A DNA stretch of 35,630 nucleotides. Source: Gammaproteobacteria bacterium (GTDB lineage Bacteria; Pseudomonadota; Gammaproteobacteria; Acidiferrobacterales; Sulfurifustaceae). The notes under the pieces are model-generated. The model did no database searches. It was not told the origin of the DNA and saw only the letters and a program-made list of their open reading frames with translations. Both the position numbers and the translations under genes were made by a program. Below are positions 1-35,630 of the stretch, piece after piece (within the stretch, counting starts at the first letter, position 1; every line of letters begins with the position of its first letter). The stretch is from positions 1 through 35,630 of the forward strand of contig JACQFZ010000064.1 of assembly GCA_016199745.1 (NCBI GenBank), read 5' to 3'.

Positions 1-594
1 ACAAGAACGCGTTGCGACGACGGCGGCGCCCCTGTCGGATCCACCGTTCTAGGAAAATACCTCGTGCCGGTTTCTGTTTCCGACGAATTCGCTCAGGCGC
101 TTGCCAGCATTTAGGCGCGGATTTGGACCGCCACTAACAACTCTCACTGGAAAATTGCCGGCCGACCAACTCTTCCGTCAGACTACACAAGGAGTCTTGA
201 ATTCGACGTCGATGTATTAAAAAACTTTGAAACCACGGAAACAGTCGACCTCGTCAAACTGGGTTACATCGAAGATGACCTGCTCCTAAAAAAGAATTTT
301 TTATACCGAAATACCGCAATGACTTTTCCGACCGACGTTCAGGTAACTGTAAAGACACTTAAGAATAACAAAGAGAAAAGTGGTTTCTGGGTCAGATGTA
401 ATCCGCGCGCTTACGGTAATTCAAAGCCAGCGCGGTATCCGTTCAACTCGGTCAGCAGTCCCACAGAGAGACTCCTTCCGCCGGGAAACTATCAGCTCTG
501 GGTTGAGGATTCCGCAGGAAAAGTCCTCAACTCCCAACCGATATCCATCGGCGATAACGGCAAGTCTCAGACCATCATGTTCGCAATCGAATGA
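1..594 (+). pseudogene. Interrupted gene of unknown function, 5' end outside window
   Basis: One reading frame runs from the first base to a TGA at 592-594, broken only by a TAG at 112-114. The translation on both sides of the TAG looks like ordinary protein. After it comes a stretch with WTATNNSHWKIAGRPTLPSDY, then a domain ending in LPPGNYQLWVEDSAGK, which resembles a small beta-sandwich of the carboxypeptidase-regulatory type. There is no start codon soon after the TAG. The first ATG is at 319 and would give a 91-residue C-terminal piece without a clear ribosome site. I do not recognise the family. It is either a gene killed by a nonsense mutation or two genes whose boundary I cannot place. 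It overlaps the next gene by 4 bases (ATGA). Confidence 0.4.
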
Positions 595-1004
595 AGCGGC
601 TAGTTCGGCATCTAACCGGCAGCTGGGAGCGCCTCGCCCAAGTGGCAACAGTTATATCCACTGCCTTGAGTAAATTTATTTTTCCCATACCGTTGCTGTA
701 CATGAACGAAGATCAGTGGTCCAACTTTTCGAGATTTCTTGTCGCGATGATTGTCGGCTTGTGGTTTGGACCACTATCGATATGGAAGGCACATAGGTTT
801 TTTTTGAAATGGTGTATCGGTGCCGCGACCTGCGCTCTACTGACGCTAGGATTGTTTATTTTTTATGCTTACCTTCAGACTCAATGGACGGTTCCCTATT
901 CAGGCAATAGGGTAGTAATAGGACAAACACTAACTTCGACGGCCGAAGAATATAGTCGGTCGATAAAGGTAAAAAGAGGACATGCCCCAATGGCACTGCT
1001 TTAA
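591..1004 (+). CDS. Small membrane protein of unknown function
   Basis: The 137-residue product has two hydrophobic segments, about residues 46-64 (SRFLVAMIVGLWFGPLSIW) and 70-94 (FFLKWCIGAATCALLTLGLFIFYAY), so it is probably an inner-membrane protein. The ATG overlaps the stop of the upstream reading frame (ATGA), which suggests translational coupling. The last residues (KVKRGHAPMALL) run up to an inverted-repeat element starting at 1018, so the original C-terminus may have been replaced when the element arrived. I do not recognise a family. Confidence 0.5.
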   Translation: MKRLVRHLTGSWERLAQVATVISTALSKFIFPIPLLYMNEDQWSNFSRFLVAMIVGLWFGPLSIWKAHRFFLKWCIGAATCALLTLGLFIFYAYLQTQWTVPYSGNRVVIGQTLTSTAEEYSRSIKVKRGHAPMALL

Positions 1005-1017
1005 GCAAAAACACCGC

Positions 1018-1100
1018 GTCATTCCCGCGAAAGCGGGGATCCATGCCGGGCTAAACAACGTCGGATATGCCGTATGGATTCCCGCCGGCGCGGGAATGAC
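1018..1100. repeat. Inverted-repeat element, REP/MITE-like
   Basis: Two 26-base arms (1018-1043 and 1075-1100) are near-perfect reverse complements. They begin and end with GTCATTCCCGCG / CGCGGGAATGAC and carry TGGATTCCCGC on the inner side. They flank about 31 bases of unrelated sequence. This is the common proteobacterial dispersed repeat with a core of the type ATTCCCGCNNNNGCGGGAAT. It could act as a bidirectional terminator for the gene ending at 1004. Confidence 0.8.
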
Positions 1101-1433
1101 AGCTGTTTCTTGGTACGCACGGCTTGTTTGTACCTCATTTTCTTGCAGCACCCCGAATGGCCGCTCCTGGCCGGTTACAGTCGATGGAGATGTTGCGATT
1201 TCAAATTGATCTGACACCGTCTGTCAGATTGAGTCTGACCTAATACAACAAATCGAATCATAGGTCCGCCACCGACAGCATCCCAACAACTACCGCCATA
1301 AACCGTAGTGTTACATCGCCGCCAAAAATGAGCGTCCAGCCAAAACACCTTCGGCTTCAGCTTGGCGAACCAACGTCTCAAGCAATAAGCGTCCGGGAAA
1401 GATCGAGGCCGAAGCGGATTAAATGATTTCGTT
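1101..1433. other. Non-coding stretch, no gene seen
   Basis: No convincing coding frame was found on either strand. The only structure noted is a short hairpin at 1210-1228 (TCTGACA, 5-base loop, TGTCAGA). The segment lies between an inverted-repeat element and two gene remnants, so it is probably eroded sequence. Confidence 0.4.
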
Positions 1434-1632
1434 CTACGCGAGGAACGTGTAGGTCAACCCGCCCACCCCGCAGGCAAGAACGACCGGAATGATCCCAATC
1501 TTGAAACGCCACAACGCCACAAACGCCGCGATCCCGATCAACACGGAGAACCACTCGAACGTGCCGTGAAGGCCTTGTGGCCACAGCACGTGGTAGGCGA
1601 AGAACATCGCGAGGTTCAGAATCACAACGTCG
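1434..1632 (-). pseudogene. Remnant of chromate transporter ChrA, C-terminal end
   Basis: Read on the minus strand, the last about 64 codons encode VVILNLAMFFAYHVLWPQG, then EWFSVLIGIAAFVALWRFKI and a final GIIPVVLACGVGGL. This is the pattern of the last two to three membrane helices of ChrA-type chromate transporters. The stop is at 1434-1436. Upstream of about 1632 the similarity ends and the same bases become the antisense of a CNNM-type gene fragment on the plus strand. About 85% of the gene is missing, so this cannot be a working transporter. Confidence 0.65.
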
Positions 1633-1641
1633 CCGTTACAA

Positions 1642-2061
1642 ATTCTAGAACGGTTTCGGGCATCGCCGGTCCACATGGCGCTGGTCGTGAGCCAGGGCGA
1701 AGTACGCGGGTTGGTAACGCTGCATGACGTGCTCGAGGCCATGGTGGGAGAACTTCCGGTCGAGGGCGAAACGATTGAGAAGAGCGTCGTGCAACGGGAC
1801 GACGGTTCGTTTTTGATTGATGGCATGCTCTCGATCGCCGAGCTCAAGGAGTTGTTGGCGCTCGCGCAGATGCCGGAGGCAGCCGCGGACTACGAGACCG
1901 TAGCGGGCTTCGTGTTGGCGCATCTCGATCGCGTGCCGCAGATCGGTGATCATTTCGAATGGGGCAGTTGGCGGTTTGATATCGTCGATATGGATGGGAC
2001 CCGCGTTGATCGAGTGTTGGCGACACCGCAAAAAGATCCATCGGAAGACAACACTGGCTGA
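1642..2061 (+). pseudogene. Remnant of CNNM/CorC-type (YtfL/TlyC-like) transporter, C-terminal end
   Basis: The frame reads LERFRASPVHMALVVSQGEV, then GLVTLHDVLEAMVGELP, which is the second half of a CBS-domain pair. The CorC/HlyC transporter-associated domain follows (DDGSFLIDGMLSIAELKELL ... YETVAGFVLAHLDRVPQIGD). Similarity starts abruptly at about 1642, so the membrane domain (DUF21) and the first CBS motif are absent. The stop is at 2059-2061. Translation could begin at the internal ATG at 1675 and give a 128-residue soluble fragment, but a start signal is not obvious. The 5' edge meets the ChrA remnant head on, which marks a deletion or rearrangement point. Confidence 0.7.
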
Positions 2062-2100
2062 ACGGGATGCCATCATGGGACGAATGCTAACGGTGCATAG

Positions 2101-3174
2101 ATGACGAAGATTCCTCTTCATGCCGGCGTTGTTAGCGCCATGCTGGCCGCGGCGCTGTTTGGCGCGAGCGTTCCACTCGCCAAGCTGTTGGGCGGCACGG
2201 TCGTGTCGCCGCTGGTGCTCGCCGGTTTGCTCTATCTCGCTTCGGGGTTGGGATTACTTGCCTGGTGGCTGTTAAACCGCGCGCGCGTTAACCGCAGCGC
2301 GCACGATGCGGCGCTCACGCGCCGCGATCTTCCCTGGCTTGCAGGCGCGATACTCTCGGGTGGCGTCGTCGGCCCGGTATTGCTCATGATGGGTTTGATG
2401 CAAGCGACGGCGGCCAGCGCGTCGCTGCTGCTCAATCTCGAAGGTGTTCTTACCGCGTTGCTCGCGTGGTTCGTGTTTAAGGAAAACTTCGATCGCCGCA
2501 TTGCGCTAGGCATGGCGTTGATCGTTGCCGGTGGTGTGGTGTTGTCGTGGCCGAGCGGTGCGCGCTGGGAGACGTCACTCGGGACGTTGTTCATAGTCGG
2601 CGCCTGTCTTTGTTGGGCCATCGATAACAACCTGACGCGCAAGATCGCCGCCGGTGATCCGGTGCAGATTGCCGGGCTGAAGGGGTTGGTGGCGGGACTG
2701 ACAAACACAGGTATCGCGATCAGCTTTGGTGCCACGTTGCCCAACGTCAACACGGTGCTCGCGGTCGGTGTTGTTGGCATGCTCGGTTACGGCATGAGCC
2801 TGGTTTTATTCGTGCTCGCCTTGCGTCATCTCGGCAGTGCTCGCACGGGCGCGTATTTTTCGGTCGCGCCGTTCTTCGGCGCTGCGTTATCGTTGCTGTT
2901 GCTGCACGAGACGCCGGGACCATTGTTCTGGATCGCGGCAGCGTTCATGGGCGCTGGCGTGTGGCTGCATCTGACGGAGCGTCATGAGCACGTGCATCAG
3001 CACGAAGCGCAATCACACGCCCATCGTCACGTGCACGATGAACATCATCAACATCACCACGACTTCCCTTGGAATAGCTCAGAGCCGCACGTCCACTTAC
3101 ACCGGCATGATCCGATCGTGCACAAGCATCCGCACTATCCCGATATTCATCACCGTCATCGGCACCGGCATTGA
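2101..3174 (+). CDS. EamA/DMT family transporter with histidine-rich C-terminal tail
   Basis: The 357-residue protein has about ten hydrophobic segments in two EamA repeats, the fold of drug/metabolite transporters in the inner membrane. The first repeat opens with SAMLAAALFGASVPLAKLLGG. The second covers roughly residues 160-295. After the last helix (about residue 293) comes a tail of about 60 residues in which close to half are His (HEHVHQHEAQSHAHRHVHDE, then HHQHHHD and HHRHRHRH at the very end). Such tails bind divalent metals such as Ni, Co, Zn or Cu in other transporters. The family name alone does not give a substrate, so metal export or metal sensing is inference. A YqaA-like gene follows 22 bp downstream. 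Confidence 0.85.
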   Translation: MTKIPLHAGVVSAMLAAALFGASVPLAKLLGGTVVSPLVLAGLLYLASGLGLLAWWLLNRARVNRSAHDAALTRRDLPWLAGAILSGGVVGPVLLMMGLMQATAASASLLLNLEGVLTALLAWFVFKENFDRRIALGMALIVAGGVVLSWPSGARWETSLGTLFIVGACLCWAIDNNLTRKIAAGDPVQIAGLKGLVAGLTNTGIAISFGATLPNVNTVLAVGVVGMLGYGMSLVLFVLALRHLGSARTGAYFSVAPFFGAALSLLLLHETPGPLFWIAAAFMGAGVWLHLTERHEHVHQHEAQSHAHRHVHDEHHQHHHDFPWNSSEPHVHLHRHDPIVHKHPHYPDIHHRHRHRH

Positions 3175-3196
3175 CGCAGCAAGTAGTCGATAGCGT

Positions 3197-3604
3197 ATGA
3201 GCTGGGCGCTGTTCTTCTCGGCGTTGCTCTCGGCTACGCTCTTGCCCGGAAGTTCCGAAGCATTGCTGCTGTATCGACTGAGCGTCGGCGACAACGTATG
3301 GCCTGCCGTGTTGACGGCGACGGCGGGCAACGTACTCGGCAGTCTCATTACCTACGGCATGGGGCGGCTCGGCAACGAGGCGCTGCATCGTAAATGGCTT
3401 CGCATGTCACCGACGGCGCTCGCACGCGGCGAGCGCTGGTTCCAGCGGTACGGTCGACTCGCGTTGCTGTTCGCTTGGCTGCCCATTGTCGGTGACCCGC
3501 TTTGCCTTGTCGCCGGCTTATCGCGGAGCTCTCCTGGATGGTTCGTTACTCTGGTGACAATCGGCAAGCTTGGGCGCTACCTGCTTATCGCTTGGGTGTT
3601 TTAG
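3197..3604 (+). CDS. YqaA-like inner-membrane protein (SNARE-associated/DedA superfamily)
   Basis: The product is 135 residues, the usual length for YqaA. The N-terminal FFSALLSATLLPGSSEALLL resembles the re-entrant motif of this group. It is followed by a membrane segment with TATAGNVLGSLITYGMGR, then RYGRLALLFAWLPIVGDPLC, where the conserved GDP turn is present, and a last hydrophobic helix. The relatives act in membrane homeostasis or lipid transport; the exact role of YqaA is not known. It lies 22 bp after the His-tailed transporter on the same strand and may share its transcript. Confidence 0.8.
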   Translation: MSWALFFSALLSATLLPGSSEALLLYRLSVGDNVWPAVLTATAGNVLGSLITYGMGRLGNEALHRKWLRMSPTALARGERWFQRYGRLALLFAWLPIVGDPLCLVAGLSRSSPGWFVTLVTIGKLGRYLLIAWVF

Positions 3605-3766
3605 AACGCTTTGTAGATCGGCGACTCACACAAATGATCCGCCGATCGAAATGACTCTCAGCGATAGCGGTCTATTCGCTATTCGTTAGCGTCGCCCGTC
3701 ATGGCGGCGTCCTTCCACACCAGGTCGCTTGAAATCCATAAGCTCACAAAGTTCTTTAGAGTAGCG

Positions 3767-3793
3767 TTAGCACTCTTGATTGTAGAGTGCTAA
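3767..3793 (+). promoter_or_regulatory. CIRCE element (HrcA operator)
   Basis: A perfect inverted repeat, TTAGCACTC then 9 bases then GAGTGCTAA, matches the CIRCE consensus exactly in both arms and spacing. HrcA binds CIRCE to repress groESL and dnaK operons until protein-folding stress titrates it. Here no chaperone gene follows: the next gene is the caspase-helicase starting at 3838. A CTTGAAA at 3728-3734 matches the sigma-32 -35 hexamer and sits at a distance that would place CIRCE near +1, but I see no convincing -10 box. The element may be a captured groE promoter or a true stress switch for the helicase gene. Confidence 0.88.
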
Positions 3794-3837
3794 CAATAGG
3801 CGTAGTGTGATAGCGCCAAATTATGGGAGGGAGCGCT

Positions 3838-6800
3838 GTGAAATTTCACGGCCTTTTCATAGGGATAGACCGCTATTCTTCACCTTTTATTAACTGGCTA
3901 TCATGTGCCAGACGGGATGCCATAGCGCTCCATGCGCTGTTCTCGGATAACTTCGGTGGTAATACGCGCCTGTTGCTCGATGAGCACGCTACCCGCGAGG
4001 AGATCGAAGCGGCATTCGAGGGCCTGTCACAATGCAGCCCCAATGACATCGTCGTCATCGCCTTTTCTGGGCACGGCAGCAGCACCCACGAACTAGTCAC
4101 TTACGACGCCGACGTAGACCGACTGGCGGACACAGCGATTCCACTCGAGCAGCTCGGAGACTGGTTCGCGAAGATTCCTGCTCGCCAGGTCATCTGCCTC
4201 CTGGATTGCTGTTTTTCGGGCGGCGCTGGCGCGAAAGTCCTGTACGCGCCCATCACGCCCCGCAATCTCGCTTCCGAAACCACGTTGCTTGAACAGATTT
4301 CCGGCGATGGCCGACTGATCTTCACGGCCTCATCGGCTACTCAGGCCGCTCTTGAAAGCCACCGCTATCGTCACGGGTTGATGACGTATCACTTAATCCA
4401 CGCGCTGCAGGGAATTGGTGAAGTCATCCAGGCTGGCCGCGTCTCCATCCACCGTCTCCTCGAATACGTCGTGCAGCGGGTGATCGATGACGCCCGTATG
4501 TTTGGGCGCGAACAGCAGCCAAGCCTGCGTGGAAAGATCGACGGCGAGCTGACTTGGCCGGCGTTACGCCCCGGTGATCTTTACCACACAGCATTTCCGG
4601 AGCGCCGTACCGCAATAGCGAGTGCGGACGTAAAGAGCCTTGCCGCATTTGGCTTCCCACCGGAGTTGATTGACGCCTGGGCCGGTGCGATTCCGGCGCT
4701 GAACGAACTGCAGCAGAGCGCGATCAACGAGTACGGACTACTCGAAGGGAAAAACCTCCTCGTCTCGGCACCGACGTCTTCCGGGAAGACGATGGTCGGC
4801 GAGCTAGCCGCATTGAAGGGTGCCATCGAGCGCAAGCGCGCCTTCTTCCTGCTGCCGCTCAAATCACTGGTGAACGACAAACACAAGTACTTCACCAAAG
4901 TCTACGGTCCCTTTGGTTTGCGCACGATTCGGGCAACCGGCGAGATAGCGGACGACATTCCCGAACTCATGCGCGGGCGGTTCGACATCTGCCTCATGAC
5001 CTATGAAAAATTCGCGGCGCTGATTCTCGCGAATCCTCATCTCCTGGAGCAGGTTGGCACCATCGTGGTGGATGAGGTCCAGATGGTGACTGATCCTAAC
5101 CGGGGCGCGAATCTTGAGTTCATCTTGACGTTCCTGCGCGTGAAGCAGCAACAGGGGGTGGAGCCCCAGATCATCGCGCTCTCTGCTGTGATTGGCGATA
5201 CGAACGGCTTCGAGCGCTGGATCGGTGCACGCCTGCTGCGCCGTCATCAGCGACCGGTACCGCTTAAAGAAGGGATCATGCGCACGGACGGATCGTTTCG
5301 CTACATCGATGAGAAAGGCGATGAGAATACGACGAAGCCGCTCTTTCGTCCGCAGCAGGGGAAGGGAAGCAGTCAGGATTGGATCATTCCACTGGTGCAA
5401 CGGCTGGTAGCCGAGGGTAAGCAGGTGATCGTATTTCGTGCACTGCGTGGTGAGGCGCGCGGTTGTGCGAACTACCTTGCAAAAAACCTCGGGTTGCCCC
5501 CAGTGCAAGCTGCCCTCAATGCATTACCAAGCGGCGATGTTTCCAACGCCTCCCAGACCCTGCATGACACGTTAGCCGGAGGCGTGGCTTTTCATATTTC
5601 CGACCTCGACCGTGATGAACGGTGGATTATCGAAGAGCAGTTTCGTGCGCCTAATTCGATGTTGCGTGTTATCGCCGCGACAACGACGCTCGCGATGGGC
5701 GTCAACACGCCGGCCTCGGCGGTCGTGATAGCAGGACTGGAACATCCGATCGAAGGGGGAACGACTCCTTATCTCGTTGCCGAGTACAAAAATATGGTCG
5801 GTCGCGCCGGTCGGCTGGGGTTTACCGAGGCCGGCGAATCCTACGTCATCGTGACGTCCGCCCAAGAAGAGCATCACGTCTGGGATAGATATGTGAAGGG
5901 GACGCCCGAAGATTTGCATTCGCATTTTGTTAACCTCGATACGGATCCGCGTTCGCTGATCATTCGCGTGCTCGCCGCCGCTGAATCGTGGGCCAAACAG
6001 GGTCTCTTCGAGGAAGAGATCATTGGATTCTTAAGCGAGAGCTTCGGGGCATTCGTGCAGCGACTGCGTCAGCCGAGTTGGGCGTGGAACGCGGAGATTG
6101 TCCGGCAGGCACTCCATGAAATTGCACTTCACAAACTATTACAACGTCGCGATGACGGTCGCTATGAGATTACTGAACTCGGTCGGCTCGCCGGTACCAG
6201 CGGAACGGAGGTCGAATCGATGATCCGTCTAGTCGAGGTCCTCGGATCGATGGCGCCTCAGGAGCTAGACGATCAAACGCTCGTTGCAGCGACGCAGGTG
6301 ACGGTCGAGCTCGACGATGTGCTATTTCCGATGAATAAGAAGAGCAAGCACAAGGAACCACAGCAGTGGAGTGGCGAATTGCGGCGGCAAGGTGTCGCGA
6401 ATAACGTGATCGCGTGGCTCGAACGGTGGACGCGCGCTGATTTTGTCAAAGTTATGCGCTGGAAGCGCGCGGTCGCGTGCTTGTGTTGGATGAGCGATCT
6501 GCCGTTGGTTGACATCGAGCGTCATCTCACCCAATTCGGCGGCGCATTCGACGGAGCCGCCGGCGCCATTCGATCTACTGCGGCACGCACGCGCGATCTG
6601 TTTCCGGTTACCGTGCGCGTCGCCCAGTTGCTGCACCCGAGTCTCGATTTACAGATGCGCGAGCAACGCCTCTTGGCGCGATTGGAAGCAGGAATTTCTG
6701 CCACGATGGTCGAGGTCGCAATGGTCCTCGGCACGGAGCTGTCGCGGGGTGACTACCAACGGCTCGAAGCCCGCGGCATGAACACCGTGGACGCGCTGGA

Positions 6801-7119
6801 TACCGCCAAAGAGACGGATTTGCTGTTGGTTCTTGGCGGTGACCGGCAGAAAATGTCTAGCGTCAAACATGCCGTCGCTCGCTACAAGACCGAGCAGCAG
6901 AGGGCCGTGAAACCAACGGTTGCATTTCGGGGGAGAGGCGAAGATCTTGCACGTGATGGACAAACACACCGACAAGCGCTTTCGGGTGTCTACCTCCAAG
7001 AAATCCATGATCGAGGTCGCCGCCGAGCGCGGCATGTACGATTTCGAGTTTATGGGCGTGCCTGTGACGATGGAACCCGGACTCGCGGAACTGGAGTCGA
7101 AAGCGGCGAACGTGATTAA
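3838..7119 (+). CDS. Caspase (peptidase C14)-Ski2-like helicase fusion, putative defence protein
   Basis: I chose GTG 3838 because GGAGG at 3826-3830 lies 7 bases upstream; the in-frame ATG 3823 lies within and before that site. Residues 1-230 form a caspase-fold peptidase with the catalytic His79 in FSGHGS and Cys125 in LLDCCFSGG. From about 285 a superfamily 2 helicase begins: Walker A APTSSGKT (311-318), DEVQ box (412-415), SAV motif, LAMGVNTP, and motif VI MVGRAGR (653-659). Winged-helix and helical regions then resemble the Hel308/Ski2 layout, ending in a hairpin-like segment near GGDRQKMSSVKHAVARYK. Residues after about 1024 read out of frame through the start of the next gene and are probably not native. 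Caspase domains fused to NTPases are typical of prokaryotic conflict systems, so a nucleic-acid-sensing, protease-triggered defence role is inferred. CIRCE lies upstream. Confidence 0.85.
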   Translation: MKFHGLFIGIDRYSSPFINWLSCARRDAIALHALFSDNFGGNTRLLLDEHATREEIEAAFEGLSQCSPNDIVVIAFSGHGSSTHELVTYDADVDRLADTAIPLEQLGDWFAKIPARQVICLLDCCFSGGAGAKVLYAPITPRNLASETTLLEQISGDGRLIFTASSATQAALESHRYRHGLMTYHLIHALQGIGEVIQAGRVSIHRLLEYVVQRVIDDARMFGREQQPSLRGKIDGELTWPALRPGDLYHTAFPERRTAIASADVKSLAAFGFPPELIDAWAGAIPALNELQQSAINEYGLLEGKNLLVSAPTSSGKTMVGELAALKGAIERKRAFFLLPLKSLVNDKHKYFTKVYGPFGLRTIRATGEIADDIPELMRGRFDICLMTYEKFAALILANPHLLEQVGTIVVDEVQMVTDPNRGANLEFILTFLRVKQQQGVEPQIIALSAVIGDTNGFERWIGARLLRRHQRPVPLKEGIMRTDGSFRYIDEKGDENTTKPLFRPQQGKGSSQDWIIPLVQRLVAEGKQVIVFRALRGEARGCANYLAKNLGLPPVQAALNALPSGDVSNASQTLHDTLAGGVAFHISDLDRDERWIIEEQFRAPNSMLRVIAATTTLAMGVNTPASAVVIAGLEHPIEGGTTPYLVAEYKNMVGRAGRLGFTEAGESYVIVTSAQEEHHVWDRYVKGTPEDLHSHFVNLDTDPRSLIIRVLAAAESWAKQGLFEEEIIGFLSESFGAFVQRLRQPSWAWNAEIVRQALHEIALHKLLQRRDDGRYEITELGRLAGTSGTEVESMIRLVEVLGSMAPQELDDQTLVAATQVTVELDDVLFPMNKKSKHKEPQQWSGELRRQGVANNVIAWLERWTRADFVKVMRWKRAVACLCWMSDLPLVDIERHLTQFGGAFDGAAGAIRSTAARTRDLFPVTVRVAQLLHPSLDLQMREQRLLARLEAGISATMVEVAMVLGTELSRGDYQRLEARGMNTVDALDTAKETDLLLVLGGDRQKMSSVKHAVARYKTEQQRAVKPTVAFRGRGEDLARDGQTHRQALSGVYLQEIHDRGRRRARHVRFRVYGRACDDGTRTRGTGVESGERD

Positions 7120-7882
7120 ACGGATTGTTGAGGAAGAGCGCCTGCACCATGACGATCAGAACGAGCGCACGACGCTCGCATGTTTTCTTGCCGTACAAAT
7201 GGTGCGCACGCGAGCGGTGTATGTGACCCAGCAAGATTGGATGAAGCGACTGGAAAAGTGGCTACGTGCGGAGGGTGCGCCTGAGGAGTTCTTCAAAGCC
7301 GATCCACACGTTGGCACCGGAGAAAATGCCGAGAAGGTACTACTCGCTCGAATGATTCACAGTGCGTCGTCGGATTTCGCGCCGGCGCTCGCCGAAAAGG
7401 ATTGGGTATTGTTGAAGACCGACCTCAACACGCCATACCTGATAGGTGATCATCCATTGGCGATGTTCAACCATATCGACCATTCGCCCCGCGGAAACTT
7501 GGGCATCAAAGTGCAAGGTATCGAGCTCTATTTTCCGCTGAATCCGACGCTCGCGCTTGGAATGTGGTGTCCTTCAATCCAGCAAACGCTACTTGAGGGG
7601 TTCAAAAAGCTGGATGGACTCAGCGAGAGCGCTCCGGAGGCTGTAGCGCCATATATGCAGGCGTGGGAGGACGGCATTCAAATTGTTGAAGCAATACGAA
7701 GCGGCTCGACTTTGCCCAGCCGACCCGACAACATTACACATTTCAACTCATTGCAAATCGCCACCTCGGAGCGTTTCCTGTTTTCCTGCAACGGTGACTT
7801 TGCGCTAGCGGAACAAATGATTCGCGACAATCCGGCCTTTAAGCACGGCAAGCGAGTGGATGAAGCGACGGGTAAGTTTTGA
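6947..7882 (+). CDS. DUF4238-like protein lacking the usual N-terminus
   Basis: The frame is open from 6911, and possible starts are TTG 6920, TTG 6947 and ATG 6956. TTG 6947 has GGGAGAGG at 6931-6938 about 8 bases upstream. The product reads HVMDKHTDKRFRVS ... AAERGMYDFEF, then a helical middle and YLIGDHPLAMFNH, the conserved GD(H/N)P turn of DUF4238. The family normally starts with an HYVPxFYLRxF segment, and that segment is missing here. The gene overlaps the helicase frame by about 170 bases in the +1 frame. A run of five G at 6929-6933 lies at the crossover: with one G fewer the helicase would continue straight into this protein. DUF4238 has no established biochemical function, but its place here suggests a partner or fused effector. 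Confidence 0.65.
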   Translation: MHVMDKHTDKRFRVSTSKKSMIEVAAERGMYDFEFMGVPVTMEPGLAELESKAANVIKRIVEEERLHHDDQNERTTLACFLAVQMVRTRAVYVTQQDWMKRLEKWLRAEGAPEEFFKADPHVGTGENAEKVLLARMIHSASSDFAPALAEKDWVLLKTDLNTPYLIGDHPLAMFNHIDHSPRGNLGIKVQGIELYFPLNPTLALGMWCPSIQQTLLEGFKKLDGLSESAPEAVAPYMQAWEDGIQIVEAIRSGSTLPSRPDNITHFNSLQIATSERFLFSCNGDFALAEQMIRDNPAFKHGKRVDEATGKF

Positions 7883-7995
7883 CATCAGACGAAACTCCAA
7901 CGCCTTTTCGAGCGTCGCACACCGGCAATTCGAACGCGGATTTTCCGTGCATAATCATTAGAGTAGTTACTTAAGCCGACTCAAATCGTACTGTG

Positions 7996-9579
7996 ATGCG
8001 TCGTACTGTACCCTCATGCCGTGTCTTCGTTATTGCACATCGCCAAACTAGCTTTGTTTGGACGTACTGTGTCATTTTTTATGTACAAAATTTCGATGCC
8101 GATGGGGCGACCAGTTGTGCGTTGGTCGTGCGGGCATTGCGCGAAATGGGCGCGGCGCATGTCAGCTATGTCGTGCCGAATCGATTTGAATATGGCTACG
8201 GTCTAACACCGGAGATCGTCGCGCTCGCGGCGCAGCATGAGCCCAATCTGATCATTACCGTCGACAACGGAATTTCCAGCGTCGACGGCGTGCGCGCCGC
8301 CCGCGATCGCGGCATTCGCGTGCTTGTGACCGATCACCATTTGCCCGGTGCGGTGTTGCCGGCGGCGGACGCGATCGTCAATCCAAACCAGCCCGGTTGC
8401 GATTTTCCGAGTAAGAATTTGGCCGGTGTCGGTGTCGCGTTCTACGTGATGGCGGCGTTGCGCTCGCAGCTGCGTGCCAGGGGTTGGTTTAGCGAACGCA
8501 ATTTGCCGGAGCCGAATCTCGCGCGTTGGCTCGATCTGGTGGCGCTCGGCACTGTTGCCGATGTTGTGCCGCTGGATCACAACAACCGCATCTTGGTGGC
8601 GCAAGGTTTAGCGCGCATCCAAGCGGGGCGCGTATCGGCCGGCATCCGTGCTATCGCCACCGTCGCCGGGCGGGTGTGCGAACGCCTGTCGGCAACTGAT
8701 CTCGGTTTTTGTATTGCGCCGCGGCTTAACGCCGCCGGCCGGTTGACCGATATGTCGCTCGGCATCGAATGTTTACTGACCGACGATCCGGCAGCGGCGG
8801 CAACGATGGCGGCGCGCCTCGATGAGCTGAACCGTGAGCGTCGCTCGATCGAGGCGGAAATGCAGGAACAGGCGCTCGCCGCCGTGCGCTCGCTGCATTT
8901 GCAGAGCGCATCGATCCCGCGAGGACTTTGCTTGTTCGACGAGAGCTGGCATCAAGGCGTCGTCGGCTTGGTCGCCGCCCGCGTCAAAGAAAAATTTCAT
9001 CGCCCGGTCATCGCTTTTGCGCGCGGTACCGATGGCGATATCAAAGGGTCGGCGCGATCGGTACCGGGTCTGCACATTCGCGACGCACTCGACGCCGTCG
9101 CCACGCGCCATCCGCAGCTGCTGCGCAAGTTCGGCGGCCATGCGATGGCCGCCGGGCTTACGCTGGCGCAGGGCGCATTCGACGAGTTCGCGCGTGCCTT
9201 TGACGAGGAAGTGAGCCGTTGGCTTAGCGACGACGACTTGTGCGGCAAGATCATCAGTGACGGCGAGCTCACGCCGGCGGAACTAACGTTGCAGCTGGCC
9301 GAACTCGTGCGTGCCGGTGGGCCGTGGGGCTCGGGATTTCCGGAGCCGGTGTTCGACGGTGTTTTTGATCTATTAGATCGCCGCGTCGTCGGCGGCAAAC
9401 ACCTCAAGTGCAAGTTGCGGCCGGCGGCTGGCGCACGGCCACTCGATGCCATTTTATTCAATGCCAATACCACTGACGCACCGGACCGCGTGCGCGCCGC
9501 CTACCGGCTCGATGTGAACGAATACCAAGGTAACCGTTCGTTGCAGCTGGTGGTCGAGCATTTGGAACCGGCGGTTTAG
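7996..9579 (+). pseudogene. recJ: RecJ single-strand exonuclease, 5'-truncated
   Basis: From about 8088 the protein is clear RecJ: motif I FDADGATS, ITVDNGIS, the DHH motif VLVTDHHLPG, then the DHHA1 part with KGSARS and RKFGGHAMAAGLTL, and a C-terminal OB-like domain to the stop at 9577-9579. RecJ degrades single-stranded DNA 5' to 3' in repair and recombination and is normally about 570 residues, with some 75 residues before FDADG. Here those residues are absent. The about 30 codons before FDADG (from ATG 7996, reading RRTVPSCRVFVIAHRQTS) do not resemble RecJ, and the canonical VVVGD strand is replaced by IFYVQN. The frame is open, so a chimeric protein might be made, but the core beta-strand before the Mn-binding DAD is altered. 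I judge it more likely non-functional. The junction lies next to the caspase-helicase locus. Confidence 0.7.
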
Positions 9580-9650
9580 TTAACTCATCGCGACCCGATT
9601 CCAGCGAGACGTGTATACCGGACCCATTCCGGCGGGTAAAATTCCGACGC

Positions 9651-10535
9651 ATGCAAACTCTCGAACAGTACGTCGGCAACACGCCGTTGGTGCGCCTACA
9701 GCGTCTTCCCGGCAACACGACTAACGTTATTCTCGCCAAGCTTGAAGGCAACAATCCAGCCGGATCGGTTAAGGATCGCCCAGCGCTGTCCATGATCAAC
9801 CGCGCCGAGGCGCGTGGCGACATCAAACCCGGCGATACGCTGATTGAGGCCACCAGCGGCAACACCGGCATCGCCTTGGCGATGGTGGCGGCGATGAAAC
9901 ACTACCGCATGGTGCTGATCATGCCGGAGCACATGAGTGTCGAGCGGCGCGCGGTTATGAAGGCATTCGGCGCCGAGATTATTTTGGTGTCGCAGAAGGA
10001 AGGCATGGAGGGCGCGCGCGATTTGGCGTTGAAGATGCAGGCCGATGGCAAAGGCCGTGTGCTCGATCAATTTGCTAACGCCGACAACCCGCTGGCGCAC
10101 TACGAAGGCACTGGGCCGGAGATCTGGCGCGACACTGGCGGGCGTATCACCCATTTCGTCAGCTCGATGGGCACGACCGGCACGATTATGGGCAATTCCC
10201 GCTTCTTGAAAGAGAAGAACCCGGCGGTGCAAATCATCGGTGTCCAACCCGGACCGAACGCATCGATTCCCGGTATCCGCGCCTGGCCGAAGGAGTACTT
10301 GCCGAAGATCTACGACGCTTCTCTTGTCGACCGTGTTCTGGAAGTGACGCAAGTCGAGGCCGAGGAGATGACTCGGCGGTTGGCGCGCGAGGAGGGCATC
10401 TTCGCCGGCATTTCCTCCGGCGGCGCCACCAGCGCCGCGCTACGGTTATCGCAAGAAGTAAAGAATGCCGTCATCGTCGTCATTGTTTGCGACCGCGGCG
10501 ATCGTTATCTTTCTACAGGTGTGTTCCCCGAGTGA
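9651..10535 (+). CDS. cysM: Cysteine synthase B (O-acetylserine sulfhydrylase)
   Basis: The 294-residue protein is a PLP enzyme of the cysteine synthase family. The PLP lysine lies in PAGSVKDRPAL (about residue 41), the phosphate/substrate loop is EATSGNTGIALA, and SSMGTTGTIMG and GISSGGATSAA bind the cofactor phosphate. The length and the LIMPEHMSVERRAVMKAFGA segment fit CysM rather than the longer CysK. It makes cysteine from O-acetylserine and sulfide or thiosulfate in the cytoplasm. The stop codon shares one base with the next start (TGATG), so it heads a tightly packed five-gene run. Confidence 0.93.
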   Translation: MQTLEQYVGNTPLVRLQRLPGNTTNVILAKLEGNNPAGSVKDRPALSMINRAEARGDIKPGDTLIEATSGNTGIALAMVAAMKHYRMVLIMPEHMSVERRAVMKAFGAEIILVSQKEGMEGARDLALKMQADGKGRVLDQFANADNPLAHYEGTGPEIWRDTGGRITHFVSSMGTTGTIMGNSRFLKEKNPAVQIIGVQPGPNASIPGIRAWPKEYLPKIYDASLVDRVLEVTQVEAEEMTRRLAREEGIFAGISSGGATSAALRLSQEVKNAVIVVIVCDRGDRYLSTGVFPE

Positions 10536-11305
10536 TGAACGTTCTTGTCTTTGACATTGAGACCGTACCGGATATCGACACCGGCCGCCGTCTTTACCAG
10601 CTCGACGGCTTGAGCGACGCCGATATCGCCCGCGTGTTGGCGACCAAGCGCCGGCAACAAACCGGCGAGTCGGATTTCCTGCGCCATCACATGCACCGCA
10701 TCATTACGATTTCGGCGGTGCTGCGGCACAACGATACGCTCAAGGTATGGTCGCTCGGCGAACCGACCTCCGACGAGCCGGAATTGATCCGCCGTTTCTT
10801 CGACGGCATCGAGAAGTACACGCCGACGCTCGTTTCCTGGAACGGTTGCGGCTTCGATCTGCCGGTGTTGCACTATCGCGCACTGAAACACGGCATTCCG
10901 GCGCCGCGTTATTGGGAGAACGGCGGCGACGATTCCAGTTTTCGCTATAACAATTATCTGAACCGATTCCACGAGCGCCACACCGATTTGATGGATGTGA
11001 TCTCCGGCTACAACGGCCGCGCCATCGCGCCGCTCGACGAAGTAGCGGTGCTGCTCGGCTTCCCCGGCAAGATGGGTCATAACGGCGCCGACGTGTGGGA
11101 TCAGTTCCAGGCCGGCAACATCGAAGGGATTCGCAACTACTGCGAGACCGACGTTCTTAATACCTATTTGGTTTACCTGCGCTTCGAAATGATCCGCGGC
11201 AATCTCGATGAAGCCGGCTGGACGCGCGAGACCGATTTGGTACGCAACACCTTGCGCACTGCCAACAAGCCGCACTTGCACGAATTTCTCAGCGCTTGGA
11301 AATGA
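10535..11305 (+). CDS. PolB-like 3'-5' exonuclease domain protein
   Basis: I chose ATG 10535, which overlaps the cysM stop; it gives MNVLVFDIETVPD, so the DEDD-type Exo I motif (D and E of FDIETVPD) sits at the N-terminus. Exo II is in LVSWNGCGFDLPVLHYRAL, and Exo III is in IRNYCETDVLNTYLVYLRF. The 256-residue length matches the stand-alone PolB-type 3'-5' exonucleases predicted in many proteobacteria (COG3298 type). It should trim DNA or RNA 3' ends with two metal ions. The physiological role is not known. It overlaps rlmD by 4 bases. Confidence 0.87.
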   Translation: MNVLVFDIETVPDIDTGRRLYQLDGLSDADIARVLATKRRQQTGESDFLRHHMHRIITISAVLRHNDTLKVWSLGEPTSDEPELIRRFFDGIEKYTPTLVSWNGCGFDLPVLHYRALKHGIPAPRYWENGGDDSSFRYNNYLNRFHERHTDLMDVISGYNGRAIAPLDEVAVLLGFPGKMGHNGADVWDQFQAGNIEGIRNYCETDVLNTYLVYLRFEMIRGNLDEAGWTRETDLVRNTLRTANKPHLHEFLSAWK

Positions 11306-12660
11306 GCCGCCGTCAGCACGCGACCCCGCCGACCGACGATAGACCGGCAACGAAGCGCGGCGATGTAACTGTCGCGACGGTCGAATCGTTGACGCACGAC
11401 GCGCGTGGTGTCGCCCGCATCGACGGCAAGACGACGTTCATCGAAGGCGCATTGCCGGGCGAGCAGGTGCGTTTTCGTTATCACAATAAATATCCTCGGT
11501 ACGACACCGGCGCGGTACAGGAAGTGCTATCGCCGAGCCCGGAGCGGGTAACGCCGCCGTGTCCGCACTTTAATGTCTGTGGTGGTTGCAGCTTGCAACA
11601 CATGTCGCCGACGGCGCAGCTCGATGCTAAGCAACGAGTATTGGCAGAAACACTCGAGCATGTGGGCAAGGTGCAACCGGAGCGTTGGCTGGCACCGATC
11701 AGCGGTCCGGTCGATGGCTATCGTCGGCGCGCACGCCTGGGCGTTCGTTATGTATCGAATAAAGGCGGCGCGTTAGTCGGGTTTCGTGAGCGCCGCAGCT
11801 CGTTCATTACGCCGCTCACGACTTGTCTTACGCTCGATCCGCGGGCGGCGGCGCTGTTGCCGGCGATGCGCGCGCTGGTGACGCGGTTATCGCGACCCAA
11901 CCGTATCCCGCAGATCGAAGTCGCCGCCAGCGACGATCAATTGGCGCTGGTGCTGCGTCATCTGGAACCGCTGACCGACAACGATCGTGCGCAGCTGCGC
12001 GATTTCGCCGCGATGTACGGCGTCACGATGTACGTTCAGCCCGGCGGTACCGACACGATGGCATTGTTGTGGCCGGAGTCGCCGCCGGCATTGGTGTATG
12101 CGTTGCCGGCGTTCGATTTGCAGCTGGCGTTTACGCCGGTCGATTTCGTTCAGGTGAACGCCGCGGTTAATCGCATGTTGGTCGAGCTTGCGGTTACGTT
12201 GCTCGATGTCAAAACGACCGATCGTGTACTCGATCTCTTTTGCGGTCTCGGCAATTTCACGCTCGCGCTCGCACGCCGCGCTGCGCAGGTCGTCGGTATC
12301 GAAGCCGATGTCGGCTTGATCGAGCGCGCCCGTGCGAACGCGCAGCGCAATGGCCTCAGCAACGTCGAATTCCGCACCGCCGATTTGTTCGACGACGACG
12401 CGCCGGCGTCGTGGACAGAGGACGGCTACCAAAAGCTCCTGCTGGATCCGCCGCGGGCCGGGGCGATCGAAGTTATTAAGAGATTGCCGGCGTCGAATCC
12501 CGGACGCATCGTTTACGTAAGCTGCAATCCGGCGACACTCGCGCGCGACAGCGATTACTTGGTGCACCAGCTGGGATTTCGGCTCGAAGCGGCCGGCGTT
12601 GCCGATATGTTTCCGCACACGAGCCACGTCGAATCCATCGCTTTATTCACCCGATCTTGA
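11302..12660 (+). CDS. rlmD: 23S rRNA (uracil1939-C5)-methyltransferase RlmD
   Basis: I chose ATG 11302, which forms an ATGA overlap with the exonuclease; TTG 11296 is the only other nearby start. The 452-residue protein starts with a TRAM domain (about 20-80). The iron-sulfur cysteines are in CPHFNVCGGCSLQHM, with a later Cys in TTCLTL. The SAM-binding fold has VLDLFCGLGNFTLALA. The catalytic motifs are LLLDPPRAG and YVSCNPATLARD, where Cys is the nucleophile. This fits RlmD (formerly RumA), which methylates U1939 of 23S rRNA. It is followed 3 bp later by the L,D-transpeptidase gene. Confidence 0.93.
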   Translation: MSRRQHATPPTDDRPATKRGDVTVATVESLTHDARGVARIDGKTTFIEGALPGEQVRFRYHNKYPRYDTGAVQEVLSPSPERVTPPCPHFNVCGGCSLQHMSPTAQLDAKQRVLAETLEHVGKVQPERWLAPISGPVDGYRRRARLGVRYVSNKGGALVGFRERRSSFITPLTTCLTLDPRAAALLPAMRALVTRLSRPNRIPQIEVAASDDQLALVLRHLEPLTDNDRAQLRDFAAMYGVTMYVQPGGTDTMALLWPESPPALVYALPAFDLQLAFTPVDFVQVNAAVNRMLVELAVTLLDVKTTDRVLDLFCGLGNFTLALARRAAQVVGIEADVGLIERARANAQRNGLSNVEFRTADLFDDDAPASWTEDGYQKLLLDPPRAGAIEVIKRLPASNPGRIVYVSCNPATLARDSDYLVHQLGFRLEAAGVADMFPHTSHVESIALFTRS

Positions 12661-12663
12661 TCG

Positions 12664-13155
12664 ATGCCGACTGAACATACCATTGAAGTCGATGTGCCCA
12701 CGCAGACGTTGGTGCTACGTGATCGCGGTGGTCGCGTGTTGTTCGAAACGAAGATCGCCACCGCGCGTAACGGTGTTGGTGAGATTAGGAACAGCGAACG
12801 CACGCCGCGCGGCAAGCACATCATTCGCGCCAAGATCGGCGCCGGCCAGCCGGCGAATGCGGTATTCGTGTCGCGCCGCCCGACCGGTGAAATTTACACG
12901 CCGTCTATGCGCAAATTATTTCCGAACCGCGACTGGATACTCACCCGAATTCTATGGCTGTCCGGCCTCGAGCCGGGACGCAATCGCTTGCGCGATGTCG
13001 ATACCATGCGGCGTTACATTTATATTCATGGTTGCCCTGACGAAGATCCGATGGGCGTTCCCAGCTCGCGCGGTTGTATCAAAATGCGGAACCAAGAGCT
13101 CATCCAACTGTTCGACATCGTCGCTGCGGGCACGCCCGTCACGATCAAGGAGTAG
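12664..13155 (+). CDS. L,D-transpeptidase (YkuD) domain protein, no signal peptide
   Basis: The 163-residue product is nearly all YkuD domain. The motif IHGCPDEDP ... SSRGCIKM contains the conserved His and the SxGC catalytic Cys (about residues 120-140). YkuD enzymes cross-link or modify peptidoglycan peptides in the periplasm, but the N-terminus (MPTEHTIEVDVPTQTLVLRD) has no signal peptide or membrane anchor. It lies 6 bp before nagZ, whose product works in cytoplasmic cell-wall recycling. A cytoplasmic role, for instance acting on recycled muropeptides, is therefore possible but is inference. Confidence 0.88.
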   Translation: MPTEHTIEVDVPTQTLVLRDRGGRVLFETKIATARNGVGEIRNSERTPRGKHIIRAKIGAGQPANAVFVSRRPTGEIYTPSMRKLFPNRDWILTRILWLSGLEPGRNRLRDVDTMRRYIYIHGCPDEDPMGVPSSRGCIKMRNQELIQLFDIVAAGTPVTIKE

Positions 13156-13161
13156 TAAGGC

Positions 13162-14181
13162 ATGACGCTCGGTCCGGTAATGCTCGATGTCGCCGGTGTG
13201 GCGCTCACCAACGAGGAGCGCGAGCGTCTGCGCCATCCGTTCGTGGGCGGCGTCATTCTGTTCTCGCGTAATTATCAATCGCCGGCGCAAGTGGCGGCGT
13301 TGGTGGCAGAAATTCGTGCCTTGCGCGAGCCAAATCTGTTGATCGGTGTGGACCATGAAGGCGGAAGAGTGCAGCGCTTTCGCAACGGTTTTACACGACT
13401 GCCGCCGGTGCGGCGTTTCGGCGAGATTTACGACGAGAACCGTAAGCGCGCCAAGCGTTTGGCGCACACCGCGGGTTGGCTGATGGCGATGGAATTGCGT
13501 GCCGTCGGCGTCGATTTCAGCTTTGCGCCGGTGCTCGATCTCGATCGCGGCGTCAGTCAGGTCATCGGCGACCGCGCGTTTCACTCCGACCCGGATGCGG
13601 TCGCCGATCTGGCGACTTCTTATATCGGCGGCATGGCCGAAGCCGGCATGGCCGCGACCGGTAAGCACTTTCCGGGCCACGGTGGCTGCGAGGCGGACTC
13701 GCACCTAGCGTTCCCGGTCGATAACCGCAGTTACGCCGACCTGTACGTGGAAGATCTCATCCCGTTCGAACGCCTAATCCAGAACGGCCTGGCCGGTATC
13801 ATGCCGGCGCATGTGTTGTACCCGCAGATCGATACGCAGCCGGCCGGTTACTCACGCATCTGGCTGCAAGAGGTGCTGCGCGGGCGCCTTAATTTTCAAG
13901 GCATTATTTTTAGCGACGACTTGTCGATGGAAGGCGCCAAAGGCGTCGGCGGAATGGTCGAACGGGCGGAATTCGCGCTCGCCGCCGGTTGCGACATGGT
14001 GTTGGTCTGCAATGATCCGGCCGGCGCCGCTGTTGTACTGGACGGCCTACGGCCGCGCGCCGAGCCGGCATCGCATTTACGTCGCACGCGTATGCATGGC
14101 CGGCCGTTGGCGGCGCCGATCGATCTCGCGACCGCGCCCGGCTACGACGATGCCGTGCGCATGGTGACGAATATCGCCTGA
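13162..14181 (+). CDS. nagZ: Beta-N-acetylhexosaminidase NagZ
   Basis: This 339-residue glycoside hydrolase family 3 protein matches the usual NagZ length. Visible motifs are [10 protein letters not shown] near the N-terminus, [12 protein letters not shown], the family signature [14 protein letters not shown] with the catalytic His, and [10 protein letters not shown], where the Asp is the nucleophile. NagZ removes GlcNAc from anhydro-muropeptides in the cytoplasm and thereby affects beta-lactamase induction in some species. AGGAGTAGTAAGGC precedes the ATG. It is the last gene of the cysM run. Confidence 0.95.
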
Positions 14182-14222
14182 GCTCGACCGGTATTTTTCC
14201 GAAAAAATTTTTACTGATTTCT

Positions 14223-14250
14223 TTGATTCGCTGGCCGGATGTCTCATAAT
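14223..14250 (+). promoter_or_regulatory. Probable sigma-70 promoter of speD
   Basis: TTGATT (14223-14228), a 16-base spacer and CATAAT (14245-14250) form a fair sigma-70 promoter between nagZ and speD. Transcription would start near 14257. Confidence 0.6.
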
Positions 14251-14294
14251 TACGGAAGCAGCGGAATATTTCCGTGCAAGGGGGTAAGGGTAAA

Positions 14295-15143
14295 TTGGCA
14301 GATCCTATTAGACCGCTCAAGAAGTTGAAGCTCGAAAGCTTCAACAATCTCACGAAGACCTTGAGCTTCAACATTTACGATATCTGCTATGCGCCGAGCG
14401 AACAGGCGCAGAAAGAATATATCGCCTACATCGACGATGCGTATAACGCCGAACGTCTGAAGAGCATCCTCACCGAGGTTGCGCACATCATCGGTGCCAA
14501 CATCCTCAACATCGCTCATCAGGATTACGACCCTGAAGGCGCCAGCGTGACCATGCTCATCTCTGAGCTGCCGCTGAACGAGGAGCCGTTGAATCCCGAG
14601 GCCCCGGGCCCGTTGCCCGAGGAGCATCCGCACGTGCGCCAGCCGCATCAGGATGCCGTGGTCGCGCATCTCGATAAGAGCCACATCACGGTGCATACGT
14701 ATCCGGAAGTCCATCCGGACAACGGCATTTGCACGTTCCGCGCGGATATCGACGTCTCGACCTGCGGCAAAATTTCGCCGCTGCGGGCGTTGAACTACCT
14801 GATCCACACGTTCGAGTCGGATATCGTCATCATCGACTACCGTGTGCGCGGTTTTACCCGCGACGTGAAGGGCGTGAAGCACTACATCGACCACAAGATC
14901 AACTCGATCCAGAACTTCGTGGATAAACCGACGATGAATCGCTACCAGGCGATCGACGTCAACGTCTATCAGGAAAACATCTTCCACACGAAGCTAATGC
15001 TGAAAGAGTCGAAGCTCGACAACTATCTATTCGGCGTCAAAGAAGCCGAGTTGTCGCCGGCCGACGCCAAAGTTGTCCCGCAACGGCTGAAGCACGAAAT
15101 GGCCGAGATCTTCTACGGAACGAATATCGTGCGGGTCACCTAA
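14295..15143 (+). CDS. speD: S-adenosylmethionine decarboxylase proenzyme
   Basis: The product matches the E. coli-type SpeD across its length: [28 protein letters not shown], then [14 protein letters not shown], where the proenzyme is cut before Ser to form the pyruvoyl group. [20 protein letters not shown] and NSIQNF follow. It makes decarboxylated SAM for spermidine synthesis. The start is uncertain. TTG 14295, preceded by TAAGGG, gives [16 protein letters not shown], close to the E. coli start; GTG 14274 would add seven residues. Between GPLPEEH and VVAHLD there is an insert of about 10 residues compared with E. coli. The gene has its own promoter and terminator. Confidence 0.93.
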
Positions 15144-15150
15144 GTCCTAA

Positions 15151-15184
15151 GGTCCCGGTGTGAATCGGGACCACTGTTTTTCCT
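15151..15184 (+). terminator. Rho-independent terminator of speD
   Basis: GGTCCCG at 15151-15157 pairs with CGGGACC at 15166-15172 around an 8-base loop. A T-rich tail (CTGTTTTTCCTT) follows. It lies 8 bp after the speD stop. Confidence 0.8.
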
Positions 15185-15197
15185 TCGGTGTTTCTAC

Positions 15198-15238
15198 AAA
15201 GCGAGGTCTACGGGTAGTAGACCTCGCTTTGTTATTGT
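15198..15238 (+). terminator. Second strong stem-loop before the glycosylase gene
   Basis: A perfect 14-bp stem (15198-15211 with 15217-15230, AAAGCGAGGTCTAC) has a 5-base loop GGGTA and is followed by GTTATTGT. It is the second terminator-like hairpin after speD and lies only 20 bp before the next start codon. It could insulate that gene or act as an attenuator in its leader. Confidence 0.65.
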
Positions 15239-15249
15239 CTAATGTCCGC

Positions 15250-15885
15250 ATGACGACTGCCTTTAATCCCGATTGCCGCGCCTGCCCACGGTTGGTGTCC
15301 CATCTCGCTGAGGTGCGTCGTGACTACCCCGATTATCATGCTCGGCCGGTTGCGCCTTTCGGCGACCGCCGTGCGCGTCTGCTTGTCGTTGGCTTGGCGC
15401 CGGGTATGCACGGCGCCAACCGCACCGGCCGACCGTTCACCGGCGACCATGCCGGTATCTTGTTGTATCAGACGTTGCATCGTTATGGTTTTGCTAATCA
15501 AGCTGAAGGCGCCGATCCGAAGGATGGTCTGCGCCTGAGTAATTGCCGAATCACGAATGCCGTCAAATGTTTGCCGCCGGAAAATAAACCGACGCCGGCG
15601 GAGGTGACGCAGTGCAACGGTTTTTTGAAGATCGAGATCAACGGACTGCGCGCGGGGAGTGTGGTGCTCGCGCTCGGCGCCGTTGCCCATACCGCGGTGT
15701 TGAAGGCGCTTGAATTGAAGCCCGGCGCCTATAAGTTCGGGCATGGCGCGGAATATTCGTTGCCGTCCGGCATCACCTTGATCGATTCGTATCACTGCAG
15801 TCGCTACAACACACAAACCAAACGTCTTACGACGGCGATGTTTGCCGCGGTTGTACGGCGGGCGCGCACTTGTCTTGGTGATTAG
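15250..15885 (+). CDS. Uracil-DNA glycosylase, family 5 (UdgB-like)
   Basis: I chose ATG 15250, because upstream starts would run through a terminator hairpin. The 211-residue protein begins FNPDCRACPRLVSHLAEVR, with the paired Cys of the iron-sulfur cluster. Motif 1 is GLAPGMHGANRTGRPFTGD, which is the family 5 form in which the catalytic Asp/Asn of other families is absent. NAVKCLPPENKPTP and the C-terminal SYHCSRYNTQTKRL motif follow. Family 5 enzymes remove uracil and some deaminated purines from double-stranded DNA. It is followed 2 bp later by uvrC, so two DNA-repair genes are probably co-transcribed. Confidence 0.88.
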   Translation: MTTAFNPDCRACPRLVSHLAEVRRDYPDYHARPVAPFGDRRARLLVVGLAPGMHGANRTGRPFTGDHAGILLYQTLHRYGFANQAEGADPKDGLRLSNCRITNAVKCLPPENKPTPAEVTQCNGFLKIEINGLRAGSVVLALGAVAHTAVLKALELKPGAYKFGHGAEYSLPSGITLIDSYHCSRYNTQTKRLTTAMFAAVVRRARTCLGD

Positions 15886-15887
15886 TC

Positions 15888-17753
15888 ATGGCAACCGATC
15901 TGCAACAGACGATCAAGGACTTGCCTTCGGGCCCCGGGGTGTATCGTTTGTTGGATGCCAAAGGCGAGGTGCTGTACGTCGGCAAGGCGCGTTCGCTGCG
16001 CAAGCGCGTGAGCAGCTATTTTCGTCCGACCGGGCAGGCGTTATCGCCGAAGATTCAGGCGCTGGTCAGTCATACCACCGCCATCGAAGTGACGCTGACG
16101 CACACCGAAAGCGAAGCGTTGCTGCTCGAAAACAATCTCATCAAGTCGCTGCGGCCGCGGTACAACATCATGCTGCGCGACGACAAGAGTTATCCGTACA
16201 TTCTCGTGGCCGAGACGCAGGAATTTCCGCGGCTCGCATTTCATCGCGGGGCGAAGCGCGAGAAGGGTAGATACTTCGGACCGTATCCGTCGGCTTCTAC
16301 CGTCCGCGAGAGTCTCAACCTGCTGCAAAAAGTATTTCCCGTTCGTCAATGCGAAGACACGTTCTTTCGTAATCGCTCGCGGCCGTGTCTGCAATATCAA
16401 ATCAAACGCTGTTCGGCACCGTGCGTCGGACTGATCGATCGTGAGCATTACTTACAGGACGTACGCCACGCGACGCTGTTCTTGGAAGGCAAAAGCCGAA
16501 TCGTCATCGAAGAGATGGTGAAGCGGATGGAACAGGCGGCGGTCAGCGAAGATTTCGAGGCGGCGGCGCTGTATCGCGACCGCATCGCCGCACTGAAGCG
16601 CGTGCAAGAGCGTCAATACATCACCGGCAAGGGCGGCGACGCCGATGTGTTTGCGGTCGCCAGCAACACCGATATGACTTGCATCCAGGCAACGTTCATT
16701 CGCGGCGGGCTCAACCTCGGATCGAAAATCTTTTTTCCGAAGGCGGGACAAGAATCGACGCCGGAAGAAATCATGGCGGCGTTCTTGCCGCAGTATTACC
16801 TCAACGCTGCCGGCGCCGCCGGCAAGCCAATTCCGGAACGCGTCTATCTCAGCCATACCGTCGAAGACCGCGTGACGATGGAGCAGGTGTTTACGCAATT
16901 GGCCGGGCGCAACGTCGCGATTGTTGCCGGCGGTGCCGTGCGCGGTGCGCCGCGCCGCTGGGTGGAAATGGCGCAGGTCAACGCCGCTGAAGAGCTGCGT
17001 CGTGCCGTGCACAGCCGCCTCAATCTCGAGGCGCGTTTCGAGGCGTTGCGGGAAGCGTTGGCGATGGATGTAGTACCGGAGCGCGTGGAGTGTTTCGATA
17101 TTAGTCACACCATGGGCGAAGCGACCGTTGCCTCCTGTGTCGTGTTCGACCATAGCGGGCCGGTCAAGTCGGACTATCGACGCTTCAACATTGAAGGTAT
17201 CGAGCCGGGCGACGACTACGGCGCGATGACGCAAGCATTAACCCGACGTTACCGGCGGGTGAAAGAAGGCGAGGGCCGTGTGCCTGACCTGTTGTTAGTC
17301 GATGGCGGTAAAGGACAGGTGGCGGCGGCCGAGGCAGTCTTAAATGAGTTGCAAGTCGAGGGGCTCAAGCTCGTCGGCGTGGCCAAAGGTCGCGAACGCC
17401 GGCCGGGTATGGAGCAGCTTTTCTTGTCCGGGACGGGGGAGGCCACTATACTGCCGGCCGATTCTCCGGCACTGCATCTCATCCAGCAAATTCGCGACGA
17501 GGCACACCGCTTCGCGATTACCGGCCACCGCCAACGGCGCGGCCGCGCGCGAACGACGTCACCGCTGGAGAGCATTCCTGGCATCGGCGATAAACGTCGG
17601 CAAGCGTTGCTAAAAAATTTAGGCGGAATGCGCGAGGTAGCACGCGCCGGTGTGGAAGATCTGGCGCGAATCCCTGGCATTAGCCCGGATCTGGCGCGGC
17701 GTATTTATGATGCGTTTCACGGGGACGCCTCGCACGAGCAGGAACAGCAATAA
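15888..17753 (+). CDS. uvrC: Excinuclease ABC subunit C
   Basis: The 621-residue product is full length. Domains in order: GIY-YIG nuclease near the N-terminus (GPGVYRLLDAKGEVLYVGKA) for the 3' incision; a Cys-containing region (CLQYQIKRCSAPC); the UVR motif near 200-235 that contacts UvrB; the RNase H-like C-terminal nuclease with ECFDISHTMGEATVAS and LLLVDGGKGQ for the 5' incision; and a final tandem helix-hairpin-helix (SIPGIGDKRRQALLKNLGG). It completes UvrABC nucleotide excision repair. The stop overlaps the pgsA start by one base. Confidence 0.96.
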   Translation: MATDLQQTIKDLPSGPGVYRLLDAKGEVLYVGKARSLRKRVSSYFRPTGQALSPKIQALVSHTTAIEVTLTHTESEALLLENNLIKSLRPRYNIMLRDDKSYPYILVAETQEFPRLAFHRGAKREKGRYFGPYPSASTVRESLNLLQKVFPVRQCEDTFFRNRSRPCLQYQIKRCSAPCVGLIDREHYLQDVRHATLFLEGKSRIVIEEMVKRMEQAAVSEDFEAAALYRDRIAALKRVQERQYITGKGGDADVFAVASNTDMTCIQATFIRGGLNLGSKIFFPKAGQESTPEEIMAAFLPQYYLNAAGAAGKPIPERVYLSHTVEDRVTMEQVFTQLAGRNVAIVAGGAVRGAPRRWVEMAQVNAAEELRRAVHSRLNLEARFEALREALAMDVVPERVECFDISHTMGEATVASCVVFDHSGPVKSDYRRFNIEGIEPGDDYGAMTQALTRRYRRVKEGEGRVPDLLLVDGGKGQVAAAEAVLNELQVEGLKLVGVAKGRERRPGMEQLFLSGTGEATILPADSPALHLIQQIRDEAHRFAITGHRQRRGRARTTSPLESIPGIGDKRRQALLKNLGGMREVARAGVEDLARIPGISPDLARRIYDAFHGDASHEQEQQ

Positions 17754-18343
17754 TGATATGGAATGCTCCTAATCTCCTCACGCTGTTGCGGCTCTTTCTT
17801 ATTCCGCTATTTATCATTGCGTACTACCTACCGTGGAAATACGCGCACGAGTTGGCGACGACGCTATTCGTCATCGCTGCCCTGACCGATTGGTTGGATG
17901 GTTATCTGGCGCGTCGCCTGCAACAGCTGTCGTCGTTCGGTGCGTTTCTCGATCCAGTCGCCGATAAGCTGATGGTCGCCGCCGCTTTAGTCATGTTGGT
18001 GGCGGATCCGAGTATTACGGCGAATGTTTTTGACGGTCGCGTGTTTGCGATTGTCGTGCTCGTGATCATCGGCCGTGAGATCACTGTCTCGGCGCTGCGC
18101 GAGTGGATGGCCGAAATCGGCAAGCGTTCGCGCATTGCGGTTTCCTTCGTCGGCAAGATCAAGACCACCGCCCAGATGCTGGCGATTCCGTTCCTGTTGT
18201 GGCGCGACCCGTTGTGGGGATTGCCGACCCTGCGTACCGGCGAAGTCCTGCTCTACATCGCCGCCGGGCTGACGTTATGGTCCATGTTGATCTATTTAAA
18301 GACCGCCTGGGCCTATTTAATGGCGCCGGAGCAGGATAAATGA
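17753..18343 (+). CDS. pgsA: CDP-diacylglycerol-glycerol-3-phosphate 3-phosphatidyltransferase
   Basis: The 196-residue membrane protein has the CDP-alcohol phosphatidyltransferase signature DWLDGYLARRLQ ... FGAFLDPVADKL, with all four Asp of the D-x2-DG-x2-AR-x8-G-x3-D-x3-D pattern. There are about five hydrophobic helices. It makes phosphatidylglycerol phosphate from CDP-diacylglycerol and glycerol-3-phosphate. The ATG overlaps the uvrC stop (TAATG). The order uvrC-pgsA followed by tRNA genes is common in gammaproteobacteria. Confidence 0.95.
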   Translation: MIWNAPNLLTLLRLFLIPLFIIAYYLPWKYAHELATTLFVIAALTDWLDGYLARRLQQLSSFGAFLDPVADKLMVAAALVMLVADPSITANVFDGRVFAIVVLVIIGREITVSALREWMAEIGKRSRIAVSFVGKIKTTAQMLAIPFLLWRDPLWGLPTLRTGEVLLYIAAGLTLWSMLIYLKTAWAYLMAPEQDK

Positions 18344-18396
18344 CCGCCGGCAAGCGCTAAGACAAGAAATAGTCAGCGAAAAATGCTGTCACTGGC

Positions 18397-18425
18397 TTGA
18401 ACCCGGCCGGTGTCCTGCTTAAAAT
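18397..18425 (+). promoter_or_regulatory. Sigma-70 promoter of tRNA-Gly
   Basis: TTGAAC (18397-18402), a 17-base spacer and TAAAAT (18420-18425) lie 13 bp before the tRNA-Gly. The spacing is ideal. A GC-rich stretch after the -10 box fits a stable-RNA promoter. Confidence 0.72.
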
Positions 18426-18438
18426 GGCGACCTTCTTC

Positions 18439-18514
18439 GCGGGCATAGCTCAGTTGGTAGAGCGCAACCTTGCCAAGGTTGAGGTCGGGAGTTCGAGCCT
18501 CCTTGCCCGCTCCA
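18439..18514 (+). tRNA. tRNA-Gly (GCC)
   Basis: The acceptor stem GCGGGCA pairs with TGCCCGC, followed by T and an encoded CCA. The D-loop has AGCTCAGTTGGTAGAGC. The anticodon loop CTTGCCAAG shows GCC, and the T-loop is GTTCGAGCC. All arms fold. Confidence 0.97.
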
Positions 18515-18596
18515 TATCCCCAAGGGGAGGCCTAAATGTCCTCCCCGTTTCTTTAGCGGTTCTAAAAGGTCCATGCCGGGGCTTTTTGGCTTGTTC

Positions 18597-18670
18597 GGCT
18601 GGGTGGCAGAGTGGTTATGCAGCGGCCTGCAAAGCCGTGTACGCCGGTTCGATTCCGACCCCAGCCTCCA
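18597..18670 (+). tRNA. tRNA-Cys (GCA)
   Basis: The acceptor stem GGCTGGG pairs with CCCAGCC, followed by T and an encoded CCA. The anticodon arm GCGGC-CTGCAAA-GCCGT shows GCA. The T-arm has GGTTCGATTCC. Confidence 0.96.
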
Positions 18671-18755
18671 TTCTCACCCGATGACAGCCCTAAGCGCTGT
18701 GTTATCCTTCGAATACCAGCGTTAAATGGTATTAACGTAACGGGCGAGAGACAGT

Positions 18756-18926
18756 ATGCGGATAATGACCAAAAAACAAAAAGACATCCTCGGGCGCTTG
18801 CTAAGGCTCGCCAATGGCGATGTCTTATTGGTCGAACGCGCGCTGCGCCGGTTCTCGGATAAGCCCGGCAGCTCCAAAGAGCTTGTGCAGTTTATTAAAG
18901 ATAACGCCCCGAAGAAGGCTGCCTAG
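18756..18926 (+). CDS. Small conserved-looking protein of unknown function, 56 residues
   Basis: ATG 18756 opens a frame of 56 codons with normal composition: MRIMTKKQKDILGRLLRLAN, then GDVLLVERALRRFSDK and a basic end with APKKAA. It looks like a compact helical, partly basic protein. GGGCGAGAGA upstream is only a weak ribosome site, and ATG 18765 is an alternative start. It sits between tRNA-Cys and the DUF6338-like gene on the same strand. I do not recognise a family. Confidence 0.6.
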   Translation: MRIMTKKQKDILGRLLRLANGDVLLVERALRRFSDKPGSSKELVQFIKDNAPKKAA

Positions 18927-18940
18927 TTTAGTTCCCGCCC

Positions 18941-19762
18941 GTGTCCCTGGCATGGACAAGTCTCGCTGTCCTGATAATGTTGTTTCCCGGCGTTCTGTTC
19001 TTTTTTGGCCTGTATTTCGAAGAACGCGCCTCGCGCGAAACCATCCAGGCCGGCCTACTGTTTGAGCTGACGTTTGTCGCGCTCGTTTCGCTCGCCGTTC
19101 ACGCCACCGGCTTTTTGATAGCCTCGTTCGGCTGCAACATCGGCATTCCTTGCATCAACCTCGAATACGTTTTTGCCGCCTTGCAAATGCAGGGGGCCAA
19201 CAATATTTCGGTCGCCGACCTCAGTGCCAATATCGGCGAAAATGTCGGTTGGATCTTTGTTTATTTGTTCGTCACCAGTACCGTCGGTTTCATCGCCGGC
19301 TGGCGCACCGGCGTCCGTATTATCAACGGCTCGCTGCCGCGCTTGGCGGTGCACAGTTGGATTTATGACCTGGTCGCGTCCGACGACCACTACATCATCG
19401 CCCACGTGCTGACCCACCTAAAATATGAGAACCGCGCGGTCGTCTATCGCGGCTTTCTCGAAGAATACTATTTCACCAAGGATGGCAAGATTTCCTACCT
19501 CGTGCTGTCGCAGTGCTCGCGTTATTACCTGGTTCTGGAAAAGGACGCGATCGAAACCAGCGCCATCGAGCACTGGAGCCCGATCGGCGAGACCCATGGC
19601 GTTTTGGCGCAGAACCAGGCGTCGGTAATATCCAGTATCTTCGTCATCGAAGGCGACGACATCAGTAACGTGGTATTTGATCGCGTAAAGTTGCCGGATA
19701 CGGAGGAGGCGTTGGCCGATGTGATTCAACAGGGCGACGATAGTCTTCAACCGCAAGCCTAA
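18941..19762 (+). CDS. DUF6338-like membrane protein
   Basis: The GTG-start product has 273 residues. It opens with a hydrophobic helix (LAVLIMLFPGVLFFFGLYFE), a second one around 38-65 (LLFELTFVALVSLAVHATGF) and a third near 103-122 (VGWIFVYLFVTSTVGFIAGW). A cytoplasmic domain follows with HSWIYDLVASDD, HVLTHLKYENRAVVYRGFLE and EEYYFTKDGKISYL. This layout fits DUF6338 proteins, whose function is unknown. The gene starts 14 bp after the small upstream gene. Confidence 0.7.
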   Translation: MSLAWTSLAVLIMLFPGVLFFFGLYFEERASRETIQAGLLFELTFVALVSLAVHATGFLIASFGCNIGIPCINLEYVFAALQMQGANNISVADLSANIGENVGWIFVYLFVTSTVGFIAGWRTGVRIINGSLPRLAVHSWIYDLVASDDHYIIAHVLTHLKYENRAVVYRGFLEEYYFTKDGKISYLVLSQCSRYYLVLEKDAIETSAIEHWSPIGETHGVLAQNQASVISSIFVIEGDDISNVVFDRVKLPDTEEALADVIQQGDDSLQPQA

Positions 19763-19786
19763 TCCCTTTACACTTCGCACCCCACA

Positions 19787-19875
19787 GCCCGAGTGGCGAA
19801 ATTGGTAGACGCAACGGACTTAAAATCCGTCGGGGGGAAACCTCCATGCCGGTTCGATTCCGGCCTTGGGCACCA
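19787..19875 (+). tRNA. tRNA-Leu (UAA), integration site of the island
   Basis: The acceptor stem GCCCGAG pairs with CTTGGGC, followed by an encoded ACCA. A long variable arm (CGGGGGGAAACCTCC) marks a class II tRNA, and the anticodon loop CTTAAAA shows TAA. Its 3' part, 19819-19875, is repeated with few changes at 33982-34041. It is therefore the attL end of an island whose insertion kept the tRNA intact. Confidence 0.96.
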
Positions 19876-19886
19876 TTATCAGTAAC

Positions 19887-20154
19887 TTACGCTGCAGCGG
19901 TAGGGTTAACGGTTTCTGTTTTTTCCTGCTGTGACAAATTTGTGCCATTACTGTTTACAACCGTACTGGCGATCTGCTCTGCATAATGGGCCAGGTACTT
20001 CGCCGAGAGTTGGGCATAATGTTTCACCACCTCAACTTCTCATCAATGACATGTTCAACGACATCGTCCGTGATTTCGTCCAAGTAAAGCGCGCCTAAGA
20101 ATTTATTCAGCCAGCGTATACGCTGAAGATCATCCTCAACGGTGCGCGATGCGC
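19887..20154 (-). pseudogene. Tyrosine integrase remnant with internal deletion
   Basis: On the minus strand one frame reads RTVEDDLQRIRWLNKFLG, then DEITDDVVEHVIDEKLR and a stop at 20024-20026. This is the core-binding region typical of phage-type integrases. In a different frame from about 20033 it continues EVVKHYAQLSAKYLAHYAEQ and a tail ending in a TAA at 19887-19889. The HYAxLS segment normally contains or directly follows the catalytic Tyr at the C-terminus. The catalytic core between the two parts (RxxR, HxxR) is missing. The 5' end stops at the end of the permease gene. Confidence 0.8.
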
Positions 20155-20157
20155 GCC

Positions 20158-22254
20158 CTACATTTCGTCATCGGCAACGCCGACATTACCTCGACGCCGA
20201 CACCACCCCTGCACGATACGATCCGACACCATGGCCACCAGCGCGATGGATAACCCCGCGGTGAGACCGAGCCCGGCATCGGCCTTGCCGAGCGCTACGT
20301 ACACGCGCTGACCTAGATCGGTGGTGCCAACCAGCGCCGCGACCGCCAGCATCGACAGCGCCGCCATAATCGTTTGATTCATGCCGAGCAGGATCGATGG
20401 CAACGCCAACGGGAGCTTCACGTGGTAGAGCAGCTGTCGTGGTGTGCATCCCATTTGCCGACCGGCTTCGATGAGCGTCGGCGGCACCGCACGCAGACCG
20501 TGCTCGACGTAGCGGATCGGCGGCACGATCGCGTACAACATGATCGCGATGAGCGCGGTGAATTCGCCGACCTTGAACAACATCAGCGCCGGAATGAGAA
20601 ACACGAACTGTGGCATCGTCTGCAACGCATCGTTAATCGGTCGAAGTGTCGCCGAAACGATTTTGTACCGCGCCGCCGAGGCGCCGAGCAACCCGCCTAC
20701 GATCACGCACAGCAACACCGCGAGCGCGCACAGATACATCGAATGCACGAACGGTTGCCACAATCCGCAGACCAGAATGAAGACTAGGCTCGCCACCGCG
20801 AACGCCGCGACCCTGCGGCCGGCCGCGCGCCACGCGAGCGTGCCGACCATGGCGATGAAGGCCGGCCACGGTAGATCGGCGAGACCGAAATAGAAAATCA
20901 CCGCGGCGATAATCACCATGGACGGCGCCCAGCGACCGCCGCGCGCGTATAAAACGCCGGCGATACCCGATATCGCCAGCACATAGCCGGTCGTCATCGT
21001 CGGCGTCAGTGCGAACCCCCACGCCTGCGATGTTGCCACGCCGACCAAACCGATACGCAGGGGCAGCAGACCGCCGTACATAAAGCCGTTTTTTATCTGT
21101 TCGAACAACCCGGCGTGATGCGCGACGAACGCCATCAGAGCGTCGTTTAATCCCCCCGGGTCGAGCGCGATGGCCTCGGGTGGTGCCGAGAAAGAGTGAG
21201 GCAGGGCACAGAGCGCGGTGGCGAGGAGCGCCGCCGCCAAGTACACCCAGCGCCCGCGGCGCGGCGTTGACCGGCGCGCCTGCGATTTGCGTTGCTCGGC
21301 GAAGCCGCTCGTGATGCGATCGATCAACATCGCCAACAACGCGATGACCGATCCCGAGAGCACGCTCTGGCCGAACTCGGCTTTGCGCATGGCGCTCAAC
21401 ACTTCCCAGCCGATGTCATCGAAGCCGCCGATGATGGCGGCGATGATCACCATGCTAAAGATCGCCATGGTTGTCTGATTGATCCCGACTAGAATCTGTG
21501 GCATCGCGGTCGGCAGCTCGACGTAGAAAAATTTTTGCCAGGAGCTGGCGCCCGCCATGCTGCCGGCTTCTCTTATCGATATCGGCACTTCTTGCAATCC
21601 AAGCAGCGTGTTGCGCACCATCGGCGGGATCGCGTACAGCGCGCTGGCGATGAGACCGACCACTGGGCCGAAGCCGAACAACAGCAACAACGGGATCAGA
21701 TAAGCGAACGAGGGCATCGTCTGCATAACGTCGAGCACGGCTTCGATCGCCGAACGCAGGCGGGCGAGTCGCTGCGCCGCGACACCGGCGGCGAAGCCGA
21801 GCGCGACCGAGATCGGCACCGCGAGCAGTACCAGCGTCAATGTGTTCATGCTTTGACGCCAATAGCCGCTCGCGAGGAGATACGCCGATACCGCCATCGC
21901 AAACATCAACAACCGCCATCCACCGGCGCGTAACGCGAGTGCCCCGATGATCACGACCGCCGCCGGCCACGGCAGCCATTGTAATCCGGCCTGCAGATAG
22001 TGCATCGGCACATGCAACGCCCCGGCCGACGCGCGAAAGAACGGCTGCGACGGCGCGATCACGCGATCGATCGCCACGTTGAGCCACGCGGCGATCGGCG
22101 GCATCCACTCCGTCGGATAGTCCACGAGCCACGGATAACGCGCGCGCGCCAGAATCGTGACGGCAATGAAGATCAGAAGCGCAGGCGCGATCCATCGATG
22201 CCGATCCATGCGACGCCCTACGGTAACGAAGAGCCGATCCGCCGCCACGGTCAC
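20158..22254 (-). CDS. Double-length ProW-type ABC permease (quaternary amine transporter)
   Basis: The protein holds two binding-protein-dependent permease domains in one chain. The first domain has SIREAGSMAGASSWQKFFYVE and the second has LIEAGRQMGCTPRQLLYHVK; both are the EAA loops that dock on the ATPase. MQTMPSFAYLIP and LQTMPQFVFLIP repeat the same helix in each half. ProW/OpuAB permeases normally have one such domain and dimerise; here the dimer is covalent. I favour GTG 22254, which overlaps the ATPase stop (GTGA); ATG 22209 is an alternative start. It imports glycine-betaine-like compounds by family; the real substrate is unknown. Confidence 0.88.
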   Translation of the reverse strand: MTVAADRLFVTVGRRMDRHRWIAPALLIFIAVTILARARYPWLVDYPTEWMPPIAAWLNVAIDRVIAPSQPFFRASAGALHVPMHYLQAGLQWLPWPAAVVIIGALALRAGGWRLLMFAMAVSAYLLASGYWRQSMNTLTLVLLAVPISVALGFAAGVAAQRLARLRSAIEAVLDVMQTMPSFAYLIPLLLLFGFGPVVGLIASALYAIPPMVRNTLLGLQEVPISIREAGSMAGASSWQKFFYVELPTAMPQILVGINQTTMAIFSMVIIAAIIGGFDDIGWEVLSAMRKAEFGQSVLSGSVIALLAMLIDRITSGFAEQRKSQARRSTPRRGRWVYLAAALLATALCALPHSFSAPPEAIALDPGGLNDALMAFVAHHAGLFEQIKNGFMYGGLLPLRIGLVGVATSQAWGFALTPTMTTGYVLAISGIAGVLYARGGRWAPSMVIIAAVIFYFGLADLPWPAFIAMVGTLAWRAAGRRVAAFAVASLVFILVCGLWQPFVHSMYLCALAVLLCVIVGGLLGASAARYKIVSATLRPINDALQTMPQFVFLIPALMLFKVGEFTALIAIMLYAIVPPIRYVEHGLRAVPPTLIEAGRQMGCTPRQLLYHVKLPLALPSILLGMNQTIMAALSMLAVAALVGTTDLGQRVYVALGKADAGLGLTAGLSIALVAMVSDRIVQGWCRRRGNVGVADDEM

Positions 22255-23333
22255 GGACGCACTCCGCGGTCGCGTGCCAGCACGCGCGCGACCGCGGATG
22301 CATGCACGTGCCCGAGGCAACGTCGCTCGGCATCGATCACTGCAAACGATCGCATGCCGGCGGCAATGCGCATAACGAGATCATCGAGTGTCGTCTCGGG
22401 CGCCACGTCGTCGATCGCGTAGGACAGGTGACCCGCAGGTTCCATGACGTCGCGCGCCGTCATCACCTGCGCCAGCGGCACCTGGCGAGTGAATTCCGCG
22501 ACACACGCGTTCGCCGGTCGCAACACGATGTCCGCCGGCGCGCCGATCTGGATCACGCGCCCGTCGCGCATGATCGCAATGCGATCCGCCAGACGGAACG
22601 CCTCGAGGATATCATGGGTGATGAAGACTATCGTTTTGTGCAGCAATTGTTGCAGCCGCAGGAATTCATCCTGCAACTGCGTACGGATCAACGGGTCGAG
22701 CGCGGAGAACGGCTCGTCGAGAAACCAGAGGTCGGGCTCCACGGCGAGCGAGCGCGCGATGCCCACACGTTGTTGCTCGCCGCCCGACAATTGATGTGGG
22801 AACGCGTGCTCGCGACCGCTTAAGCCCACAAGCTTCGCCATCTCGCGCGCACGCACGTGGCGCTCGGCCGCCGGTTCGCCGCGCATGCGCAGCGGAAACG
22901 CAATGTTGTCGAGCACGTTCAGATGCGGCAGCAGACCGAAGCTCTGAAACACCATGCCCATCGAACGCCGTCGCAGATCGATCAGACGACGCTCGCTCGC
23001 TGCCTGCAGGTCCTCGCCGTCGAGATACATATGGCCAGCGGTCGGTTCCACCAACCGCGACAGACAGCGAACTACGGTCGACTTACCAGAACCGGACAGA
23101 CCCATGATGACGAAAATTTCGCCGACGTGAACGTCGAAACTGACATCGGCGACCGCGGCCAGGTGTTTGTCATCGAACAAGTCCAGGTATTTGTTGTCGC
23201 TGGCGCTTCGTGACGGCGACCCGGCGCCGTTCTCGCAAACGATGCCGTGACGCTTTATGAATTCGTCCGGATTGGGTCCATAGACCTTCCAAAGATGACG
23301 ACACGACAACTTTACCGCGCTCGTCTTGGTCAT
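22251..23333 (-). CDS. ProV-type ABC transporter ATP-binding protein
   Basis: The 360-residue ATPase has Walker A GLSGSGKST, Q-loop MVFQSFGLLPH, signature LSGGEQQRVGIARSLA, Walker B LWFLDEPFSALDP and switch His in FITHD. The N-terminal LWKVYGPNPDEFI and the long first helix are typical of ProV/OpuAA. The C-terminus (about 290-360) looks like a degenerate CBS region (DVAPETTLDDLVMRIA), which in relatives senses ionic strength. It starts 6 bp after the binding-protein gene stops and overlaps the permease start by 4 bases, forming one operon. Confidence 0.93.
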   Translation of the reverse strand: MTKTSAVKLSCRHLWKVYGPNPDEFIKRHGIVCENGAGSPSRSASDNKYLDLFDDKHLAAVADVSFDVHVGEIFVIMGLSGSGKSTVVRCLSRLVEPTAGHMYLDGEDLQAASERRLIDLRRRSMGMVFQSFGLLPHLNVLDNIAFPLRMRGEPAAERHVRAREMAKLVGLSGREHAFPHQLSGGEQQRVGIARSLAVEPDLWFLDEPFSALDPLIRTQLQDEFLRLQQLLHKTIVFITHDILEAFRLADRIAIMRDGRVIQIGAPADIVLRPANACVAEFTRQVPLAQVMTARDVMEPAGHLSYAIDDVAPETTLDDLVMRIAAGMRSFAVIDAERRCLGHVHASAVARVLARDRGVRP

Positions 23334-23339
23334 CGTGCG

Positions 23340-24278
23340 CTACTGTGCGGCCACTGCCGTCCAGCGCTTCCAGCGCGATTCGTTCTTGTCGAGCCACTCC
23401 TTGGTAACGGTCTCGAGCTTTTCGTTCTTTTTGTCGATGCGCAGCATCATCTGTTGCTGCTCGGTGGCGTCTATCTTGAAGTTCTTCAACACCTCGTACG
23501 CCGCCGGCCATTTTTTTGCGAACCCGGACCAAGTGATTTTGTCGACCAGCGGGGGAGTGATGCACTCGGTGTTATTGTTTTGGTCGCACGGTGGCATCTT
23601 GACCCAATCGACATCGACTTCCGCCAACACCCATTGGGGTGCCCAGAACATCATGATCAACGGCTTCTTCGCCGCGACCGCGGATCGCAGCTCCGCCACC
23701 AGCGCGCCTTCCGAGCCGGCGGGGATCGGCGTCAGCGGGAGTTTTGCATTTTTAATGATCGCGGCGCTACGTGAGCCCCAGTCGGCCGGATAGTCGAGCA
23801 GGCGGCCGTTGGGCAATGTGTCCGGCATCGACAGCGCCTGAACGCACTCGGGTTTTTTCAACGCACTCCAGTCGGGTAACCCTGGACAGATCTGTTTCAT
23901 GTAGCTTGGGAAGATCCAACCTTCTTTGGTTTGTAACCCAAGACTGCCGAGATCTTCAATTTTCTTTTCCGCCAGCACTTTCGGGAAAATATCGCCGACG
24001 TTGTTCATCCAAATTTCCAGCGATGCATCGATCGATCCGTCCGCAAGGCCGGAGAATTGCGGAAAGTTGCCGGCGGTGACGTATTCGACCTTGTAGCCCA
24101 TCTTGCGCAATATCTCACCGGCGATGCGGGTCGTGACGTGTTGCCCGGTCCATTCCAACATCGCCAAGCGGATCGGCTCGTCCTTCGCGCCGAGCTCGGC
24201 GCCGACGGCGTTGACGCATAGACAGAAGGTGGCTGCAGCGACGGCGATGCAGTGGATGAATTTCAAATGGATACGCAT
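23340..24278 (-). CDS. ProX/OpuAC-type substrate-binding protein, copy 1
   Basis: The 312-residue product has a signal peptide (FIHCIAVAAATFCLCVNAVGA) and then EPIRLAMLEWTGQHVTTRIA, GYKVEYVTAGNFPQFSGLAD and EIWMNNVGDIFPKVL. This is the OpuAC periplasmic binding fold. Several Trp and Tyr suggest an aromatic cage for a cationic ligand. Cys pairs (ICPGLPDW ... ECVQAL; PPCDQNNNTEC) may form disulfides. It is the first gene of the importer operon. AGGAGGACCAACG precedes the ATG, nearly the same leader as in the two other copies at 24668 and 25740. Confidence 0.92.
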   Translation of the reverse strand: MRIHLKFIHCIAVAAATFCLCVNAVGAELGAKDEPIRLAMLEWTGQHVTTRIAGEILRKMGYKVEYVTAGNFPQFSGLADGSIDASLEIWMNNVGDIFPKVLAEKKIEDLGSLGLQTKEGWIFPSYMKQICPGLPDWSALKKPECVQALSMPDTLPNGRLLDYPADWGSRSAAIIKNAKLPLTPIPAGSEGALVAELRSAVAAKKPLIMMFWAPQWVLAEVDVDWVKMPPCDQNNNTECITPPLVDKITWSGFAKKWPAAYEVLKNFKIDATEQQQMMLRIDKKNEKLETVTKEWLDKNESRWKRWTAVAAQ

Positions 24279-24667
24279 CGTTGGTCCTCCTAAATAGCAT
24301 TATTAGGTGTTTCAAAGCTAGAAACCGCACTTCACCGCTGTCGCGATCGACAGAATCGCGCTGTTGATGAAGATGGGCGCTGGCGGCGAAGCCTTAGAGC
24401 ACCCACATGATGAATATCATGGGCAGACAACCGGGACCGCACAATGTGCCAAAAGACACAATGACGAAGCCGCGGAGCATCTGCTAATACTGAAATCGCC
24501 GCTGAAGGAACTGTTTCCGTTCAGTCTTGTGCTGCGGTTGGTTTTGGTTTCATTGATTTTCATTGGCCGGCACCTAGGCTTAAGAAACTTCGAGTTGTCA
24601 GGGAATTTTTGTGGATTTTAGCGTCGCTTAATCAGTAAACGGGAGTCAGTAAACAGGAGAATCAACG
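24279..24667. other. Divergent intergenic region between binding-protein genes
   Basis: This 389-bp region separates the importer operon (minus strand) from the second binding-protein gene (plus strand). It contains a copy of the 23-base motif at 24447-24469. There is a palindrome CATGAT-GAAT-ATCATG at 24406-24421. At 24501-24534 a short stretch, read on the minus strand as KTERKQFLQ, resembles the end of the LuxR-type regulator (KTERELFLQ). No promoter boxes are clear enough to assign. Confidence 0.5.
24447..24469 (+). promoter_or_regulatory. Candidate operator, copy A
   Basis: TGCCAAAAGACACAATGACG followed by AAG. It matches two sites upstream of the LuxR-type gene and the carboxylase operon (27012-27034 and 27036-27056, minus strand) at nearly every position. 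It lies between the divergent binding-protein genes. Confidence 0.6.
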
Positions 24668-25618
24668 ATGAAGATTCACGCAACATGGTTAGGACATCTG
24701 GTTGCAACCGCAGCGGCACTTTGCTTTTCCGCGAACGTTGCAGCCGCGGATCTCGGCGCCACGGACGAACCGATCCGCTTGGCGATGTTGGAATGGACCG
24801 GGCAGCACGTCACGACCCGCATCGGCGGTGAGATATTGCGCAAAATGGGTTACAAGGTCGAATACGTCACCACCGGCAACTTCCCCCAGTTCTCCAGTCT
24901 GGCCGACGGATCGATTCATGCGTCGTTGGAAATTTGGATGAACAACGTCGGCGATATTTTCCCGAAGGTGCTCGCCGAAAGGAAAATCGAAGATATCGGT
25001 AATCTCGGGTTGCGAACCAAGGAAGGTTGGATCTTCCCGAATTACATGAAAGATGTTTGTCCGGGGTTACCCGACTGGAACGCCTTGAAAAACCCGAAGT
25101 GCGTACAGGCGCTGTTGATGCCGGACACGGCACCCAACGGTCGCCTCGTCGACTATCCCGCCGATTGGGGCTCGCGCAGCGCCGCGATCATTAAAAATGC
25201 GCAGCTTCCACTAAAGCCGATCCCGGCAGCGTCCGAAGATGCGTTGGTCGCGGAGCTGCGATCCGCGGTCGCGGCGAAGAAGCCGTTGCTCATGATGTTT
25301 TGGGGGCCGCATTGGGTGCTGGCGGAATTCGATGTCAACTGGGTCGTTATGCCGCCGTGCGACAAAATCCGAAATTCGCTTAGCAATAACGCCGAATGCA
25401 TCATTCCTCCGCAAATTGACAAAGTTACCTGGTCCGGGTTCGAGAAAAAATGGCCAGCGGCGTACAAGTTGTTGGAGAAATTCAAAATGGATGCCACCGA
25501 GCAACAAGAAATGATGTGGCGCATCGATAGAAAGCATGAAAAGCTCGATACCGTAGTCAAGGAATGGGTCGAAAAAAACGAGATGCGCTGGAAGCGTTGG
25601 ATCAAGGCAGCGCAGTGA
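24668..25618 (+). CDS. ProX/OpuAC-type substrate-binding protein, copy 2
   Basis: The 316-residue product is a close paralog of the protein at 23340-24278: signal peptide ending in NVAAA, then EPIRLAMLEWTGQHVTTRIG and GYKVEYVTTGNFPQFSSLAD. It differs mainly in the C-terminal half, where PPCDKIRNSLSNNAECIIPP has a few extra residues between the two Cys. A leader AACAGGAGAATCAACG precedes the ATG. It has no permease or ATPase of its own and probably feeds the neighbouring importer, perhaps with a different ligand preference. Confidence 0.92.
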   Translation: MKIHATWLGHLVATAAALCFSANVAAADLGATDEPIRLAMLEWTGQHVTTRIGGEILRKMGYKVEYVTTGNFPQFSSLADGSIHASLEIWMNNVGDIFPKVLAERKIEDIGNLGLRTKEGWIFPNYMKDVCPGLPDWNALKNPKCVQALLMPDTAPNGRLVDYPADWGSRSAAIIKNAQLPLKPIPAASEDALVAELRSAVAAKKPLLMMFWGPHWVLAEFDVNWVVMPPCDKIRNSLSNNAECIIPPQIDKVTWSGFEKKWPAAYKLLEKFKMDATEQQEMMWRIDRKHEKLDTVVKEWVEKNEMRWKRWIKAAQ

Positions 25619-25630
25619 AAGTGGCGGTGC

Positions 25631-25717
25631 GCGATTTTATATCTGGCGCCGGACGACGCCGGCTTCGTCGACGGCGCGATCGTATCGATCGATAGCGGTG
25701 GTGTCTATGGAGTTTAA
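25631..25717 (+). pseudogene. Remnant of a short-chain dehydrogenase, last 28 codons
   Basis: The frame reads AILYLAPDDAGFVDGAIVSI followed by DSGGVYGV and a TAA. This is the C-terminal signature of short-chain dehydrogenases (LASDxAxFVTGxxxxVDGG). Everything upstream is missing; it begins 12 bp after the second binding-protein gene. It is not a copy of the dehydrogenase at 32195-33025, which ends differently, so a second dehydrogenase gene once lay here. Confidence 0.65.
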
Positions 25718-25739
25718 TCAGTAAACAGGAGGAACAACG

Positions 25740-26020
25740 ATGCATCTTCATTTGAAACTTATTCGCCGCATTACCATTGCGACCATCGCGCTCGTTTTTT
25801 GCACGAGTGCCGTTGCCGCCGATCTCGGGGTCAAGGACCAACCGATCCGCTTGGCGATGTTGGAATGGACCGGGCAGCACGTCACGACCCATGTCACCGG
25901 TGAGATATAGCGCAGAATGGGGTACAACGTTGAATACGTCACCGCCGGGCCGTCACCAAGGAATGGGTCGACAAACACGAAGCGCGCTGGAAGGTCTGGG
26001 TCACGATGGCGGTGCAGTGA
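25740..26020 (+). pseudogene. ProX-like binding protein, copy 3, internally deleted
   Basis: The start is intact, with the shared leader CAGGAGGAACAACG, a signal peptide and then QPIRLAMLEWTGQHVTTHVT. An in-frame TAG lies at 25908-25910. After NVEYVTAG (about 25950) the sequence jumps to the C-terminal end VTKEWVDKHEARWKVW in another frame, with a TGA at 26018-26020. About 220 codons of the middle are gone. It is a dead third copy of the family. Confidence 0.88.
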
Positions 26021-26077
26021 TAAGAGTTTCCTTAGTTTTATAAACAGCCGCTCGTCGCGTGAAGAGAGAATAATGGT

Positions 26078-26201
26078 AGAGGTCATCTCATAAGTCCCTT
26101 ACCCCAACCTCTCTCTCCGGAGGAAAGGGGTTTTACTCCCTTCTCCCCCCGGGAGAAGGGCGGGGGATGAGGGAAAGAGGGTGCTTATTAAGATGACCTC
26201 T
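26078..26201. repeat. MITE-like inverted-repeat element
   Basis: The ends AGAGGTCATCTCATAAG (26078-26094) and CTTATTAAGATGACCTCT (26184-26201) are inverted copies. Inside, CCCCAACCTCTCTCTCC and CCCTTCTCCCCCCGGGAGAAGGG form further hairpins. The interior resembles the CCCTCTCCC/GGGAGAGG repeat at 32069-32163. It sits between the broken binding protein and the end of the LuxR-type gene. Confidence 0.7.
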
Positions 26202-26207
26202 AAAACC

Positions 26208-26984
26208 CTAGCGCTGAAAGAACTGAAAGAACTGCAGGAAAAGTTCCCGTTCCGTCTTGATGTCGAGCTTCTCGTAGATGCGTCGGCGATGATTCTTTAC
26301 GGTGCCAACTGCAATGCCGAGACGCTTAGCGATCGTTGAGCTCGGGTATCCGCGAAGAACGAGTTGCACCAGTTCCTTTTCGCGCGCCGAGAGCTCCGGC
26401 CAAAGATCGTCCGGGATGACGGGTTCGCGCTTCGGCATCGCTCCGACCATGTTAGGAAAGTCGGTACGCATAAAATTCGGTCGGCGTGATCGGATGTCCA
26501 AGGAATGCAACGCGGCGAAAATGGAGAAGCGCGCCGTGAGCGACGCAATCTCGCTGTCCTTGAACGGCCGACTGGTGCGATCGAGGAATATGCCGAGACA
26601 CCAGTCGCCTCCGTCCTCGAGCAGGATGCCGACTTCATCGCAAATCGCGGACTGCGCCAGGAACTCGGCGATGTACTTGCCGCGCTTGACATCATCGTTG
26701 GTCAATCGCTTAAGCGGGACAATGCCGAGTTGACGCTGTTCGCGCCAATAGGCATAGAACGGATCGTAGATGTAATAGTTCTCGAGATAGCGCCGCACCA
26801 TGTGATCGGAAAAGTGCCGGTGCTTGACGAATTCAGGTCGGCGTGTCGCGGAGTAGCGCGTCACCGTAACCAGATCGTGTGCCACCGACGATCCGACGGC
26901 GTCAATCAGCCGGTCGACATGCTGGTCGGTCCCGGTGGCAGTAATGGCGGCAGCCAGCGGCTGCCAAATTCTATCCATCCGCAT
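26208..26984 (-). CDS. LuxR-family transcriptional regulator
   Basis: The 258-residue protein ends in a LuxR helix-turn-helix: LSAREKELVQLVLRGYPSST, then IAKRLGIAVGTVKNHRRRIYEKL (about 195-240). The N-terminal 180 residues (RYLENYYIYDPFYAYWREQ ... GILLEDGGDWCLGIFLDR) look like a sensory domain of the autoinducer/GAF-like type, but not one whose ligand I can name. It is divergent from the carboxylase operon, with two tandem copies of a 22-bp-spaced motif between them, so it probably controls that operon and itself. Confidence 0.88.
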   Translation of the reverse strand: MRMDRIWQPLAAAITATGTDQHVDRLIDAVGSSVAHDLVTVTRYSATRRPEFVKHRHFSDHMVRRYLENYYIYDPFYAYWREQRQLGIVPLKRLTNDDVKRGKYIAEFLAQSAICDEVGILLEDGGDWCLGIFLDRTSRPFKDSEIASLTARFSIFAALHSLDIRSRRPNFMRTDFPNMVGAMPKREPVIPDDLWPELSAREKELVQLVLRGYPSSTIAKRLGIAVGTVKNHRRRIYEKLDIKTERELFLQFFQFFQR

Positions 26985-27011
26985 TGCTCATTATTGGCAC
27001 CGCCCGTCCAC

Positions 27012-27034
27012 CTTCGTCATGGTGTCTTTTAGCA
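27012..27034 (-). promoter_or_regulatory. Candidate operator, copy B
   Basis: On the minus strand TGCTAAAAGACACCATGACG followed by AAG. It matches copy A at 21 of 23 positions. It lies 28 bp upstream of the LuxR-type start codon and is in tandem with copy C at a 22-bp period, about two helical turns. Confidence 0.65.
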
Positions 27035-27035
27035 T

Positions 27036-27056
27036 ACGTCATTGTGCCTTTTGGCA
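27036..27056 (-). promoter_or_regulatory. Candidate operator, copy C
   Basis: On the minus strand TGCCAAAAGGCACAATGACG, differing from copy A at one position in 20. It is tandem with copy B. It lies about 64 bp before the start of the carboxylase beta-subunit gene. Confidence 0.65.
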
Positions 27057-27119
27057 TATGGCGCCGCCACGGTTCTCGCACCACACTGATTGGAAGATCA
27101 ATCAAGAGGTGTTGCAGCT

Positions 27120-29279
27120 TTGAAAACACGTGCTTTGAAAGAGCCAGCCCTGGAAAACCCTATCGTGATCGGGATCGATGCCGGCGGCACCATGACCGAC
27201 ACCATTCTCGTGGACGAGTACGGTCACTTCAAGATCGGCAAGGCGGCGACCACGCCGAAGAACGAGGCGGAAGGTTTCATCGCCTCGGCCGCCGATGCCG
27301 CGGAAGCCTGGGGAATCTCGCTCGACGAGCTTTTCACCGGCGTTAACGTCGTGCTGTATTCCGGTACCGGCATGCTGAACACGCTGCTGTCTCGCACCGG
27401 CCGCAAACTCGGCTTGATCACCACCAAAGGCTTGGAAGACATGATCCTAATGGGCCGGGGTCTGCAAGCCTGGGCCGATTATTCCTATGCCGACCGTTTG
27501 CATGCCGTGACTCATCATCATCCCGATCCCCTGGTGCCGCGCCGCCGCACGCATGGCGTCACCGAGCGCATCGATCATTTCGGCGATATCGTCCTGCCGC
27601 TCTACGAGCACGAGGTGGTCCAGGCGGCGCAAGCACTGATCAAGGATAAGGTCGACGGCATCTGCATCATGACGATCTTCTCGCACGTCAACCCGGTCCA
27701 TGAAAAGCGCATCGCCGAGATCTGCCGCGAGGAAATCGCCAAGGCCGGCGCCGACATCATGGTTTACGCCAGCCACGCCGTGCGCCCCGTCATTCGCGAG
27801 CAGTCGCGTTTAAACAGCGTGCTTATCGAAGCCTATGCGACCTCGCGCGGCCGCAAGCAGTTGAAAGCGATTGAAGAGATTTCGCAGAAGTACGGTTTCC
27901 GCTACGGCGTGCAGACGCTGCTTTCTTTCGGCGGTCTCACCTCTATCAACCATCCGCGCCTGCACGAGACCATGATCTCGGGCCCGATCGGCGGCATTCT
28001 CGGTGCGATGTATGTCGGCAAGTTGATCGGTAATGACTCGCTGGTCTGCTCCGACATGGGCGGCACATCGTTCGACATGGGTGTCATTGCGCGCGGTCAG
28101 ACGCGCATCGAAAACGAGCCGCTGATGGATCGTTTCAAGCTTAATGTGCCGACGCTGCATCTCGACACCATTGGCGCGGGCGCCGGCATGATCCTGAAGG
28201 TCGACCCGTTGACGCGCAAAGTCAGCCTCGGTCCAGAGAGTGCCGGCTCCGATCCGGGTCCGATCTGCTTTGATCGCGGCGGCACCGAACCCACCATCGC
28301 CGATTGCGACGCGATTCTCGGGCGGCTCAATCCAGACTATTTCCTCGGCGGCAAGCTGAAACTCAAGGTAGAAAAGGCTCGCCTCGCATTTAAAGAGAAA
28401 TGCGCCGACCGACTCGGCGTCTCCGTCGAGGAAGCGGCCGAAGGCATGATCGAGATGCTGGAAGGCGACGCCAACAATGCGCTGCGTCGCGTCATCTCGG
28501 GACAGGGCATTCATCCATCGGAGTTCACGCTCTTCTCCTATGGCGGTTCCGGTCCATTGCATCTCGCCGGTTGCTCGCGCGGCATCGGCTTCCGCGACAT
28601 CATTACCTTCCAGTTTGCCGCCGGCTTTTCCGCCTTCGGCTGCACGACGGCCGACTATATGCGCCGGCATTCGGTATCGACGCAGTTCGACATCGCATCG
28701 AAGCCGACGGAGACGGCGCTTGAAGGTTTCGCCGCCTCGGTTACCACGATCTGGAATGACCTGGAAAAAGCGGGAGTCGACGAGATGCTCCCCGACGGTC
28801 ATACCCGCGACAACATCAAGACGACGCACTTTTTGATGATGCGTTATACCGGCCAGCTCGAAGACGTGGAAGTGATATCGCCGATCTCGACGATCAACAA
28901 CGCCGAGGACATGCGCAAGGTAATCGACCATTTCGAAGCGGTCTATGCCAGAACCAACCATCGCGTCTCGCGTTACGGCGAGGCCGGTTTCTCGATCCGG
29001 GAACTCGGCGTCATTGCCACCGCTGACAAGGTGAAGCCGGTGTTGCGCAAGCGCGCGCTTGGCACCTCCGACCCGAGCTCCGCGCACAAAGGTGTGCGCG
29101 AGGCCTATATCGGCGGACGTTGGCATAAGGCCAATCTCTACGAGATGGATCTGCTGCAACCGGGTCATGAGGTAAAGGGTCCGGCCATTATCGAGCATCC
29201 CGCAACCACGTTGGTCATTCATCCGAACGACCGCGTCTTTATCGATGAGTGGACGCTGCTTCACTATCATCACGCTTGA
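27120..29279 (+). CDS. Acetone-carboxylase-like beta subunit (HyuA/hydantoinase A family)
   Basis: I chose TTG 27120, since AAGAGGTG at 27104-27111 lies 8 bases upstream; it gives 719 residues, close to AcxA of known acetone carboxylases. The N-terminal IVIGIDAGGTMTDTILVDEY is the first phosphate-binding strand of the ASKHA ATPase fold; LVCSDMGGTSFDMGVI is the second phosphate motif, and TLFSYGGSGPLHLAG and DTIGAGAGMILKV are conserved HyuA segments. In acetone carboxylase this subunit uses ATP to activate the ketone and bicarbonate. The assignment to the acetone/acetophenone carboxylase group rests mainly on the alpha and gamma genes that follow. It is separated from the LuxR gene by about 135 bp of operator-containing sequence. 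Confidence 0.87.
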   Translation: MKTRALKEPALENPIVIGIDAGGTMTDTILVDEYGHFKIGKAATTPKNEAEGFIASAADAAEAWGISLDELFTGVNVVLYSGTGMLNTLLSRTGRKLGLITTKGLEDMILMGRGLQAWADYSYADRLHAVTHHHPDPLVPRRRTHGVTERIDHFGDIVLPLYEHEVVQAAQALIKDKVDGICIMTIFSHVNPVHEKRIAEICREEIAKAGADIMVYASHAVRPVIREQSRLNSVLIEAYATSRGRKQLKAIEEISQKYGFRYGVQTLLSFGGLTSINHPRLHETMISGPIGGILGAMYVGKLIGNDSLVCSDMGGTSFDMGVIARGQTRIENEPLMDRFKLNVPTLHLDTIGAGAGMILKVDPLTRKVSLGPESAGSDPGPICFDRGGTEPTIADCDAILGRLNPDYFLGGKLKLKVEKARLAFKEKCADRLGVSVEEAAEGMIEMLEGDANNALRRVISGQGIHPSEFTLFSYGGSGPLHLAGCSRGIGFRDIITFQFAAGFSAFGCTTADYMRRHSVSTQFDIASKPTETALEGFAASVTTIWNDLEKAGVDEMLPDGHTRDNIKTTHFLMMRYTGQLEDVEVISPISTINNAEDMRKVIDHFEAVYARTNHRVSRYGEAGFSIRELGVIATADKVKPVLRKRALGTSDPSSAHKGVREAYIGGRWHKANLYEMDLLQPGHEVKGPAIIEHPATTLVIHPNDRVFIDEWTLLHYHHA

Positions 29280-29290
29280 GGAGTGACGTC

Positions 29291-31522
29291 ATGTTGGAAA
29301 ACACGTTGGAAAAAGCTAAGTCCGTGGCACCGTTACATAAATCCGCGACGCCATTGCGCGACCGCCTTCTCGAGTCCGAACGGATGATGGAAGAGACCGG
29401 CTGCTACGACGGCATCACCGAGCTTACGCTGCGCAAGCAAGATCCGCTGAAGTTCGAGACGTTGCATACCAAGCTCAAGGCCGTGTGCGTCTCGGCCCGC
29501 GAGATGTGCCGGCGCATTTCGGCATCGCCGGGTGTGCGTGAAGTGGGCGAGATGGTGGTGGCGATCTACACGCCCGAGGGCGATGCCATCGCGCTGTCGA
29601 ACGGCATCATGGTTCATGTCCATACGATGAGTCGTTTCATCAAATGGATGATCAAGAACGGCTACGAAGAAAATCCCGGCATTCGCCCCGGCGACATCTT
29701 CGCCAACAACGACGCCTTCATCGGCACGGTCCAGGTGCCGGACGTCATGGACGTGATACCGATGTACCATGAAGGCACGTTGGTGGGTTGGGCCGGTGCC
29801 GTCTGCCACGAGCTCGAAGTGGGCGGCATCACGCCGGGCGGCGACGTCTGCCTGGCGCAAGAACGCTTCACCGAAGGTCTGTTCGTCTGCGGCGAAAAGA
29901 TCGGACAGAACGACGAGATCCGGCGTGACCACGTCATCCGTTGCGAGCGCAATCTGCGGATGCCCATTTACTGGGTACTGGACGAAAAGGCCAAGGTCGC
30001 CTCGTGCATCGACATACGCGAGAACGTTAGGAACCTCATCAAGGAAGTCGGTCTCGACTACTGGATGCGGGTCTCCAAGGAATACATCGAGGAGGGCCGA
30101 CGCGCACAACTGGCGCGCTCGCGCCAGCTCACCGTTCCTGGCAAGTATCGTGGTCACACCTTCTACGGCCATGTCACCGAAGGCAAGCCCGGTTTCCAAC
30201 CGCTCAGCGATCCGAACTGGCTCTACAACATACCGATCGAAATGGAGATCACCACCGACGGTACGATCAAGCTCGATTTCGAAGGCACGCAGCCTTGGGG
30301 TTATCATTCGATGAACTGCACGCCAGCCGGCATGGATGGCGGCATGTTCGTGACGCTGACGCAGCACATGAATTTCGAAGGCTTGGTCAATGACGGCGCG
30401 TGGATGGCGACCGAACTGAAACTGCCGCGTGGCACCTGGACCGATCCGGACGACGAGACGGCCGCGACCGCTACCTCATGGGCATTGCTGCTTCCGGCCT
30501 ATGGCGTGTTCCAGCGACTGCTATCGCGGGGATTCATCGCGCGCGGCTTCGTCGAGGAGGCCTTCATCGGCCAGGTCAACAGCCCGATGGTCGAGATGGG
30601 CGGCATGAGCCAGTACGGCACTAATTTCGGTATGGCGCATTTCGAATGCGCCGCGGCCGGTTCCGGCGCGCTTGCCATCAAGGACGGGCTCGATACCGCG
30701 TATGTCGGTTGGAATCCCGAATCCGACATGGGCAATATCGAGATCTGGGAGCAGAGCATGCCGATGGTCTATATCGGCCGCTCGATCATTCCGAATTCCG
30801 GCGGTGCCGGAAAATATCGAGGCGGTTGCGCGTTCATCTCCACCTGGCTCATCAACAAAACTAATTTTCTGCGAATCACCACCTCGGAACATTCCTCGCG
30901 CGTGTTCGATAACGGTGGCATGTGCGGCGGTTATCCCGCGCCGACCTGCGAGAAGCACCACGCGGTACGCAATTCCGATATCCACGAACGGGCCGCGCGG
31001 CGCGAGCCGCTGGCGCACGCGCCGGGGAATAATCCGCTGGATTCAGATTTCGAGCGTACCTATAAAGGTGAGCATGTATTCGAGGAAGGTCCCTACATCA
31101 CCAAGCCGCACAAAGCCGGCGACATCTTTAGCCATCCCTACAATGGCGGCGGCGGCTTTGGCGACGTGCTAGAGCGAGACCCGGTCAAAACCGCCTGGGA
31201 TGTCGAAAACGGTTTTCTCACCCGGGAATCGGTGGACGCTCTTTTTGGGATCGTTCTAAAGGACGACGCCGATGGCTATCCAGTGGCCGATCTCGAGGCG
31301 ACCGCCAAGCGTCGGAAGCAAATGCGGCGCGAGCGGCTGAAGCAGGCGATCCCGGTTTCCGAGTGGATGGCGAACGAACGCAAGCGCGTCGAACGCTCAG
31401 ATTTCGCGCCAGAAGTGGCGAAAATGTATGCCAGCGCCATGCGACTGTCACCGCGTTTCTCAGCGGAGTTCCGCACGTTCTGGAACCTTCCCGCTGATTT
31501 CACGATATCGCTGGAGAACTAA
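29291..31522 (+). CDS. Acetone-carboxylase-like alpha subunit (HyuB/hydantoinase B family)
   Basis: ATG 29291 has GAGGAG 8 bases upstream and gives 743 residues, somewhat shorter than known AcxB (about 776). Typical segments are NGIMVHVHTMSRFIKWMI, GDIFANNDAFIGTVQVPDVM, FECAAAGSGALAIKDGLDTA, YIGRSIIPNSGGAGKYRGGC, PYNGGGGFGDVLERDP and, at the end, SPRFSAEFRTFWNLP, which closely matches acetone carboxylase alpha. In that enzyme this subunit carries the Mn centre where the activated ketone is carboxylated. It follows the beta gene by 11 bp. Divergence from the classical enzyme is considerable, so the substrate may be another ketone. Confidence 0.88.
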   Translation: MLENTLEKAKSVAPLHKSATPLRDRLLESERMMEETGCYDGITELTLRKQDPLKFETLHTKLKAVCVSAREMCRRISASPGVREVGEMVVAIYTPEGDAIALSNGIMVHVHTMSRFIKWMIKNGYEENPGIRPGDIFANNDAFIGTVQVPDVMDVIPMYHEGTLVGWAGAVCHELEVGGITPGGDVCLAQERFTEGLFVCGEKIGQNDEIRRDHVIRCERNLRMPIYWVLDEKAKVASCIDIRENVRNLIKEVGLDYWMRVSKEYIEEGRRAQLARSRQLTVPGKYRGHTFYGHVTEGKPGFQPLSDPNWLYNIPIEMEITTDGTIKLDFEGTQPWGYHSMNCTPAGMDGGMFVTLTQHMNFEGLVNDGAWMATELKLPRGTWTDPDDETAATATSWALLLPAYGVFQRLLSRGFIARGFVEEAFIGQVNSPMVEMGGMSQYGTNFGMAHFECAAAGSGALAIKDGLDTAYVGWNPESDMGNIEIWEQSMPMVYIGRSIIPNSGGAGKYRGGCAFISTWLINKTNFLRITTSEHSSRVFDNGGMCGGYPAPTCEKHHAVRNSDIHERAARREPLAHAPGNNPLDSDFERTYKGEHVFEEGPYITKPHKAGDIFSHPYNGGGGFGDVLERDPVKTAWDVENGFLTRESVDALFGIVLKDDADGYPVADLEATAKRRKQMRRERLKQAIPVSEWMANERKRVERSDFAPEVAKMYASAMRLSPRFSAEFRTFWNLPADFTISLEN

Positions 31523-31524
31523 CC

Positions 31525-32019
31525 ATGACCCAATACAGCAAAGAAGTCATTCGCGAGCTTGCCGCCGGTACGCTGCCCTGGCCGCAGACACGCCGGATCA
31601 TGAGCGCCTACAAGGATGAAGACCGCTTCTTCAAGTATATCGAGATGCTTCAAGATCGCGTTTCCTGGAAGGATCCGATTTTGCTGCCGGTGAGCGAGCA
31701 TCTCTTTATCTGCGAGAGTGCAACGGGTCGGATAACGCGTTGCGAATGCGGCCACTCCTTCGGCGATTACCGAAAAAACTGGAAACTGAAAGCGGTGATT
31801 AATGTGCGCAACACGGAAGAAAGCCTGCGCGAAATTTATCCGAACAGCGATATTCCCGATCCGCAATGGATGGAGATTCGCGAATTCTTCTGCCCCGAGT
31901 GCGCGACTCTGCACGAGGTGGAAGCCGCGGCGCCCGGTTATCCGATCCTGCACGACTTCGAGCCGGATCTCGAAGGGTTCTATCGCGATTGGCTCGATAA
32001 GCCGTTGGCTAAGGCGTGA
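31525..32019 (+). CDS. Acetone-carboxylase-like gamma subunit
   Basis: The 164-residue protein matches AcxC in length and order: KDEDRFFKYIEMLQDRVSW, DPILLPVSEHLFICES, RCECGHSFGDYRKNWKLKA, REFFCPECATLHEVEA and HDFEPDLEGFYRDWL. The two CxC/CxxC pairs are the conserved zinc-type cysteines. This subunit is peculiar to the acetone carboxylase branch of HyuAB enzymes and is the strongest evidence for that assignment. Its start is 2 bp after the alpha stop, so the three genes form one transcript. Confidence 0.92.
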   Translation: MTQYSKEVIRELAAGTLPWPQTRRIMSAYKDEDRFFKYIEMLQDRVSWKDPILLPVSEHLFICESATGRITRCECGHSFGDYRKNWKLKAVINVRNTEESLREIYPNSDIPDPQWMEIREFFCPECATLHEVEAAAPGYPILHDFEPDLEGFYRDWLDKPLAKA

Positions 32020-32068
32020 GCAACATGGCGAAACGCCCGAGTATTCTTAGGGAGACGTTGATTTATTA

Positions 32069-32163
32069 CCCCTCTCCCGCCGGGAGAGGGGCTGGGGTGA
32101 GGGAAACAGCGCCATTTCTCGCGACAATTTTCCCTCACCCTAACCCTCTCCCGGTGGGAGAGG
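32069..32163. repeat. REP-like inverted repeat, CCCTCTCCC/GGGAGAGG type
   Basis: The left half has CCCCTCTCCCGCCGGGAGAG, then CTGGGGTGAGGG; the right half has CCCTCACCCTAACCCTCTCC and then CGGTGGGAGAGG. The halves are reverse complements, and each also folds on itself. It lies between the carboxylase operon and the dehydrogenase gene and probably reduces transcription through to the latter. Confidence 0.75.
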
Positions 32164-32194
32164 AAATTCTTCAGATGAAGAGCCTGTTAAAGCC

Positions 32195-33025
32195 GTGAGC
32201 GCATTCCTCAAAGGGAAAAGCGCGGTAGTTACCGGTGGTCTCACGGGCCAAGGTCTGGCAATCGCCAAGGCCTTGGCCGGTGTCGGCGCGAATGTCGCGG
32301 TCGGATCGTTCGTGCGCACACCCGTGGCACGGCAGGACGATGCCGCGGCCTATCCCGATCCCAAAGAGATAAGCGAGGTGCGGGAGCAACTGGCGGAATA
32401 CGGCACCGCCGTTTATGCCGGTCATCTCGACGTTCGTGATACGACCGTGATCGATAAATTCATCGCGGCTGCCGAAGCCGCCTGCGGCCCGACCGACATC
32501 CTGATCAACGCGGCTGGTACCACCGCCGAACAGGCCGTTGTCGGTCATTCGGACGAACTCTGGCTCAAGATCATCGACACCAATCTCAACGGCGCCTTCC
32601 GCATGATCAGGAAGCTGCTACCCGGCATGATCGAGCGCCGATGGGGCCGCATCATCAATATTGGCTCCACGGCAGCGACCGTCGGCTGGCGCGACAATCC
32701 CGCCTACTGTGCCTCCAAGTCGGGGCTCCTCGGGCTGACACGGTGTGTGGCGCTCGAAGGCGCGCCGCACGGTGTGAGCGCGGTGATGATCAGCCCCACT
32801 TGGGTCGAGACCGAACTGATGCGACGCAACGTCGAGCAACTCGTTCAGCGTGAGGGGAAAGGTCGTAGTGTCGAGCAGGCGATGGCGGAGATTGCCAAAC
32901 AGAACCCGCAACATCGCATCATCCAACCCGAAGAAATCGCCGCGCTCGCTGTCTTCCTGTGCCGCGATGAGGCAAGGGGGATTACCATGGAAAACATCCA
33001 GATCACCGGCGGCGCGCTCTGGTAA
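32195..33025 (+). CDS. Short-chain dehydrogenase/reductase
   Basis: The GTG-start product has 276 residues with the classical fold: SAVVTGGLTGQGLAIAKALA for NAD(P) binding, ILINAAGTT, IINIGSTAATVG with the catalytic Ser, and PAYCASKSG with Tyr and Lys. There is an unusual insert after VGSFVRTPVARQDDAAAYPD before VREQLAEYG. No good ribosome site is visible, and a REP-like element lies just upstream. Placed after a ketone carboxylase, it may oxidise a secondary alcohol to the ketone substrate; that is inference. Confidence 0.9.
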   Translation: MSAFLKGKSAVVTGGLTGQGLAIAKALAGVGANVAVGSFVRTPVARQDDAAAYPDPKEISEVREQLAEYGTAVYAGHLDVRDTTVIDKFIAAAEAACGPTDILINAAGTTAEQAVVGHSDELWLKIIDTNLNGAFRMIRKLLPGMIERRWGRIINIGSTAATVGWRDNPAYCASKSGLLGLTRCVALEGAPHGVSAVMISPTWVETELMRRNVEQLVQREGKGRSVEQAMAEIAKQNPQHRIIQPEEIAALAVFLCRDEARGITMENIQITGGALW

Positions 33026-33133
33026 AGGGGTAGCTACGCTAGAGAAAGTTTATTCTCGACCAGCGCTGTGACCGACCCAAAACACCGGACAAACTATCAC
33101 CGTCATCCAGGCGACGAGCACAGGAAGCCAACC

Positions 33134-33688
33134 ATGAAAACTCCAACCAAACCTGTGCTCGACGTGGAACTGCGGTTGCGCGAAGTTGCGCAGCTGTTCA
33201 ACTCGATGGACCCGACCCCGTTCCACCATAAAGATCTCGATCCCGACGCCGAGCAATTCATCGAAAGCTGGGCCCTGGAGTTTCCCGCCGGCAGCGAGTT
33301 CCGGATTACGTTGCATCTGGAACGGGTGTCGCAAGACGACGCGCTCGGACTCGTGACGGAGGCGATCCACAATTATTTTGCGTACAAGGCCGAGCTCACA
33401 CGCCGCGAGCTCCATCAATTGCTGCGCTACGGCCGCACCAGTCTGCTCATCGGTCTGTTGTTTTTGGCGTTCTGTTTGTTTACGGCGGACGCGCTGAAAA
33501 AATCCGCCGGCGGAACCGTCAGCACGCTCACGCGCGAAAGCCTGATCATCGGCGGGTGGGTCGCGATGTGGCGACCGATGCAGATTTTCTTTTACGACTG
33601 GTGGCCGATCGTATCGCGGCGGCGGATTTATCTCAGCCTCAGCCGCGCGCAGGTACGCATCGTGCCGTCGGCGGCAAAACCGGTGTGA
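33134..33688 (+). CDS. Small membrane protein of unknown function
   Basis: From ATG 33134 the product has 184 residues. A soluble N-terminal part of about 95 residues (ELRLREVAQLFNSMDPTPFH, then LDPDAEQFIESWALEFP) is followed by two hydrophobic segments (TSLLIGLLFLAFCLFTADAL and ESLIIGGWVAMWRPMQIFFY) and a basic tail. Proteins of this layout are found in proteobacteria without assigned function. It is the last complete gene of the island. Confidence 0.75.
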   Translation: MKTPTKPVLDVELRLREVAQLFNSMDPTPFHHKDLDPDAEQFIESWALEFPAGSEFRITLHLERVSQDDALGLVTEAIHNYFAYKAELTRRELHQLLRYGRTSLLIGLLFLAFCLFTADALKKSAGGTVSTLTRESLIIGGWVAMWRPMQIFFYDWWPIVSRRRIYLSLSRAQVRIVPSAAKPV

Positions 33689-33689
33689 G

Positions 33690-33818
33690 GACGCGGCCGA
33701 GCAACAAGAAATGGCGTGGCGTATCGAAAAGAATAAGGAAATTATCAATGCCGTGGCCAAGGAATGGGTTGAAAAAAACAGCGCGCGTTGGGAACGCTGG
33801 GTGACGGCGGCACAGTGA
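33690..33818 (+). pseudogene. ProX-like binding protein, copy 4, last 42 codons
   Basis: Directly after the stop of the membrane-protein gene the sequence reads DAAEQQEMAWRIEKNKEI, then AVAKEWVEKNSARWERW and TAAQ with a TGA at 33816-33818. This is the C-terminus of the same binding-protein family (compare DATEQQEMMWRIDRKHEKL in copy 2). It lies about 160 bp before the right att repeat. Confidence 0.9.
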
Positions 33819-33981
33819 CGTGCCAAGGTGACGACTGTCGAAACTCGTGGCCCACTGTGACAAAATTGTGCCACGGTCGTTTAGGTAACGGCAGGTTTTC
33901 CGATAATTGAGGTAGGAAACGAGGCGCAGCAAGCGGCGCAAGTGGTTGAGTTGATTAGCGCCTAGTTCCTATCCCGTCCCT
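33819..33981. other. Island right edge, no intact gene
   Basis: The stretch before the att repeat contains CTGTGACAAAATTGTGCCA near 33854-33872, which matches 18 of 19 bases with CTGTGACAAATTTGTGCCA near 19929-19947 inside the integrase remnant. This may be a second trace of an integrase C-terminus or a shared recombination-site sequence. No other feature is seen. Confidence 0.4.
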
Positions 33982-34041
33982 CTTAAAATCCGTCGGGGGG
34001 GGGAAACCTCTATGCCGGTTCGATTCCGGCCTTCGGCACCA
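33982..34041 (+). repeat. attR: partial tRNA-Leu 3' end
   Basis: The 60 bases run from the anticodon loop (CTTAAAATCCGTC) through the variable arm, the T-arm (GGTTCGATTCCGGCC) and CACCA. They copy tRNA-Leu 19819-19875 with three extra G and two substitutions. No acceptor or D-arm precedes it, so it cannot be a tRNA gene. Confidence 0.9.
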
Positions 34042-34140
34042 CCCTATAAGTAAGTCAAAGATGTACCGGATTGTAGGTATCGCAAGGTGTTAGTTCGATG
34101 CACAAATGCTAGCATCACGGTAGCCACCGAAAGTGGTGCC

Positions 34141-34386
34141 GACGCACTTTATAAGTCCTTGCGTAACATAGTTCCCGTATCAGAAAATACGATGGTAGTG
34201 CCATTTACCTAATCGAGGTTCACGTATTGTGAACACCGGATGAGGTTTAGGACGTCGGCGCAGTTCGCCTGATGATTGGGTACTGCTTGCAAGACCGCGA
34301 GAGAAGTTCGCAGTTAACGTTACTAAGGCGTGACTAAGAAGAATCAGCCACGGGACACCAGGGATGAAACAATGACGCACCGCGCG
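34141..34386. repeat. Diverged direct repeat, copy 1, upstream of PAAR gene
   Basis: It starts GACGCACTTTATAAGTCCTT and resembles 34844-35081 along its length: GTCCTTGC..GACA/AACA, GTTCCC, TGTGAACA/CGTGAACA, and AATCAGCCA versus AATCGGCTA near the end. No plus-strand gene is seen in it. The minus strand is open across both copies, so a coding role there cannot be excluded. Confidence 0.65.
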
Positions 34387-34447
34387 TTTCCTTTCCTCTC
34401 CGCTGTCGCGATTCGTAAAATAACTAACCAACAACAAGGAGGATGTA

Positions 34448-34756
34448 ATGGGTTCTAAAGCCGCACAACCCGCCGCGCGAGTGGGCGACATCGACACCGG
34501 CCACGACACTCAACCGCCGACCGCAATCACCACCGGCAGTCCTGATGTACTCATCAACGGCTTACCCGCCGCCCGCTTTGACGACGAACTGGAATCTCAC
34601 GGCTGCATACCGGATGAACCGCGTCGCATTATTGAGGGTGCCGGCTCTGTCCTGATCAATGGCAAACCGGCGGCGCGCGTCACCGATGCGGTGGATTGTG
34701 GCGGCACGCTTGACGTTGGTTCTAAAAATGTTTCTATCGGCGACAGTCCAAGGTGA
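34448..34756 (+). CDS. PAAR-motif protein (type VI secretion spike tip)
   Basis: ATG 34448 is preceded by AAGGAGGA. The 102-residue protein has the PAAR pattern: PAARVGDIDTGHD near the start, SPDVLINGLPAARFDD, SVLINGKPAARVTDAVDCGG and NVSIGDSPR at the end. PAAR proteins cap the VgrG spike and sharpen it, and effectors can be attached. This one is a bare PAAR domain with no extra toxin domain. It is followed by an Hcp gene about 460 bp downstream. Confidence 0.87.
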   Translation: MGSKAAQPAARVGDIDTGHDTQPPTAITTGSPDVLINGLPAARFDDELESHGCIPDEPRRIIEGAGSVLINGKPAARVTDAVDCGGTLDVGSKNVSIGDSPR

Positions 34757-34843
34757 CGGACGCGAGCGTTACCGTATAGGGCGGTCTCAAAGGAGCCGTG
34801 AATATGTTTTGGTGCAAGAACGCCGCCGCGTTCCAGTCGTGTC

Positions 34844-35081
34844 GACGCACCTTATACGTCCTTGCATGACACGGTTCCCAAGTCGGGGAATGCGATGACA
34901 GCGCCGTTCACTAACTGAGTTTCATGTTTCGTGAACATCAGACAATGTTCGGCGCGGTCGGTGTCTTGTGCCCGACAGCTGGACGCCAGTTGAAAAACAT
35001 TACGGAAAAATCGCAGATAGAATCGCGCTAACGTAACAAAAAATCGGCTATCAGGGAGGAAGGTCATGGCCCACCGCACTA
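34844..35081. repeat. Diverged direct repeat, copy 2, upstream of hcp
   Basis: It starts GACGCACCTTATACGTCCTT and mirrors copy 1 at 34141-34386. Just upstream, AAAGGAG and ATG 34804 open a 19-codon frame (MFWCKNAAAFQSCRRTLYVL plus one residue) that ends inside the repeat. That frame looks like the cut-off start of a lost gene. Confidence 0.65.
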
Positions 35082-35212
35082 ACACTGTCTTACTCCACCT
35101 AGCTCGCATTCTCAGCACGTCCTCGGACTTGCCCGCTTGCTTTCAAACAATGCGGCGCATGATCCGTTTATAAGCCGCCGTCTTAAACAAATAATTAAAG
35201 GGAGCTTGATCC

Positions 35213-35630
35213 GTGTCTGTATTTTTAAACTACGAAGGCATTAAAGGGGAGTCTGCCGACAGAGGTCACAAAGAGTGGATCGACGTCGAAACCTGGAAAT
35301 GGGGCACCCACCGTCAAATCACTTCCGCTAGCTCTACGAAGGGCGACCGCGAATCGAGTAACGCCCGCATCGTTGATTTGATCATCACCAAAAAGATGGA
35401 CAGCGGCCACGCCGAAACTGTTTTTAGAAGCGTGTTGCGGCACCGGCAAAACCGTTGTGCTGCGCCTGACGAAGACCGGCAGCGGCGATGGCGCCGACGT
35501 GTTTATGGAATACACGCTGAAGAACGCCCTAATTAGCGAATATAAAGTGGGTGGAAGTCGGCGGCTCTTTGCCGGAAGACCGCAGGAAATCATTACCATC
35601 AGTTTTGTCGATCTTGAAACGCGATACACG
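35213..35630 (+). pseudogene. Hcp-family type VI secretion protein, frameshifted, runs off the window
   Basis: GTG 35213 (AAAGGGAG upstream) opens MSVFLNYEGIKGESADRGHK, then EWIDVETWKWGTHRQIT and the Hcp pattern up to KKMDSGHAE (about 35422). The homology then continues one base out of frame as KLFLEACCGTGKTVVLRLTK, VFMEYTLKNALISEYKVGG and EIITISFVDLETRYT. In the original frame translation ends at 35536. A single extra base near 35418-35425 explains the break. The segment SRRLFAGRPQ before EIITIS may hide a second, self-correcting pair of shifts. Hcp forms the tube of the secretion apparatus; this copy would be truncated. Confidence 0.8.

Follow-up and report, generated by a model that had tools for sequence, protein, structure and literature searches.

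CIRCE is a highly conserved operator that normally switches chaperone genes. In a 35,630 bp stretch of gammaproteobacterial DNA (the window, which is the entire contig C64 of a 4.26 Mb genome assembled in 72 contigs, 98% complete with 2.22% contamination), an exact copy of CIRCE lies at normal spacing before a gene encoding a caspase fused to a helicase. The catalytic motifs of both parts are intact, the genome encodes the repressor HrcA, and a second, distant instance of the arrangement was found. On balance, the site is probably a working HrcA operator, which would put a mobile caspase-helicase gene under the control of the host's chaperonin-sensing heat-shock repressor. The arrangement suggests that the product, a likely immune or cell-death protease, would be turned on when protein folding fails.

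The operator and the gene behind it

The operator, the gene and its downstream neighbour are arranged as follows.

3767-3793, no strand given: CIRCE operator, exact consensus TTAGCACTC-TTGATTGTA-GAGTGCTAA, 0 mismatches
3825-3833, plus strand: Shine-Dalgarno-like GGGAGGGAG, seen in the sequence, preceding the likely GTG start at 3838
3838-7119, plus strand: caspase-helicase gene; the ORF list starts it at ATG 3823, and similarity to the family stops near 6912
3853-4530, plus strand: Peptidase_C14 caspase domain, catalytic His 4072-4074 (SGHGS) and Cys pair 4207-4212 (DCCFSGG)
4705-6840, plus strand: Hel308/Ski2-type superfamily-2 helicase, Walker A SSGKT with Lys 4786-4788, DEVQ motif
6920-7882, plus strand: DUF4238 ORF, family profile matched from position 13 onward

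A first-pass annotation of this DNA had claimed an exact CIRCE, a caspase-helicase gene behind it and no chaperone gene present, and all three statements were borne out. Both arms and the spacer match without mismatch; this is the sole exact CIRCE in the window and none was found in 100 shuffles. Peptidase_C14, DEAD and Helicase_C all score over their Pfam cut-offs. The window has 123 ORFs of at least 80 aa, mainly overlapping frames, and no chaperone was found among the 29 that were scanned with Pfam; profiles for GroES and GroEL were empty genome-wide.

The inverted repeat at CIRCE is perfect over 11-base arms, GTTAGCACTCT / AGAGTGCTAAC, given as 3766-3794. Among 92 caspase-helicase upstream regions of 150 bp each, a perfect repeat of equal length occurs in only one other (L103), with an unrelated sequence. 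From base composition, 0.00004 exact CIRCE sites would be expected in the genome. The start of CIRCE is 71 bp, and its end 44 bp, from GTG 3838. Predicted CIRCE sites are placed at -45 to -99 from the start codon in Table 8 of PMC545781 (available in part), so the 71 bp distance is normal. Plasmids contain no relative of the intergenic stretch 3605-3837, and a scan for sigma-70 promoters around the site gave no candidates on the plus strand. The start codon is probably GTG 3838 rather than ATG 3823, because 5 of 10 homologues begin at the aligned residue; a sixth has Met there.

His84, Cys129-Cys130, the Walker A Lys and the DE pair (numbering from ATG 3823) are invariant in 11 sequences, and the second Cys is nearly invariant in a 30-sequence set. 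Across 91 caspase-helicase sequences GHG is present in 89 and DCC[FH]S in 86, the exceptions including L155, where Ser replaces the second Cys, and L114, a fragment. A profile search of solved structures matched Hel308 (2p6r, E 6e-88) over profile positions 293-1005, which is nearly the whole helicase half; the match to HamB was weaker (8vx9_B, E 4e-34). An AlphaFold2 model built from a 30-sequence alignment (mean pLDDT 86.4, pTM 0.71) was searched with Foldseek, and all 50 matches listed were Hel308, polymerase theta or Brr2-type helicases; the predicted structure agrees with assignment of the helicase as Hel308-like. The N-terminal part is assigned as a caspase from profile and motif alone.

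The start of the DUF4238 ORF seems to be missing. The last ~65 caspase-helicase codons overlap its frame, and this overlap looks like a deletion junction. The DUF4238 neighbour had no PADLOC match at E 0.01.

A probable integrative element in recJ

The gene and its operator lie upstream of a truncated recJ, in the following context.

1-8091, no strand given: on the simplest reading, right arm of an integrative element that entered recJ and starts on contig C42
2101-3174, plus strand: EamA-type transporter gene (Pfam), upstream neighbour
3197-3604, plus strand: VTT-domain gene (Pfam), immediate upstream neighbour
8092-8097, no strand given: TTCGAT, element/recJ junction
8098-9579, plus strand: 3' part of host recJ; its first 80-90 codons sit on contig C42

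CIRCE begins 162 bp beyond the end of the VTT-domain gene. A recJ gene was present in 11 of 11 relatives searched, encoding 576-683 aa in ten of them (the eleventh ends at a contig edge) versus 534 aa here. The EamA, VTT, caspase-helicase and DUF4238 proteins had no match at the recJ loci of these 11 relatives, and no CIRCE with up to four mismatches was found there. The front part of recJ stops on C42 at the very codon from which C64 continues it; joined and aligned to recJ from the same genus, the pieces are gapless at the junction. Beyond the break C42 encodes a tyrosine recombinase, an 868-aa Phage_integrase-domain protein, a 684-aa protein with no family match, a 199-aa protein and a recJ-like gene. 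The ends of C42 and C64 do not overlap. Most simply, positions 1 to ~8,091 of the window are the right arm of an integrative element, with CIRCE and the caspase-helicase as cargo near its right end. Since the caspase-helicase would then be cargo of the element, its link to CIRCE would have been assembled on mobile DNA.

On C42 (L171 6163-15052) the element has, beside its recombinases, a complete recJ-like gene at 13175-15052 that shares 35% identity with recJ from the same genus; perhaps it replaces the host function destroyed by the insertion. NCBIfam includes Gamma-Mobile-Trio models, and such an identity was considered for the row of recombinase-like genes. There was no NCBIfam match of this kind for five element proteins, so the element was left without a name. 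Within the right arm, 1437-2058 holds apparent gene fragments: a CorC_HlyC domain with a partial CBS domain before it and, by eye, a minus-strand ChrA-like piece. Both strands of 973-1223 translate to VIPAKAGIHA/WIPAGAGM-like stretches, which we take to be short REP-type palindromic repeats. A small protein with a PAAR motif is encoded far outside the element, at 34448-34756; PAAR proteins occur at type VI secretion tips.

CIRCE in the genome, its order and the caspase-helicase family

It had been proposed in the first-pass annotation that hrcA and the groESL/dnaK promoters be sought in the same genome. A single HrcA gene was found (L002 1568-2641; PF01628, E 1.8e-67; DNA-binding domain PF03444 over its cut-off), with its own CIRCE upstream. 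Sites with up to three mismatches number three in the genome, and precede the caspase-helicase gene (0 mismatches), hrcA (1) and rpoH (1); the last two genes were identified from their translations and HrcA also by Pfam. The groES and groEL genes had no profile match anywhere in the genome, the window contig included, despite the completeness rating. As the same profiles were positive in control genomes (GroES in 11 and GroEL in 14 of 14), the absence is probably an assembly gap and not gene loss; with the native groESL missing from the assembly, there can be no comparison with its usual CIRCE.

All 57 genomes of the window's order contain CIRCE with up to two mismatches, at one to four sites per genome and mostly three. 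Of these, 50 loci in relatives were read (30 + 20, part of all the sites in the order). By motif, 23 precede groES, 22 rpoH and four hrcA, and the remaining one (L056) precedes rpoH by eye. As all 50 stand before one of these three genes, the operator is not randomly scattered in the order. CIRCE upstream of rpoH was previously reported in Geobacter sulfurreducens (PMC545781, available in part). Because CIRCE also precedes rpoH in the window's order (L003 and relatives), two heat-shock controls appear to be linked there.

Upstream regions in the rest of the family were then compared at 91 other loci: the best 80 of 149 relatives in named genomes, 10 plasmid loci and one viral contig, with two further near-full-length plasmid matches, from Bradyrhizobium and Agrobacterium pusense, left out. 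A CIRCE with up to four mismatches was found at one of these. The search of homologous loci proposed in the first-pass annotation gave no such site at 90 of the 91, a count that includes L114, which has no upstream sequence, and CIRCE is not a family trait of caspase-helicases. A missing HrcA system is not the cause of its usual absence, as 42 of 50 hosts checked (of the 80) have CIRCE somewhere. Six of the 57 genomes of the window's order gave a match at E 1e-10, which, the window's own gene apart, was confined to the caspase or to a portion of the helicase, and no CIRCE with up to four mismatches was found at these six loci. The viral contigs yielded one caspase-helicase locus, without CIRCE, and 19 phage records were partially similar, none reaching 80% query coverage. 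The plasmid homologues lie near TIR, Piwi, restriction and other defence-like genes.

The one other site (L138) is in a Phenylobacterium MAG, contig JAEUMO010000095.1, and reads TTGGCACTC-N9-GAGTGCTAG, with two mismatches. The next gene, 88 bp downstream of it, encodes DUF2158 (73 codons, E 8e-12) and is followed by the caspase-helicase gene. The expected number of sites of this quality is 0.002, and four control palindromes gave no matches with up to three mismatches upstream of 90 loci (137,086 bases). The L138 genome encodes HrcA, and its sole other CIRCE within two mismatches precedes groES. The window and L138 proteins are 38% identical. A midpoint-rooted tree of 91 sequences separates them at its root, into groups of 49 tips (support 0.57) and 42 tips (support 1.0). 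With the two proteins in opposite halves of the tree, two gains are the simplest reading, and CIRCE was probably gained twice independently. CIRCE is absent from the five loci closest to L138, of which two come from Agrobacterium pusense, and among 398 genomes of the order of L138 searched at E 1e-60 the L138 genome alone gave a caspase-helicase match. The stress-switch interpretation offered in the first-pass annotation thus acquires a second, distant, HrcA-bearing locus, but not the standing of a family rule.

Directly before the CIRCE-like site, L138 carries a Thoeris pair, ThsB (TIR) and ThsA (membrane-macro), at 3220-4601 (PADLOC, E 1e-72 and 3e-136).

The alternative that survives best, although we consider it unlikely, is that CIRCE is the leftover of a chaperone promoter captured during assembly of the element; it may bind HrcA and yet not have been selected to control the caspase-helicase. 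Captured promoters are plausible in a mosaic element with gene fragments, which counts against the HrcA-operator reading, as do the two mismatches at L138, the 90 loci without CIRCE and the missing native groESL, and the arm does hold such pieces (CorC with a partial CBS, the startless DUF4238 ORF and the split recJ). The missing chaperonin genes and the many family loci without CIRCE also favour capture. The promoter form expected at groESL, TTGACA-N16-TATNAT directly before CIRCE, was looked for. The groESL CIRCE sites of the order that have enough upstream sequence all follow a sigma-70 promoter (22/22), with 10-11 of 12 matches to TTGACA + TATAAT. The window CIRCE scores 7/12, against a mean of 6.4 for shuffles, a score of 7 being reached by 132 of 300. 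A cut-off groESL promoter, which the first-pass annotation had named, together with homologous loci lacking CIRCE, as grounds for refutation, is thus not recognisable here, and from its sequence the window CIRCE seems not to be a groESL promoter that has been displaced. The CIRCE sites of hrcA and rpoH also score low (4-8). It follows that the absence of a sigma-70 promoter is no argument against function, and also that the test excludes groESL as the source better than it does hrcA or rpoH. In a cruder first comparison of the flanks the window site scored 19 versus a best of 15 in 20 shuffles, which would favour capture; when the two flanks were compared separately with 103 contexts of CIRCE sites (every site taken on both strands), they were at chance level, the best score being met by 9 of 100 shuffles upstream and 3 of 100 downstream. 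Taken together the two runs favour neither reading. Against capture, GroES and GroEL have no match anywhere in the contig, and a separate CIRCE is present at a caspase-helicase locus from the opposite half of the family.

Somewhat less probable again is that HrcA serves as a resident silencer and not as a stress switch, so that a mobile element would keep a costly gene silent wherever the host has HrcA, and the gene would be expressed in a burst on arrival in a recipient without it. Carriage of the gene on an integrative element would suit this, as would the distribution of HrcA, which was found in 7 of 14 control genomes and is described as widespread, not universal, in the available part of PMC545781, where laboratory E. 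coli K-12 is given as lacking an HrcA system. On the other hand, HrcA repression is tied to the state of the chaperonin in the species covered by the accessible part of PMC8533110, and silencing is hence hard to separate from the stress-switch reading.

That the contig joins pieces of different organisms through an assembly or binning artefact is very improbable. The number of contigs, the contamination figure, the window being one whole contig and the division of recJ over two contigs might raise the suspicion, but an insertion explains the split: the recJ pieces meet at the same codon, align without a gap and run, on the C42 side, into recombinase genes, while CIRCE and the caspase-helicase gene are 44 bp apart within one contig. 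A chance palindrome is scarcely credible given the tiny expected number of exact sites, the correct spacing and the presence of HrcA, even with a CIRCE-like site at only 1 of 91 other loci.

A possible folding-stress switch and its relation to known systems

If the site is a working HrcA operator, the following mechanism can be proposed. In an unstressed cell free GroEL would keep HrcA active, and HrcA bound to CIRCE, upstream of the ribosome-binding site, would keep expression low. Non-native protein, whether caused by heat or damage or supplied in bulk as phage structural protein, would occupy GroEL and HrcA would then fail, so that the caspase-helicase would be made alongside the stress proteins. 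The Hel308-like helicase would presumably act as a nucleic-acid sensor or motor that licenses the caspase. GroEL-dependent repression at the window CIRCE is proposed by analogy with established HrcA biology. GroE enhances HrcA binding in Campylobacter, and in the titration model, first proposed for B. subtilis, misfolded protein draws GroE off (both from the available part of PMC8533110). An immune or cell-death role for the caspase-helicase, and activation of the caspase by the helicase, are what we infer for the protein, and phage assembly is a plausible source of the chaperonin overload.

It is possible, although we would rate it as doubtful, that the heat-shock repressor senses infection at the level of transcription: by occupying GroEL during capsid assembly, phage proteins would switch off HrcA, mobile or accessory DNA would have wired a caspase-helicase to this signal at least twice, and chaperonin occupancy would trigger programmed cell death.

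Phages may themselves use the host's HrcA switch, to judge from viral contigs with exact CIRCE sites. Of 104 such loci 80 were kept (L204-L283), and Hsp20-like motifs were seen near 15 of the 80. Motifs of groES/groEL were seen at 7 of 87 sites, and two HtpG by eye. Several contigs have more than one copy of CIRCE: three in L228 and two each in L233, L239, L253, L257 and L274.

The open-licence literature searched contained no report, to judge from its listing, that joins HrcA and CIRCE with a caspase in a relevant way, or HrcA, GroEL and phage infection with a defence gene. It is plausible that a known operator and repressor have here become attached to a new class of target. If true, this would connect folding stress directly with a protease of bacterial immunity or cell death, twice, in distant lineages. 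It would also suggest, in a simple and testable form, how a cell could sense phages with no phage molecule being recognised, and predict that the heat-shock switch of the host may be borrowed by defence genes that travel on mobile elements.

The closest known system is the HrcA/CIRCE regulon itself (groESL, hrcA-grpE-dnaKJ, rpoH), with which the window shares the exact operator, the normal distance to the start and HrcA in the genome; it differs in its target, a protease-helicase on a mobile element in place of a chaperone or a regulator of heat shock. Hachiman (HamA-HamB) has a related superfamily-2 helicase, and PADLOC matched HamB profiles to E 6e-29, just behind the candidate family PDC-M23B (E 2e-30); the helicase described here, however, is fused to a caspase and is nearer to Hel308 than to HamB. 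The EACC1-associated bacterial caspases (NCBIfam NF047832) have a similar caspase domain (E 2e-23, under the model cut-off), whereas the present caspase is fused to a Hel308-like helicase. Hna of Sinorhizobium, a DEAD/DEAH helicase defence protein, gives protection that varies strongly with the level at which it is expressed, and a host regulator influences it (PMC12445080, available in part). The likeness is one of description: the available part of that source describes no caspase for Hna, and the effect of the regulator, NolR, appears there to be indirect, without an operator at the gene. A link between chaperones and immunity is also seen with bNACHT25, where the host chaperone DnaJ takes part in phage detection (PMC12169576, available in part); the difference is that the chaperonin would act here through transcription.
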